Source: Bacteroidia bacterium (GTDB lineage Bacteria > Bacteroidota > Bacteroidia > CAIKAF01). From it: DNA of 49,250 nucleotides. Where the stretch lies: assembly GCA_030427255.1 (NCBI GenBank), contig JAUHWY010000024.1:1-49250 (forward strand), read 5' to 3'. Below the pieces are notes generated by a model. It saw only the letters and a list, made by a program, of their open reading frames with translations. It was not told where the DNA came from and did not search any database. Within the stretch, counting starts at the first letter, position 1. The number at the start of each line of letters is the position of its first letter. Shown one piece after another: positions 1 through 49,250 of the stretch. The position numbers were made by a program, and so were the translations under genes.

Positions 1-107
1 GCGATTGCAACGGCACCCCGGTACGCATGCAATGGAGAAACCAAAGCAGCTATACTACGGCCACCGCTCCCAGCTGCTCCAACCATGGAGAAATTTACGT
101 GCGTTAA
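1..107 (+). CDS. C-terminal end of a protein cut by the window edge
   Basis: The third forward frame is open from the window edge to a TAA at 105-107 and gives about 34 residues ending in SNHGEIYVR. The composition (Ser/Thr, aromatic residues, two cysteines) looks like an exported protein tail, but nothing is diagnostic. The other two forward frames are also open for part of this stretch: one stops at about 137, the other runs into the tRNA. The frame choice is therefore a judgement based on the natural-looking C-terminus. No function is assigned. Confidence 0.4.
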   Translation, partial: DCNGTPVRMQWRNQSSYTTATAPSCSNHGEIYVR

Positions 108-149
108 ACAAGAAAACCCGAAAAATGCTACATTTGTAGCCCCTTGGGA

Positions 150-223
150 GGGCTCTTAGCTCAGCTGGTTAGAGCATCTGACTCATAATCAGAGGGTCGC
201 TGGTTCAAGCCCAGCAGGGCCCA
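150..223 (+). tRNA. tRNA with CAT anticodon (tRNA-Met or tRNA-Ile2)
   Basis: A full cloverleaf can be drawn. The 7-bp acceptor stem pairs 150-156 with 216-222, with one G-U pair. The D-arm follows, then a 5-bp anticodon stem TCTGA/TCAGA around the loop CTCATAA (anticodon CAT), and a T-arm GCTGG/CCAGC with loop TTCAAGC. The discriminator is A223 and no CCA is encoded. The loop does not separate elongator Met from the lysidine-modified Ile2 that reads AUA. The T-arm and 3' half closely resemble E. coli ileX, so Ile2 is a real possibility. Confidence 0.95.
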
Positions 224-233
224 CTTTACAAAC

Positions 234-266
234 AAAGGCTTGCCTCGCATGGGGTAAGCCTTTTTA
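234..266 (+). terminator. Rho-independent terminator after the tRNA
   Basis: AAGGCTTGCC and GGGTAAGCCTT form a stem of about 10 bp with one G-U pair, followed directly by TTTTT. It lies 11 nt after the tRNA and would end that transcript. Confidence 0.75.
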
Positions 267-429
267 TTTAAACTCAAGTCCGACCCAGCCCCAGTTTTAT
301 CACAGTACAGCATCCCAAGGCTAATGCCTCTACTACTTGAAAAAGCCATTCCAAAAATCAAAACTTTTGAAAGAATTTTTCGCCCGCTAAAATTCACTTT
401 AAGTAGATTTTTATTGTGGGGTATTTTGG

Positions 430-573
430 GCGCCTAATCCGTCTCCGGCCATTAGCTGCCTCCTAGGTTTGCTACGCCGCCAAGCGAGGCCAAGGAGCTT
501 CCTGTGGTCGCTCTTGCCCTCTCGGCGGCTGTGCACCCTATTTCGGCAGGCTAATTGGCCTCCGCCGGGGCGC
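430..573 (+). repeat. GC-rich palindromic element a (variable-arm family)
   Basis: This GC-rich island sits in AT-rich intergenic DNA. Outer arms at 447-460 (GGCCATTAGCTGCC) and 545-560 are complementary apart from two extra bases. Inner arms GCCGCC (476-481) and GGCGGC (524-529) also pair. The core carries AAGCGAGG at 482-489, the motif shared by the other members of this family in the window. No open frame here looks coding. Confidence 0.6.
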
Positions 574-725
574 AGATTCCCCTCCGTGTGTCAACTGCCT
601 TTGGAAGCAGACCTTGAAAAGCAATAGGGAAAAATGAAGCCATTTTTTCTTTTCATGCGTCCAATGCGCTCACTATATCTCAGCTAGGTAGTTTCTAAAA
701 AAGTGTGTAAAGGGTTCCTGAAAAT

Positions 726-820
726 GTCCTCTACATCTTGCAGCCCTCCGTGCCCACCCTTAGGGCAAATTTCGGAGTTTTCAAAAGCACTGTCGTTTAT
801 TAAACGCTTGTAAACGTTTT
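726..820 (+). repeat. Dispersed ~90 bp repeat, copy 1 of 3
   Basis: This copy matches 5214-5305 and 6913-7002. Shared blocks are CCGTGCCCACCC, GGCAAATTTCGG, and CGTTTATTAAACGCTT followed by TAAACGTTT. The first part folds as CTCCG-TGCCC / GGGCA-CGGAG. The second part contains CGTTTA and two inverted TAAACG copies. It lies about 150 bp after palindromic element a. An 18-bp word at 694-711 just upstream recurs upstream of copy 3. Confidence 0.8.
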
Positions 821-903
821 GCGGGGTCAAACACAGAATATAAGCCGGTTTACAGCCATTTGCTTTAAAACCTTGATGAATACTCTTAACTTGGAATATA
901 CTT

Positions 904-911
904 TATATTTG
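904..911 (+). promoter_or_regulatory. Candidate Bacteroidota -7 element TATATTTG
   Basis: A perfect TAnnTTTG match lies 50 nt before the ATG at 962. There is no TTG at the usual upstream distance, so this is only a candidate for the hypothetical gene that follows. Confidence 0.4.
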
Positions 912-961
912 ACCCCCCAAACTGTCCAACCCGACCATAGGTAGGATAAAATCGCTTAATT

Positions 962-1423
962 ATGACCAACATTCCTAGCCTCGACACCAGACTTATAACA
1001 GATCTATTAAAGGAAATTGGAGAGCTTGTTCCAATCGCAAAAACTACCATAAAAGGAGAGTCTGCAGTGTGTATTGAAGTTGAAGGAAAAATGAAAATGA
1101 CTTACTTTTTAAGTCTCAGCAAAATAATGATTGTTATCAGTATCCTGTATATAAAAGTTTCAAAGATTGGACAACCCGAATTGAGCATTAAACTGGATAA
1201 CATTTCTGGATTTCTATATTATGGGATTATTTTTGTTTCTAGCCTTTTGGTTATGCTATTTTCAGATATCCCTCGGCTTCTTTTCACCATTCTTATTCCC
1301 GCCCAACTTTTGTTCTTTTCTTTAGTTATTTATTTAACAAACAAATATGTAAAATTTATAATTAAAGAGAGCTACCAAAAAGTATTGCTTCGATATCATT
1401 TCCTTACGAATAAAAACAACTAA
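962..1423 (+). CDS. Hypothetical membrane protein, 153 aa
   Basis: I do not recognise a family. Residues 1 to about 45 are soluble and mixed (MTNIPSLDTRLITDLLKEIG). Three hydrophobic stretches follow, at roughly 47-66, 83-103 and 106-128, and then a basic tail (YVKFIIKESYQKVLL). This suggests an inner-membrane protein with a cytoplasmic N-terminal segment. A TAnnTTTG promoter candidate precedes it. The 240 nt after it contain no gene I can support. Base composition is AT-rich compared with the housekeeping genes in the window, in keeping with an accessory gene. Confidence 0.55.
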   Translation: MTNIPSLDTRLITDLLKEIGELVPIAKTTIKGESAVCIEVEGKMKMTYFLSLSKIMIVISILYIKVSKIGQPELSIKLDNISGFLYYGIIFVSSLLVMLFSDIPRLLFTILIPAQLLFFSLVIYLTNKYVKFIIKESYQKVLLRYHFLTNKNN

Positions 1424-1664
1424 AATGGTCTGCATTACTTCTGATCCTCCAGCAATTAAGCCCTACAAATACTATTAGAAAATTTATGCCCATGCAATCC
1501 TACGGGCTACTAAATCATTTAAATTAACTAAAGATTTGCTTAGCAAAAAAGTTGGAATGGATCATTCATAGCCAATCCATGAACCACTTCCACGAAAGTA
1601 TAGGAAAGGATAAGGCCACAACCACTTAATGACACGGAAACAGGATTGGTTTAGGGAAAGTATT

Positions 1665-2363
1665 CTACTCAGACTTTCGTCCCTGAGAAGTTGGCCTGGC
1701 TGTTCCAGATACCTTTAATTCTTTTGCTTCTGTTGAGCCCGTGGAAAAATATTTAGGGAAGTATGCAATGCATGCCGAAGGCTTGGTTCCTAATACACCG
1801 ACTCTTGAATTCCTTGGATAAATCAGCCCCATCATACCAACATTGGAAGCATTTAATGAGGAAACTATGGTTGCCTTATAAACCATTTTGCTAAAAGAAA
1901 ACTGTTGTAATGCGGATACCTCTACCAAAATCTCTCCCAAACCCTCCGCATTTCGAAAAGGTACTATGCGCAATTCTTTATCTAATGGACGTAAACTATT
2001 CAAATAGTACATTAACACATAAAATCCAATGCCCATAGGAGAAAGTCCAATTATCAAAACAACCTGATTCAATAACAAAGCAATTTGTAATGAAATCGGA
2101 TTCCAAGGACCTAAGGAACCGTAGTAATAGTGTTCCACTCCCGTGGAAATGGAAAAGAAAAGGGTTTGACTAATTGCCCAGGCCAATGCCAGAGGAAAAT
2201 ACCTTTCATTTTTCCGTAGCCTTAGCACAGTGTGGGCCACAGCGAAGCCCAAGGAAACGATGGCCCAAATGTTAAATCCTTGCATGGCAAGGCTTACCAA
2301 TCCAATCAATGTAAATACCCCAATGACTATATCCATTAGCAGTACTGCACCTTTCTTATCCAT
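1665..2363 (-). CDS. Hypothetical multi-pass membrane protein, 232 aa
   Basis: The N-terminal two thirds contains about four hydrophobic segments: near residues 8-27 and 29-46, then about 57-73 and 89-122, the last long enough to be a hairpin. The C-terminal third, from about residue 135, is soluble and ends in a Ser/Thr/Arg-rich tail (TARPTSQGRKSE). No catalytic motif or known family is recognisable. It is a lone gene on the minus strand, with 162 nt of AT-rich DNA separating it from the next minus-strand gene upstream. A co-transcribed pair with the 126-residue gene is possible but not shown. Confidence 0.6.
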   Translation of the reverse strand: MDKKGAVLLMDIVIGVFTLIGLVSLAMQGFNIWAIVSLGFAVAHTVLRLRKNERYFPLALAWAISQTLFFSISTGVEHYYYGSLGPWNPISLQIALLLNQVVLIIGLSPMGIGFYVLMYYLNSLRPLDKELRIVPFRNAEGLGEILVEVSALQQFSFSKMVYKATIVSSLNASNVGMMGLIYPRNSRVGVLGTKPSACIAYFPKYFSTGSTEAKELKVSGTARPTSQGRKSE

Positions 2364-2525
2364 ATTAAATGTTCAATTTGATGGTGGTTTAAATCCCTGG
2401 TGTTAATTAAAAAACAATTCCACCCAAATATCTAAATAAATGTTTGAGTTTCTCTAAAAAATGCTTCTCCAAATAGAAGGCCAACCAAATTTTAAAAATA
2501 CAATTAAAGGGCTTCAATAAATTAG

Positions 2526-2906
2526 CTACTTGACCTTATACCGGTTAAATCTCTTAACTCTACTCAGTTCTGCCCTATGCATGATGAAATAAATGGCGAA
2601 GGGAAGGCTGAGTGAAGCTAATGTTATGGTAAATCCAAAAAGTGATTTTTCAAAATAGCTGTTGGTAAAGAAAATGGTGGAGCCAATGGCCAAGGCAAAA
2701 GTTATAATCAGGTACACCAAATTCATTCTATGATTCTGCTTTTTGTAGATCTCGTTGGGATGATACCGATCAAGATGGGCGCAGTTCCGGCATTTGATTT
2801 CGATGGAGCTTCCCTTAGACCGCGCTAATTCTCCCCTGTCCATAATAAAGGGACAAAAAAAACGGGTAGAATGTCCGCAGCTTTTACAATTGACAAATAA
2901 GTTCAC
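2526..2906 (-). CDS. Zinc-ribbon membrane protein, 126 aa
   Basis: The N-terminus carries two Cys pairs, CKSC at residues 7-10 and CRNC at about 39-42, plus a further CPF near 18. This is the layout of a small zinc ribbon. From about residue 61, two hydrophobic segments follow (LVYLIITFALAIGSTIFF and LFGFTITLASLSLPFAIYFI), then a basic C-terminus (KRFNRYKVK). A cytosolic zinc-binding head on a two-helix membrane anchor is the likely topology. The partner and role are unknown. The Cys pairs are seen directly; zinc binding is inferred. Confidence 0.6.
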   Translation of the reverse strand: MNLFVNCKSCGHSTRFFCPFIMDRGELARSKGSSIEIKCRNCAHLDRYHPNEIYKKQNHRMNLVYLIITFALAIGSTIFFTNSYFEKSLFGFTITLASLSLPFAIYFIMHRAELSRVKRFNRYKVK

Positions 2907-3247
2907 GATAAATAAAATATAAATTAGACTATAAGCGCAATTTAACTTAAAATGAATGAAGCTAATCTCCTGAAAAAACCTAATAGATTGGATTTTGAGA
3001 TGGGCGCATGGAAGTTGGATTAAAATGAGCAGCGAAAATTAGAAAAATATTCGGGCAATCGCCCAGGCAGTGGGAGAAGGAATGCGTTTGATGTACAAAT
3101 ATTGCTTTGTTAGCGGAGGGGACCCAATCCCAACCAAGGAAAAATAGCAAGAACCCATCTTTTGATAGCGATAAAACGAAGACACAATCTCATAGGATAA
3201 TTACATGCCAAAGAATCGCCCCTCCGGCCCAGCAAAAGGCCGCTTGA

Positions 3248-3327
3248 TGCTCCAACTTAGCCGCCTTTGGGCGAGGAGGTGTAGCTTTGCGGAACCACCA
3301 CAGCCTTAGGGCGGCTTGGTTGGAGCA
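3248..3327 (+). repeat. GC-rich palindromic element b, 80-bp stem-loop
   Basis: Arms of 18 bp (3248-3265 and 3310-3327) pair with two mismatches. The loop carries GGGCGAGGAGG at 3270-3280 and CCACAGCCTTAGGGC near the right arm, both recurring in other family members. The wider region 2907-3455 holds no gene I can support; the short frames crossing it are compositional. Confidence 0.65.
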
Positions 3328-3395
3328 AGAGAGCCTGGAGCAAGGGCCGGATACAGAGCGTAATTTTGCTATGGGCAAGGGCCCAAAACCTACCA

Positions 3396-3427
3396 TTGAG
3401 GTTGTTTACCACAATTCTTTATATTTG
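3396..3427 (+). promoter_or_regulatory. Bacteroidota-type promoter TTG-N21-TATATTTG
   Basis: TTG lies at 3396-3398 and a perfect TATATTTG at 3420-3427, with a 21-nt spacer and 28 nt to the ATG at 3456. Spacer length and motif fit the known TTG / TAnnTTTG promoter class. Confidence 0.6.
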
Positions 3428-3455
3428 TTAGAGTTAATCCCTAATCCAAGGCGTC

Positions 3456-4034
3456 ATGAAATCCCTGATTTCTCTTGTTTTTGCTTGCTTTGCATGTATG
3501 GTGCAGGCGCAAGTTACCGTATTCAACACCTTTGAAGATTTTCAAGCCGAGAAAGGGGAAACCTATGACGAGTATGTTAAGTACACCATTCCCCTCTATA
3601 GCTTTACCCTGAAACTAAAAAACGGTGGAAAAGCCACAAAAATAAAGGCGGCCGATATTTGGGGGTTTACCTACGGCGACAATCTGTTTAGAATAGAAAG
3701 AGATAAAAACCTGCCGGTAATGGTGTTAAGTTTTGGCAAAATTGTTTTTTACGGAAATGGCGCTGCGTTTTTGAGTATGATTAAAAACAAAACTTCCACC
3801 GCTTCTTTTTACAGCGGTTATCATGGCTATTTGTCCAAAGACATCAACTCCCCTATCTATCCAGTGGCCACAAGACGTGATGGGAAGCTTATTGCAGGAG
3901 ATCCGTATGTACTGTACAAAAAATTCAAAGAAAGCCATCCGGAGTATGCCTCCCTTTTTAACTGCCTGTTAGGACTTGACATAAGCACAGACATGATGTT
4001 GGAATGCGTCAAAAAATTTGAGGCAGAGGAATGA
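3456..4034 (+). CDS. Hypothetical exported protein, 192 aa
   Basis: The N-terminus is a clear Sec signal peptide (MKSLISLVFACFACMVQAQ) with likely cleavage after AQA or AQ near residues 18-19. The mature part is about 170 residues, rich in aromatic and charged residues, with no repeats and no T9SS sorting tail. Phrases such as AADIWGFTYGDNLFRIE resemble small beta-rich proteins of unknown function in Bacteroidota, but I cannot name a family. A promoter lies 28 nt upstream, so this gene is probably transcribed alone or with the small membrane gene that follows about 100 nt later. Confidence 0.7.
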   Translation: MKSLISLVFACFACMVQAQVTVFNTFEDFQAEKGETYDEYVKYTIPLYSFTLKLKNGGKATKIKAADIWGFTYGDNLFRIERDKNLPVMVLSFGKIVFYGNGAAFLSMIKNKTSTASFYSGYHGYLSKDINSPIYPVATRRDGKLIAGDPYVLYKKFKESHPEYASLFNCLLGLDISTDMMLECVKKFEAEE

Positions 4035-4136
4035 AGTTAGCGGTTGCCGACTCCCCTGCCCTTTCATAACTCGGTTGGCAGAAACACCTTTGGACTTCGG
4101 TTGTTTTAATAAAATATCAGAGTAAAAGGAGTGGAT

Positions 4137-4424
4137 ATGGGCTTAAACGACCATAAATCAGGAAAGGAGGCGAATCCATGGGCACAACAGACGGACCAAG
4201 CACTCGAACAGTGGCTGCAAAAAAACCGGCCCAAACCACTTTTTGATGCCTTTTTCATCGGTTTTTTGATTGGGATTTTAATCTTTGGCGCCGCGGCAAA
4301 CGTTTGGGGCTTTTTTGCCCTCATCCCTTTGGTTCTTATATACCTGTTTCTAAAAAAACCGAAGCAATATGCCGCGGCAAAGCAGGAATGGGAGCGTAGG
4401 AAAGGCAGCAAGGTCAGCGGATAA
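4137..4424 (+). CDS. Small membrane protein, 95 aa, hypothetical
   Basis: A hydrophilic N-terminal 35 residues (Gln/Lys-rich) precedes a hydrophobic hairpin at about 36-72 (FDAFFIGFLIGILIFGAA, then FFALIPLVLIYLFL). The C-terminus is basic (KKPKQYAAAKQEWERRKG). The frame can open at GTG 4131, but ATG 4137 is preferred because AAAGGAG (4125-4131) sits 5 nt before it as a ribosome binding site, which is uncommon in this phylum. The function is unknown. The next gene follows after a 48-nt gap. Confidence 0.6.
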   Translation: MGLNDHKSGKEANPWAQQTDQALEQWLQKNRPKPLFDAFFIGFLIGILIFGAAANVWGFFALIPLVLIYLFLKKPKQYAAAKQEWERRKGSKVSG

Positions 4425-4446
4425 TAAACAATTCAGTAATAAAAAA

Positions 4447-4454
4447 TAAATTTG
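4447..4454 (+). promoter_or_regulatory. Candidate -7 element TAAATTTG
   Basis: A TAnnTTTG match lies 18 nt before the ATG at 4473. No TTG is seen at the expected upstream distance, so support is weak. Confidence 0.3.
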
Positions 4455-4472
4455 GATGTAAATGAAATTCAG

Positions 4473-4769
4473 ATGATTAGTTCAATAAAATTTCTTTCAT
4501 TAATTCTACTGTTTTTTTTCTTTGGCTGTAGGGAAGGAAAAAATAGAAACAATACCTTTTGGAAATACAATGGAGGTTACCATATTGGGGACTTCATATG
4601 TTTATCAAATGACCATATCGAACATTCCTTTATTGGAGATACGATTTGTTTCCGCAATGAAATTGCGCTTATAAAAACATTTAGGTTCAACGAATTAATT
4701 ATTATTAGTGAAAACGGAGATCAAGGGCGTTACTGGTACAAAGGCAAATGCGAAAAAGGGTATCCTTAA
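4473..4769 (+). CDS. Putative small lipoprotein, 98 aa
   Basis: From ATG 4473 the protein begins MISSIKFLSLILLFFFFGC. This is a lipoprotein signal peptide with a lipobox ending in the Cys at residue 19. The frame is open further upstream to a TTG at 4452, but starting there would put charged residues in front of the signal. The mature part of about 80 residues is rich in Asn, Gly and aromatics (FWKYNGGYHIGDFICLSND) and contains two further Cys. It is probably membrane-anchored on the periplasmic side or outer membrane. No family is recognised. Confidence 0.6.
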   Translation: MISSIKFLSLILLFFFFGCREGKNRNNTFWKYNGGYHIGDFICLSNDHIEHSFIGDTICFRNEIALIKTFRFNELIIISENGDQGRYWYKGKCEKGYP

Positions 4770-4967
4770 AACTTTTTTATTGAAAGAAAAAATAAGTTTG
4801 GGGTTCATTATTGCCTGTTAAAATATCTTCCCAAACCGAATGATCCAATTTGAAGTTTCTTTGTTTTGGGCCTTTCCTCCGTGGCTGCGTCAGGAATTCT
4901 AGTCGGCCCTTGTTCCGGCCAGCCTTGCCCCTGCTTGGTTTGGGGGACATGCGGTGACTTACTCGAA

Positions 4968-5032
4968 GCATTAGGTCGTCCATAGACCCCTACGGCAGCG
5001 TAGGGGCCTCCTCGGCCTCCCCAAACCAATGC
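4968..5032 (-). repeat. GC-rich palindromic element c
   Basis: The inner hairpin is perfect: CCCCTACG (4987-4994), loop GCAG, CGTAGGGG (4999-5006). On the minus strand, GCCGAGGAGGC precedes it, the family core. The outer arms GCATTAGG (4968-4975) and CCAATGC (5026-5032) are weak. GC-rich flanks run from about 4870 to 5080. The stretch 4770-5574 holds this element and repeat copy 2, but no supportable gene. Confidence 0.55.
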
Positions 5033-5213
5033 AGCGGCTGCGGCGGGTCCTCCCTTGGGGCCTTGGAGGCCACTCTTTGCAGTTTCTTTACTCTATAAAG
5101 TAGTTCAGACTCCCCTGTTCCCTGATTGAAATCAAGGGACAAGGGCATCTAAAGATCTGGGCCCTAGGAGATTTGCGTTTGCCTTTTCTCAGAAGAATGA
5201 ATACATCCAGTGG

Positions 5214-5305
5214 TTTTATCCTGTGCAGCAAGCCGTGCCCACCCCTGGGCAAATTTCGGGGTTTTCAAAATCTGGAATCGTTTATTAAACGCTTATAAAC
5301 GTTTA
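5214..5305 (+). repeat. Dispersed ~90 bp repeat, copy 2 of 3
   Basis: It begins TTTTATCCTGTGCAGCA, as in copy 3, and shares CCGTGCCCACCC, GGGCAAATTTCGGGG and CGTTTATTAAACGCTTATAA with the other copies. The nested pairing is CCG-TGCCC / GGGCA-CGG. It lies about 135 bp after the GC-rich patch of element c. Confidence 0.8.
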
Positions 5306-5574
5306 TTGGGGGTAACTTCTCAATCTAGGTAACTCCTGTCAATACTCTTTTTATGGTTGATAGGAATCTCAGTAAACCTTATCCTTTGCCCTTCCAAAAT
5401 CCAATTCTCAGGCAAAGTTCTTGTTGTGATCATACATCCTTCATGAGAAATAAATCCCTTTAATCACCGTTAAAATTCAAATTGTACTGTTCGTGATATT
5501 GAACCTAAATTCTTTTTCATTAGAATGGAGACAATCGAAACAGTAACGATTACAACCCTTTAAATGAACTTAAA

Positions 5575-6699
5575 ATGAAAGTTTTGTTTTTTTTAGCCAC
5601 CTTTAGCCCTTTAATGAGCCAAACAGAAGCGTGTTATGTGATTGAAAATTCCATGAAATTAGAGTCTGATTACTCTGAAGTGCTTAGAGAGATACCCTGC
5701 GAACAGTTCAACTCTGTAGATTCACTTTGTATTTTTAAGATTTCAACCAAGACAGCTGAAAGTGAAGAATACCATAAAGACTCGGTGCTTTATTGGTCTA
5801 GTGGGGAAGTTTATATTTCCTATAAATTGGATAGCCTTGGTCGAATTCTGCCTGGTATCTATTTCGGGTATGATGAATTAGGCAATATAGAATTTAGGAA
5901 AGAGGTCTCGAAAAGGAAATCCAATAACGGAAGGACTTTGGTCCGAACTCTTTACCTTGGACCTTTTGAACTTTACCGCCACCAAAATATCTTGTTGGAT
6001 ACTACTTACGAAGATATTGGTGTTGCAAATGCTTACAACCAAGGTGGTTCATATTTGATTAATCGGGTGAATGGGTATGGAGTTTTTCAGGTTGTATCAT
6101 TAGGTTATGGGGTGGATAATGGTATACTAAATATAAGAGGCTTCAATTCTCGTCTACTTTTTGAAAATGGTTCCTCCTTTCAAAGACCTCATGGTTGGAA
6201 TTTTATAGCCTCAAACAACTATAAAAGTTTTACGGTTTATAGAGAAGACTATGGTGAAATAGTGGAGGGAATTACCGCAGGTGAAGTAAATGGAGTAGAA
6301 AGCTTAAGTAAGACCTCTTCAAGTACAATGGCCCTTGATTCAAATAATTTTGCTCATTTTCTTCATTTAAATAAGGGTACATTAAAAATTGCATGGAAAG
6401 AACAGTATGGAAGCTTAGAATTGATTGAATACATAAAAGATTCATATCCAGAAGAACCATTCTACAAAAATGAGAATAGTTCCAAAATTTTCATAAACGA
6501 AGATCTTGGGTGGGTGGAGCATATTCAATTTATAAAAGATGGAGCCCTTTATCGTGAAGATGGTTATAAAAACTGTAGACTCGTCATTTCAAGAGTCTGG
6601 GAAGGTGATGGTTATTATATATACAGGTATGATTACCCATCGGGAAAGATTACAAGGGAAAGGGAAAAGGAATTAGAACGAGTACGTATAGGACGTTAA
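5575..6699 (+). CDS. Hypothetical exported protein, 374 aa
   Basis: A short hydrophobic N-terminus (MKVLFFLATFSPLMSQTEAC) looks like a signal peptide, although it has only one Lys and is short. The Cys near residue 20 may be part of the mature chain. The rest is beta-prone with many Tyr, Gly and Asp, including stretches such as YKLDSLGRILPGIYFGYDELG that resemble the YD/RHS or MORN-like repeats of toxin-antitoxin immunity or surface proteins. No clean repeat register is visible, and the C-terminus is highly charged (REREKELERVRIGR), not a T9SS tail. Function is unknown. It is AT-rich and flanked on both sides by copies of the dispersed repeat. Confidence 0.65.
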   Translation: MKVLFFLATFSPLMSQTEACYVIENSMKLESDYSEVLREIPCEQFNSVDSLCIFKISTKTAESEEYHKDSVLYWSSGEVYISYKLDSLGRILPGIYFGYDELGNIEFRKEVSKRKSNNGRTLVRTLYLGPFELYRHQNILLDTTYEDIGVANAYNQGGSYLINRVNGYGVFQVVSLGYGVDNGILNIRGFNSRLLFENGSSFQRPHGWNFIASNNYKSFTVYREDYGEIVEGITAGEVNGVESLSKTSSSTMALDSNNFAHFLHLNKGTLKIAWKEQYGSLELIEYIKDSYPEEPFYKNENSSKIFINEDLGWVEHIQFIKDGALYREDGYKNCRLVISRVWEGDGYYIYRYDYPSGKITREREKELERVRIGR

Positions 6700-6739
6700 A
6701 AACAATAGTATTTTGAAGGCAAAAGCATTGCTGTTAATG

Positions 6740-6757
6740 TCTAAAAAAGTGTGTAAA
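6740..6757 (+). repeat. 18-bp word shared with 694-711
   Basis: TCTAAAAAAGTGTGTAAA is identical at 6740-6757 and 694-711, each time upstream of a copy of the ~90 bp repeat (29-156 nt away). It resembles the terminal sequences of some IS256-type elements, but no transposase or matching opposite end is present. Confidence 0.5.
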
Positions 6758-6912
6758 CCTAACACTAACACCACTTCAATAACCAACAAAAAAATTGCTC
6801 ACCTAAAATTAAAAGACACCACCTTGGAATCAGGGGTTGGAGTATTTAATGAGATGTTCTTGCAGTGCTTTGCGTCTGATTTCTCTCCAAAATCTGAAAG
6901 CATTTAGCACAT

Positions 6913-7002
6913 TTATCCTGCGCAGCACTCCGTGCCCACCCTCATGGCAAATTTCGGAGTTTTTAAAGGTAAAGTCGTTTATTAAACGCTTATAAACGTT
7001 TC
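6913..7002 (+). repeat. Dispersed ~90 bp repeat, copy 3 of 3
   Basis: It starts TTATCCTGCGCAGCA. The hairpin is CTCCG-TGCC / GGCA-CGGAG, one pair shorter than in copy 1 because both sides changed. It ends CGTTTATTAAACGCTTATAA then ACGTTT. Palindromic element d lies about 190 bp downstream. No gene is seen between 6700 and 7583. Confidence 0.8.
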
Positions 7003-7191
7003 CCTGTAAGAGTAAAACCCAAATTCATTTCTTGGTAAATTTTATTCTAAGCATGGTAGACCTAATCCACTTATGGTATATAAGCGTTCGGGGACTTTTT
7101 GGAGAATTTCTTTGTGTTGCATTAGGTATTGAAGCCGGGATTTCTTCAAATATAGCCCGGCCTTGGTACGGAGGCCGAAAACCCACAGCCT

Positions 7192-7268
7192 TGGGCCTTA
7201 GGCAAGCGGGCAGCGAGGAGGCTCCCGATTTTCGGGAGACCCCGGAGCGCCGGCTTGCCTTAGGCCCA
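7192..7268 (+). repeat. GC-rich palindromic element d
   Basis: Outer arms of 16 bp (7192-7207 TGGGCCTTAGGCAAGC and 7253-7268) pair with a single mismatch. Inside are GCAGCGAGGAGG and a perfect inner hairpin CTCCCGA/TCGGGAG. This is the same layout as the elements at 25938-26025 and 41097-41175. Confidence 0.7.
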
Positions 7269-7307
7269 TGGCGAGGATTTGAGGCCGGAGGACTTGTGAT
7301 ACACTTT

Positions 7308-7450
7308 GAGGCCGTTGACGCGTTGTGTTTTCAAGGCGAATTAAGGCACGGTCAATTTAAAAGTCCGCAGTTTACTAGTTGTAAATGAGGAACTTGAGAA
7401 TTGGCCGTAACGCAAAGTCGCCGTCAGAATAGCAACGCGTCAACGGTCTC
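7308..7450 (+). repeat. ~143-bp imperfect inverted repeat
   Basis: The left arm (about 7308-7357) and right arm (about 7398-7450) are related in inverted orientation. The outer 18 nt are nearly perfect (GAGGCCGTTGACGCGTTG against GAGACCGTTGACGCGTTG) and similarity fades inward. It lies between element d and the rplQ terminator. A decayed small mobile element or a structured RNA are both possible. Confidence 0.6.
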
Positions 7451-7523
7451 ATTTTATGCCGGAGGGTAATTCAGGCCCCAAAAAACTAAAATAACATGCC
7501 TGTGGCAAGAAAAGGAATTGGAC

Positions 7524-7553
7524 AAAAAAAACCGCCTCAAATGAGGCGGTTTA
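7524..7553 (-). terminator. Terminator of the spc-alpha ribosomal operon
   Basis: Read on the minus strand, AAACCGCCTCA and TGAGGCGGTTT form an 11-bp stem with a 2-nt loop, running into a T tract. It starts about 30 nt after the rplQ stop and ends the ribosomal protein cluster. Confidence 0.9.
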
Positions 7554-7583
7554 CTTGCCATATAGGCATGATTTGTTGTTGTA

Positions 7584-8171
7584 TTATGCCTTGTCTTCCG
7601 CCTGATCGGCAGCATCGTCCTTGGCTGGCGCATCCGCTTCTTTGGATGTATCTGCCTCTTCGGCTTTGGCTTTGGCCTTGGGTGCTTTGGCCTCCTTTTT
7701 AGGCGCCTCTTCCTGGGCTTTTGCCTCCTCCGTTCCGGCTGTGGCAGCCTTACCGGCACGACGCGTACGCTTACGGGTAGAAGATTTGGCCTTTTGCTCG
7801 GTGAGTAGGTTTTCGTTGAAGTCTACCAACTCAATAAGGGCCATTTCGGCATTGTCGCCTTGACGTGCACCCAACTTAATGATGCGTGTGTAGCCGCCCG
7901 GGCGGTTAGCAATTTTAACGCCCACCTCACGGAACAGCTCAGCAACGGCATGTTTGTCGCGCAGGTAAGAAAATACCATCCGACGGGAGTGGGTATTGTC
8001 GTTTTTAGCTTTGGTGAGGATAGGCTCCACAAACACGCGCAGGGCCTTAGCTTTAGCGACGGTGGTGTGGATGCGCTTGTGCAAAATAAGGCTGTTGGCC
8101 ATGTTCATAAGCATGGCATTGCGGTGGGCAGCCTTTCTTCCTAGGTGATTGAATTTCTTTCCGTGTCTCAT
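7584..8171 (-). CDS. rplQ: 50S ribosomal protein L17 with long charged tail
   Basis: The family start [20 protein letters not shown] is clear, and residues 1 to about 120 form the normal L17 core that sits near the peptide exit tunnel. Residues 121-195 are an extra Ala/Lys/Glu-rich low-complexity tail, basic at first ([11 protein letters not shown]) and then strongly acidic ([12 protein letters not shown]). Typical L17 is about 120-130 residues; Bacteroidota homologues are often longer. This is the last gene of the alpha part of the locus, 36 nt after rpoA. Confidence 0.98.
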
Positions 8172-8207
8172 GACAAATCCATTGGGCGTTTACCGCCGTT
8201 TACGTTA

Positions 8208-9200
8208 TCAGTCTTTATCCAGTTTGTATTTGGCAACATTCATACCAAATTGCAGACCTTTGCTTTTAACTAAGTCTTCGAGTTCTACCAAAGACTTTTT
8301 ACCAAAGTTACGGAACTTAAGCAGGTCAGTCTTGTTGAACGAAACCAAATCGCCAATGGTTTCTACATCGGCAGCTTTGAGGCAGTTGAGGGCACGTACC
8401 GAAAGGTCCAAGTCAACCAATTTGGTTTTGAGCAATTGACGCATGTGAAGTGACTCCTCGTCGAATTCTTCGGTTTGCGCCTTTTCTTCCGTATCCAAGG
8501 TGATCTTCTCATCGCTAAACAAGGCGAAGTGTTGGATAAGAATCTTTGCAGATTCCTTAAGTGCTTCCTTGGGCATGATAGAGCCGTCGGTTTGCACATC
8601 AATCACCAATTTTTCGAAGTCGGTTTTTTGCTCTACCCGGTAATTTTCAATGGCATACTGCACATTTACGATAGGGGTAAAGATGGAGTCGATGGCGATG
8701 GGTCCAATTTCATCGATGAGGACCTTATTTTCGTCTGCAGGACGGTAGCCACGACCGGAATGAATGCAAAGCTCAATGTTGAGTTTTACGGAAGAGTCCA
8801 TGTGGCAAATTACCAGATCCGGATTCAGTATTTGAAAAGCGGAGGTAAATTTGGTAATGTCCCCTGCGGTGAATGCCTCGGCTCCGGAGAAGCTGATGTT
8901 AACCTTTTCGGAATCTACCGAATCAATCTGCCGCTTAAGGCGTACCTTTTTAAGGTTAAGAATGATTTCGGTCATATCTTCTACTACCCCTTTAATGGTA
9001 GAGAACTCATGATCGACGCCTTCCACCTTAACAGAGGTAATGGCGAAGCCTTCCAGGGAAGAGAGTAAGATACGGCGAAGGGCGTTACCGATGGTTATAC
9101 CATAGCCGGGCTCCAGAGGGCGGAATTCAAATTTGCCTCGGGTGTCATCTGATTCAATCATGATGACTTTATCTGGCCGCTGAAAATCTAAAATAGCCAT
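8208..9200 (-). CDS. rpoA: RNA polymerase alpha subunit
   Basis: At 330 residues the length is normal. The N-terminal dimerisation and assembly domain (about 1-230) contains [20 protein letters not shown] short acidic linker (about 235-255) leads to the C-terminal DNA-binding domain with [20 protein letters not shown] and [13 protein letters not shown]. The Arg equivalent to E. coli R265 and the following NCLKA are kept, so UP-element type DNA contact is possible. It lies between rpsD and rplQ, as in nearly all Bacteroidota. Confidence 0.99.
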
Positions 9201-9223
9201 AAAAGGTGGACGTTTGAGCTTAA

Positions 9224-9829
9224 TTATTTAGAGTAAAGTTCGACGATGAGCTGTTCCTTAATGTTTTCAGGAATTTGCTCACGTTTTGGAGAGTTGACAA
9301 AAGTACCTTCCATGCTGTTGCGATCGAAGGATACCCAGTCCAATCCTGCTCCGGCGGAGGCCAAAGCATTTTGAATGGTGCTTAGGGATTTGGAACGCTC
9401 TCTTACGCCTACTTTATCGCCGGGACGTAAAGTTATGGAAGGGATATTGGCGACCTCCCCATTAAGGGTAATGTGTTTGTGAGAAACCAACTGACGAGCG
9501 GCATCGCGTGTAGGGGCTAAACCCAAGCGAAAAACGACATTATCCAGACGAGATTCGCAAAGCATCAACAGGTTTTCACCGGTAACGCCTTTAAGGGTAG
9601 AAGCACGGACAAACATTTTACGGAATTGCTTTTCGAGAATACCGTAGGTGTATTTTGCCTTTTGCTTTTCCATAAGTTGAATAGCGTACTCGGATTGCTT
9701 GCGGCGTCTTTTAGACGGGCCGTGCATACCGGGGCCATACTTTTTGCGCTCTAAAGCTTTGGAAGGGCCAAAGATGGGTTCTCTAAAGCGGCGGGCAATT
9801 TTTGTTTTAGGGCCTCTGTATCGTGCCAT
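9224..9829 (-). CDS. rpsD: 30S ribosomal protein S4
   Basis: S4 nucleates 16S rRNA 5'-domain assembly. At 201 residues, it starts [18 protein letters not shown]. The N-terminal region lacks the four-Cys zinc site found in some bacteria, so this is the zinc-free form. The S4 RNA-binding domain (about 92-155) has [20 protein letters not shown] and [13 protein letters not shown]. It sits between rpsK and rpoA. Confidence 0.99.
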
Positions 9830-9861
9830 AATATTGGATATCTATCTTTAGAAAAAATGAA

Positions 9862-10245
9862 TTAAACGCGGCGACGTTTTGGTGGACGGCAACCGTTGTG
9901 TGGCAAAGGAGTGATGTCCACAATTTCGGTGACTTCAATACCTGCATTATGGACGGTGCGGATAGCAGATTCGCGTCCGGAACCGGGGCCTTTAACGTAT
10001 ACTTTTACGCGGCGCAAGCCCAAGTCGAATGCTTCTTTAGAGCAATCGGTAGCGGCTTGTTGAGCGGCATAAGGAGTATTCTTTTTGGACCCGCGGAAGC
10101 CCATTTTACCTGCACTTGACCAAGAAATAACTTGTCCTTGGTTGTTGGTAAGTGAAATGATGATGTTGTTGAACGTTGCGCTGATGTGGCATTGTCCAAC
10201 AGCTTCCACTTTAACCTTTTTCTTATGGGTTTTTTGTTTGGCCAT
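9862..10245 (-). CDS. rpsK: 30S ribosomal protein S11
   Basis: S11 lines the mRNA path on the 30S platform. The 127-residue protein has a basic N-terminus ([15 protein letters not shown]), the conserved core [20 protein letters not shown], and the family ending [18 protein letters not shown]. The gap to rpsM is 14 nt. Confidence 0.99.
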
Positions 10246-10259
10246 CGTCGCTTAGCTAA

Positions 10260-10637
10260 TTACTTGGTTGCTTTTTTCTTGTTAGGTACCGTCTTTTTCT
10301 TACCTTTTCTGGTACGGCAATTGTTCTTGGTTTTTTGACCACGTACAGGCAGACCTACCCGGTGGCGGATACCGCGGTAACAACCGATATCCATAAGCCG
10401 CTTAATGTTGAGCTGAACTTCTGAACGAAGTGCACCTTCCACCTTAAGTTCGTTGTTAACATAATTACGGATGTTGGCCAAATCCTCATCAGACCACTCT
10501 TGTACTTTCTTATCGAAGTCAATGTTAGCGTCTGTGAGAATGCGTCGCGCCGTTTGGCGACCAATTCCGTAAATGTACGTGAGTCCGATTTCTCCCCTTT
10601 TGTTGCGGGGCAAATCTACACCTGCGATCCTTGCCAT
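10260..10637 (-). CDS. rpsM: 30S ribosomal protein S13
   Basis: S13 forms intersubunit bridges in the 30S head. The 125-residue protein starts [19 protein letters not shown] and has the helix-two-turn-helix segment [14 protein letters not shown]. The conserved [20 protein letters not shown] and a Lys-rich tail that reaches toward P-site tRNA follow. It follows rpmJ by 18 nt. Confidence 0.99.
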
Positions 10638-10655
10638 AGTTTTGAAAAAATAGGT

Positions 10656-10772
10656 TTAGCCCTGACGTTGTTTAAACTTGGGGTTTTTCTTGTTAATCAC
10701 ATAAAGTCGTCCTTTTCTGCGGACGATTTTGCAGTCTGCGCTGCGTTTTTTTAATGAGGCACGAACTTTCAT
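10656..10772 (-). CDS. rpmJ: 50S ribosomal protein L36, 38 aa
   Basis: The minus-strand frame from ATG at 10772 to TAA at 10656 encodes 38 residues beginning [20 protein letters not shown] and ending NPKFKQRQG. Only one Cys is present, so the classic zinc ligands are missing (C-minus type), as is usual in Bacteroidota. It lies between infA and rpsM, its standard place. Confidence 0.97.
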
Positions 10773-10779
10773 AATGCAC

Positions 10780-10998
10780 TTATTTGTAACGGTATACTAT
10801 ACGGCCTTTGGTCAAATCATAGGGAGACATTTGTACCCTCACCTTATCTCCGGGCAAAATGCGGATATAGTGCATCCTCATTTTTCCTGAAATATGAGAC
10901 GTAATGATGTGTCCGTTTTCAAGCTCCACGCGAAACATTGCATTAGACAATGCTTCGATAATGACGCCATCTTGTTCTATGGAAGCCTGTTTAGCCAT
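10780..10998 (-). CDS. infA: Translation initiation factor IF-1
   Basis: The 72 residues form one S1/OB fold that binds the 30S A site during initiation. It has the family pattern [40 protein letters not shown] and [20 protein letters not shown]. It sits 5 nt after map and 7 nt before rpmJ, so these three are surely co-transcribed. Confidence 0.99.
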
Positions 10999-11003
10999 GT
11001 ATC

Positions 11004-11813
11004 TTATACAAACGTTAGATTATTGTTGTTTTTAATTGCGTTTTCAATAGCTGTGTAGCTGCTCAGCAAGTCCGGCTCGCCTTCTTGAACAGCCACGTTG
11101 TGTTCAAAGTGAGCCGAGGGTTTACCGTCTTTGGTTACAATGGTCCAACCGTCTTTTAGCACCTTCACCTGTTTTTGCCCCATGTTAATCATAGGTTCAA
11201 TTGCTAGTACCATACCTGAACGCAACACCGTTCCGGTGTTTCGCTTTCCGTAGTTAGGTACTTCAGGCGGTTCGTGCAATTCACGACCAAGACCATGTCC
11301 CACCAAATCACGCACTACACCATATCCAAAGGACTCCGTGTACTGCTGAACGGCTGCACCAATATCTCCAATTCGATTGCCGTCAATGGCTTGCGCTACT
11401 CCCAGGTAGGTGGCTTCTTTTGTCACTTTCAACAATTGAAGCTTCTCTTCACCAACCTCACCGAGAGCAAATGAATAGGCAAAATCACCGTGGAAACCTT
11501 GTTTTAATACTCCGATATCCACTGTAACAATATCGCCTTCTTTCAGCAACTCATCGGAAGGAAATCCGTGAACAACCTGTTCATTTACCGAAAAGCATAC
11601 CGAATAAGGGAATCCGTTAAAGCCTTTAAAGGCCGGAACACCTCCCATATCGCGGATGACTTGTTCGGCAAGTGCATCGATTTGAAGACCGCTGATGCCC
11701 GGGCCAATTCGACCCGCAACAGCAGCAAGTGCTTGCTCAACTACCAAAGAACTCTGTCTGCAAAGCTCAATTTCTTCTTTTGATTTTACCTGAACCATTG
11801 GTTTGGTAAACAT
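11004..11813 (-). CDS. map: Methionine aminopeptidase, type I
   Basis: It removes the N-terminal Met from nascent chains in the cytoplasm. All five metal ligands are visible in their motifs: Asp in VTVDIGV, Asp in HGDFAYSF, His in [12 protein letters not shown], Glu in LAIEPM, and Glu in FEHNVAV. The substrate-side His is in VVHGFPSD. At 269 residues the length is normal. The ATG shares one base with the secY stop (TGATG), implying coupling. A start at the internal Met of [12 protein letters not shown], five codons later, would fit the family equally well. Confidence 0.98.
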
Positions 11814-13144
11814 CAGATAGAAGAAGTTGGGTAACCTGCAGTCATCCTGCCCCTAACTTTTCCTGTCTTCATCAATCCGTCGTATTGACGCATTTTGAGA
11901 TAGGAATCGATCTGAGCGAGGGTATCCAGTACTACACCTACCAAAATTAGGAGAGATGTACCACCGTAAAATTGTGCAAAACCGGGATTCACATTGGCCA
12001 AAGTAGCAAAAGCGGGCAAGATAGCCACAACGGCAAGGAAAATAGATCCCGGAAGAGTAATACGGCTCAACACCGCATCAATATATTCTGCAGTCTTTTT
12101 ACCAGGTTTCACCCCTGGAATAAAGCTGCCTTCGCGCTTGAGTGCGTCGGCCATTTGTTGTGGGTTTACAATAATGGCGGTATAGAAGTAAGTGAAAATA
12201 ACCACCATTAAACCAAAGACTAGGTTATACCAAAAGCCGGTATAATCAGAGAAGGCGCGTACAAAAGCACTACCATCGTCAGCAAACCCGGCAAGAGCGA
12301 TGGGCAAAAACATAAGTGCTTGAGCAAAAATAATGGGCATTACACCGGAAGAATTCACTTTGAGGGGAAGATAACTACGCGCTCCACCGTACATGCGGTT
12401 TCCGGCCACCTTCTTAGCGGCATGAATGGGTACCTTACGTACGCCTTGCACCAACAATACAGAAACAATAATTACAGCAAGGAGAATCAACATTTCCATA
12501 AGGAAAAGAACCAATCCGCCTCCGTCCGGCTCTAACTTAGAGCGGAACTCGGTCAAAAGACCTGTTGGTAGCGTGGCTATGATACCAATCATAATAATCA
12601 AGGAAGTACCATTGCCCAAACCTCTGTCTGTAATGCGCTCACCTAGCCACATAACAAATACCGTACCTGCTACCAGAATGGTTACTGCTAATATCCACCA
12701 TGAAGTAGTGTTTGGGTGCGTAGAAGCAGGCACATATTGCGATAAATAACCGGGAGCTTGAGCCAAAGTAATCAGGACGGTAAGCCCTCGAGTAATTTGA
12801 TTCATTCGGTTTCTACCACTTTCGTCTTTCTGCAGCTTCTGGAAATAAGGTACGGCCACTCCCAAAAGCTGTATGATAATGCTGGCGGAGATGTAGGGCA
12901 TAATGCCCAAAGCAAAAATTGAAGCCTTAGCAAAGGCTCCTCCGGTCAACATATTAATCAGGTCGAGGATGTTCGCTGACTGTTGATTCTCCAATTCACG
13001 CGAAAGGGCATCTGTATCAATACCGGGAAGAATGATATACGAGCCAAGGCGATAGACAGCTACCAGAAGGAGAGTAGTTATAATACGCTCCCTGAGCTCT
13101 TCAATCTTCCAGATTTCCTTAAGTTTTTGGATCAGTTTCTTCAT
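11813..13144 (-). CDS. secY: Protein translocase subunit SecY
   Basis: This is the channel-forming subunit of the SecYEG translocon, 443 residues with ten predicted membrane helices. Diagnostic segments are ITTLLLVAVYRLGSYIILPG at helix 1, LGIMPYISASIIIQLL near the plug and lateral gate, and GERITDRGLGNGTSLIIMIG. The Arg-rich loop between helices 8 and 9 (KREGSFIPGVKPGKKTAEYI) engages SecA and ribosomes. It lies between rplO and map. Confidence 0.99.
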   Translation of the reverse strand: MKKLIQKLKEIWKIEELRERIITTLLLVAVYRLGSYIILPGIDTDALSRELENQQSANILDLINMLTGGAFAKASIFALGIMPYISASIIIQLLGVAVPYFQKLQKDESGRNRMNQITRGLTVLITLAQAPGYLSQYVPASTHPNTTSWWILAVTILVAGTVFVMWLGERITDRGLGNGTSLIIMIGIIATLPTGLLTEFRSKLEPDGGGLVLFLMEMLILLAVIIVSVLLVQGVRKVPIHAAKKVAGNRMYGGARSYLPLKVNSSGVMPIIFAQALMFLPIALAGFADDGSAFVRAFSDYTGFWYNLVFGLMVVIFTYFYTAIIVNPQQMADALKREGSFIPGVKPGKKTAEYIDAVLSRITLPGSIFLAVVAILPAFATLANVNPGFAQFYGGTSLLILVGVVLDTLAQIDSYLKMRQYDGLMKTGKVRGRMTAGYPTSSI

Positions 13145-13161
13145 CAGTCAACGATCAACAA

Positions 13162-13605
13162 TCAAACGTTCTCAGCGCTTCCACCGGCTTTTTCAATAGC
13201 CTCGGCAGCAGATTTAGAAAAGGCGTGTACCGAAACCTTAAGCGAAGCTTTAAGTTCACCTCTTCCAAGGATTTTGATTCGGTCATTTTTAGAAACCAAA
13301 CCGTTGCTTTTAAGCACTTCAGGGTTAATTTCAGTAATTCCTTTGTCGGCTAGAGCTTGAAGCGTATCCAAATTAAGTGGTTTGTATTCAACCCGGTTAA
13401 AGTTTTTAAAACCAAATTTAGGAAGACGACGTTGTATAGGCATTTGACCACCTTCAAATCCAATCTTCTTGCTGTAGCCGGAGCGGCTTTTAGCGCCTTT
13501 ATGGCCACGAGTAGAGGTGCCACCACGTGTGGAACCTTCACCGCGTCCAATACGCTTTTCGCTATGTGTGGCGCCATTAGCTGGCTTAAGTGTATGCAGT
13601 TTCAT
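13162..13605 (-). CDS. rplO: 50S ribosomal protein L15
   Basis: The 147 residues start MKLHTLKPANGATHSEKRIG. The extended Gly/Arg-rich N-terminal arm (GRGEGSTRGGTSTRGHKG) threads into 23S rRNA, and the conserved GFEGGQMPIQRRLPKFGFKN follows. It precedes secY by 17 nt, the universal arrangement. Confidence 0.99.
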   Translation of the reverse strand: MKLHTLKPANGATHSEKRIGRGEGSTRGGTSTRGHKGAKSRSGYSKKIGFEGGQMPIQRRLPKFGFKNFNRVEYKPLNLDTLQALADKGITEINPEVLKSNGLVSKNDRIKILGRGELKASLKVSVHAFSKSAAEAIEKAGGSAENV

Positions 13606-13616
13606 CTTAGAATATC

Positions 13617-13802
13617 TTAGGCTTGTTCTACTTCTACCAAGTGCTCTACCTTTTTAACCATGCCCAAAATTTGGGGGCTGGCTTGATGCTCTACAACCTG
13701 GTTCATTCGACGAAGACCAAGAGCTATTAAGGTCGCTTTTTGACGCTTAGGACGATCAATACCTGACCGAACTTGTTTAATGCGAATGGTTTGTTCTGCC
13801 AT
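13617..13802 (-). CDS. rpmD: 50S ribosomal protein L30
   Basis: The 61-residue protein starts at MAEQTIRIKQVRSGIDRPKR and contains LGLRRMNQVVEHQASP, the L30 signature. The frame is open upstream to 13964, but that part overlaps the end of rpsE and does not resemble L30, so the ATG at 13802 is used. The gap to rpsE is 10 nt. Confidence 0.98.
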   Translation of the reverse strand: MAEQTIRIKQVRSGIDRPKRQKATLIALGLRRMNQVVEHQASPQILGMVKKVEHLVEVEQA

Positions 13803-13812
13803 GACAGGTAAA

Positions 13813-14331
13813 TTAACCGTTAAATACTTTATTAATTTCAACACCACGTTCTTGAGCAACAGTAAAGGCATCGCGCAAACTGGCCAGACCTTCGATAGTT
13901 GCTTTAACAACGTTGTGCGGATTAGAAGAACCTTTGGATTTGCAAAGAACGTCTTTAACACCAACCGATTCTAAAACAGCACGCATGGCTCCACCGGCAA
14001 TAACACCGGTACCAGAAGCAGCGGGTTTCATGAAAACCTTAGAAGAGCCAAACTTAGCCACCACTTCATGAGGTAAGGTACCTTTGTAAATGGGAACCTT
14101 GATAAGGCTCTTTTTAGCATCATCAATGCCTTTGGCTATGGCTTCGGTCACTTCGTTGGCTTTACCCAAACCAAAACCTACTACCCCATCTTCGTTACCA
14201 ACCACTACAATAGCGGCAAAAGAAAAGTGCCTACCGCCTTTGGTTACTTTGGTAACACGGTTGATGGCCACCAATCGGTCTTTCAGCTCAATTTCGCTGG
14301 ACTTAACCCGTTTAACGTTCGTTTGTGCCAT
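13813..14331 (-). CDS. rpsE: 30S ribosomal protein S5
   Basis: S5 affects decoding accuracy and helicase activity at the mRNA entry. At 172 residues it has the double-stranded RNA-binding-like domain (about 14-80: [19 protein letters not shown] and [10 protein letters not shown]). The C-terminal domain has [20 protein letters not shown] and [18 protein letters not shown]. Confidence 0.99.
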
Positions 14332-14339
14332 GAGATTTC

Positions 14340-14696
14340 TTAGAATTTAAGACCTGCCTTGCGGGCGCCTTCGGCCAATGCTTTAACACGACCGTGGTAC
14401 AAATAACCACCACGATCAAATTTAACTTCCGTGATACCGGCGCTTTGTGCACGCTCGGCAATAAGTTGACCCACCATTTCGGATTGCTCTACTTTGGTTT
14501 TGCCACTTCCTTCGAAGTTCTTTTCCGCTGTAGAAGCAGAAGCCAAGGTTTGGTGTGTTAGGTCATTAACCAATTGAGCATAAATCTCCTTGTTACTCCT
14601 AAACACACAGAGTCTTGGTTTTTGATCGGTACCATTTACCGACTTACGCACCCTCAGGTGAATCTTTTTGCGACGTGAATTCTTATCAACAGGCAT
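14340..14696 (-). CDS. rplR: 50S ribosomal protein L18
   Basis: L18 binds 5S rRNA in the central protuberance. The 118 residues include [20 protein letters not shown] near the N-terminus and the end motif [20 protein letters not shown]. It lies 8 nt from rpsE and 17 nt from rplF. Confidence 0.99.
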
Positions 14697-14713
14697 GTCG
14701 AAATGTTCTGATA

Positions 14714-15268
14714 TTATTTACCGGCAGATTTACCGGCCTTTTTACGAATAACTTCTCCCTGGAAGCGTACACCTTTTCCTTTGTATGGTTCAGGCTTACG
14801 TAAGCTTCTTATTTTAGCGGCCACTTGACCTACGAGCTGCTTGTCGGCAGACTTTAGCGTTACCAAAGGAGCCTTACCTTTTTCGGTTTTTGCTTCCACG
14901 CTAACTTCTTTGGGTAGTTCCAAAACAATATTGTGTGAATACCCCAAAGACAAATCAAGCAATTGGCCTTTGGCTTCGGCACGATAACCTACGCCGACCA
15001 TTTCCAAGTTAATGGTGTAACCTTCAGAAACACCTATTACCAAGTTGTTCAAGATAGAGCGATACAAACCATGCATGGCACGGTGACGAGGTTGTTCGGT
15101 AGGACGCTCAAGTGTTACCACTCCGTCTTCTACGTTCACCTTAATATCGGGGTGCACTTGTTGGGTTAAGGTGGTGTTGGCACCTTTAACAGACACTAAG
15201 TTTCCCTTGCTCACTTCAACACTAACGTTGGAAGGCAATTGAATGGGTGCTTTTCCTATTCTTGACAT
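14714..15268 (-). CDS. rplF: 50S ribosomal protein L6
   Basis: L6 sits near the GTPase-associated centre. The 184 residues begin [20 protein letters not shown] and contain two similar alpha/beta domains. The second ends with the signature [20 protein letters not shown]. Confidence 0.99.
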
Positions 15269-15277
15269 GAGCTTGGA

Positions 15278-15670
15278 TTAATAGATTTTACAAAGAACTT
15301 CACCACCGATATTCTTAGCGCGGGCCTCTTTGTCGGTCATAAGACCATGACTGGTAGAGACAACAGCAATGCCAAGGCCATTGAGCACCCGAGGAAGTCC
15401 TTCGGAACCGGAGTACTTACGTAGGCCCGGACGGGAAACACGGCTGAGGTGTTTAATGGCAGAAAGTTTGGTCATGGGGTGGTACTTCAAAGCAATTTTA
15501 ATGGTGCCTTGAGGACCCTCGTCAACAAACTTGTAAGACAAGATGTATCCTTGATCAAAAAGAATTTGAGTAATTCCCTTTTTGACTTTGGAGGAAGGAA
15601 TCTCAACCACACGGTGACGTGCTTTAATGCCGTTCCTTATTCGAGTTAAATAATCTGCAATAGGATCCAT
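15278..15670 (-). CDS. rpsH: 30S ribosomal protein S8
   Basis: S8 is a primary 16S binder and, in E. coli, the translational repressor of the spc operon. The 130 residues start MDPIADYLTRIRNGIKARHR and end with GIAVVSTSHGLMTDKEARA. Whether it also regulates here cannot be seen; no S8-like RNA site was identified upstream of rplE. Confidence 0.99.
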   Translation of the reverse strand: MDPIADYLTRIRNGIKARHRVVEIPSSKVKKGITQILFDQGYILSYKFVDEGPQGTIKIALKYHPMTKLSAIKHLSRVSRPGLRKYSGSEGLPRVLNGLGIAVVSTSHGLMTDKEARAKNIGGEVLCKIY

Positions 15671-15688
15671 GGTAGAATTAAAATATGA

Positions 15689-15958
15689 TTACCAACTAGC
15701 TTTGGTTACGCCAGGAATTTTGCCTTCGTTGGCCATTTTACGAAAAGTCACCCGAGAGATACCGAATTGACGCATATACCCTCTAGGACGACCGGTGAGT
15801 TGACACCGATTGTGCAACCGCACAGGTGAAGAGTTTTTGGGAAGCAAAGCCAAACCTTGGTAATCTCCCTCTTCTTTAAGCGCCTTACGTTTCGCAGCAT
15901 ACTTAGCAACTAGGCGTTGACGCTTGCGTTCACGGGCTTTCATGGATTCTTTGGCCAT
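15689..15958 (-). CDS. rpsN: 30S ribosomal protein S14 (zinc-free form)
   Basis: At 89 residues it starts [20 protein letters not shown] and has [20 protein letters not shown] and the end [18 protein letters not shown]. Only one Cys is present, so it cannot form the four-Cys site of the shorter S14 type. It lies 3 nt after rplE. Confidence 0.99.
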
Positions 15959-15961
15959 ATC

Positions 15962-16534
15962 TTAAGCGTTTTCCGTTTGTTCGTGTTTGATATCGTTGAA
16001 AGGCATACCGAAACCTCTGAGCAAAGCATAAGCTTCCTCGTTTGTTTCCGCATTGGTCACAAAGGTGATATCCATACCATTGATACGACTTACTTTATCG
16101 ATATCAATTTCAGGGAAAATCAATTGTTCGGTAACGCCAAGATTATAGTTTCCTCTTCCATCAAATCCTTTGGCAGGAACACCTTTAAAGTCACGGACTC
16201 TAGGAAGTGCAATCGAAATTAAACGATCGAGGAATTCGTACATTTTTTCGCCTCGTAAGGTAACTTTAGCACCGATGGGCATGCCCTTCCGAAGCTTAAA
16301 GTTAGAGATGTCCTTTTTAGACTTGGTAGCAACGGCCTTTTGACCGGAGATAAGAGAAAGCTCTTGAACGGCATTTTCGACAATACGCTTGTCGGAGACT
16401 GCAGCACCTAAGCCTTGGCTTACCACAATTTTTTGAAGCCTGGGCACCTGCATGATGCTTTTGTAACCAAACTCTTTGCTTAGAGCCGGAACAATATCTT
16501 CTTTGTATTTATTAATCAGACGAGGCGCACTCAT
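15962..16534 (-). CDS. rplE: 50S ribosomal protein L5
   Basis: L5 contacts 5S rRNA and P-site tRNA. The 190 residues carry [40 protein letters not shown] and [20 protein letters not shown]. It is slightly longer than the ~180-residue norm, with a short acidic tail. The ATG shares one base with the rplX stop (TAATG). Confidence 0.99.
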
Positions 16535-16854
16535 TACTTAATAGTTTCTCCGGTTTTCTTAGAATAGCGAATCAACTTACCGGTTGATTCATCCAGTTTA
16601 CGACCCAAACGAGAGGGGGTATCTTTAACAACCACCATCAAATTGGAAATGTGAAGCGGCGCTTCTTTTTCTACAATTTTCCCTTCGGGCTGTTGGGGAG
16701 TTGGTTTGGTATGACGTTTCACCAAATTCACTCCTTCTACAAGGGCACGATTCTTTTTAAGGTCTACAGAAAGTACAGTTCCCTGTTCGCCTTTATGGTT
16801 TCCTGCCGTTACTACGACTAAATCGCCACTTTTTATTTTGAGCTTTGTGGGCAT
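16534..16854 (-). CDS. rplX: 50S ribosomal protein L24
   Basis: L24 starts 50S assembly and lies at the tunnel exit. The 106 residues contain the KOW motif near the N-terminus ([20 protein letters not shown]) and the family stretch [20 protein letters not shown]. It is 11 nt after rplN and overlaps rplE by one base. Confidence 0.99.
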
Positions 16855-16865
16855 AATACAATTAC

Positions 16866-17234
16866 TTAGAGCACCTCAGGTGCCAGTGAAACGATTTTCA
16901 TGAATTGCTTTTCGCGAAGTTCGCGGGCCACAGGACCAAAGATTCTGGTACCACGCATTTCGCCTTGTGCGTTGAGCAATACCACAGCGTTATCGTCGAA
17001 TCGGATGTAGGAACCATCTACACGACGGATCTCTTTACTGGTACGAACAACTACCGCTTTAGTCACAGCACCTTTTTTCATGTTACCCGAAGGAATGGCA
17101 TCCTTTACGGTAACCACGATGGTGTCTCCAATGGTAGCATACCGCTTGCGCGTACCACCCAGAACACGGATGCAGAGCACTTCCTTTGCACCACTATTGT
17201 CCGCCACTTTTAACCTGGACTCCTGCTGTATCAT
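16866..17234 (-). CDS. rplN: 50S ribosomal protein L14
   Basis: The 122-residue protein forms part of a bridge to the 30S subunit. It starts [20 protein letters not shown] and has [20 protein letters not shown] and a standard end (SLAPEVL). Only 2 nt separate it from rpsQ. Confidence 0.99.
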
Positions 17235-17236
17235 GA

Positions 17237-17494
17237 TTATTTTGCTCTTTCAATAATTTCTACCAATCGCCAATTCTTGGTTTTGCTCAACGGACGCGTT
17301 TCCATAATGCGTACGGTGTCACCAATATTGCACTCGTTGTTGGTGTCGTGTGCTTTAAAACGTGAGGTAAGTTTTACAAACTTTCCATACTTGGGGTGCT
17401 TTACGCGACGTTCGACAGCTACAGTAATAGTGCTTGTCATTTTGTTGCTGGTAACAACCCCAATCTTTTCTTTTCGTGTTTTCCTTTCGGTCAT
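17237..17494 (-). CDS. rpsQ: 30S ribosomal protein S17
   Basis: The 85 residues form an OB fold that binds 16S rRNA. Recognisable parts are [20 protein letters not shown] and [20 protein letters not shown]. This is the first gene of the second ribosomal transcription unit. Unlike in most bacteria, where rpmC runs straight into rpsQ, 168 nt separate them here. That gap holds a terminator and a promoter. Confidence 0.99.
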
Positions 17495-17546
17495 ATCCGT
17501 ACCAAAATGGTGTTAACTGAATGTTTTACCCCTAAAAACGGGCTTG

Positions 17547-17577
17547 CAAAGGTGCAGGTTTATTTTGATATTTCCAA
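17547..17577 (-). promoter_or_regulatory. Promoter of the spc-alpha operon (TTG-N20-CACCTTTG)
   Basis: On the minus strand, TTG (17575-17577) is followed by exactly 20 nt and CACCTTTG (17547-17554), then CAAGCCCGTTTT. The same spacing and downstream sequence occur before rpsJ and rpsL. It lies about 53 nt before the rpsQ start. Confidence 0.8.
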
Positions 17578-17611
17578 TATCAAACTTAGATTTTTTTACA
17601 GAAATTAAAGA

Positions 17612-17645
17612 CAAAAAAGAACCGCTCCCTGTCGGCAGCGGTTCC
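17612..17645 (-). terminator. Terminator between rpmC and rpsQ
   Basis: On the minus strand GAACCGCT and AGCGGTTC form an 8-bp stem around a 10-nt loop, followed by six T. It starts 18 nt after the rpmC stop and upstream of the rpsQ promoter, splitting the S10 and spc gene blocks. Confidence 0.85.
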
Positions 17646-17662
17646 ATGCTTTTTAGCCTCTT

Positions 17663-17860
17663 TTAAGCTGAAGCTAAAATCCGCTTACGCTGTTCGGTTT
17701 TTAGACGAGCCAATAAACGGCGAGAAGCTTTAATCTCATTGGGGTTGTCTAAGTTCACCACGGCATGATTCAATTTTAATTGAACCAAATCCTTTTGTTG
17801 TTGGGCAATTTTTTCACTGAGATCTCCATCAGAAAGCCCTTGGATTTCAATATTCTTCAT
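17663..17860 (-). CDS. rpmC: 50S ribosomal protein L29
   Basis: The 65 residues form two helices at the tunnel exit, near the SRP and trigger factor docking site. It has LSEKIAQQQKDLVQLKLNHA-type heptads and the end ASRRLLARLKTEQRKRILAS. It is the last gene of the S10 unit. Confidence 0.97.
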   Translation of the reverse strand: MKNIEIQGLSDGDLSEKIAQQQKDLVQLKLNHAVVNLDNPNEIKASRRLLARLKTEQRKRILASA

Positions 17861-17870
17861 GATTCAATGT

Positions 17871-18293
17871 TTAATCTGCCGCATAATCGCGACGTACAAC
17901 AAACTTGGTACGCACAGGAAGCTTTTGAGCGGCAAGACGCAAAGCTTCTTTTGCTACGTCCATAGGGACACCGTCGATTTCAAACATAATCACTCCCGGT
18001 TTCACAACAGCAGCCCAGTACTCAGGGTTACCTTTACCTTTACCCATCCTCACTTCGGCAGGCTTTTTGGTAATTGGCTTGTCAGGGAAAATGCGAATCC
18101 ATACTTGCCCTTCCCTTTTCATGTACCGGTTTAGTGCAATACGAGCCGCCTCGATTTGTCTGGAGGTCATCCAAACAGAATCTAAAGATTTCAATCCAAA
18201 AGATCCAAAGGCAATTTGGTGTCCACGATGGGCCACTCCTTTCATTCGGCCCTTCTGTACCTTACGGTATTTTGTACGTTTCGGTTGTAACAT
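17871..18293 (-). CDS. rplP: 50S ribosomal protein L16
   Basis: L16 supports A-site tRNA binding. The 140 residues start [20 protein letters not shown] and contain [20 protein letters not shown] and [19 protein letters not shown]. The spacing is 10 nt to rpmC and 19 nt from rpsC. Confidence 0.99.
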
Positions 18294-18312
18294 GATGCTT
18301 TTCCTCCCTCAA

Positions 18313-19029
18313 TTAGTTGCGTTTTCTTTTGGCGCGAGGTGCAGATACCCCACTTGGCCCCTTACCTTGGCGTTGATTAGGAATGTTTGGACTTAAGTCA
18401 CGTTTGCCGTAAACTTCCCCTAACATAATCCAAACCTTAACTCCAATTCGGCCATAGGTAGTATGGGCTTCAACCAAGGCATAATCAATATCCGCACGGA
18501 ATGTATGCAATGGAATACGACCCTCCTTGTAGGAATCGTGGCGTGCCATTTCAGCACCGCCCAAACGGCCGGCCACTGCAATTTTAATACCCTCGGCTCC
18601 CATACGCATGGTGCTGGCCAAAGCCATTTTAAGCGCACGACGGTAATTCACACGCCCCTCCAATTGGCGAGCAACGGTTTCGGCAACAAGACGGGCATCC
18701 AATTCAGGACGCTTAATTTCAGCAATATTAATGCCCACTTCTTTTTTGGTAAGCTTTTTAAGCTCTTCACGCAACCGCTCCACTTCTTGACCGCCTTTAC
18801 CAATAATGATACCTGGGCGAGCAGTATGAATAGTTACTGTAACCAATTTAAGCGTACGTTCAATAACAATACGTGATATGCTGGCTTTGGCTAAACGGGC
18901 ACGGATATAGTTACGGATGGTGTGGTCTTCCACCAGTTTCTCGGTGTAATTCTTACCACCGTACCAGTTGGACTCCCAGCCACGGATGTAACCTAAACGG
19001 TTGCCTATTGGATTTGTCTTTTGTCCCAT
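18313..19029 (-). CDS. rpsC: 30S ribosomal protein S3
   Basis: S3 forms the mRNA entry tunnel. The 238 residues start [20 protein letters not shown]. The KH domain has the GXXG loop in [20 protein letters not shown], and the C-terminal domain has [20 protein letters not shown]. The C-terminus ends in a basic tail (APRAKRKRN). Confidence 0.99.
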
Positions 19030-19052
19030 AATTCGCTTGCTACGCTAAATAC

Positions 19053-19484
19053 TTATTCTTGATTGGTGGCTTCAACAGCAACAGGTTCTGTTGCTTGTTT
19101 GGTATCCACAATAATAGTTACATGGTTGGACCGCTTACGGATTCGGTGCGCCCTACCCTGAGGTGCCGGTTGAATACGCTTCAACATTTTTGCACTATCT
19201 ACAAAAACCTCTTTCACGTACAATGGCTCTGCATCTGCACGTAATCCTGATTTTTGCTCAAAATTGGCAATGGCAGAACGCAGCAACTTAGACATTGGAA
19301 GAGCCCCGGCTTTTGGGGTAAACTGCAATACGTCTAAAGCTTTATTGCAATCCATGCCACGGATCAAATCCGCAACCAACCGCATCTTTCTTGGTGAGGT
19401 AGGATAATCTACCAAGCGTGCCATATATTTGGTCTTATTCGCTTCTTTGCGGGCCTCTGCCGCAAGTCTTTTTCTGCTGCCCAT
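19053..19484 (-). CDS. rplV: 50S ribosomal protein L22, extended at both ends
   Basis: L22 lines the peptide tunnel through its long beta hairpin. The core (about 24-125) has YPTSPRKMRLVADLIRGMDC and the hairpin end PQGRAHRIRKRSNHVTIIV. At 143 residues it is about 30 longer than E. coli L22. It has an extra basic N-terminus (GSRKRLAAEARKEANKTK) and a short acidic tail. Confidence 0.99.
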   Translation of the reverse strand: MGSRKRLAAEARKEANKTKYMARLVDYPTSPRKMRLVADLIRGMDCNKALDVLQFTPKAGALPMSKLLRSAIANFEQKSGLRADAEPLYVKEVFVDSAKMLKRIQPAPQGRAHRIRKRSNHVTIIVDTKQATEPVAVEATNQE

Positions 19485-19511
19485 AGCTGCTTATTCTAAA
19501 TCTTGTAACCT

Positions 19512-19793
19512 TTATTTTCTGCCTTTGTCTTTCTTTTGTCCGGCATGACCACGCCAAGTGCGTGTAGGACTAAATTCGCCCAATTTATGCCCAACCATAT
19601 TCTCCGTAACATATACGGGAATATGCTTGTTTCCGTTGTGAACGGCAATGGTATGCCCAACAAAGTCAGGAGTAATCATTGACCTTCTGCTCCAGGTCTT
19701 AATGACATTCTTTTTGCCGCCGTCGTTCATTTCAACTACGCGCTTTTCGAGCTTGAAATCGACAAATGGGCCTTTTTTAAGTGAACGTGCCAT
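19512..19793 (-). CDS. rpsS: 30S ribosomal protein S19
   Basis: The 93-residue head protein pairs with S13. It begins [19 protein letters not shown] and carries [20 protein letters not shown]-like sequence and [17 protein letters not shown]. It lies 6 nt after rplB. Confidence 0.99.
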
Positions 19794-19799
19794 ATCTAA

Positions 19800-20624
19800 T
19801 TATTTCTTTCTACGTTCAAGAATATATTTAGAAGAATACTTCTTCTTGCTGCGGGTTTTGTATCCTTTTGCAGGCAAACCTTTACGGCTTCTTGGGTGAC
19901 CACCCGAAGAACGGCCTTCACCACCACCCATGGGGTGATCCACTGGATTCATTACCACACCACGAACTCTAGGACGACGACCCAACCAACGGTTACGGCC
20001 GGCTTTTCCATGCACGGTTAGTGAATGTTCGGGATTGGATACGCTACCAATCACCGCCTTGCATACAACCAATACCATACGCTGTTCGCCGGAAGGCATC
20101 TTTAAGACAGCATATTTACCGTCTCTGGCTACCAATTGAGCCGATGAACCTGCAGAACGACAAAAAGCTGCTCCACGTCCAGGCTTAAGTTCTATATTAT
20201 GTACTACAGAACCCAAAGGTATCTCAGACATAGGCAATGCGTTGCCCAAATCCGGACTGCTGCCTGTTCCACTTTGTACCTTTTGGCCTACTTCTAAACC
20301 ATGAGGTGCAATGATGTAACGCTTCTCGCCATCCGCATAGCTTAATAAAGCAATACGAGCAGAACGATTGGGATCATATTCAATGCTTTTTACCGTTGCG
20401 GGAATCCCATCCTTATCGCGCTTAAAGTCAATAATACGGTAACGCTTTTTGTGGCCGCCTCCCATGTAACGCATGGTCATTTTACCACTACCGTTCCTAC
20501 CTCCGGAACGCTTTTGGGGCGCCAACAAACTTTTCTCCGGCTTATTGGTCGTTACGGTTTCAAAATCACTAATGATTTTGAAGCGCGTACCCGGAGTAAC
20601 TGGTGAAAATTTCCTTAAACCCAT
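19800..20624 (-). CDS. rplB: 50S ribosomal protein L2
   Basis: L2 is needed for subunit joining and peptidyl transferase activity. The 274 residues include [20 protein letters not shown] and the universally conserved C-terminal loop [20 protein letters not shown], whose His lies near the active centre. The tail is basic. It lies 2 nt after rplW. Confidence 0.99.
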
Positions 20625-20626
20625 AA

Positions 20627-20920
20627 TTAGATATTTGCGAAGAGATCAATGGTGTGACCTTCCTTCAGGGTAATGATTGCTTTCTTGTACGAAGGCTTGC
20701 GGCCGGTCAATACATTCGATTTGGTATAGCGTGTCACTTTACGCCCAATGTAATTCATGGTACGCACACGCTCTACTTCAACATCGTAAAGTGCTTGAAT
20801 CTCTCTACGAATTTCGTGCTTAGTAGCCTTGGGATTAACCAAAAAACCATAGCGGTTAAATTTCTCTCCCGCTTCGGTCATTTTCTCCGTAACCAACGGT
20901 TTTATAATATGACTTGCCAT
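20627..20920 (-). CDS. rplW: 50S ribosomal protein L23
   Basis: L23 sits at the tunnel exit and docks trigger factor and SRP. The 97 residues contain [20 protein letters not shown] and [20 protein letters not shown]. It is separated from rplD by 5 nt. Confidence 0.99.
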
Positions 20921-20925
20921 GATCC

Positions 20926-21552
20926 TCAGCTTAGCAGTTTATCGATGTGCGAAATGGTATTCTCTGCAATGAGCAATGTTTCCGCATCCATTACTTCATA
21001 GGTATTCAGCTCGTTGGCTGTAATTACATTGGCTCCGGGCAAATTACGCGCAGACAAAAAGGCATTTCCGGCATCTTCGGCCACCACAATAAGTACCTTT
21101 TTCTGATCCAATTGCAGGTGACGCAACATTGCCAAAAAGTCCTTGGTGCGGGGTTGCTCAAAATTCAATGGCTCCACCACTTTAACCAAACCATCCTTGA
21201 TTTTATAGCTCATGGCTGAGCGACGCGCCAAACGCTTCACTTTTTTGTTGAGCTTAAAACCATAGTCGCGTTGACGTGGACCAAACACTCGGCCACCACC
21301 GCGGAACAATGGGTTCTTGATGCTGCCCTTACGAGAGCCACCGGTTCCTTTTTGGCGGTGCAATTTACGAGTAGACCCGCTAATCTCACCACGCTCCTTG
21401 GCTTTATGCGTACCCTGACGCAAGTTGGCCATGTGTTGTTTTACATCCAAATAGATGGCATGATCGTTGGGATCAACACCATATAGGGAATCGTCTAAGG
21501 AAACCTTACGACCTGTTTCTTTCCCTTCTTTTGATATTACGGCTAATTCCAT
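20926..21552 (-). CDS. rplD: 50S ribosomal protein L4
   Basis: The 208 residues include the extended tunnel-lining loop (STRKLHRQKGTGGSRKGSIK, then NPLFRGGGRVFGPRQRDYGF). In E. coli L4 represses the S10 operon through its leader. No such leader structure is obvious here, because the distance from promoter to rpsJ is only about 40 nt. Confidence 0.99.
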   Translation of the reverse strand: MELAVISKEGKETGRKVSLDDSLYGVDPNDHAIYLDVKQHMANLRQGTHKAKERGEISGSTRKLHRQKGTGGSRKGSIKNPLFRGGGRVFGPRQRDYGFKLNKKVKRLARRSAMSYKIKDGLVKVVEPLNFEQPRTKDFLAMLRHLQLDQKKVLIVVAEDAGNAFLSARNLPGANVITANELNTYEVMDAETLLIAENTISHIDKLLS

Positions 21553-21569
21553 GATTTCTTTATGCCAAC

Positions 21570-22187
21570 TTATTTTTCAATGAGTACAATGCCGCCTTTA
21601 TGACCGGGCACATTGCCACTAACAACCAATAGATTCTTCTCGGGAATCACTTTAAGCACTCTAAGGTTTACTGCCTTAACCCGTGCGTTCCCCATTTGGC
21701 CTGCCATGCGCATTCCTTTGAAAACCCGTGCCGGATAAGATGCAGCACCAATAGAACCCGGGTGCCTTGCACGGTTGTGCTGACCATGAGTACGGTCACC
21801 CACACCGGCAAAACCATGACGCTTTACTACACCCTGAAACCCTTTACCCTTAGAAGTGCCCATAACATCAATAAAGTCTCCTACTTGAAATAGGTCAACT
21901 CCAATTTCTGTTCCGGCTTCCAAAAGCTCCGGAAAATACCGAAACTCATGCACATGCTTCTTGGGGGAAGTCTTCACTTTTTTAAAATGGCCTAACTGAG
22001 CCTTATTTACATGCTTTTCCTTGGCTTCGCCATAGGCAAGCTGCATGGCATCATAACCATCACGCTCTTTGGTTTTTACTTGTGTTACAACACAAGGACC
22101 GGCTTCTATGACCGTGCAGGCGATGGCTTTTCCCTGCTCATCATATAAACTGGTCATCCCAATTTTTTTGCCAATTAATCCTGACAT
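21570..22187 (-). CDS. rplC: 50S ribosomal protein L3
   Basis: The 205 residues begin [20 protein letters not shown]. The central extension reaching the peptidyl transferase centre has [20 protein letters not shown] and [20 protein letters not shown]. It follows rpsJ by 57 nt. Confidence 0.99.
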
Positions 22188-22244
22188 TTTGTTGTGATTT
22201 AGGCAGCGGAGTCAAACAAGCCGACTCTTACCGCAGATTTATTA

Positions 22245-22550
22245 CTAGACTTTAATTTCAACTTCAACACCGCTGGGCAACTCCAGCTTCATTAAAGCAT
22301 CAATGGTTTTGCTTGAAGAACTGTAAATGTCCATCAAACGCTTGTACGAGCAAAGTTGAAATTGCTCACGTGATTTCTTATTGACGTGTGGTGAACGTAG
22401 TACCGTGTAAATCCTTTTGTGCGTCGGCAAAGGAATAGGACCATTTACTACGGCTCCTGTACCCTTAACGGTCTTAACGATTTTCTCGGCAGACTTGTCT
22501 ACCAAATTGTAGTCATAAGACTTCAGCTTAATACGTATTTTCTGGCTCAT
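22245..22550 (-). CDS. rpsJ: 30S ribosomal protein S10
   Basis: S10 is also the NusG/NusE bridging factor in transcription antitermination. The 101 residues start [20 protein letters not shown] and contain [20 protein letters not shown] and [17 protein letters not shown]. The frame stays open upstream to 22697, but that part crosses the fusA terminator and the rpsJ promoter, so ATG 22550 is used. Confidence 0.99.
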
Positions 22551-22589
22551 GCGTTGAAGCTTCTTTACTTTACCCTTAAAACGGGCTTG

Positions 22590-22620
22590 CAAAGGTGCAC
22601 TTTTTGAATTAAATAAGCAA
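22590..22620 (-). promoter_or_regulatory. Promoter of the S10 operon (TTG-N20-CACCTTTG)
   Basis: On the minus strand TTG (22618-22620), a 20-nt spacer and CACCTTTG (22590-22597) lead into CAAGCCCGTTTTAAGGG. The -7 region and the start of the transcript match the rpsQ promoter over more than 20 bp. It is 39 nt from the rpsJ ATG. Confidence 0.8.
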
Positions 22621-22680
22621 TAGTAAAACCTTCTTTTTTTACAGGATTTTAGGCCAAAAACCTTATTTCTCAGAAACCAC

Positions 22681-22707
22681 AAAAAAAACCGCCCCATAAG
22701 GAGCGGT
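22681..22707 (-). terminator. Terminator of the str operon
   Basis: On the minus strand ACCGCTCC and GGGGCGGT pair over 8 bp (one G-U) with a 4-nt loop, followed by a run of T. It starts 24 nt after the fusA stop and separates str from the S10 promoter. Confidence 0.85.
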
Positions 22708-22731
22708 CTTTTCTGTATTTATTCCCTAAAA

Positions 22732-24864
22732 TCAGGCCTTAGCCTTGCCCTTAACTTTGGCAATTACATCGTCCTGAATGTTTCGAGGTGCTGGATCGTA
22801 ATGGCTAAATTCCATGGTAGAGCTCGCACGACCGGATGTGATGGTACGCAAACTAGTTACATAACCAAACATTTCGGAAAGTGGCACTTTGGCTTTAATA
22901 ACCTTGGCACCGGCACGATCGTCCATACCATCGATTTGTCCACGACGACGGTTCAAGTCGCCTACCACATCGCCCATGTTTTCTTCTGGGGTTACTACCT
23001 CCACTTTCATGATGGGCTCCAAAAGTATAGGACTTGCTTTAGGCATAGCCTCACGGTAAGCAATTTTTGCTGCTTGCTCAAAAGATACCGCATCGGAGTC
23101 AACCGCGTGGTAAGAACCATCCTTCAAGGTAATGCGCAAACTGGTAACCGGGAAACCGGCCAAAACCCCATTTTGCATGCTCGATTCAAAACCTTTCTGA
23201 ACCGATGGAATAAACTCCTTAGGAATATTACCACCTTTCACTTGGTCCAAAAACTCCAAGCCGGGCTGTCCATCAGGACGAGGTTCTAAGCTAAATACGA
23301 TGTCGGCAAATTTACCACGACCACCGGTTTGCTTCTTATACACCTCACGGTGCTCAACGCTACCGGTAACGGCTTCTTTGTAAGCTACCTGAGGAGCTCC
23401 TTGGTTACATTCCACCTTAAACTCACGCTTAAGACGGTCAATAATAATGTCCAAGTGAAGCTCACCCATACCCTCAATAATGGTTTGACCACTATCTTCA
23501 TCCGTGTGCACGCGGAAGGTTGGATCCTCTTCGGCCAATTTAGCCAAGGCGGTTCCTAGCTTATCAACATCGGCCTGAGTTTTAGGCTCAATGGCAATAC
23601 CAATTACCGGATCAGGGAAAGTCATTGCTTCTAAGGCAATGGGCTTATTCTCTGAAGTCAAGGTATCGCCGGTGCGAATGTCCTTAAAACCAACACCTGC
23701 TCCAATGTCACCGGCTTCAATAAAGTCAATGGCATTTTGCTTGTTGGAGTGCATTTGGAACAAACGTGAAATACGTTCTTTGTTTCCGGTACGCACGTTG
23801 TATACATACGATCCTGCATCCAAACGACCGGAATACATTCTAAAAAAGCACAAACGACCTACGAAGGGGTCAGTAGCAATTTTGAACGCCAAAGCAGCCA
23901 TGGGCTCGTCCGGACTTGGCTTACGAATTTCTTCTTCGTCGGTATCCGGGTTAACACCTTTTACGGGTGGAACATCTACCGGAGAAGGAAGGTAACGCAT
24001 TACACAATCAAGCATGGTTTGTACTCCCTTGTTTTTGAAGGCAGAGCCACAAAGCATGGGTACAATATCCAGCGCAAGCGTAGCGTTGCGGATACCGTTA
24101 ATGATTTCATCTTCCGTAATGGCATCGGGATTGTCGAAGAACTTCTCCATTAGGGAGTCGTCGTACTCAGCAACCGTTTCCAAGAGGTAATTTCTCCAAT
24201 GCTCCACATCGCCCTTCAACTCCTCTGGAATATCTACCTTATCGTATTTTGCACCCTCGGAAGCTTCGTCCCAAATGATGGCTTCTAGTGAAATCAAGTC
24301 CACTACGCCTTTAAAGGTTTCTTCGGCCCCAATGGGAACTTGAAGAGGCACAGGCTTAGCACCAAGGCGGGCTTTAACCTGCTCCACTACATTAAAGAAG
24401 TCGGCACCGGCGCGGTCCATTTTATTTACAAAGCCCAAACGAGGAACATTGTACTTATTCATTTGACGCCAAACCGTTTCGGATTGTGGCTCTACGCCGC
24501 CTACGGCACAAAACAGAGCTACGGCTCCATCCAATACACGAAGCGAGCGCTCTACTTCCACGGTAAAGTCTACGTGGCCCGGAGTATCAATAATATTGAT
24601 TTGATACTGCTTGGTTTCGCCTTGAATGGCTTGACCCTGACGGGTTGGAAAATTCCAGAAGCAAGTGGTTGCGGCAGAGGTAATGGTAATACCGCGCTCC
24701 TGCTCTTGCACCATCCAGTCCATGGTAGCTGCACCATCGTGCACCTCACCAATTTTGTGGGTTTTTCCGGTGTAATAAAGAATACGCTCGGTAGTTGTGG
24801 TCTTGCCGGCGTCAATGTGTGCGGAAATACCAATGTTCCGCGTAAATTTTAGGTCACGTGCCAT
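22732..24864 (-). CDS. fusA: Elongation factor G
   Basis: This is the translocase GTPase of protein synthesis, 710 residues. The G domain shows the P-loop in [19 protein letters not shown], switch II in DTPGHVDF, and the specificity motif NKMD. Domains II-V follow in order, with [20 protein letters not shown] in domain III and [15 protein letters not shown]-like sequence in domain IV. The length and str position (after rpsG) mark it as the main translational EF-G rather than a resistance or recycling paralogue. Confidence 0.99.
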
Positions 24865-24890
24865 AGCTTTGTGGGCCTTCGTATTATGTG

Positions 24891-25361
24891 TTAGAAACGG
24901 AAATGTGAGAATGCCTTGTTGGCTTCTGCCATGCGGTGCGTATCTTCTTTTTTCTTATACGCTCCACCTTCGTTGTTGTAAGCGGCCATTACTTCGTTGG
25001 CCAGCTTTTGCGCCATAGACTTGTCGTTGCGCTTGCGGGCTGCCAAAATCATCCATTTCATGCCCATAGACAAACGACGCGAAGGACGAATTTCTTGGGG
25101 AATTTGGAAGGTAGCACCACCTACACGACGGGAACGGACTTCGACCAAAGGAGTTACGTTCTCCAAGGCACGCTTCCATACATTCACCGGCTCTTCCTCT
25201 TGAATACGCTCTTTTACGATGTCCATGGCACCATAAAAAATATCGTAGGAGGTTTGTTTCTTACCGTCCAGCATCAAATTGTTCACAAACTTGGTAACGA
25301 GCGTGTCGCTGTAACGGGGGTCGGGAAGTATGATCCGCTTTTTTGGTTTCGCTTTTCTCAT
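24891..25361 (-). CDS. rpsG: 30S ribosomal protein S7
   Basis: S7 nucleates the 30S head. The 156 residues start [20 protein letters not shown]. They contain [20 protein letters not shown] and the beta-hairpin region [19 protein letters not shown], which lies at the E site. It lies between rpsL and fusA with 23 and 26 nt gaps. Confidence 0.99.
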
Positions 25362-25384
25362 GTCAATTTTTGCTTAGCGATGTA

Positions 25385-25768
25385 TCAGGATTTTTTCTCT
25401 TTCGGACGCTTAGTGCCGTACTTAGAACGGCGCTGATTGCGGCCTTCTACACCTGCGGTGTCGAGGGCTCCACGCACAATGTGGTAACGCACACCGGGAA
25501 GGTCTTTTACACGACCGCCACGCACCAACACAATGCTGTGCTCTTGCAGGTTGTGTCCCTCTCCGGGAATATACGCGTTCACTTCACGCTGATTGGTAAG
25601 GCGCACCCTGGCTACCTTACGCAATGCGGAGTTTGGTTTCTTGGGAGTGGTTGTGTACACACGCACACATACTCCACGACGCTGAGGACAGCTTTCGAGG
25701 GCAATAGATTTACTCTTCTTTACCACTTTTTTGCGCCCTTTGCGCACTAACTGTTGAATCGTTGGCAT
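25385..25768 (-). CDS. rpsL: 30S ribosomal protein S12
   Basis: S12 controls decoding accuracy. The 127 residues start [20 protein letters not shown]. The decoding loops read [20 protein letters not shown] and [18 protein letters not shown]. The lysines whose changes give streptomycin resistance in E. coli are the wild-type residue here. It is the first gene of the str operon. Confidence 0.99.
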
Positions 25769-25814
25769 GCTTTTCGCTCGTTTACCTAAGATATTATGCC
25801 CAAAAATGGGCTTG

Positions 25815-25845
25815 CAAAGGAACTGGTTTTTTTTGAAATATCCAA
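25815..25845 (-). promoter_or_regulatory. Promoter of the str operon (TTG-N20-TTCCTTTG)
   Basis: On the minus strand TTG (25843-25845), 20 nt, and TTCCTTTG (25815-25822) lead into CAAGCCCATTTTTGGGC. This is the third member of the shared ribosomal promoter type. It is 46 nt from the rpsL ATG. GGTATTGGATATTTCAAAA here parallels GATATTGGAAATATCAAAA at rpsQ. Confidence 0.8.
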
Positions 25846-25937
25846 TACCGGCTTTTGAAAATCATTCAGGAATCTTTTTTAATTCTTTGTTTGGGTTTTT
25901 ATTTGGGGGCCTTTTCCGGCCATCAGGCGCAGCTGCA

Positions 25938-26025
25938 CCCCGCCCCGGCTGCCCCTGCCGGGCTCCGGGGTCCCCCGAAACATCGGGGGCCTCCTCGCTT
26001 CCGGCATGGGCTAGCCGGCCCGGGG
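25938..26025 (-). repeat. GC-rich palindromic element e
   Basis: On the minus strand the core is GAAGCGAGGAGGC followed by an inner hairpin CCCCCGA/TCGGGGG. Outer arms (25938-25961 and 26001-26025) pair with several mismatches. It lies in the divergent gap between rpsL and the dehydrogenase gene, which has no supportable gene. Confidence 0.65.
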
Positions 26026-26114
26026 CACAGGCTGACTTCTTCTGTCCGGGGCCCAAAATCTTCTTCCAATAATTCATGGCTACACATGGAACTTAAGGCC
26101 CAGGGATTGAACGC

Positions 26115-26215
26115 GGTAGCCCTCCCATTGCAAAACCCGAGGCTGCCAGGCGAGGAAGCGACCAAAGGAAGCTACCACAGCCCTGCAGCCTCGTGGTTTT
26201 GCTTGGGAGGCTACC
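26115..26215 (+). repeat. GC-rich palindromic element f, 101-bp stem-loop
   Basis: Arms of about 31 bp (26115-26146 and 26185-26215) pair with few mismatches: GCAAAACC, GAGGCTGC and GTAGCC on the left all find partners on the right. The core has GGCGAGGAAG on the plus strand and CCACAGCCCTG, as in element b. It is opposite in orientation to element e, 90 bp away. Confidence 0.7.
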
Positions 26216-26290
26216 GGTGAAAGCCCGCCCGGGGCCCCCACCCTTTTACTCCTTTGCCAAATCTTTGGTTTCCGTTTCTCAAAGCTAAGG

Positions 26291-26298
26291 TATCTTTG
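26291..26298 (+). promoter_or_regulatory. Promoter element TATCTTTG, 4 nt before ATG
   Basis: A perfect TAnnTTTG is followed by CTCC and the ATG at 26303. Transcription would start at or next to the start codon, predicting a leaderless mRNA for the five-gene operon. Confidence 0.65.
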
Positions 26299-26302
26299 CT
26301 CC

Positions 26303-27001
26303 ATGGCTATACCTATTTTAATTACCGGAGCCACCAAAGGAATTGGCCGTGCCTGTGCCCTTGCCCTGGGCCAACAAGGCTATGCTTTGGCCTTGAATGC
26401 CAGATCTAAAGATGAGCTCATTCGCTTGCAACAGTATGTGAAACAGCAATTTGGCACAGAAAGCATGGTTTATTCGGCCGATTTGGCTACCGCTGAAGGT
26501 AGGGATCAACTTTGCCGGGCATGGAACCCTTTGCCTGAAGCCGCTGTGCTAAATGTGGGAAACTTTGCCACCGGGCCGCTTTTGAGCGAAGTCAATGGCC
26601 TTATGCCCCATTTGCAAAACAATTTTTTTGCCGCTGAAACGATTGCCCTGTCCTTAATTCGAGCTTGGGAAAGCAAAGGGATCCAGGGTAAAATCGTACT
26701 AATCAATAGCATTGCATCCAAAGAGTTGAGACCGGAAGCTCCGGCCTACAGTCTAAGCAAAAACTTACTCAGACAGTGGGCAGAAGCACTGCAAAAAGAA
26801 GTGTTGCCCTTGGGCATTCAGCTGTGTCAAATCCATCCCTCGGCAACGCATACGGCAAGCTGGGACGGCTTGGAATTTGACCCGTCCCAATTGCTCAAGC
26901 CCGAAGATGTAGCCGCAGCCGTGGTTCATGTGCTGCAAGCACCCAAGGGACTTTGGCATACCGAGTGGGTGCTTAGGCCCGGCAACTCCGATTATTTTTG
27001 A
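26303..27001 (+). CDS. Short-chain dehydrogenase/reductase
   Basis: The 232-residue Rossmann-fold protein belongs to the classical SDR family. The NAD(P)-binding motif TGATKGIGRA is at residues 8-17, the NVG segment (family NAG) in AVLNVGNFATG, the catalytic Ser in VLINSIASKE, and Tyr-X3-Lys in APAYSLSKNLL. All catalytic residues are present, so it is probably an active oxidoreductase. The substrate is not evident. It is the first gene of an operon whose next four members overlap or nearly overlap; the stop lies 11 nt before the likely trmB start. Confidence 0.9.
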   Translation: MAIPILITGATKGIGRACALALGQQGYALALNARSKDELIRLQQYVKQQFGTESMVYSADLATAEGRDQLCRAWNPLPEAAVLNVGNFATGPLLSEVNGLMPHLQNNFFAAETIALSLIRAWESKGIQGKIVLINSIASKELRPEAPAYSLSKNLLRQWAEALQKEVLPLGIQLCQIHPSATHTASWDGLEFDPSQLLKPEDVAAAVVHVLQAPKGLWHTEWVLRPGNSDYF

Positions 27002-27012
27002 AACCAATACGC

Positions 27013-27693
27013 ATGGGAAAAGGAAAATTAAAGCGTTTTGCCGAAAATCAACAATTTGGGCATGTGTTTGAACCCGATTACCAAAGCCTGATTAACGAAG
27101 GCTTTGAGTGGCGAGGCAAATGGCAGTCTTGGTTTAAACAGCCGGGGCCCATTACATTGGAGCTTGCTTGCGGCAAAGGCGAATACAGCTTGGGCCTATC
27201 GGAGCGCTACCCTAAAGGCAACTTTATAGGCATGGACATTAAAGGCGCTCGTCTTTGGAAAGGAGCCAAACAAGTAGAGGCAGAAGGACGAGAAAATGTG
27301 GCCTTTTTGAGGCAGCGCATTCATTTGATTCCTCACTTTTTTGCGCCCGAAGACCAAGTAAGCGACATATGGATTGTATTTCCGGATCCACAACCTAGGG
27401 AAGGCAAAGAGAAAAAGCGGCTTACTTCACCTGCTTTTTTGAGTCGGTATCGAAGCTTTTTGCCCCCACAAGGCAAAATTCATTTAAAAACCGACAGCCG
27501 CATGCTGTTTGAATATACTGAGTCGGTGGTGGCTGAGCAAGGACTTCGGGTCTTGGAACGGTCCGAAAACGTTTACCGAGATTATGGGCCGGAATCAGTG
27601 CTGCATATTCGCACCTTTTATGAATCCATGTGGCTGGAAATGGGAAGAGACATCCATTACCTTTGTTTTGAAATAGGAAGCGATGGCCTCTGA
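27013..27693 (+). CDS. trmB: tRNA (guanine-N7-)-methyltransferase
   Basis: It makes m7G46 in the tRNA variable loop using SAM. The SAM-binding motif is ELACGKGEYSLGLSERYP, followed by NFIGMDIKGARLWKGAKQ. The TrmB signature region is DIWIVFPDPQPREGKEKKRL, where most families have PDPWPKKRH; the Gln form is common in Bacteroidota. The frame can start at TTG 26998, overlapping the dehydrogenase stop, but ATG 27013 (MGKGKLKRFAENQQF) gives the normal N-terminus. The last 11 nt overlap the next gene. Confidence 0.93.
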   Translation: MGKGKLKRFAENQQFGHVFEPDYQSLINEGFEWRGKWQSWFKQPGPITLELACGKGEYSLGLSERYPKGNFIGMDIKGARLWKGAKQVEAEGRENVAFLRQRIHLIPHFFAPEDQVSDIWIVFPDPQPREGKEKKRLTSPAFLSRYRSFLPPQGKIHLKTDSRMLFEYTESVVAEQGLRVLERSENVYRDYGPESVLHIRTFYESMWLEMGRDIHYLCFEIGSDGL

Positions 27694-28024
27694 ATTTTTT
27701 GAACGGGTTTGGGAAGTTGTTCGACTCATTCCCAAAGGTAGAGTGAGCAGCTACGGAGCTATTGGACGCTACTTGGGCAGTCCCAAATCTGCCCGCATGG
27801 TAGGCTATGCCATGAATGCCTCGCACCAAGCTTCTCCTATGGTTCCTGCCCATAGAGTGGTGAACCGAAAGGGCATGCTGAGTGGCAAACACCACTTTGC
27901 CTTTCCCGGGCAAATGCAGGCCTTGCTTGAAGCCGAAGGAATTCAAGTGAACGAGGATGTTGTCCAAGATTTTGAACAGCACTTTTGGGACCCAAACATT
28001 GAATTAGATTTAAATCATGAGTAA
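27683..28024 (+). CDS. Alkyltransferase-like protein (MGMT family, no active Cys)
   Basis: The 113 residues cover only the DNA-binding C-terminal domain of O6-alkylguanine-DNA alkyltransferases. The start is VWEVVRLIPKGRVSSYGAIG, with the recognition helix region SARMVGYAMNAS. The active-site motif PCHRV reads PAHRV here. The Cys is Ala, so alkyl transfer is impossible. Known ATL proteins bind O6-alkylguanine and flag it for nucleotide excision repair. The start overlaps trmB by 11 nt and the end overlaps mrp by 8 nt. A UvrD-type helicase lies 4 kb downstream but in another unit. Confidence 0.9.
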   Translation: MASEFFERVWEVVRLIPKGRVSSYGAIGRYLGSPKSARMVGYAMNASHQASPMVPAHRVVNRKGMLSGKHHFAFPGQMQALLEAEGIQVNEDVVQDFEQHFWDPNIELDLNHE

Positions 28025-29093
28025 CGTAAGCAAAGAACAATTTTTAAACGCCTTAGGGCAGGTGCACGATCCGGTGACCGGAAAAAACTTAGTGGATCAA
28101 GGGCGCATCCGTCAATTGGAATTGGTGGGCGACACCTGGCATTTAGATGTGGAAGTGCTGAGCCCCACCTTACATATTAAAAAGAAGCTGGAGCAGGACA
28201 TCAAAGAAGCGCTACAAGCTGCCGGACTGGGAGAAACACCCGTGAGCTTTCAGTTTTCGGTGAATCAAACGGCACGTAACGAGGCCCGAAAAATTCTTCC
28301 GGAAGTACGGCACGTAATTGCCGTAGCATCAGGGAAAGGAGGCGTTGGCAAATCTACGGTGACCGTAAATTTAGCCGCTGCTTTAAGCTCCATGGGGGCC
28401 AAAGTGGGGATTTTGGATGCAGATATTTACGGGCCCTCTATTCCTTTGATGTTGGACACCAAATACGTGCGCCCTACCTTAAAAAAGTATGAGGACGGAA
28501 GGAGTTTAATACAACCTGTGGAGCATTACGGCATAAAAATGCTGAGCATTGGCTTTTTTGCCGGCGACGACCAAGCAGTGGCTTGGCGGGGTCCCATGGC
28601 CTCCAAAGCCCTTACGCAGATGTTTACCGATGCCGATTGGGGGGCCTTGGATTATTTGTTGGTGGACTTGCCGCCGGGCACTGGCGACATTCATTTGTCG
28701 CTGGTGCAAACCGCACCACTTAACGGAGCCATCGTGGTGAGTACCCCACAAGAAGTTGCCTTAGCCGATGCCCGTAAGGGTATAGCCATGTTTCGTATGC
28801 CCAATATCAATGTGCCTGTGCTTGGCTTGGTGGAAAATATGGCCTGGTTTACTCCGGAAGAATTGCCGGACAACAAATACTATATATTTGGCAAGGGAGG
28901 CGCCGCCAAATTAGCCGAAGAGCTTAAGGTGCCCTTGTTGGGGCAGTTGCCTTTGATTCAAGGCCTGAGGGAATCCGGCGACAAAGGATTCCCGGCAGCT
29001 TTGGACAGCTCCAATCCGGCACAAAGTCACTTTATGGAAATGGCAGCCAACGTTGCGGAATTTGTGCATTTGATTGGTAAAAAGGACGCATGA
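28017..29093 (+). CDS. Mrp/NBP35-family Fe-S carrier ATPase
   Basis: At 358 residues it has an N-terminal MIP18/DUF59 domain (about 4-80, VHDPVTGKNLVDQGRIRQLE). The ParA-like ATPase follows, with the deviant Walker A ASGKGGVGKSTVTVNLAAAL, then ILDADIYGPSIP and LLVDLPPGTGDIHLSL. Family members bind and hand over Fe-S clusters. The CxxC that holds the bridging cluster in E. coli ApbC/Mrp is absent: the region reads VENMAWFTPEELPDNKYYIF. This form is usual in Bacteroidota, so cluster binding through that motif is doubtful. The end overlaps the next gene (ATGA). Confidence 0.93.
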   Translation: MSNVSKEQFLNALGQVHDPVTGKNLVDQGRIRQLELVGDTWHLDVEVLSPTLHIKKKLEQDIKEALQAAGLGETPVSFQFSVNQTARNEARKILPEVRHVIAVASGKGGVGKSTVTVNLAAALSSMGAKVGILDADIYGPSIPLMLDTKYVRPTLKKYEDGRSLIQPVEHYGIKMLSIGFFAGDDQAVAWRGPMASKALTQMFTDADWGALDYLLVDLPPGTGDIHLSLVQTAPLNGAIVVSTPQEVALADARKGIAMFRMPNINVPVLGLVENMAWFTPEELPDNKYYIFGKGGAAKLAEELKVPLLGQLPLIQGLRESGDKGFPAALDSSNPAQSHFMEMAANVAEFVHLIGKKDA

Positions 29094-29848
29094 ACATTGC
29101 CCTGGTGGTTATAGCATTCAATGAAGCGCATCGAATTGGCGCTTGTTTAGATTCTGCCGGGGATATTGTGGACGAAGTGGTGGTAGTGGATTCAGGTTCT
29201 ACCGATGATACGGTTGCCATTGCTAAGTCTAAAGGGGCTAGGGTTATTCACCACCCTTTTGAAGGCCATGTGGAGCAAAAAAACTTTGCTCGAAAGCAAA
29301 GCAAAGCCGATTGGATTCTTTCCTTAGATGCGGACGAGCGTTTGGATGAGCAGGCACGGGCATCCATGCTTCAATTAAAGAAAGAGGGACCAACAGCGGA
29401 GGTATACGGCTGGAAAAGGCTGAATCACTATGGAACTAAAGCCATACGTCACGGAGCTTGGTACCCGGATAAAAAATGGCGTTTATGGCGCGCGGATAGC
29501 GGTGAATGGGTAGGCATGAATCCGCACGATGCCTTTGAACCAAAAGAAGGAAAACAAAAAGTTTGGTTGAACGGTCATTTGATTCATTTCTCATTTTCCG
29601 GGGCCGAAGACCACAAACAAAAGGCCGGGAAATTTGCAGAGATTGCTGCCAAGGCCTATTTGAAGGCTGGAAAGAAAGCAAGGATTTGGGATCCTATGCT
29701 GCATGCTACGGCACGTTTTGTTCGGGATTTGGTGTTGCTCCAAGGCTGGAGAGATGGAAAAGAAGGTTGGACCATCGCTAGGATTTCGGCTTGGGAGGTA
29801 TATGAAAAGTACCGTCTGTTGCGAAAACTAAGGCAGAACAAAGCTTAA
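29090..29848 (+). CDS. Family 2 glycosyltransferase, WaaE/KdtX-like
   Basis: The 252-residue GT-A enzyme starts MNIALVVIAFNEAHRIGACL. The nucleotide-binding signature is DEVVVVDSGSTDDTVAIAKS and the metal motif is SLDADERLDE. The middle part (WKRLNHYGTKAIRHGAWYPD) resembles the lipopolysaccharide core glycosyltransferases of the WaaE/KdtX group, so a role in surface glycan or lipid A core assembly is likely. The acceptor is unknown. The ATG overlaps the Mrp stop, and it is the last gene of the operon. Confidence 0.9.
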   Translation: MNIALVVIAFNEAHRIGACLDSAGDIVDEVVVVDSGSTDDTVAIAKSKGARVIHHPFEGHVEQKNFARKQSKADWILSLDADERLDEQARASMLQLKKEGPTAEVYGWKRLNHYGTKAIRHGAWYPDKKWRLWRADSGEWVGMNPHDAFEPKEGKQKVWLNGHLIHFSFSGAEDHKQKAGKFAEIAAKAYLKAGKKARIWDPMLHATARFVRDLVLLQGWRDGKEGWTIARISAWEVYEKYRLLRKLRQNKA

Positions 29849-29942
29849 CAATGCGTATTGTTTATAAGCAAAAGCACTGAAATTCAAAGTTTTGACTTTA
29901 TATTTAAAAACTAATTCAAAACCGTAGTTTACTCAAAAGGAC

Positions 29943-29976
29943 TTGACACGCATGCTTTAATTTCTTAAATTAAAGG
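29943..29976 (+). promoter_or_regulatory. Possible regulatory region before the stress protein gene
   Basis: TTGACA (29943-29948), 17 nt and TAAATT (29966-29971) mimic a proteobacterial sigma-70 promoter, which is unusual for this phylum. An inverted repeat TTTAATTT-CTT-AAATTAAA (29958-29976) overlaps it and could be an operator. No TAnnTTTG is present. Confidence 0.3.
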
Positions 29977-29988
29977 AAAATTGTGCGT

Positions 29989-30858
29989 ATGGCTTCTTCT
30001 TTCCATTTTCGGTCGCTTGTGGTGCCTTTTGACTTTTCACCCACGGCACACAATGCGTTATTTCAAGCGATTCATATTGGTCGCAAAACCAAGTTGCCTG
30101 TTGAGCTATGGCTTGTGGGCGATAAATATGCCCAAGAGCAACTAGCTCAAGAAGGCAAGTCGGGCAGTTTTAAGGAACAAAGCGAGGCAGAAGTTGCCAG
30201 CCTACATCACCAAATCAATCAAGATGGCCCGGTAGAGCTTTCTGTGCATTGGCTGGAAGGCAAAACCACCAAAAGCATACAGCAAAAGCTCAAAGAAAAT
30301 CCCGATGTATTGGTGTTTTTAGGGGTACATGGAGAACGAAACCAAGATGCCATGTTTCACGGCAACCAATCCAACAAACTAAGTCTGTATTGGAAGGCCG
30401 CAGTTTTGGCCATTCCCCCCGGAATGGAGGGGCGCTTTCAACGCATGCTTTTGGCCATTGATGCCGAAAACATGCACAGCCGAGAAAAAATACCCTATGC
30501 CCTGTTTTTGGCTCAGTTTACCGACGCCGAAGTGGTGCTTCTAGGATTAGAACGTCGAAAAAACAAGGAAGATAGAGCGCGCTTACGCGGAATTCTACAT
30601 CAAGCAGCTCAATTCTTCCGTAAAAAAGGAATTGCCTATCGACAAGAAATCTTGGACGGAAAAAATCCCGGTCATGCTACCCTGCGCTATGCCGAGGCGC
30701 ATTCCATCGACTTGGTGGTTTTGGTTGCCGACGCAGACGGTGCCTTATCCGCCCTAATGGGCCCTTCTTTTCCTTCCTTTTTGTCGCAACGATTTCAAGG
30801 CTTAAGCCTTTGTGTGCCGCCAAGGGTCAACACCATTACGGCAAAAGTTACCATTTAA
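29989..30858 (+). CDS. Universal stress protein with two Usp domains
   Basis: The 289 residues contain two Usp-like alpha/beta domains (about 4-140 and 147-289). The first opens FRSLVVPFDFSPTAHNALFQ, the second FQRMLLAIDAENMHS. The C-terminal stretch DLVVLVADADGALSALMGPS takes the place of the usual ATP-binding G-X2-G-X9-G(S/T), which is not clearly preserved, so nucleotide binding is uncertain. Start ATG 29989 is preferred over GTG 29983 because AAAGGA lies about 10 nt upstream. Such tandem Usp proteins are frequent in Bacteroidota and act in the cytoplasm under stress or growth arrest. Confidence 0.85.
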   Translation: MASSFHFRSLVVPFDFSPTAHNALFQAIHIGRKTKLPVELWLVGDKYAQEQLAQEGKSGSFKEQSEAEVASLHHQINQDGPVELSVHWLEGKTTKSIQQKLKENPDVLVFLGVHGERNQDAMFHGNQSNKLSLYWKAAVLAIPPGMEGRFQRMLLAIDAENMHSREKIPYALFLAQFTDAEVVLLGLERRKNKEDRARLRGILHQAAQFFRKKGIAYRQEILDGKNPGHATLRYAEAHSIDLVVLVADADGALSALMGPSFPSFLSQRFQGLSLCVPPRVNTITAKVTI

Positions 30859-30903
30859 GCCTAACTTAAGCTGCCATAAAACCAAAGCTTTGTATGTTTA
30901 AGC

Positions 30904-32223
30904 ATGGTTTTGAGGCTTATTTTATCGCTTATTCTTGGGGCATGCTGCCTTTCCCCAGCTGCTCAATTGCCAAAATCGGTAGAAATGGCTTTGAGCTTTT
31001 TTAAAAATGACCAAGCAACACAGGTTTGGCAGCTCCTAATTCCAAAGGTTCAACAAAGTTTGGACAGCAGCAGCTTAAAATTGGCTTGGACATTTAACCC
31101 TTTGCTGGGTGGTGCTCCCGATAGCATAGGCAACCCTTTGCCCAGCATTGTTCCGAACCGCTGGATTGTTCCTCTATTTAAAGGCTCAAAAAGCTGCGAC
31201 CTGTGGCTGCTCAATCACCCCAATGGGCTTGCCGGATTGTGGATAAAGCCTTCCGACCAAAGCAGAAACAGTCCGCTCCCCGATTATGTTAATAAGGCAG
31301 GGCTAGCACAAGATACCCTCCATATCGATTATAAGGAAAGAGCCATCCATGGCATATTAAGCAAACCCAGCAACGCTCCCACACGTGCCCTCGTTATTCT
31401 GGTGCATGGAAGTGGACCCGGCGACGAAAATCAATCCCTGGGGCCCAATCAAATGTTTAGAGACCTTGCTTTAGGCCTAAGCTCTCGAAAAATGGCCTGC
31501 TTTAGATATGAAAAAGTTACCCGAAGCCACCCGGATTGGTTTTCGGGAAACTATACCACGCAAGACGAATACATAGAACCCTTGCATGCCTTGGTGGCAT
31601 ATTTTTCACAACATCCCGAGTACAAAACCATACCCCTTTTCTTGGCCGGACATTCGCATGGGGGCGCCATGGTACCCTTATATTTGGATCAATATCCAAA
31701 AAATCCAATTAAGGCTTGGGTTGGATTGGCAGCACCTGCCCAACCGGTTTTAACCATTCTTCCGGAACAAATGAATTATTTGGCAGCGCTGGATGGAGAA
31801 ATCTCTGACAGTGAAACCAGAAACCTAGATTGGTTAAAACAACGCATTCAACTATTGAAATCCCAAGGTTTATCCGATAGTCTGCTCAAAACTCCTCAAA
31901 TTTTAGGCTTGCCATGGGCCTATTGGCATCAAGATTTAAAAAGCATCCCCAATCATGCCGCCCAAAGGGTCAAAAAACCCTACCTATTGCTGTTTGGAGC
32001 TCGCGATTATCAAGTAAATCAAAGACAGGTAAACGAGTGGCGGAGGGTAAAGAACCTCCACAAGACTCCCTTCGAGTATTTTATTTTAGAGGGCCTGAAC
32101 CACCAACTTATGCCCGGAATAGGCCGACCTGAGCCCAAAGAATATGAAAACCCTAACCATGTAGCCAAAGAGGTCATAGACCTTATGAGCGGATTCATAA
32201 ATAAACAGTTGGATAGTGAATAA
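30904..32223 (+). CDS. Exported alpha/beta hydrolase with DUF3887-like N-terminus
   Basis: A signal peptide (MVLRLILSLILGACCLSPAA) is followed by a region (about 25-75) like the DUF3887 domain that often precedes such hydrolases. The hydrolase fold runs from about residue 130 to 435. The oxyanion region is VILVHGSGPGDENQSLGPN, the nucleophile elbow AGHSHGGAMVPLYL, the acid Asp in LLFGARDYQVN, and the His in EGLNHQLMPG. All three catalytic residues are present, so it is probably an active periplasmic or outer-membrane esterase or peptidase. The substrate is unknown. TATGTTTA, three nt before the ATG, is a near match to the -7 element. Confidence 0.85.
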   Translation: MVLRLILSLILGACCLSPAAQLPKSVEMALSFFKNDQATQVWQLLIPKVQQSLDSSSLKLAWTFNPLLGGAPDSIGNPLPSIVPNRWIVPLFKGSKSCDLWLLNHPNGLAGLWIKPSDQSRNSPLPDYVNKAGLAQDTLHIDYKERAIHGILSKPSNAPTRALVILVHGSGPGDENQSLGPNQMFRDLALGLSSRKMACFRYEKVTRSHPDWFSGNYTTQDEYIEPLHALVAYFSQHPEYKTIPLFLAGHSHGGAMVPLYLDQYPKNPIKAWVGLAAPAQPVLTILPEQMNYLAALDGEISDSETRNLDWLKQRIQLLKSQGLSDSLLKTPQILGLPWAYWHQDLKSIPNHAAQRVKKPYLLLFGARDYQVNQRQVNEWRRVKNLHKTPFEYFILEGLNHQLMPGIGRPEPKEYENPNHVAKEVIDLMSGFINKQLDSE

Positions 32224-32262
32224 GCTTAGAGCTTTGCTATGGGCTTTGCCGATTGGCTGCCC

Positions 32263-32270
32263 TATCTTTG
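32263..32270 (+). promoter_or_regulatory. Promoter element TATCTTTG before the helicase gene
   Basis: A perfect TAnnTTTG is followed by CAAGC, as in the ribosomal promoters. It lies inside the longest open frame of the helicase gene, 19 nt before the GTG at 32290, and so supports the shorter start. Confidence 0.6.
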
Positions 32271-32289
32271 CAAGCTAAGCTTGTTTTAC

Positions 32290-34572
32290 GTGGATTTTTT
32301 AGAAGAACTGAACGAACCCCAACGCCAAGCGGCAACCTCGGTAGAAGGTCCGGTGATGATAATTGCCGGAGCCGGCTCAGGAAAAACCCGGGTACTTACC
32401 TATCGAATCGCCTATTTGGTGAAACAAGGCATAGATCCTTTTCATATTCTTTCGCTCACCTTTACCAACAAGGCTGCAAGAGAAATGAAGGAGCGTATTG
32501 CCTCCGTTATTGGTCCCTCCGAAGCAAAAAACCTTTGGATGGGAACCTTTCACTCCGTATTTGCCCGCATATTGAGAAGTGAAAGCGACCGTTTAGGTTA
32601 CCCCTCCAACTTTTCCATTTACGATACCGACGATGCCAAAAGCCTCATCCGAACCATCATCAACGAAATGGGGCTTGACGATAAAATTTACAAGCCCAAT
32701 ACCGTCTACAATCGAATTTCTAATGCAAAAAATGCCTTAATCACTGCCCACGCCTACAGGCAGAGCACAGAATTTATTTCCGACGATGAGCAAGCCAGTC
32801 GGCCTAGGTTGTTTGAGATTTACCAAACCTATACCGAACGTTGCTTTAAGGCAGGAGCCATGGACTTCGACGACTTACTTTTGAAAACCTATGAGCTCTT
32901 TGCCCGATTTCCGGAAGTGTTGTACAAATACCAAAACCGCTTCCAATTTATTCTGGTCGATGAGTTTCAAGACACCAATTTTGCGCAATATGCCATCATC
33001 CGGCAGTTAGCAGCCCTGTATCAAAACATTTGCGTAGTAGGCGACGACGCCCAGTCCATTTATGCCTTTAGAGGCGCCAATATTCAAAACATTTTGGATT
33101 TTGAAAAGGACTACCCTGAGCTACAAACTTTTAAACTCGAGCAAAACTACCGAAGCACCCAAACCATTGTGGATGCCGCAAATCACCTGATTGCCAAAAA
33201 TAAGGCACAGCTTCCCAAAAAAGTTTGGACGGCCAACCCTTCGGGCGAACGCATAAAAGTCTATAGAGCACTTACCGATAACGAAGAAGGGCAATTTGTA
33301 GCCAATCAAATCTTTGAGCTGCAAATGAACCTGCAAAAAGAGCACTCAGACTTTGCCATTCTCTACCGAACCAATGCTCAGTCTCGGGCACTGGAAGAAG
33401 CGCTGCGCAAACAAAACATTCCCTATCGGATTTACGGAGGTCTTTCTTTTTACCAACGCAAAGAAATCAAAGACATTTTGGCCTATTTCCGAGTGGTTAT
33501 TAACCCGCAGGACGAAGAGGCCATCAAGCGAATCATAAATTATCCCGCCCGAGGTATTGGAAAGGTTAGCCTAGACAAACTTTTGGTGGCCGCCAACGAT
33601 CAAAACGTAAGTCTTTGGGAAGTAATGGGCAACCCTGCCGGCTTTGGCGCTTCGGTGGGTAGCGGCATCCAACGAAAAATTCAAGAGTTTAGACTCGGCC
33701 TGGAAAGATTCAGGCAAGTGGCCACCAAGGCAAATGCCTTTGAGCTTGCCCAAGAGCTTGCCAAACACTCCGGCTTGCTCAAAGAACTTTATGCCGACAA
33801 ATCTCCCGAAGGGGTGAGCCGCTACGAAAACGTATTGGAATTGCTCAATGGAATCAAAGAGTTTTGTGATCAGGTGGAGGCAGGCACTATTGACCGAACG
33901 CCTACCCTAAGCTCCTTTATGGAAGACGTGGCCTTGCTTACCGATGCCGACGAAACCGACGACGATCAACGGCCCAAAGTAAGCCTTATGACCGTTCACG
34001 CCTCAAAAGGCCTCGAATTCCCTGTGGTTTTTATTGTAGGATTGGAAGACACCTTGTTTCCAAGCCAAATGAGTATGAGCACCCGAGCAGAATTGGAAGA
34101 GGAACGTAGGCTGTTTTATGTAGCCATAACGCGGGCTATGGAAAGACTCACCATCAGCTTTGCTGAAACACGCTACCGCTGGGGACAATTGGTCCATAAC
34201 GAACCTAGCCAATTCATTAGCGAACTGGATCAGGACCTGATTGACCTAATCAAACCGGCTTATGATCCAATGAGCCAAATCCAAGGTCCCTCAGATCCCT
34301 TTAGAAAGAAACTAAGCAGGCAATTTTCGATTCCGGAGCATTCCAAATTGCGGAGCACCAACCAAGCCAAAGCAGCGCCCGGAAAACCAGGGCTTGGCGC
34401 TTCCGAGATTCGACCCGGCATGCTGGTAAGACACCACAGGTTCGGCAAAGGAAAAGTGCTAAATATAGAAGGAAAGGGCCCGGACAAATCGGCTACCATT
34501 TTATTTGAAGGTGGCGAAAAACGTTTGTTGTTGAAGTTTGCACGGTTGGAAGAAGGGGGGAATGGTGAATGA
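32290..34572 (+). CDS. uvrD: UvrD/PcrA-type superfamily 1 DNA helicase
   Basis: This ATP-dependent 3'-5' helicase acts in excision or mismatch repair and in clearing stalled complexes. The N-terminus is FLEELNEPQRQAATSVEGPV with Walker A IIAGAGSGKTRVLTYRIA. Motif Ia is LTFTNKAAREMKER, motif II is ILVDEFQDTNFAQY, motif III is VVGDDAQSIYAFRGANI, and motif VI is RRLFYVAITRAMERL. The C-terminal end (GMLVRHHRFGKGKVLNIEGK) is the PcrA-type Tudor-like domain that contacts RNA polymerase. From GTG 32290 it is 760 residues. The frame opens 51 nt earlier, but that stretch contains the promoter. Confidence 0.93.
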   Translation: MDFLEELNEPQRQAATSVEGPVMIIAGAGSGKTRVLTYRIAYLVKQGIDPFHILSLTFTNKAAREMKERIASVIGPSEAKNLWMGTFHSVFARILRSESDRLGYPSNFSIYDTDDAKSLIRTIINEMGLDDKIYKPNTVYNRISNAKNALITAHAYRQSTEFISDDEQASRPRLFEIYQTYTERCFKAGAMDFDDLLLKTYELFARFPEVLYKYQNRFQFILVDEFQDTNFAQYAIIRQLAALYQNICVVGDDAQSIYAFRGANIQNILDFEKDYPELQTFKLEQNYRSTQTIVDAANHLIAKNKAQLPKKVWTANPSGERIKVYRALTDNEEGQFVANQIFELQMNLQKEHSDFAILYRTNAQSRALEEALRKQNIPYRIYGGLSFYQRKEIKDILAYFRVVINPQDEEAIKRIINYPARGIGKVSLDKLLVAANDQNVSLWEVMGNPAGFGASVGSGIQRKIQEFRLGLERFRQVATKANAFELAQELAKHSGLLKELYADKSPEGVSRYENVLELLNGIKEFCDQVEAGTIDRTPTLSSFMEDVALLTDADETDDDQRPKVSLMTVHASKGLEFPVVFIVGLEDTLFPSQMSMSTRAELEEERRLFYVAITRAMERLTISFAETRYRWGQLVHNEPSQFISELDQDLIDLIKPAYDPMSQIQGPSDPFRKKLSRQFSIPEHSKLRSTNQAKAAPGKPGLGASEIRPGMLVRHHRFGKGKVLNIEGKGPDKSATILFEGGEKRLLLKFARLEEGGNGE

Positions 34573-34622
34573 TGAATGGTGAGTGGTGAATGATGAATGG
34601 TGAATGGTGATTAATGATTAAT
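34558..34622 (+). repeat. Heptamer array TGAATGG/TGAATGA
   Basis: About nine tandem 7-nt units (TGAATGG, TGAATGA, TGAGTGG and TTAATGA variants) begin at the last codons of the helicase gene and include its stop. Being frame-shifting in length, the array could alter the helicase C-terminus if units were gained or lost near the stop. Confidence 0.8.
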
Positions 34623-34629
34623 GATGAGG

Positions 34630-34848
34630 TAAAGACGGGATGCCTCCCGTCTCTCAAGGACAAAGTAAAGACGGAATGCCTTCCGTCTCTATGGCAGACG
34701 ACTAGGTAAAGACGGGATATACCTCCTGTCTCTCAAGGACAAAGTAAAGACGGAATGCCTTCCGTCTCTATGGCAGACGACTAGGTAAAGACGGGATATA
34801 CCTCCTGTCTCTCAAGGACAAAGTAAAGACGGGATGCCTCCCGTCTCT
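34630..34848 (+). repeat. Array of six short hairpins with a 79-bp tandem duplication
   Basis: Six units of the type TAAAGACGGGATGCCTCCCG plus TCTCT lie at 34630-34654, 34666-34690, 34707-34733, 34745-34769, 34786-34812 and 34824-34848. Each can fold as AGACGGRA/TYCCGTCT. The blocks 34666-34744 and 34745-34823 are identical, so one 79-bp unit carrying two hairpins was duplicated. Similar AGACGGGA..TCCCGTCT repeats are widespread in Bacteroidota intergenic DNA. Confidence 0.9.
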
Positions 34849-34975
34849 TTAATAATGAATGGATTCTGCGTGCCCTACCCCGCTACAACGGTTTCACGCA
34901 AAGTCGCAAAGCCGCAAAGGGGCGTTTAATGGCGCCATTGCATTCTATTAATCTCCAAAAACGGAGCATAGGACC

Positions 34976-36406
34976 TCACCCATTCGGCCTCAATCTAGCC
35001 CAAAGCGGCCAAAATAAAGTCAAAAGGGTCACTCCCGAAACAGAAGCAGCAAGCCCTAAATAAAGCAAATCTCCCGCAAAACTTAAAGACAAGCCCCAAA
35101 ACACCAACAACGAAAACAACATCCAAACCAACAAACGAACCAACCACCGCCCTTGCAATAGCAATCCCCCTTTTCTCCAAATTAGCCCGGCAGTGGCCAT
35201 ACCATGCAAACACTGACCCAAAGCAAAAGCAGCCGCAGCCCCTTCAATACCCCAAAACCGTTGAAACAAAACATTTGCCCCAATTTGAACAAGCAGCGTT
35301 CCCAATGAAATCCAAACCAAGGCCTTAACCTTACCCGAAGCCGTTGCCAATGTCCCCGAAACCAGCGAAAGTGCCAAAGGAACCAACGCAAAACCATGCA
35401 ACAAAAACAAATCTCCCAAATGCTGACCCTCCGCTCCATACAGCAGCGTGGCCAGCCATTGCCCACGAAAACCACAGGCCAAAAAAACCACCCATGCCAA
35501 TCCTCCCAATAGCGCCAAACCCGCCCAAAACAAACGCGCCGAAGCAGCCTTCCGATATTGCCATTTGGCCGCCAAAGGCAACAAAATCACGGAAAACAAG
35601 GCGCTAAACTGAAAAAAGGCATCCGTTATGCGGTACGAAGCCGCATATCGCCCTGCATCAGCAGCCCCCAACTCCTGCACCCGCTCAATCCAAATGGGCT
35701 CCAAACGCAAATAAACCCCCATAAGCAGACTCAAGATGGCATAAGGATAGCCTTCCCTTAGCACCCTCTTGAGCAAAGCCCATGGAAACCAAGCCCCGGA
35801 AAAACCAACATTCCGAGCCACCAAAACTACCGTAAAACCCAAACCCACCAAAGCCGCCAAACTTTGCAAGGCCGCATAACTCTGTGGATTAAAATCATAG
35901 CCCTCTCCGGGCCCAACCAAAAAATACAAACAAAGTCCCAGCAAAACCAACTTCTCCAAATTGGCCAACACCGCCTCCAATCCATACCGTCCGGAAGCCG
36001 AAAAAAGCGAACGAAAAAACTGGCCGTAAGAAAGCATGGCCAAATTGGCCCCCAACCACAACACCAAAACAATTTGTCCCCAACCCAAGCCCAAAATCAA
36101 CCCGGCCAAGCCCACCACCAAGGCATGCAACAACCATAATCCCGCCTTAAGCATAACCAAGCCCAGCAACCCTTCTCCCTTACGCATAGCCGATGCCGCC
36201 AATTGCCGTGTATAATAGGTGGTTAAACCCGCATCCAGCACAATATAAAAGGCCATGCTTAGGCTAAAAGCCGAATAAAAGGAACCCCAAGCCTGCATCC
36301 CCATGCTGCGTTGCACCAAAACCTCCACCACCAACACCCAACCCAACTTAACCAAGGCGTGCAAGCTGCCGCTAAAGGCCACATAACCCAACAAACTATG
36401 CTTCAT
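34976..36406 (-). CDS. Polysaccharide flippase (Wzx/MATE-like)
   Basis: The 476-residue protein is almost entirely hydrophobic, with about 12-14 predicted membrane helices. It starts MKHSLLGYVAFSGSLHALVK and contains YYTRQLAASAMRKGEG and YAASYRITDAFFQFSALFSV, typical of the oligosaccharide flippase (MVF/MOP) family. It would move lipid-linked glycan units across the inner membrane. Its start overlaps the preceding ligase-like gene by 11 nt, so the pair is co-translated. Which glycan is handled is unknown. The gene is Gly/Leu/Trp-rich and has higher GC than the accessory region. Confidence 0.85.
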   Translation of the reverse strand: MKHSLLGYVAFSGSLHALVKLGWVLVVEVLVQRSMGMQAWGSFYSAFSLSMAFYIVLDAGLTTYYTRQLAASAMRKGEGLLGLVMLKAGLWLLHALVVGLAGLILGLGWGQIVLVLWLGANLAMLSYGQFFRSLFSASGRYGLEAVLANLEKLVLLGLCLYFLVGPGEGYDFNPQSYAALQSLAALVGLGFTVVLVARNVGFSGAWFPWALLKRVLREGYPYAILSLLMGVYLRLEPIWIERVQELGAADAGRYAASYRITDAFFQFSALFSVILLPLAAKWQYRKAASARLFWAGLALLGGLAWVVFLACGFRGQWLATLLYGAEGQHLGDLFLLHGFALVPLALSLVSGTLATASGKVKALVWISLGTLLVQIGANVLFQRFWGIEGAAAAFALGQCLHGMATAGLIWRKGGLLLQGRWLVRLLVWMLFSLLVFWGLSLSFAGDLLYLGLAASVSGVTLLTLFWPLWARLRPNG

Positions 36407-37916
36407 GGCCCTGACTGTTTATGGTATGTAATCCTCCAAGCACCCAAAAGGCCGTAAACTGGTAAAGGCCTGCTTGAGTATCCAGTACATCCTCGCCCAA
36501 AAAGGCAAAGCTCATTAGAAACCAAAAGCCAAAAAACCAAGAACCCACCGGCCTTGGTTTCCAAAACCATACAGCCCCCCAACCCAATACAAACAAAACT
36601 ACAGAGGGCAAACCGCCCTTAGCCCACAAGCTCAACCATTGCTGGTGAGGATTCAAACGATAACGCGCTTCCAATCCCGGATGGTTTTGCTCCAAGGCTT
36701 CTGCCAACCGTGGACGTAAATTCCCCATGCCATGCCCAAACCAAGGCTTTTGTAAGGCCAAGTGCCAAGTAGTTTTCCAAAGCACCAACCGCAAAGCAAA
36801 GGATTTGCCATTCGGGTCGCCATTCAAGCTAAATTGATGCAAATCCCTAAAAAAGGCATTTACCCTTGCTCGAATGGCCGGCCGCTGCAATTCCAACCAA
36901 TTGGCGGTGCCCTGCTCAATAGCCCGAATTTCATCATCGCTTAGCTTCCGCAAATGGTAGGCATCCTTGCGCATGCCTCTTGAAGTCATATACCTTACCA
37001 AACAATGGTACAAAGAGCCTCCCTTGGCATGAAGTCCCTCCAAAGGCATCGTGCTCCGCTCCGGCCAATAGCGATGCAAATCGCCGGGGCTAACAAAATC
37101 CCAAACATAATGTCCGTTTTCTATGGCCGGATTCCCCGGCTGATATTTGTACGGGTGTTGGTTCGGACTAAAGCTAGGCCCAACTGCGCGCAAGCCATCC
37201 GGCTTGTAAAAATGCCACTCGTAGAACAAATAACTCCCGCCACCAATGGCCAAAACCACCACTACCCCCAACCAAATCCAACGACGGGGCGAACTTAAGC
37301 CAACATAAACCAAAAACAAAAAGGCACCCAACAGCCCCGTAAAGGATTGCATAAACAATAGCACCAACAAGGCAAAAAATGCATAGCCCCAAACCCAGGC
37401 TTTGCTCCCATACAAAAGGAACCACGAAGCGGTCAACACCAGCAAAGTGGCTAAACGTACATTCGAAACAAAAGGGGAAAAAGTCCTGGGATCCGCCATA
37501 GGCCAAGCCCTAAAATATTCCACGCTCCCCCAAAGCACCGCAAAAACAACCCCGGCAGCAGCCCAAGCCATCGCCCAAACCATCGCCCGCTTTTGCAATG
37601 CCAAGGCCGGCAAAACCAATGGAAACAACAGCAAGCCAAGCTTCATTTGAACATCCCTAAATATCAAATCTTGCGCCCCTCCATGCAGCAATGGCCACAA
37701 CAGGGCCAACCACCAAAGCCAAGGCCCCCATACCATTGGCCCTTTCCACCAAGCCGCCGGCCAACGCTTCCATTGAGCCAAAGAGGCCATTACCGACACA
37801 CCCAAGCCAATGCTCATTAGGCTGTTGGAACTTGCTAATCCAAAAAACAATAGGGCAAGACCCAAGCGTAGCGCCTGGCCAAAAACTCGATTCCTCCATG
37901 ACTCATCCATGCCCAT
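36396..37916 (-). CDS. O-antigen ligase / polymerase-like membrane protein
   Basis: The 506 residues include about 11 membrane helices: eight or so in the first 230 residues and more after residue 420. Between them is a large periplasmic loop (about 240-400) with many His, Tyr and Arg residues. The Wzy_C-type signature appears as FGHGMGNLRPRLAEALEQNH and LNPHQQWLSLWAKGGLPSVV, the conserved H-X2-(F/W)L-X5-G pattern of this family. It would join or polymerise glycans on undecaprenyl or lipid A carriers on the periplasmic face. A TATATTTG promoter lies 5 nt before the ATG. Confidence 0.85.
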   Translation of the reverse strand: MGMDESWRNRVFGQALRLGLALLFFGLASSNSLMSIGLGVSVMASLAQWKRWPAAWWKGPMVWGPWLWWLALLWPLLHGGAQDLIFRDVQMKLGLLLFPLVLPALALQKRAMVWAMAWAAAGVVFAVLWGSVEYFRAWPMADPRTFSPFVSNVRLATLLVLTASWFLLYGSKAWVWGYAFFALLVLLFMQSFTGLLGAFLFLVYVGLSSPRRWIWLGVVVVLAIGGGSYLFYEWHFYKPDGLRAVGPSFSPNQHPYKYQPGNPAIENGHYVWDFVSPGDLHRYWPERSTMPLEGLHAKGGSLYHCLVRYMTSRGMRKDAYHLRKLSDDEIRAIEQGTANWLELQRPAIRARVNAFFRDLHQFSLNGDPNGKSFALRLVLWKTTWHLALQKPWFGHGMGNLRPRLAEALEQNHPGLEARYRLNPHQQWLSLWAKGGLPSVVLFVLGWGAVWFWKPRPVGSWFFGFWFLMSFAFLGEDVLDTQAGLYQFTAFWVLGGLHTINSQGHEA

Positions 37917-37921
37917 GGCTT

Positions 37922-37929
37922 CAAATATA
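37922..37929 (-). promoter_or_regulatory. Promoter element TATATTTG before the O-antigen ligase-like gene
   Basis: On the minus strand a perfect TAnnTTTG is followed by AAGCC and the ATG at 37916. The short distance predicts a leaderless or nearly leaderless transcript for the ligase-flippase pair. Confidence 0.6.
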
Positions 37930-38054
37930 CAACCCAGTGTTCAGCAATCCTTTCAACCTTAGGTTCTCAAACATCCCCGCTTAGTGAAGTCTAAATGTAA
38001 AAGTCAAACCTCAGCCTTTCCCTTTCAAATTTAAAATTCAATCCTTTGTTTACC

Positions 38055-38633
38055 CTAGCGCTTGAAACTCAAGCGATGCTCCTTAGTCAAACCATGCAGG
38101 GCAATCGCTTTGCGATGCAGCTCCGTGGGGTATCCTTTGTTCTTTTCCCAACCATAGGCCGGATAGCTTTTGCTCAAGCCCTGCATGTACGCATCCCTAT
38201 GCGTTTTGGCCAATACCGAAGCTGCCGCAATGCAGGCAAATTTGCCGTCACCTTTTACCTCGCAGCGGTGCGGTATCCCAAAATAAGGCTTAAACCTATT
38301 TCCATCAATCAACAAAAACTCCGGTTTAAGGCTGAGCATTTCTACCGCTCTATGCATGGCCAAAATAGAGGCCTGAAGTATATTCACTCGATCAATCTCT
38401 TGAGCATCCGCAGAAGCTACCGCCCAAGCCAAAGCGTTTTCTTCTATATGCACCCGTAAGGCCTCCCTTTGCTTGGTGCTCAATTGCTTGGAATCGTTCA
38501 AGCCCGGCAGCTCTTTCTCTACCGGCCAAACGACAGCGGCAGCAAAAACCGGACCCGCCAAACAGCCTCTTCCGGCCTCATCGCAACCGGCGGTTAAGGG
38601 CTCACCTTTTTTGGGATACCTCATGCTTTTCAT
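38055..38633 (-). CDS. rnhB: Ribonuclease HII
   Basis: It removes ribonucleotides from DNA and RNA-DNA hybrids. The 192 residues contain the catalytic start GCDEAGRGCLAGPVFAAAVV (Asp and Glu), LNDSKQLSTKQREALR, and LLIDGNRFKPYFGIPHRCEV with the third acid. The family end ASVLAKTHRDAYMQGL and YGWEKNKGYPTELHRKAI follow. The start codon lies inside the end of the glycosyltransferase gene upstream (32-nt overlap; Met at 38624 would give 23 nt), so translation is probably coupled. Confidence 0.95.
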   Translation of the reverse strand: MKSMRYPKKGEPLTAGCDEAGRGCLAGPVFAAAVVWPVEKELPGLNDSKQLSTKQREALRVHIEENALAWAVASADAQEIDRVNILQASILAMHRAVEMLSLKPEFLLIDGNRFKPYFGIPHRCEVKGDGKFACIAAASVLAKTHRDAYMQGLSKSYPAYGWEKNKGYPTELHRKAIALHGLTKEHRLSFKR

Positions 38634-39753
38634 GAATTTCGTTCAAAAGCTCCGATACCTTTTCCGCCACCGCATCCCAACTAAAGTCACCCAAACGCTT
38701 TTTGCCCTTTTCTATCAGGTCCTTTCGATAGGCTTCGTCTCCGGCCAAGCGCTGCATCCCTTCGGCCATAGAGTGAATGTTGCGCGGGTCTACCCAGCAA
38801 GCCGCCTCTCCTGCTACTTCGGGCAAGGCCGTTGCTTGGGCGGCCAATACCGGAACTTCGGCCGACATGGCTTCCAACATGGGCAAACCAAAACCCTCAT
38901 ACATGCTTACGTAAACCATAGCTAGAGCACTACCCATCCACTTCCGGGCATCTTCTTGCGCCACCGCTCCGGGCAATACTATATGCGCCCTAAACGGCGA
39001 AGCTTCAATGGCCTCGTGCAATGCAGCATAATCGCCGGAATCTCGACCTGCCAATACCAACATCGCTCCTTCGGGGCTGGATGCCCGATAGTGCTCCCAT
39101 CCCTTGACCAAAGCCACCAAGTTTTTTCGAGGATACCAATGACCCAAATAGAAAAAATAGGGCCTTCCTTGGGTATGATCTGCCCTAAAAGCCCTTTGCT
39201 CCTCTGCCGATAAGGCAGGCCAAGCCTCCGGCTGCACTCCATTGCCTACCACCGAAACCTTTTCAGGCGGCACCCCATAAAAATGCACAATCTCCGACTT
39301 GCTAAACTCCGAAACAGTGGCAATTTTTGCCGCATGCGCCGCATACTTTGGCCAAAACCGCCGGTAATGCCATCGGTGGTTGTACCTAAAGTGTTGTGGA
39401 AAACGCTCAAAATTCACATCGTGCATCACCGGCAAGGAAGGAACCGATGACCGCAAACTCAAATACGCATCGGGCGAAAAAAACACATCTGCCTTCCATT
39501 GATGCAAAGCCCTGGCTACCTGCCACTCAAACCAAACATAAAACAAAAAGGCATGCCGCGCCGGGGGGAACAAATGCCTGCCCTCCACATTGGACCCAAA
39601 GATAAACGAGGGGTCAAAAGGCCGATCAAACAAAAACAAAAACTCATCCTCAGGCCGCATGGCCACCAGCCTTTGGCAAACTTCACGGGTAAAAACCCCA
39701 ACCCCATGCACTTGGCCCGGAATCAACACCCGTGTATTGATGGCTATACGCAT
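38602..39753 (-). CDS. Group 1 (GT4) glycosyltransferase
   Basis: The 383-residue GT-B enzyme starts MRIAINTRVLIPGQVHGVGV, the normal beginning for this group. The frame is open seven codons further, but those codons overlap the promoter. The C-terminal nucleotide-sugar domain has PYFFYLGHWYPRKNLVALVK and the E-X7-E signature in MYEGFGLPMLEAMSAEVPVL. It likely adds a sugar to a surface polysaccharide, in keeping with the flippase and ligase genes 700 nt away on the same strand. rnhB overlaps its 3' end. Confidence 0.9.
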   Translation of the reverse strand: MRIAINTRVLIPGQVHGVGVFTREVCQRLVAMRPEDEFLFLFDRPFDPSFIFGSNVEGRHLFPPARHAFLFYVWFEWQVARALHQWKADVFFSPDAYLSLRSSVPSLPVMHDVNFERFPQHFRYNHRWHYRRFWPKYAAHAAKIATVSEFSKSEIVHFYGVPPEKVSVVGNGVQPEAWPALSAEEQRAFRADHTQGRPYFFYLGHWYPRKNLVALVKGWEHYRASSPEGAMLVLAGRDSGDYAALHEAIEASPFRAHIVLPGAVAQEDARKWMGSALAMVYVSMYEGFGLPMLEAMSAEVPVLAAQATALPEVAGEAACWVDPRNIHSMAEGMQRLAGDEAYRKDLIEKGKKRLGDFSWDAVAEKVSELLNEIHEKHEVSQKR

Positions 39754-39757
39754 GCCC

Positions 39758-39765
39758 CAAAGGTA
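39758..39765 (-). promoter_or_regulatory. Promoter element TACCTTTG, 4 nt before ATG
   Basis: On the minus strand TACCTTTG is followed by GGGC and the ATG at 39753. This is the same 4-nt distance as at 26291 and 39892 and predicts a leaderless mRNA. Confidence 0.65.
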
Positions 39766-39891
39766 AAGCTTCAAACCTTATGGCCTGCAAACTCTTGACC
39801 AGTCAAACCAAAAAGGGGGCTTCCCAACTTAAGGCTTCCTAAATGGAGTGTTTAGACCCATCCCTCATGTAAGATTCCGCGCATTTCTGTC

Positions 39892-39899
39892 TACCTTTG
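39892..39899 (+). promoter_or_regulatory. Promoter element TACCTTTG before carA
   Basis: A perfect TAnnTTTG lies 4 nt (CCCC) before the ATG at 39904, predicting leaderless carA mRNA. No room exists for a 5' leader or attenuator. Confidence 0.65.
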
Positions 39900-39903
39900 C
39901 CCC

Positions 39904-41031
39904 ATGGCGCAACCGCAACCTTTGCACAAAGCCGTGCTTCGACTGCAAGACGGCACTGAATTTCACGGACTGGCCGCAGGTGCTCAGGCCACCGTTACCG
40001 GCGAACTGTGCTTCAACACAGCCATGGCGGGCTACCAAGAAACATTTTCTGACCCTTCCTACACCGGCCAAATGTTGGTCATGACCCATGCCCACATAGG
40101 AAATTATGGCATCATCGAAGGCGAATCCGAATCCAAAGGACCAACCCTCCGTGCCCTTATTTGCCGAAATTACAGCGGAAATCAAACCGACCTTCGGCCC
40201 GGCTCTCAAGCCCTTGACCCTTGGCTCAGCGAAGCCGGTGTACCCGTAATTTACAACATCGACACCCGTGCCTTGGTCCGCAAACTGCGCCGGGCCGGTA
40301 GCCTAAACGCCTTGGTAAGCACCGAGGACTTATCCGAAGAAACTCGAAACACCCTTCTCGCCCAAACTCCGGACATGCAAGGCCTCGCCTTGGTCAACGA
40401 AGTCACGGTATCCGAGCCCACCGACATGAATTGGCCTTCGGCAGGACCCAAAATTGCTGTTTTGGACCTTGGCCATAAGGCGGCTATGCTGCGCCTGCTC
40501 ACCGAACGTGGAGCCCGCTTAAGAATTTTTCCTGCCCACACCGACAGCCAAGAAATACTGGCTTGGGAACCCGATGGATTTCTCATTACCAATGGCCCAG
40601 GCGACCCCGAACCCCTCCAACAAGTAATTGAAACCACCCGAAAGCTCATAGCCACCGACAAACCCATGCTCGGCATTTGTCTTGGGCACCAAATCATTGC
40701 CTTGGCCATGGGCATTCCGACCTATAAAATGAAACACGGCCACCGTGGCGTAAACCATCCAGTCCTCCATTTGACCACCGGTCGAGGCGAAATCACCTCC
40801 CAAAACCATGGCTTTGCGGTGGATGCAGAGGCGCTCGCCCGGCATCCGGACATGGAGTTGACCCATCGCCACCTCAACGACGGAACGGTAGCGGGCATGC
40901 GCCACCGCAGCAAGCCCACATTTTGCGTGCAATACCACCCCGAAGCGCACCCCGGTCCCCACGACAGCCGCTACCTGTTCGACGATTTCATGGACCGCCT
41001 GAGCCCACGACCTCAGTCCTGGGTTGGTTAG
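39904..41031 (+). CDS. carA: Carbamoyl-phosphate synthase small subunit
   Basis: It hydrolyses glutamine and channels ammonia to CarB for arginine and pyrimidine synthesis. At 375 residues the length is normal. The N-terminal domain (about 1-150) has GYQETFSDPSYTGQMLVMTH. The glutamine amidotransferase domain shows TNGPGDPEPLQQ, the nucleophile Cys in PMLGICLGHQIIALAMGIPT, and the His-Glu pair in FCVQYHPEAHPGPHDS. carB is not in the window. carA often follows rplQ in Bacteroidota; here it lies about 32 kb away on the other strand. Confidence 0.97.
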   Translation: MAQPQPLHKAVLRLQDGTEFHGLAAGAQATVTGELCFNTAMAGYQETFSDPSYTGQMLVMTHAHIGNYGIIEGESESKGPTLRALICRNYSGNQTDLRPGSQALDPWLSEAGVPVIYNIDTRALVRKLRRAGSLNALVSTEDLSEETRNTLLAQTPDMQGLALVNEVTVSEPTDMNWPSAGPKIAVLDLGHKAAMLRLLTERGARLRIFPAHTDSQEILAWEPDGFLITNGPGDPEPLQQVIETTRKLIATDKPMLGICLGHQIIALAMGIPTYKMKHGHRGVNHPVLHLTTGRGEITSQNHGFAVDAEALARHPDMELTHRHLNDGTVAGMRHRSKPTFCVQYHPEAHPGPHDSRYLFDDFMDRLSPRPQSWVG

Positions 41032-41096
41032 GCGGGCCCCGGTTCCATAGAAAGCCTCAGCTCCATATCCGGCCCTTGACTGCGGTCTCCCTTGCC

Positions 41097-41175
41097 CCAA
41101 GCAAGCCGGCTTAGGGCTGCGGGGGTTTACCCGAAACAACGGGACCACCTCCTCGCCCAAAGCCGGCTAGCCCGG
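41097..41175 (-). repeat. GC-rich palindromic element g
   Basis: Arms 41097-41117 and 41155-41175 (21 bp) pair with about four mismatches around AGCCGGCT. On the minus strand the core reads GGGCGAGGAGGTGGTCCCG with a weak inner hairpin CCCG/CGGG. GC-rich flanks run from 41032 to 41215, with no gene. Confidence 0.65.
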
Positions 41176-41223
41176 GGCTGCGGGCGGCCCTCCGTTGGGG
41201 CCGGGGGGCGATTTTACATAGCT

Positions 41224-41333
41224 CATGGTTTCAACCATGGGCGAACCGGCGCAACCCACGATATATCCACGATTTCAACCATGGGCGAACCGTCGCAACC
41301 CACGGTATACCCCACGGTTTCAACCGTGGGCTA
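41224..41333 (+). repeat. REP-like array, 44-bp units
   Basis: Two full 44-bp units (41224-41267 and 41268-41311) and a partial third carry small palindromes CATGGTT-TC-AACCATG and CCACGGTT-TC-AACCGTGG, separated by GGGCGAACCGKCGCAACCCA. The array ends at the stop codon of the minus-strand T9SS gene and may serve as a bidirectional stop between that gene and carA. Confidence 0.85.
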
Positions 41334-41334
41334 G

Positions 41335-42573
41335 TTATGGAACAACCAAACGCCCTACCCGATACGTTTGTCCATCCGGATTTTTAAAGAAGACCACATA
41401 AAGCCCTTTGCTCAGGCTTTGGGTATTCAGGTGTTGAGGGTCAATGCCTTGAATGGAATACACCACCTTACCCGACATGGATACAAAGAAAAAGCTGGCT
41501 TCGGAGTGCAGTTCTTGGGCTTCAATGCGCACCATGCCTTGGCTTGGATTGGGATAAAGGAGCGCTCCGGTGGCTTCTTGGGCCTGTTGCATGCCCGTAA
41601 ATTGCCAGGCGGAATCCAGAGGGGAGCCGCAACCATATACCGGATACAAGCCATGGGTGCTGATTAAGTTGCCGTCGCGCCAATAGCAAGAAAGGCTGGA
41701 GAGGTGCAAGGTAGAGGCATAGGACATATGATGATCTTGGTTCCATGGACTATCAACATAGGGTAGTCCGACCTCTTTAATTATTCCACTAAGCACAAAA
41801 TTGTTTCCGGCACCTTCAATGTATTGATAGGGTTCCTCAGGATCCGGTCCGGGGTTCAAGAGCATGGGATAATAAATGGAGTCATCGAAGTAACCATACT
41901 CCCGCTTGCTTATTGAGGTGTAAGCAATGCGTTGATTATTCAGGTAGCTTACCGAATCAATGGATACTCCCACCAAATCTCCTCCGGCAGGAGTTAAGTT
42001 ATTTCCCAAAACCACATTATCCTCAAAATGATAGGTTACTATCTCCGGAAAATCTTCTACTTCAGGCTTTGCCCCAAGCTGCGACAAAAACACCCTAGGT
42101 AAATTGGCTGGATAAGCTAAAACGGCCCCATTGAGGTCAGGAAGAATATCAGCCCTTTCGGTTGAATCCATAAAGGCGTTATTAAGGAAAGCTTTTCCCC
42201 CACCGATATTAATCCTGATTATATAGGTTTGAACAAGAAAATAGTGGTTTGTGTCTTCGTACAAAAACAAACCATCGGATTCCCAGTCAGATTTCCCGGG
42301 ATAGCGAAACCTGACGGCATGCAGCATGACGCTATCAACGATACCCCAAGGACGGGCTTCTACCTCAAAATGGCCAAAAACCTTCCAACCTTTTTTAATG
42401 GTGGTGGGTGGCTCATAAGGATGCGGATAATAAGGCTCAAAATACGACAACAGCCCCTCCCAACGGGTGAGCGTATCTCCCAAAAAGGGTTGGAAATTAG
42501 AACTCTGAGCAGTTCCCTTGCCCGCAAAAGCCAAAAACAAGGAGCCCACCAAAACAATTACTTTAAATGGCAT
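41335..42573 (-). CDS. T9SS-sorted exported protein, 412 aa
   Basis: A Sec signal peptide (MPFKVIVLVGSLFLAFAGKG, then TAQ) leads a mature part of about 310 residues that I cannot place in a family. The last ~75 residues form a type A T9SS sorting domain: LLYPNPSQGMVRIEAQEL, VSMSGKVVYS and SLSKGLYVVFFKN, ending VGRLVVP. The protein is therefore expected at the cell surface or released. The body is Tyr/Pro/Asp-rich, with DNHHMSYASTLHLSSLSCYW-like text. It is the only minus-strand gene in the 3' part and has no visible partner. Confidence 0.85.
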   Translation of the reverse strand: MPFKVIVLVGSLFLAFAGKGTAQSSNFQPFLGDTLTRWEGLLSYFEPYYPHPYEPPTTIKKGWKVFGHFEVEARPWGIVDSVMLHAVRFRYPGKSDWESDGLFLYEDTNHYFLVQTYIIRINIGGGKAFLNNAFMDSTERADILPDLNGAVLAYPANLPRVFLSQLGAKPEVEDFPEIVTYHFEDNVVLGNNLTPAGGDLVGVSIDSVSYLNNQRIAYTSISKREYGYFDDSIYYPMLLNPGPDPEEPYQYIEGAGNNFVLSGIIKEVGLPYVDSPWNQDHHMSYASTLHLSSLSCYWRDGNLISTHGLYPVYGCGSPLDSAWQFTGMQQAQEATGALLYPNPSQGMVRIEAQELHSEASFFFVSMSGKVVYSIQGIDPQHLNTQSLSKGLYVVFFKNPDGQTYRVGRLVVP

Positions 42574-42920
42574 GGATTGAATTTTGGGTTAAGTTACGGG
42601 CTTTTCTTCAAGAACACAAATCCAAAAGTCAAAATTAAGCCAATCAATATACCTCTTGAGTCAAAACCTTGATTAACATACCACTAGAAAATAGAATCAA
42701 GGGTGATAGTTAGGAAAAATTCAAAATGGCCAAAATAATTTCTTAACATTCGTTAGAACTTTTGAGCAGTTTAACCTACATCTAAGCAATACATTAAAAT
42801 TTAAAAGTCATTTCCCTTTTGGGAGTTTAATAAAAAGGGTGTTTTGAGAAAAAAAAGAGTGTTTTGCTTTTGATAATAAAAAAAAGGGTATACCTTGCCT
42901 CAAACTTTAACCGCCAAATT
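42574..42920 (+). promoter_or_regulatory. Divergent intergenic region between two T9SS cargo genes
   Basis: This AT-rich 347-nt gap separates divergent genes. A weak plus-strand candidate is TTG (42870-42872), 18 nt and TACCTTGC (42891-42898), which differs from TAnnTTTG at two positions. AAAAAGGGTGTTTTGAGA and a similar run nearby form an imperfect direct repeat. No gene or RNA is supported. Confidence 0.3.
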
Positions 42921-45900
42921 ATGCGCCTACTTACCGTACTTCTTCTATTCTTGTTGCAATTTTCTGTAGTAATTGCTCAACAACCCACTACCTATGATGT
43001 ATTAAAGGAATACTACAATTTAGCTCCATTTGGGGCTACTCCAAGAACGGGCGCCCAAAAGGCTATAGATAGAATCGCCTTTTTGGGAATGCCAAACTTG
43101 CACCCCCATGGAAATAACGCCATTGGGGCGATTGGTTTTCATCAGTATTCGCAGTGGTTCAATGCCACCTACCCGAACGGTATTAATACTCCTTTGGGTG
43201 GTAATTTTCCGCAAGTCCAAGAAATTGGGCCTTTAGGAGGAACAGGGGCCGCAGTAGCCGGAAAAAGTGGTCAAATCCATAGAATTACGCTTCATCCTGC
43301 TTATGGACAAAATGGAAACGAAACCCTATATGCTTGTTCTTCCTACGGAGGACTGTGGAAATCTACCAACAATGGATTTAACTGGGTCAACCTGAATACA
43401 GATCAAGGCCTTCCCAATACCACCGTGGGGGATGTTGCTGTAGCCAAGGATGCAGGAGGTAACGATGTTATTTTCATATCATCCGGTCATTCCGACTTTA
43501 AAGGCCTACGATCTGAATCTACCCAAGTGTCAGGGCTGATGCAGTTCTATAGTCATGGCGTGTATAAATCAACGGATGATGGAGGAACTTGGACCAAACT
43601 AAATGACAATTTATTTAGCCCCGGTTTCATGGGCAAACGGGATGCTATTCGTAGGTTAGTTGTTCACCCAAGCAAACCAAACTTATTGGTTATCGCCACG
43701 AACTCAGGTGTTTTTTACACCAATAATTCACTAAGCGCAAACCCCGTTTGGGTAAACCTTAATTTGCATATGATTGATACTTCACAGACAGCCGGAGATA
43801 TGGGTTGGAGAGGATTGGAGTTTTTGCCAAACAACAATAATATCTTATATGTCTCAGGAGCAGGTGGTGTAGCTGAAGTAGAATTCAACACCCAATCTCA
43901 AAACCCAACTTTGGTTTCGATTGATTATTTAATGAGGTGGGATGACGCAGGTATAAGTGGCTTCAAAAATTTGTTCAATTACCCTCCCGCCATAGGGAGT
44001 TACAAAAAACCTTATTTTTGGGATCAAAACTGTCCAAACCTACTAGCAAACGAAACTTGCAGCGATTATGGAACGTTTTTGCCCTACAGGGCAAATGTTG
44101 CTGTAGCTCCAGATCCCAATGGCTGCATAACAAACCCCAACTTCCCTTCTATAGAACAATCAGTAGTATATGTATATGTTTTTGGCTTTGTAAGGGAGCG
44201 CTTTCCAAGGTCCAATACTGCGAATGACTGTTCCAATTACTGGGAATGCCCCGGAGCTACTAATCCAAATTACACTTGCCCATTTTGGCGTGCCGCTATA
44301 GCCGTTTACAGATTTTCTCATTGCGATGGTTTAGAATTGATTTTTACTGATTTCAACCATACCTCAACAACAATCAGCAAATGCAAAACAGGGGCGGGAG
44401 ACTTTGGTGAGGCATATGCTTCTTGTTGGCTGGGTATGGATATTTCAGGGAATGATGTAAATAAACTCGTTCTGTCCTCTATGAATGGCTATAGATTAAA
44501 TTACACTTCTAAGAATCTAAATGTGTTACCTTATGGAACCACTGGCCCTTATGGGTATTGGCCTGATTTTCACGATTTTCAGTCTATACCAAATACTGCT
44601 TCGGCCTTTGCAGCTCACCATGGGGGGGTTAGTTTTTTTGAAGATTCCGATATTAATTTGGCCTCATTTAGAAACTTGGGAATAAACAGTTTTTTAACCT
44701 GGGATGGAGATGTAAATAAAACCGGCAAAGAAGGCTATGGGGTAATTGCCCATGATAATGCCTTGGGTTATAAAAAAAATTACCCCAGTGCCGATTGGCG
44801 AAACATAAATGGTGTTGAAGGGTGGGGATTAACCTTCCTTGGCCACCACTCAAGGTTCCCCTTTATGCACACAAAAAGTGGAGATATCCAAACTAGAAAA
44901 ATTAATTCATGGGGTCCGGTTTCTGATGCATCGCTTAGTTCCATAACATTACCTTTAGACCCCGGAGATTCAGAAAAGTCCAGACTCTCTCGTTTACCAT
45001 CCATAATTAACCCATACAATCCAGACGAATTCTATGTTGGTGCTTCTGAAATCTATAAAATTTCTGATACTGCAAATTCTTGTAGTGCCAACTGTATGGA
45101 TTTAGCCTCAGACACCTGGAAAACCAACCTCACTACCTTAGACCCATGGGGCGGAACATACCCAAGAAAATCCTATGAAAACCGAGTCGAAGCCATTCAA
45201 ATCCCAAGCAGTAACCCGAATTATATTTATACACTCCTTGGAGCCGGAAGCGGAGATGCTATTCCCCCACCATTGGTAGGAAATTACAAGGATATATTGT
45301 CTAAAATCTACGTCTCTAAAACCGGCTTCCCCTCTCCAACCGAAGCCGCAGACGTTAATCAGACCGAAAGGTTTAAGGATATTACCATAAACCCCTCCTC
45401 CTGTTCGGGAATAACAGGCACTATGCCAACCAACCCTATGATTTTTGACATTGGGGTTTCTCACCTAGACCCTGAAAAAATTTGGGCCATCGCCGGGGGC
45501 TATGACAATAGGGTGCGCTTTTTCGAAAGTACAAACGCCGGGACGAAATGGCATTTGATGGATCCCAACGGTGATTATACTACCGGAACATTTACCGGAT
45601 ACCCGCAATCCCTTCCCGCTCGACGTCTGTTTCTTCAACCGGGCACCGAAAAACCCGGCACAAACTCCAGACCTCGAATGTTTGTAGGTACCGATGCCGG
45701 TATCTATTACCTAAATCCTGATGAAACGGAATGGCGTTACTATACAGGTTTTCCAAGAGCCACAGTGACCTCCATGACCCATAACCCTTGCGATAATACC
45801 TTGTTTGTAACCACCTTTGGGCGTGGATCCTGGAAACTGGCATTGCCCGATATGGAAGAACCTTTGGAAACCTTGACCATAATTAACTCCAACCAAACTT

Positions 45901-48494
45901 GGAACACAAACAGGTCGCTCATAACCAGCATTTTGGTAAAAGCCGGCTATACCCTCATTATTGGACCGTCCATGACCCTAAGAATGCCTGCCGAAAGTCA
46001 AATCATTGTGGAACCCGGTGCCCGATTGATTGTTCGAGGTACCATTACTGCCGGATGCGATGATGAGTTTTGGGATGGAATTGTGGCTATGGGCAACTCC
46101 TGCACCACTCAAACCCAACAAAATCAAGCCTACGTTTACATTAATGGGGGAACCTTGGAGCATGCCAGAACCGGAATTACTAACTGGGTTAGAGGAGACT
46201 GGAACACCATCGGGGGAATCATTACCGCCAATGGGGCCACCTTTAGAAACTGCGGACGGGGCATTGAGTTTTATTCCAATTACCCATCTTACAATAATGG
46301 AACGCCCGGACCATGTAACCCTTCCGTATTACCGGACTATTCAGGAAGTGTAATAAATTCTTTGTTTACAACCGACGATAATTTTAGAGCTGGAAGTGAT
46401 GGTTTAAACCATGTTACGCTTTGGAAGGTGAAGGGAGTACAGTTTAGTGGTTGCGATTTCGAAGACTTGCGTACCAACAAGAATTGGGACCAACAATACA
46501 CAAGGGGAATCTTTAGTATCGACGCCCATTATAGGGTGCTTGGCAGGTGCAATTCAGTGAACCCAACAACATTTCCCGGAAACCCAAGCTGTGCCGAGAG
46601 CAATTTAGATCGCTGTACTTTCTATGGATTAGGTACTGGTATTGAAGCAACTAGTGGAAACAACTTTACAAAATTGGCCCCACTTGTGGACCAAGCAGAA
46701 TTTCGTTCCAACATATGGGGGATTCATTACAACAACTCGAATCATGGCTGGGTCTCCCGTTCCAATTTCTTTTTGAATCCAACGGATATGCCAACAGACG
46801 TCAGTGGCGACAGAAGGTACTGGACACAAGGAATATACAATTTGAAGGCTCGGTACGTGTCTATAAAGGAAAACTTCTTTGATGGCCAATGGATGTCCGG
46901 GCAAGGCTCCAATGGAGTGCAATGGAACAATGGCGGGAGCATTGCAAATAAGGTGTATAAAAATGAGTTCCGAAGCTTAAGGCATGGAGAGCTCTACCTT
47001 AGTTATAATCGAGGCTTCGGACAACAAAATATTCAAGGTCTGCAATCCAAGTGCAACCTTCGACCAAGTGCCTACCCCATGGGAGAGGACGGCATTCGAA
47101 TTCAATTGGGTGATCAGGATGAAGGTATTGCCTATTACCAAGGCAGTGCAACCCAAGGCCAAGGAGGAACTTTTAATCAGAATTCCAGCCTTATGGACAT
47201 AGACGAATTTAATAATGTATCGCAAATGCACTGGTACCATAGCGGTGGATTATCCGAACCTATTTATACCAGCCCAACGGTTCTGGTTAGTCCTGCTCCC
47301 AACCCACCCTCCTGCACCACAGAGGCAGTAATTGGCGTGTATCCGGGTTACCAAACCGATATCTCGGTTTTGAAAAGCCAAGCCATCACTCAATTTGGAG
47401 AAAAACAAACCGAATTGGCAGGAATGTTATACAATTTGCACCAATTGGTGGATGGAGGAAGCACGCCCGCTCTAGTCAATCAAATCGTGAACGATTGGGA
47501 CCAAGATGCCTGGATGCTTCGAGATTCGCTTATGGATTATGCACCTTACGTTTCTACCCATGCCTTGCGCCAAGCGGCTTTGACCGGCATTTTGCCGGAT
47601 GCCATGCTGCTGGAACTTTGCTTGGCCAATATAGATGCTACCACCAGCTTTTCTTTCATTAACTTTTTGAGGTACAGCATTCCCAACCCCATGCCTGAAT
47701 ACATGCTAGAACTCATCATTACGGCCTGGAGCGATGCAGGACCTTTGGCAGATTTGGAATCCCAAATTGGACGTTTGTATTTTGAACGGGATCAATCCTT
47801 CGGCTTAATGCTGAATGCCTATGCCAACGACAGCATCTTGGCGACCGACAGCATCGCCTATTGGCACAAACAAAGAAACGAAGTAGAAGATTGGTATGCC
47901 TTAGCGGATTATTACATGCTTAAAGGGCAAACCGATTCGGCGAATGCCTATTTCCAATCTTTGGATACCCTCATACCCTTGGAAGGTTACCATAGGGAGG
48001 AATGGATTGAGTTTTCTTCCTGGCTGAACTTTGAAAAGACCATGGTGGACTCCGCCTACACCATGGATAGACTGCCCCAAGATTGGATTGACAGCCTGCT
48101 GGAATTTGGAAGCAACCATCAGGGCAGATCGGCTCAAATGGCCCGCAACGTACTTTGTTTCTTTTACGATACTTGTTTGGCCCTGCCAAGCAGCCCCTCT
48201 CCTAAACCTAGCCCGAATCCTGTGGATGCAGCTAAAGGGGCTTTGGACATACCGGACTGCAATATATTCCCCAACCCTGCAGAAACCGAGGTTAAGTTTG
48301 AATACCTTCAGGGAGTGACTGCCACCTTTCGCCTTTTTGACCTGAACGGAAGAGAAGTAAAGCGGTTGGATTTAAAAGAAATGCCCGCCTTTTACTCCGT
48401 TAAACTTGATGGTCTTCCAAAAGCAACGTATATTTATAAAATTGTCAATAAGCAGGATATTCCCTTGTGCACCGGAAAATTAGTGGTTCAATGA
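42921..48494 (+). CDS. Giant T9SS cargo: BNR/sortilin-like blades plus beta-helix
   Basis: From ATG 42921 (MRLLTVLLLFLLQFSVVIAQ, a clear signal peptide) the protein has 1857 residues; the frame opens 57 nt earlier at a TTG without a signal. Residues about 100-980 contain BNR/sortilin-type blades such as GLWKSTNNGFNWVNLN and GVYKSTDDGGTWTKLN, ending in TTFGRGSWKLALP. About 990-1450 looks like a parallel beta-helix (LIVRGTITAGCDDEFWDGIV, GIEFYSNYPSYNNG). About 1475-1755 is helical and Asp/Leu-rich. The last 80 residues are a T9SS sorting domain (CNIFPNPAETEVKFEYLQ to TGKLVVQ). It is probably a surface adhesin or glycan-binding or degrading protein. The stop overlaps the next start (ATGA). Confidence 0.9.
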   Translation: MRLLTVLLLFLLQFSVVIAQQPTTYDVLKEYYNLAPFGATPRTGAQKAIDRIAFLGMPNLHPHGNNAIGAIGFHQYSQWFNATYPNGINTPLGGNFPQVQEIGPLGGTGAAVAGKSGQIHRITLHPAYGQNGNETLYACSSYGGLWKSTNNGFNWVNLNTDQGLPNTTVGDVAVAKDAGGNDVIFISSGHSDFKGLRSESTQVSGLMQFYSHGVYKSTDDGGTWTKLNDNLFSPGFMGKRDAIRRLVVHPSKPNLLVIATNSGVFYTNNSLSANPVWVNLNLHMIDTSQTAGDMGWRGLEFLPNNNNILYVSGAGGVAEVEFNTQSQNPTLVSIDYLMRWDDAGISGFKNLFNYPPAIGSYKKPYFWDQNCPNLLANETCSDYGTFLPYRANVAVAPDPNGCITNPNFPSIEQSVVYVYVFGFVRERFPRSNTANDCSNYWECPGATNPNYTCPFWRAAIAVYRFSHCDGLELIFTDFNHTSTTISKCKTGAGDFGEAYASCWLGMDISGNDVNKLVLSSMNGYRLNYTSKNLNVLPYGTTGPYGYWPDFHDFQSIPNTASAFAAHHGGVSFFEDSDINLASFRNLGINSFLTWDGDVNKTGKEGYGVIAHDNALGYKKNYPSADWRNINGVEGWGLTFLGHHSRFPFMHTKSGDIQTRKINSWGPVSDASLSSITLPLDPGDSEKSRLSRLPSIINPYNPDEFYVGASEIYKISDTANSCSANCMDLASDTWKTNLTTLDPWGGTYPRKSYENRVEAIQIPSSNPNYIYTLLGAGSGDAIPPPLVGNYKDILSKIYVSKTGFPSPTEAADVNQTERFKDITINPSSCSGITGTMPTNPMIFDIGVSHLDPEKIWAIAGGYDNRVRFFESTNAGTKWHLMDPNGDYTTGTFTGYPQSLPARRLFLQPGTEKPGTNSRPRMFVGTDAGIYYLNPDETEWRYYTGFPRATVTSMTHNPCDNTLFVTTFGRGSWKLALPDMEEPLETLTIINSNQTWNTNRSLITSILVKAGYTLIIGPSMTLRMPAESQIIVEPGARLIVRGTITAGCDDEFWDGIVAMGNSCTTQTQQNQAYVYINGGTLEHARTGITNWVRGDWNTIGGIITANGATFRNCGRGIEFYSNYPSYNNGTPGPCNPSVLPDYSGSVINSLFTTDDNFRAGSDGLNHVTLWKVKGVQFSGCDFEDLRTNKNWDQQYTRGIFSIDAHYRVLGRCNSVNPTTFPGNPSCAESNLDRCTFYGLGTGIEATSGNNFTKLAPLVDQAEFRSNIWGIHYNNSNHGWVSRSNFFLNPTDMPTDVSGDRRYWTQGIYNLKARYVSIKENFFDGQWMSGQGSNGVQWNNGGSIANKVYKNEFRSLRHGELYLSYNRGFGQQNIQGLQSKCNLRPSAYPMGEDGIRIQLGDQDEGIAYYQGSATQGQGGTFNQNSSLMDIDEFNNVSQMHWYHSGGLSEPIYTSPTVLVSPAPNPPSCTTEAVIGVYPGYQTDISVLKSQAITQFGEKQTELAGMLYNLHQLVDGGSTPALVNQIVNDWDQDAWMLRDSLMDYAPYVSTHALRQAALTGILPDAMLLELCLANIDATTSFSFINFLRYSIPNPMPEYMLELIITAWSDAGPLADLESQIGRLYFERDQSFGLMLNAYANDSILATDSIAYWHKQRNEVEDWYALADYYMLKGQTDSANAYFQSLDTLIPLEGYHREEWIEFSSWLNFEKTMVDSAYTMDRLPQDWIDSLLEFGSNHQGRSAQMARNVLCFFYDTCLALPSSPSPKPSPNPVDAAKGALDIPDCNIFPNPAETEVKFEYLQGVTATFRLFDLNGREVKRLDLKEMPAFYSVKLDGLPKATYIYKIVNKQDIPLCTGKLVVQ

Positions 48495-49250
48495 AAAAAG
48501 GATTAAAGCTTGGTTTATGGGTATTGGGCATGGCTTGGCTAAGCCTGCCCATGAGGGCCCAAAGCTTTGTCCTTGACACCACCTTTATGACCAATGTGCA
48601 TTGGATGGAAATCAATTCCTACACAGGCAATGGACACAATAGTTCGAATATCCTTAGCTTTTTCTTTGGTCCAAACCCCAATCAAATTTTAATCAATGGG
48701 GACTTCTGGCAGCAATACTATTCGGACCCAACCCGTGGAGGACAAGCGCATTGGTCCAGTTGGGTGCGCTTCTTTTTGGATGGATCCCCAGACTCCAGTT
48801 TAATTCCGTATGTGGGTTATGGCGGCGGTGGCATTGACATGATTGCTGTCGAAGACGGCTACATTTGGAGGAACGGCGATGAATTGGCCAAGCTCTACCA
48901 TAACGGGCTTTGGGACGATTCCTGGGACAGCTTGGCCAACCGAAGAATAGGAACCTACTCAGGTTGCATCATTCCGAACCATGGTTTAGGCCTGGACTCC
49001 ATGGTCTATTTTGTGGTTATTCCCAGGGTACATACCCCCTGCATTCCCGAAGGCTTGCCTCCCATTCCGCTGGGCCAGCGCACCCTCAGCCGCATGCATC
49101 CCAACGGCATTTGGGATACCTCCTTTATGGTGCCCCTAAACCACCACTCCGCCGGCTCTGAAATCTTTTGGGAAAAAGAAGACCACCTCTACATCTCCGG
49201 CAGGCTCGATTCCCTTTGCGGCTTGCCCAGAAATGGCCTCGGTAGAATAT
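48491..49250 (+). CDS. Exported protein with delta-60-like repeats, cut at window end
   Basis: The ATG overlaps the stop of the giant gene (ATGA), so the two are translated together. The signal peptide is MKKGLKLGLWVLGMAWLSLP, with cleavage likely after MRAQ. The 253 residues visible include LDTTFMTNVHWMEI and LSRMHPNGIWDTSFMVPLN, resembling the delta-60 repeat (RxxxxGxxDTSF) of surface proteins that form beta-propeller-like folds, then ISGRLDSLCG. The frame is open to the window edge. A T9SS tail would be expected further on but cannot be seen. Confidence 0.85.
   Translation, partial: MKKGLKLGLWVLGMAWLSLPMRAQSFVLDTTFMTNVHWMEINSYTGNGHNSSNILSFFFGPNPNQILINGDFWQQYYSDPTRGGQAHWSSWVRFFLDGSPDSSLIPYVGYGGGGIDMIAVEDGYIWRNGDELAKLYHNGLWDDSWDSLANRRIGTYSGCIIPNHGLGLDSMVYFVVIPRVHTPCIPEGLPPIPLGQRTLSRMHPNGIWDTSFMVPLNHHSAGSEIFWEKEDHLYISGRLDSLCGLPRNGLGRI

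Follow-up and report, generated by a model that had tools for sequence, protein, structure and literature searches.

The window considered here, a stretch of 49,250 bp on contig C47 of a Bacteroidota draft genome (G000; 3.22 Mb, 57 contigs, with T9SS sorting domains), contains seven palindromic places whose arms differ from one to the next. Do these places represent one family, how did they come to be where they are, and what keeps each arm paired with its own partner? The initial annotation, made from the sequence of the window, proposed one common design for all seven and attributed the pairing either to selection on structure or to an amplification process that copies a foldback.

Architecture of the seven window elements

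Folding of the full regions revealed that the complete unit is a single long imperfect hairpin of 130-190 bp. At its foot, GGsCC...GGCC with a bulged ATAA is followed by CCTGATGGAAGCAGGTAGC against GCACTACCGCAGACAGCAGG, or by a variant such as CCGGATGG...CAGCCGGA. Then come a middle module (GAAAGCCCGGAGC paired with GCGAGGACTTG) and an inner module (GCGAGGAGG paired with ACCCCGGAGC), the latter enclosing an apical hairpin of several types. The two modules are one internal-loop motif (GCGAGGA against CCCnnAGC) used in opposite polarity, and the internal loops are purine-rich on one strand. A covariance model of the inner part, or core (R1; 22 sequences, 69 positions), recovers five of the seven listed places (match positions below), while the 430 and 4968 elements were assigned via outer arms and modules rather than by R1. 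The seven elements are as follows.

424..575, minus strand: outer module GCGCCCCGGCGGAGG...GGAGACGGATTAGGCGCCCAAAA with variable arms and an apical hairpin of the GCGACCACAGGAAGC type; fold z -4.80
3210..3388 (borders approximate), plus strand: core GCGAGGAGG...ACCACCACAGC; R1 40.3 bits at 3255, fold z -4.95
4866..5070 (ends approximate), minus strand: interrupted family member with outer arms CTGC.TTGGTTTGGGG / CCCCCAAACCAAGCAG and core GCCGAGGAGG
7173..7286, plus strand: middle module GGCCGAAAACCCACAGCC / GGCGAGGATTTGAGGCC, inner module GCGAGGAGG / ACCCCGGAGC, apical hairpin CTCCCGATTTTCGGGAG; R1 72.4 bits at 7197, fold z -7.10
25905..26054, minus strand: element of the rpsL-SDR gap, unit GGGCCCCGGAC...GGCCGGAAAAGGCCCCC; R1 74.3 bits at 25946
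26097..26237, plus strand: second element of the rpsL-SDR gap; R1 39.0 bits at 26136, fold z -7.74
41034..41210, minus strand: element downstream of carA, unit GCCCCCCGGCCCC...GGAACCGGGGCCC; R1 45.3 bits at 41100

The proposal of one design was confirmed at all seven places. When folded as single-stranded DNA, six of them beat 200 of 200 dinucleotide shuffles (z from -4.35 to -7.74), and the place at 4968-5032, as first bounded, folded weakly (z -2.08 against 200 such shuffles). The latter borders were wrong. On the minus strand this hairpin extends from about 4866 to 5070, and its core is interrupted by an additional palindrome (CCCCTACG...CGTAGGGG) that takes the place of the inner part. A near-identical palindrome occurs in one other copy, where comparison with the ortholog identifies it as an insertion. 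The 430 element gave no match in the R1 search of G000; judged by sequence, it is a family member through its outer module and through copies matching it at 82-85% in a sister species (G004, at L185:3544-3712 and L168:780-941). As to the other elements, 3214-3384 is 74% alike to a stretch of G004, 7173-7286 is about 92% alike in G004 and in place, and both the 25905-26054 and the 41097 elements are found there too.

The stems joining the modules are unrelated in sequence in most copies, with pairing kept. The own arms of an element form 46.6 Watson-Crick pairs, as compared to 15.1 when one arm is shuffled and 17.7 when arms are swapped between elements, so that the pairing lies far above the shuffled control, and the claim that arms differ yet pair with their own partners holds. 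Covariation likewise exceeds slid and shuffled controls. Certain positions of the inner stem, counted from the core, are favored by mismatches (A.G at 11-12 bp, T.T at 15-16 bp). A half-turn periodicity of mismatches, which looked possible in the profile, is not claimed, the strongest period being near 13 and that of 5.5 minor.

A side observation concerns the 41097 hairpin, whose outer part is overlapped by an ARAGORN tRNA-Pro call (41167-41247) that is absent from the results of the Rfam tRNA model; the palindrome has probably given rise to a spurious call here.

Dispersal of copies and residence in place

The search of G000 with R1 yielded at least 139 matches at E<=1 and at least about 115 at E<0.01 (150 candidates scored), spread across nearly all larger contigs, which disposes of the possibility, raised at the outset, that few or no further copies exist. 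G004, a congener with about 88-90% nucleotide identity, has at least 82 matches at E<=0.001, and four other congeners have 4-6 each. The copy number among congeners thus ranges from about 5 to more than 100, and the distribution is patchy: 31 of the 40 genomes searched with R1 have no match, and class-wide, under stricter filters, a match at E<=1e-5 was obtained in only 5 of 119 genomes. An R1-checked scan of GTDB for the core pattern detected true copies, among the matches listed, in at least Flavobacteriales, Sphingobacteriaceae, Bacteroidales and other Bacteroidota MAGs, the copies in these other MAGs having the same architecture.

Copying to new sites in the past is evident from near-identical copies with unrelated flanks and from element-free sites in relatives. 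Forty of the 100 G000 copies compared fall into clusters of at least 80% identity, and one of these clusters has ten members; many of its pairs are 92-97% identical along some 150-190 bp, and the flanks either differ or are made of short hairpin repeats. The 41097 element has a 94% twin on contig C6 (L253); since the flanks of this twin are unrelated, the exact unit ends (GCCCCCCGGCCCC and GGAACCGGGGCCC) could be read off. The rpsL-SDR gap, 534 bp long with two elements in G000, measures 145-154 bp and is without an element in G001, G002 and G005, an empty-site reading that rests on rpsL and the common gap sequence, as the SDR proteins at these three gaps are only about 30% identical. An element of G000 at the L228 locus has no counterpart in G004, where an array of GTAAAGACGGGATGCCTCCCGTCTC repeats is all that is present. 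The ends of the unit are complementary to each other, and inspection of the aligned copies by eye revealed no target-site duplication.

On the other hand, current mobility is limited, as G004 shares most of the copies that lie in syntenic blocks; within the blocks compared, all 16 G000 elements occupy the same place in the same orientation. Across 50 G000/G004 ortholog pairs, identity is 92.2% for the element and 78.1% for the 50-bp flanks, with the element better conserved in 45 of the 50. A function for the host could likewise account for such high conservation of the unit.

Other repeats occur alongside the family. The short REP-like hairpin GTAAAGACGGGATGCCTCCCGTCTC forms an array at 34629-34847 of the window (4 matches within 3 mismatches, none expected) and is found around most of the long elements that make up the ten-member cluster. 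A second dispersed repeat at 7310-7448 is MITE-like, about 140-160 bp long with inverted ends GAGGCCGTTGACGCGTTG...CAACGCGTCAACGGTCTC; it has an approximately 92% copy at L199:12541-12697 and others in L173, L177 and L176, and a repeat of this type at L163:1822 seems to replace the 3' half of one long hairpin element.

Paired arm changes and what may maintain the fold

In the long stems of the 50 ortholog pairs, 31 base pairs have changed on both sides, versus 2.7 expected from the per-site rate. Twenty of these changes produced a new Watson-Crick pair, half of them by transversions, and these 20 are concentrated in 7 of the 50 elements. In two pairs of orthologs (L262/L296 and L305/L293) the sequence of both arms differs largely or wholly while the pairing persists, and the modules on either side of these stems are unchanged. 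The window element at 26136 differs from its G004 ortholog by blocks on both sides (CCTCCCATTGC/GCTTGGGAGG to CCTTTTCAGGC/GCCAAAAAGG), and apical hairpins, like paired blocks or whole arms, have changed together too. No donor copy for the replaced arms was detected among the 164 elements compared (about three quarters of the G000 copies). Both explanations offered initially, selection on structure and amplification by copying a foldback, fit these data. Such wholesale paired replacement of arms at orthologous sites is, in our opinion, the most interesting point of this study, and it asks for a mechanism, either selection on the folded single strand or template-switch repair rewriting one arm from the other; either one would bear on the general question of how bacterial chromosomes keep long palindromes and how these evolve.

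With more than 100 copies and 50 ortholog pairs, the family provides a large set for distinguishing selection on RNA from selection on DNA. Selection of one strand as RNA should lead to more G.U than A.C among the one-sided changes. The one-sided stem changes in the 50 ortholog pairs comprise 31 G.U, 25 A.C and 69 transversion mismatches, as compared to 67 G.U, 10 A.C and 17 transversions for a similarly treated control, the RNase P RNA of 16 genomes of the same family (Fisher p 6e-5, with a control that is imperfect in that its larger distances and alifold-chosen structure favor G.U). A G.U bias seen in 15 ortholog pairs (13 to 3) vanished with 50 (31 to 25). Standing mismatches inside the stems of G000 copies number 12 G.T and 6 A.C; raw counts taken over entire elements were left aside here, being dominated by the fixed module loops.

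With respect to genes (simple ORF calls), the initial placement of the elements in gene-free gaps was essentially right. Among 69 copies, 29 lie in co-directional, 23 in convergent and 17 in divergent gaps, and the co-directional ones are oriented 19 with and 10 against the genes, a lean to the sense strand that is not significant. Convergent gaps are somewhat over-represented (23 of 69 versus 50 of 249 gaps overall), as would suit transcription terminators or stabilisers of mRNA 3' ends. However, neither strand shows a T-run after the hairpin (aligned copies have CCAAAA at the 3' end of the unit), and the 17 copies in divergent gaps speak against this very improbable function as well; the terminator idea was rejected on both grounds. 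The view that the copies constitute a structured noncoding or cis-acting RNA family, whose covariation would reflect selection on an RNA fold (as implied by the Rfam classification of Flavo-1), has more in its favor: an outer module homologous to Flavo-1, a listed likely RNA; purine-rich internal loops on one strand, which would suit an RNA fold; the slight sense lean; and better conservation of elements than of flanks. We nevertheless regard it as unlikely, as the one-sided changes are without the G.U excess that RNase P RNA displays, gaps of all three types hold copies, and copy number swings widely among congeners. Moreover, the Flavo-1 matches of Flavobacterium psychrophilum lie indistinctly sense or antisense of transcripts, and many are untranscribed (PMC9723704).

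The observed permanence (16 of 16 syntenic copies keeping place and orientation, a unit better conserved than its flanks, copies on nearly all larger contigs) would also be expected of chromosomal sites with a host function, for example cruciforms bound by nucleoid or repair proteins, which spread long ago and have been kept by selection. This explanation is without a known partner protein and seems quite improbable to us, since about 5 copies suffice for congeners that have the same core genome, and recent copies together with element-free sites indicate a repeat-like spread. A different and possible, if doubtful, view is that of a DNA element carrying structural information, whose fixed mismatched joints would be recognised on the folded strand and whose stems would be rewritten in paired blocks, arm copied from arm. 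If true, it would mean that unrelated arms can replace each other at one site in sister species, and that the RNA label of Flavo-1 in its entirety may belong to a DNA element.

We lean, with some caution, towards viewing the copies as a dispersed DNA element of intergenic regions, non-autonomous and working in the form of a folded single strand. Dispersal, fold, kept pairing and paired replacement are directly observed; recognition of the single strand by an enzyme is suggested by analogy with E. coli REP and TnpA-REP, where the enzyme needs the folded single strand and the mismatched bulge of the REP (PMC8266576, which also mentions attC sites). According to this proposal, the strand would fold, for example during replication, and a protein acting on single-stranded DNA (possibly a Y1/HUH enzyme) would read the mismatched modules of the folded strand and copy or move the element. 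Selection, or template switching in which one arm serves for the repair of the other, would restore the pairing of the stems, and the stems would drift because the modules, not the stems, are read.

Y1 transposases and comparison with known systems

A REP-associated tyrosine transposase had been suggested as a gene to look for. Y1 transposase genes are present (three in G000 and four in G004), and the four loci considered here are the following.

L162:3900-4244, Y1 locus
L163/L164, C7:20020-20361, Y1 locus
L165:9024-9335, Y1 locus
L168:9102-9443, Y1 locus

At three of the four loci an element lies within about 100-400 bp, which is above density expectation in a count made after the fact. Most of the genes display the motifs DHVH, WQ and YIKNQ (one has lost the tyrosine motif), which correspond to TnpA subclass 1.2, reported without REPs (PMC6006769). 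Over 24 genomes the presence of Y1 does not track the element: some genomes without R1 matches have Y1 genes, and some with few copies lack them. A RAYT as the obvious driver is supported neither by presence and absence nor by protein motifs, and the link to a cognate RAYT is weak, though proximity at three of the four loci still makes it a candidate. The search for a cognate enzyme gave none, the Y1 genes lying among other short repeats: each is found amid a short hairpin repeat of its own (e.g. AGCTCCGTAGGAGCG, CGACCCCTTCGGGGTCG, CCCACGGTTGAAACCGTGGG).

The statement that no named family has this pattern requires correction, as the outer module matches Rfam Flavo-1 (RF01705), albeit below the gathering score. 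On the element of a Sphingobacteriaceae MAG (L117) the Flavo-1 model aligns end-to-end over the outer module (1-76) with 26.5 bits versus the gathering score of 42, and the consensus foot (tandem 3x3 purine-rich internal loops) is present; a like layout is seen by eye in G000 copies. Genome searches gave Flavo-1 matches above gathering in G006, G008, G012 and G018, and only sub-threshold ones in G000 (best 33.9 bits), the best of these being compact elements with the common foot and the GCGAGGACTTG module. At the gathering score, Rfam models detected only tRNA in the window, Flavo-1 being absent, and a permissive Rfam scan of G000 copies gave chance matches only, mostly to microRNA precursor models. 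Because the G000 matches stay below the gathering score, the window elements are, on sequence grounds, long-armed relatives of Flavo-1 and not members by Rfam's own rule. Separately, compact Flavo-1-like elements (GCGTGAGGGATAGCAGCGGAAAGCCCACAGCGAGG...GCGAGGACTTGCAGCGGATAGCCCGACCC...GGGGCACGCCC) at L206, L207 and L208 of G000 and at L210-L212 of G004 are nearly invariant in sequence, unlike the long-armed family.

The family resembles REP, BIME and REPIN sequences in being made of dispersed intergenic palindromes of high copy number with conserved mismatches, and probably in the way it works, by recognition of folded single-stranded DNA. However, REPs are 20-40 bp long with a conserved stem sequence and a 5' foot of the GTAG type, whereas the window family is 130-190 bp long with free stems and no such foot. 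Integron attC sites are recognised as a folded single strand via their unpaired bases, with a stem of variable sequence; the likeness, in working only, is that of a folded strand read through unpaired bases with varying stems, and the window family is without gene cassettes and without R'/R'' core sites at its ends. With MITEs it shares a small, non-coding, non-autonomous and dispersed nature and complementary ends, but instead of short terminal repeats its unit consists of one whole stem containing structured loops, and it shows no recognisable target-site duplication. Since 2010, Flavo-1 has figured among the listed small RNAs of unknown function. It was proposed as an RNA that is not cis-regulatory (PMC2864571). 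Like the window family, it is found in intergenic regions of Bacteroidota in many copies per genome, and it has the same foot (CC-GAU-uG-aAG-CG...paired with UguAgCGgAaAGCgg) in equal strand and order. The differences are the score (26.5-33.9 bits here versus 42) and the long variable arms, repeated GCGAGGA/CCCnnAGC module and apical hairpin, all three present in the window family and absent from Flavo-1; set against Flavo-1, the window family also evolves without a G.U excess. Overall, the long-hairpin family extends a known, as yet unexplained kind by a new form with long arms.

What the first reader, a model, noticed from the sequence alone, without database searches (positions are those of the whole stretch)
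726..820. Three-copy ~90 bp repeat with a nested hairpin that changes on both sides
Copies at 726-820, 5214-5305 and 6913-7002 keep CCGTGCCCACCC, GGCAAATTTCGG and CGTTTATTAAACGCTT. The nested hairpin is retained although its outer and inner pairs differ: CTCCG/CGGAG in copies 1 and 3 but CCG/CGG in copy 2, and TGCCC/GGGCA in 1 and 2 but TGCC/GGCA in 3. The conserved CGTTTA and TAAACG words add an inverted and direct repeat. Each copy lies within about 200 bp of a GC-rich palindrome. It may be a non-autonomous mobile element or a small structured RNA.
Basis: seen in the sequence. Interest (0 to 1): 0.62.

Follow-up and report, generated by a model that had tools for sequence, protein, structure and literature searches.

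The report
Repeated competence-type promoter beside toxin cassettes
The three repeats are copies of a multi-copy, apparently non-coding promoter element that shares its control site with DNA-uptake genes in this bacterial group and often sits beside silent toxin-gene cassettes, suggesting that DNA uptake, toxin cassettes and their reshuffling may be linked.

Summary
The repeat is real: 12 full copies, 2 diverged ones and 2 of a sister type in this genome; one sister species has 9 matches. Read on the minus strand it is a promoter: a 23-bp operator (CGTTTATAAnCGTTTAATAAACG), 20-21 nt, a Bacteroidota -7 box (GAAATTTG), then at the expected start an invariant GGGTGGG (21 of 21 copies) and a small stem-loop. 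The same operator-box layout precedes natural-transformation genes in several Bacteroidota: one ssb paralogue, comEA-like, comEC, comM, an amidase (RadA control 0 of 12). Copies on other contigs precede orphan Rhs-core cassettes, and flanks are reshuffled at the element. Best reading: competence-controlled non-coding transcription units; I favour a cis role in recombination, as at Neisseria pilE, over a trans small RNA. The promoter layout is well supported; control by competence is inferred; function is untested.

The parts
794..816 (-). copy 1: 23-bp operator
   Evidence: pattern and alignment
766..773 (-). copy 1: -7 box GAAATTTG, 20 nt from the operator
   Evidence: spacing test; positions
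753..759 (-). copy 1: GGGTGGG at the expected transcription start
   Evidence: invariant in 21 of 21 copies
742..754 (-). copy 1: small RNA stem-loop (4 of 5 pairs)
5279..5301 (-). copy 2: 23-bp operator
5250..5257 (-). copy 2: -7 box GAAATTTG, 21 nt from the operator
5238..5244 (-). copy 2: GGGTGGG
5227..5239 (-). copy 2: small RNA stem-loop (4 of 5 pairs)
6976..6998 (-). copy 3: 23-bp operator
6948..6955 (-). copy 3: -7 box GAAATTTG, 20 nt from the operator
6935..6941 (-). copy 3: GGGTGGG
6924..6936 (-). copy 3: small RNA stem-loop (5 of 5 pairs)
5575..6699 (+). 374-aa ORF between copies 2 and 3, in a stretch absent from G004; no Pfam family
962..1423 (+). 153-aa ORF to the right of copy 1; its leader weakly resembles the Rhs cassette leader; no Pfam family

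Best explanation
Each copy is a minus-strand promoter of a multi-copy, non-coding transcription unit that belongs to a natural-competence-type regulon of Bacteroidota. Supported by sequence: operator, fixed spacing, -7 box, G-run at the expected start, no gene downstream, the same operator on transformation genes, many copies, reshuffled flanks. Inferred: that the unit is transcribed (about 0.75), that the operator is bound by a competence regulator (about 0.7), and that what matters is transcription in cis through the G-run: an RNA-DNA hybrid on the C-rich strand frees the G-rich strand and promotes recombination beside cassette genes, as proposed for the pilE G-quartet and its small RNA in Neisseria (about 0.35 for this last step). 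The block shared by all copies ends about 25-30 nt after the expected start and the rest of the transcript differs between copies, which suits a cis role better than a trans RNA.
For: Layout: TAnnTTTG-like box (score 7 or more) at spacing 20 in 9 and at 21 in 17 of 60 site clusters, 0-5 at every other spacing from 5 to 49. Regulon: operator near comEC 6 of 17, comM 4 of 17, RadA 0 of 12, Lon 0 of 1; ssb 10 of 30, in two-ssb genomes always the lower-scoring paralogue; ComEA-like 7 of 14; long HHH_3 proteins 0 of 10; Amidase_2+CUB gene in this genome. Four of these gene types are transformation genes in a Riemerella transposon screen (PMC8459023, section read). Non-coding class: GGGn0-2GGG in 12 of 60 clusters (shuffles 0.3), 0 of 12 with a downstream ORF against 26 of 48; 34 of 395 genomes with the model. 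GGGTGGG 21 of 21. Flank reshuffling and break points at copies. pilE precedent: PMC3547852 passages.
Against: No expression data. The regulator is unknown. In this genome comEC and comM lack the operator. A strict two-tetrad G4 pattern is present in 7 of 34 non-coding clusters (expected 0.6) and is marginal in many window-type copies. In G063 the units sit between ordinary genes and end in terminator-like hairpins, and the stem-loop may point to a product-based role. Reshuffled flanks could come from plain homologous recombination. The 18 test genomes were chosen because most had operator matches, which favours ssb in particular.
Confidence: 0.55

Rival explanations
1. A family of trans-acting small RNAs: the promoter is as above, but the product (GGGUGGG plus a small stem-loop) pairs with mRNAs or binds a protein.
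For: Stem-loop with at least 4 of 5 pairs in 21 of 21 copies and one two-sided change; terminator-like ends in G063; no gene downstream.
Against: The part shared by all copies is only about 25-30 nt, and across genera only the promoter and a G-run persist; no Rfam match.
Confidence: 0.25
2. Inert promoter debris: a competence promoter was caught in duplicating Rhs cassettes and spread with them, without a function of its own.
For: Copies travel with homologous Rhs leaders; homologous recombination explains the spread.
Against: The operator is intact in nearly all copies and GGGTGGG in 21 of 21 while flanks and hairpin arms drift; gene-less G-rich units recur in other genera without Rhs genes beside those examined.
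Confidence: 0.2
3. SOS (LexA-type) operators rather than competence operators.
For: ssb is in both kinds of regulon, and LexA motifs change often in evolution (PMC8565304, passages).
Against: The published Bacteroidetes motifs GGA-N5-TCC and CTAA-N5-TTAG are not in the operator consensus; the partners here are comEC, comEA-like and comM genes, RadA has no site.
Confidence: 0.06
4. Non-autonomous mobile element (MITE-like).
For: Multi-copy, about 90 bp, near variable genes.
Against: No target-site duplications; no terminal inverted repeats recognised; the same promoter layout on housekeeping and transformation genes; orthologous positions of some copies in G004.
Confidence: 0.05

Closest known systems
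Neisseria pilE G-quartet and its cis small RNA (PMC3547852, passages read)
   Same: A non-coding promoter whose transcript starts in a G-run, beside a gene family with silent copies that exchange by recombination.
   Different: Here many dispersed copies, the promoter carries an operator shared with transformation genes, G-runs are often too few for a strict quartet, and exchange is only inferred.
Competence regulons, for example CRP-S/TfoX of Vibrio or ComK/ComX of Gram-positives (recalled)
   Same: One operator on ssb, comEA-like, comEC and comM genes.
   Different: Operator sequence and phylum; the regulator is unknown; a large gene-less class of sites.
Polymorphic toxin (Rhs) cassette arrays (PMC3482391, passages read)
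   Same: Orphan Rhs-core ORFs each followed by a small ORF, in arrays; exchange by recombination with standalone cassettes is proposed there.
   Different: Here the cassettes are preceded by the promoter element; no toxin domain was identified by Pfam.
Bacteroidetes SOS boxes (PMC8565304, passages read)
   Same: Palindromic operators, ssb among the targets.
   Different: Other motif; other gene set.

Membership tests
Natural-competence regulon promoter | operator shared with DNA-uptake and ssDNA-handling genes, absent from controls | tested here: met
   comEC 6/17, comM 4/17, ComEA-like 7/14, ssb 10/30; RadA 0/12, Lon 0/1, long HHH_3 0/10
Natural-competence regulon promoter | induced with competence by a known regulator | not testable with these tools
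   no expression data; regulator unknown
Bacteroidota sigma-A-type promoter | -7 box TAnnTTTG at fixed distance (consensus recalled) | tested here: met
   9/60 clusters at spacing 20 and 17/60 at 21, 0-5 elsewhere
pilE-type G-quartet with cis small RNA | transcript starts in a G-quartet-forming run | tested here: inconclusive
   G-run invariant, but two-tetrad pattern in 7/34 non-coding clusters
pilE-type G-quartet with cis small RNA | transcription is required for exchange between silent and expressed copies | not testable with these tools
   only reshuffled flanks seen
Non-autonomous mobile element (MITE) | target-site duplications | tested here: not met
   shared words no longer than in re-paired edges
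Known RNA family (Rfam 15) | match over or near the gathering score | tested here: not met
   only a tRNA in the window; no match up to E 0.1 in 10 loci with such units
Bacteroidetes SOS box | GGA-N5-TCC or CTAA-N5-TTAG | tested here: not met
   operator consensus compared by eye with the published motifs
Rhs polymorphic-toxin cassette array | Rhs core domain behind the element | tested here: met
   TIGR03696 in 3 of 3 orphan ORFs on C2 (one just below the cut-off) and 2 of 2 in G004; not in the window itself
Integron attC site | RYYYAAC/GTTRRRY core sites and an integron integrase nearby | not tested
   looked at by eye only; no consistent core pair seen

The most novel reading that the evidence does not exclude
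Many Bacteroidota carry a dispersed class of competence-switched recombination starters: promoters that transcribe a G-run in cis, open the DNA during competence and drive exchange of silent toxin and surface-gene cassettes, a multi-locus counterpart of pilE that links DNA uptake, toxin repertoire and recombination.
Probability: 0.25. Interest if true: 0.92.

Novelty: new variant of a known kind. Interest (0 to 1): 0.72.

Why it matters
The papers listed by my searches describe no competence operator for Bacteroidota. An operator that marks ssb, comEA-like, comEC and comM genes together gives a direct handle on the missing regulator. If the many gene-less units are active, they are either a new multi-copy small-RNA family or cis elements that steer recombination toward toxin cassettes; one map of RNA 5' ends would begin to decide.

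Tried and rejected
Integron-like attC site: suggested by direct repeats 1-2 kb apart; set aside because no consistent core pair was seen by eye and the same 23-bp word lies in ordinary gene promoters. SOS box: the published motifs differ. Mobile element: no target-site duplications. A rightward promoter inside the repeat for the Rhs genes: the -7 box fits only the leftward reading; a separate rightward promoter may lie between repeat and ATG, not resolved. Rfam: nothing. A published name for the operator: one paper holds the string CGTTTATAAACG, on a scallop kinase (search listing only). Pfam on cassette and window ORFs: no family over its cut-off.

Full report
What is there. The window is contig C47 of a 57-contig assembly; its relative G004 has contig lengths equal to those of the record 'Flavobacteriales bacterium isolate M30B58'. 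The three repeats are confirmed. In the whole assembly there are 12 full copies, two diverged copies 200 bp apart on C50, and an operator-only match on C53; C10 and C30 hold a sister type of the same layout. In 60 genomes (own one included) only this genome and G004 have BLAST matches, 15 and 9.

Surroundings. On C2 five copies lie on one strand about 1.4-2.2 kb apart, on C32 three, on C1 one. Three of the C2 copies are followed by an ORF that starts about 80 nt further on, carries an Rhs core (TIGR03696; 40.0, 48.3 and 30.4 bits, cut-off 32.5) and is followed by a smaller ORF, the order of a toxin tip and its immunity gene. No toxin domain was named by Pfam. Long rhs-like genes of 2810 and about 3020 aa lie elsewhere, on C32 and C30. 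The sister type precedes two Rhs-core ORFs in G004. In the window no Rhs core was found; copy 1 has a weakly Rhs-leader-like right flank, and copies 2 and 3 flank a 374-aa ORF in a stretch that G004 lacks between the aligned segments 4857-5327 and 7156-7314.

The operator. The 3' part, 23 bp, occurs alone in other places: upstream of ssb, of a gene with an HHH_3 domain, of an Amidase_2+CUB gene and others. An exact-pattern scan of genome contigs gave 10 stretches, 4 of them from the G004 record; the other 6 come from 5 genomes, and 2 of those 6 lie by ssb. Collected sites (101 distinct, 60 clusters by downstream sequence) show a Bacteroidota-type -7 box (TAnnTTTG, consensus recalled) at spacing 20 in 9 and at spacing 21 in 17 of 60 clusters at score 7 or more, against 0-5 of 60 at any other spacing from 5 to 49.

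Regulon test. In 18 genomes, chosen because most had operator matches or are of the genus, I took family members and looked near their starts: comEC 6 of 17 with at most 5 mismatches (the next has 6, the rest 9 or more), comM 4 of 17, RadA 0 of 12 and Lon 0 of 1. For ssb I examined 30 of 34 listed loci: 10 have at most 6 mismatches, and where a genome has two ssb genes it is the lower-scoring one. ComEA-like proteins of 237-327 aa: 7 of 14; long HHH_3 proteins 0 of 10. The ssb count is biased, since some genomes entered through ssb sites. This genome itself has the operator at ssb, the comEA-like gene and the amidase gene, but not at comEC or comM. Independent support: a transposon screen in Riemerella anatipestifer lists ComEC, YifB (ComM), an HHH protein, DprA, ComF, RecA and an N-acetylmuramoyl-L-alanine amidase as transformation genes (PMC8459023, section 17 read; the passages found discuss no promoter). 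That the amidase here matches the one there is not tested. Other genes with the operator: DUF2851 (two genomes) and a tyrosine recombinase.

Two classes. In 12 of 60 clusters a GGGn0-2GGG run follows 28-50 nt after the operator (shuffles: 0.3), and none of these 12 has an ORF of 80 aa starting within 160 nt, against 26 of the other 48 (by hand about 4e-4). The window repeats belong to this gene-less class. GGGTGGG is invariant in 21 of 21 copies of this genome and G004. A model made of 21 such sequences finds 34 of 395 class genomes, 17 of 196 genera, with 12 matches (the scoring cap) in seven of them. Of 19 new loci checked, several with low scores are coding promoters (ssb in G127, a likely HHH gene in G003), and several in genomes not used for the model are G-rich and gene-less (G131, G217, G244, G099); G-rich columns were part of the model, so this last point is partly by construction.

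Structure. In the leftward RNA a five-pair stem-loop after the G-run is complete in 15 of 21 copies and has four or more pairs in all, with one two-sided change shared by the C50-type copies; these are few events. In G063 the G-run leads into terminator-like hairpins with T-runs.

Recombination. Left flanks fall into L0 and L1 (the small C50/C12 groups aside), right flanks into R0 (Rhs leader), R2 and singletons; L0-R0, L1-R0, L0-R2 and L1-R2 all occur, so exchange has happened at the element. Some links rest on short or weak similarity (L1: 35-49 nt; copy 1 to R0: 62-68%). The two flanks of the C32 array lie about 33 kb apart and in a different order in G004, with copies at the break points. 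Plain homologous recombination between repeats would do this too.

Mechanism. Shown by sequence: layout, copy number, shared operator, G-run, lack of genes, shuffled flanks. Inferred: transcription, its control by a competence regulator, and a cis effect on recombination. The nearest worked example is the small RNA that starts inside the pilE G-quartet of Neisseria; there the promoter is needed for pilin variation while changes in the transcript beyond the G-run are not (PMC3547852, passages). The block conserved in all copies here ends some 25-30 nt after the expected start, as such a cis role would allow. A trans RNA and inert debris remain open.

Literature. The rows listed by searches include no paper on this operator or on a Bacteroidota competence regulon; the library holds only open-licence papers, so this is no proof of absence.

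Noticed in passing
L117 (G226:C84), operator at 1501-1523: A tyrosine recombinase (Phage_integrase, Phage_int_SAM_4) starts about 47 nt behind an operator with a TAGGTTTG box at spacing 21.
   Followed up: no
L108, L113: DUF2851 genes next to the operator in two genomes of different families: a candidate transformation gene, direction relative to the operator differs or needs checking.
   Followed up: no
L127 (G063:C65), 5514-8743: Three gene-less units separate a methyltransferase gene, a secreted non-specific endonuclease, a polysaccharide deacetylase and a lumazine synthase gene, like single-gene inserts.
   Followed up: partly
L014 (C50) 261-538; G004 C12 92022-92301; G217 C108 10604-11074: Tandem pairs or triples of the unit about 200 bp apart, conserved in position between this genome and G004.
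   Followed up: no
G031 C3:254222-254376 and C4:136948-137101; G226 C8:3985-4141; G316 C26:66-220: Back-to-back divergent pairs of the unit, 9-12 bp apart.
   Followed up: no
window 684-720 and 6739-6757: A word GTGTCTAAAAAAGTGTGTAAA, also left of C2 and C32 copies, that looks like an insertion-sequence end (recalled resemblance).
   Followed up: no
window about 430-590, 4900-5070, 7150-7314: GC-rich palindromic repeats that recur in G004 in both directions.
   Followed up: no
window 150-223: A tRNA gene to the left of copy 1, in the direction its promoter would read.
   Followed up: no
L027 (C15) 4362-5006: A gene that looks like a REP-associated transposase (by reading, not tested) beside a single operator, with a counterpart in G004.
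   Followed up: no
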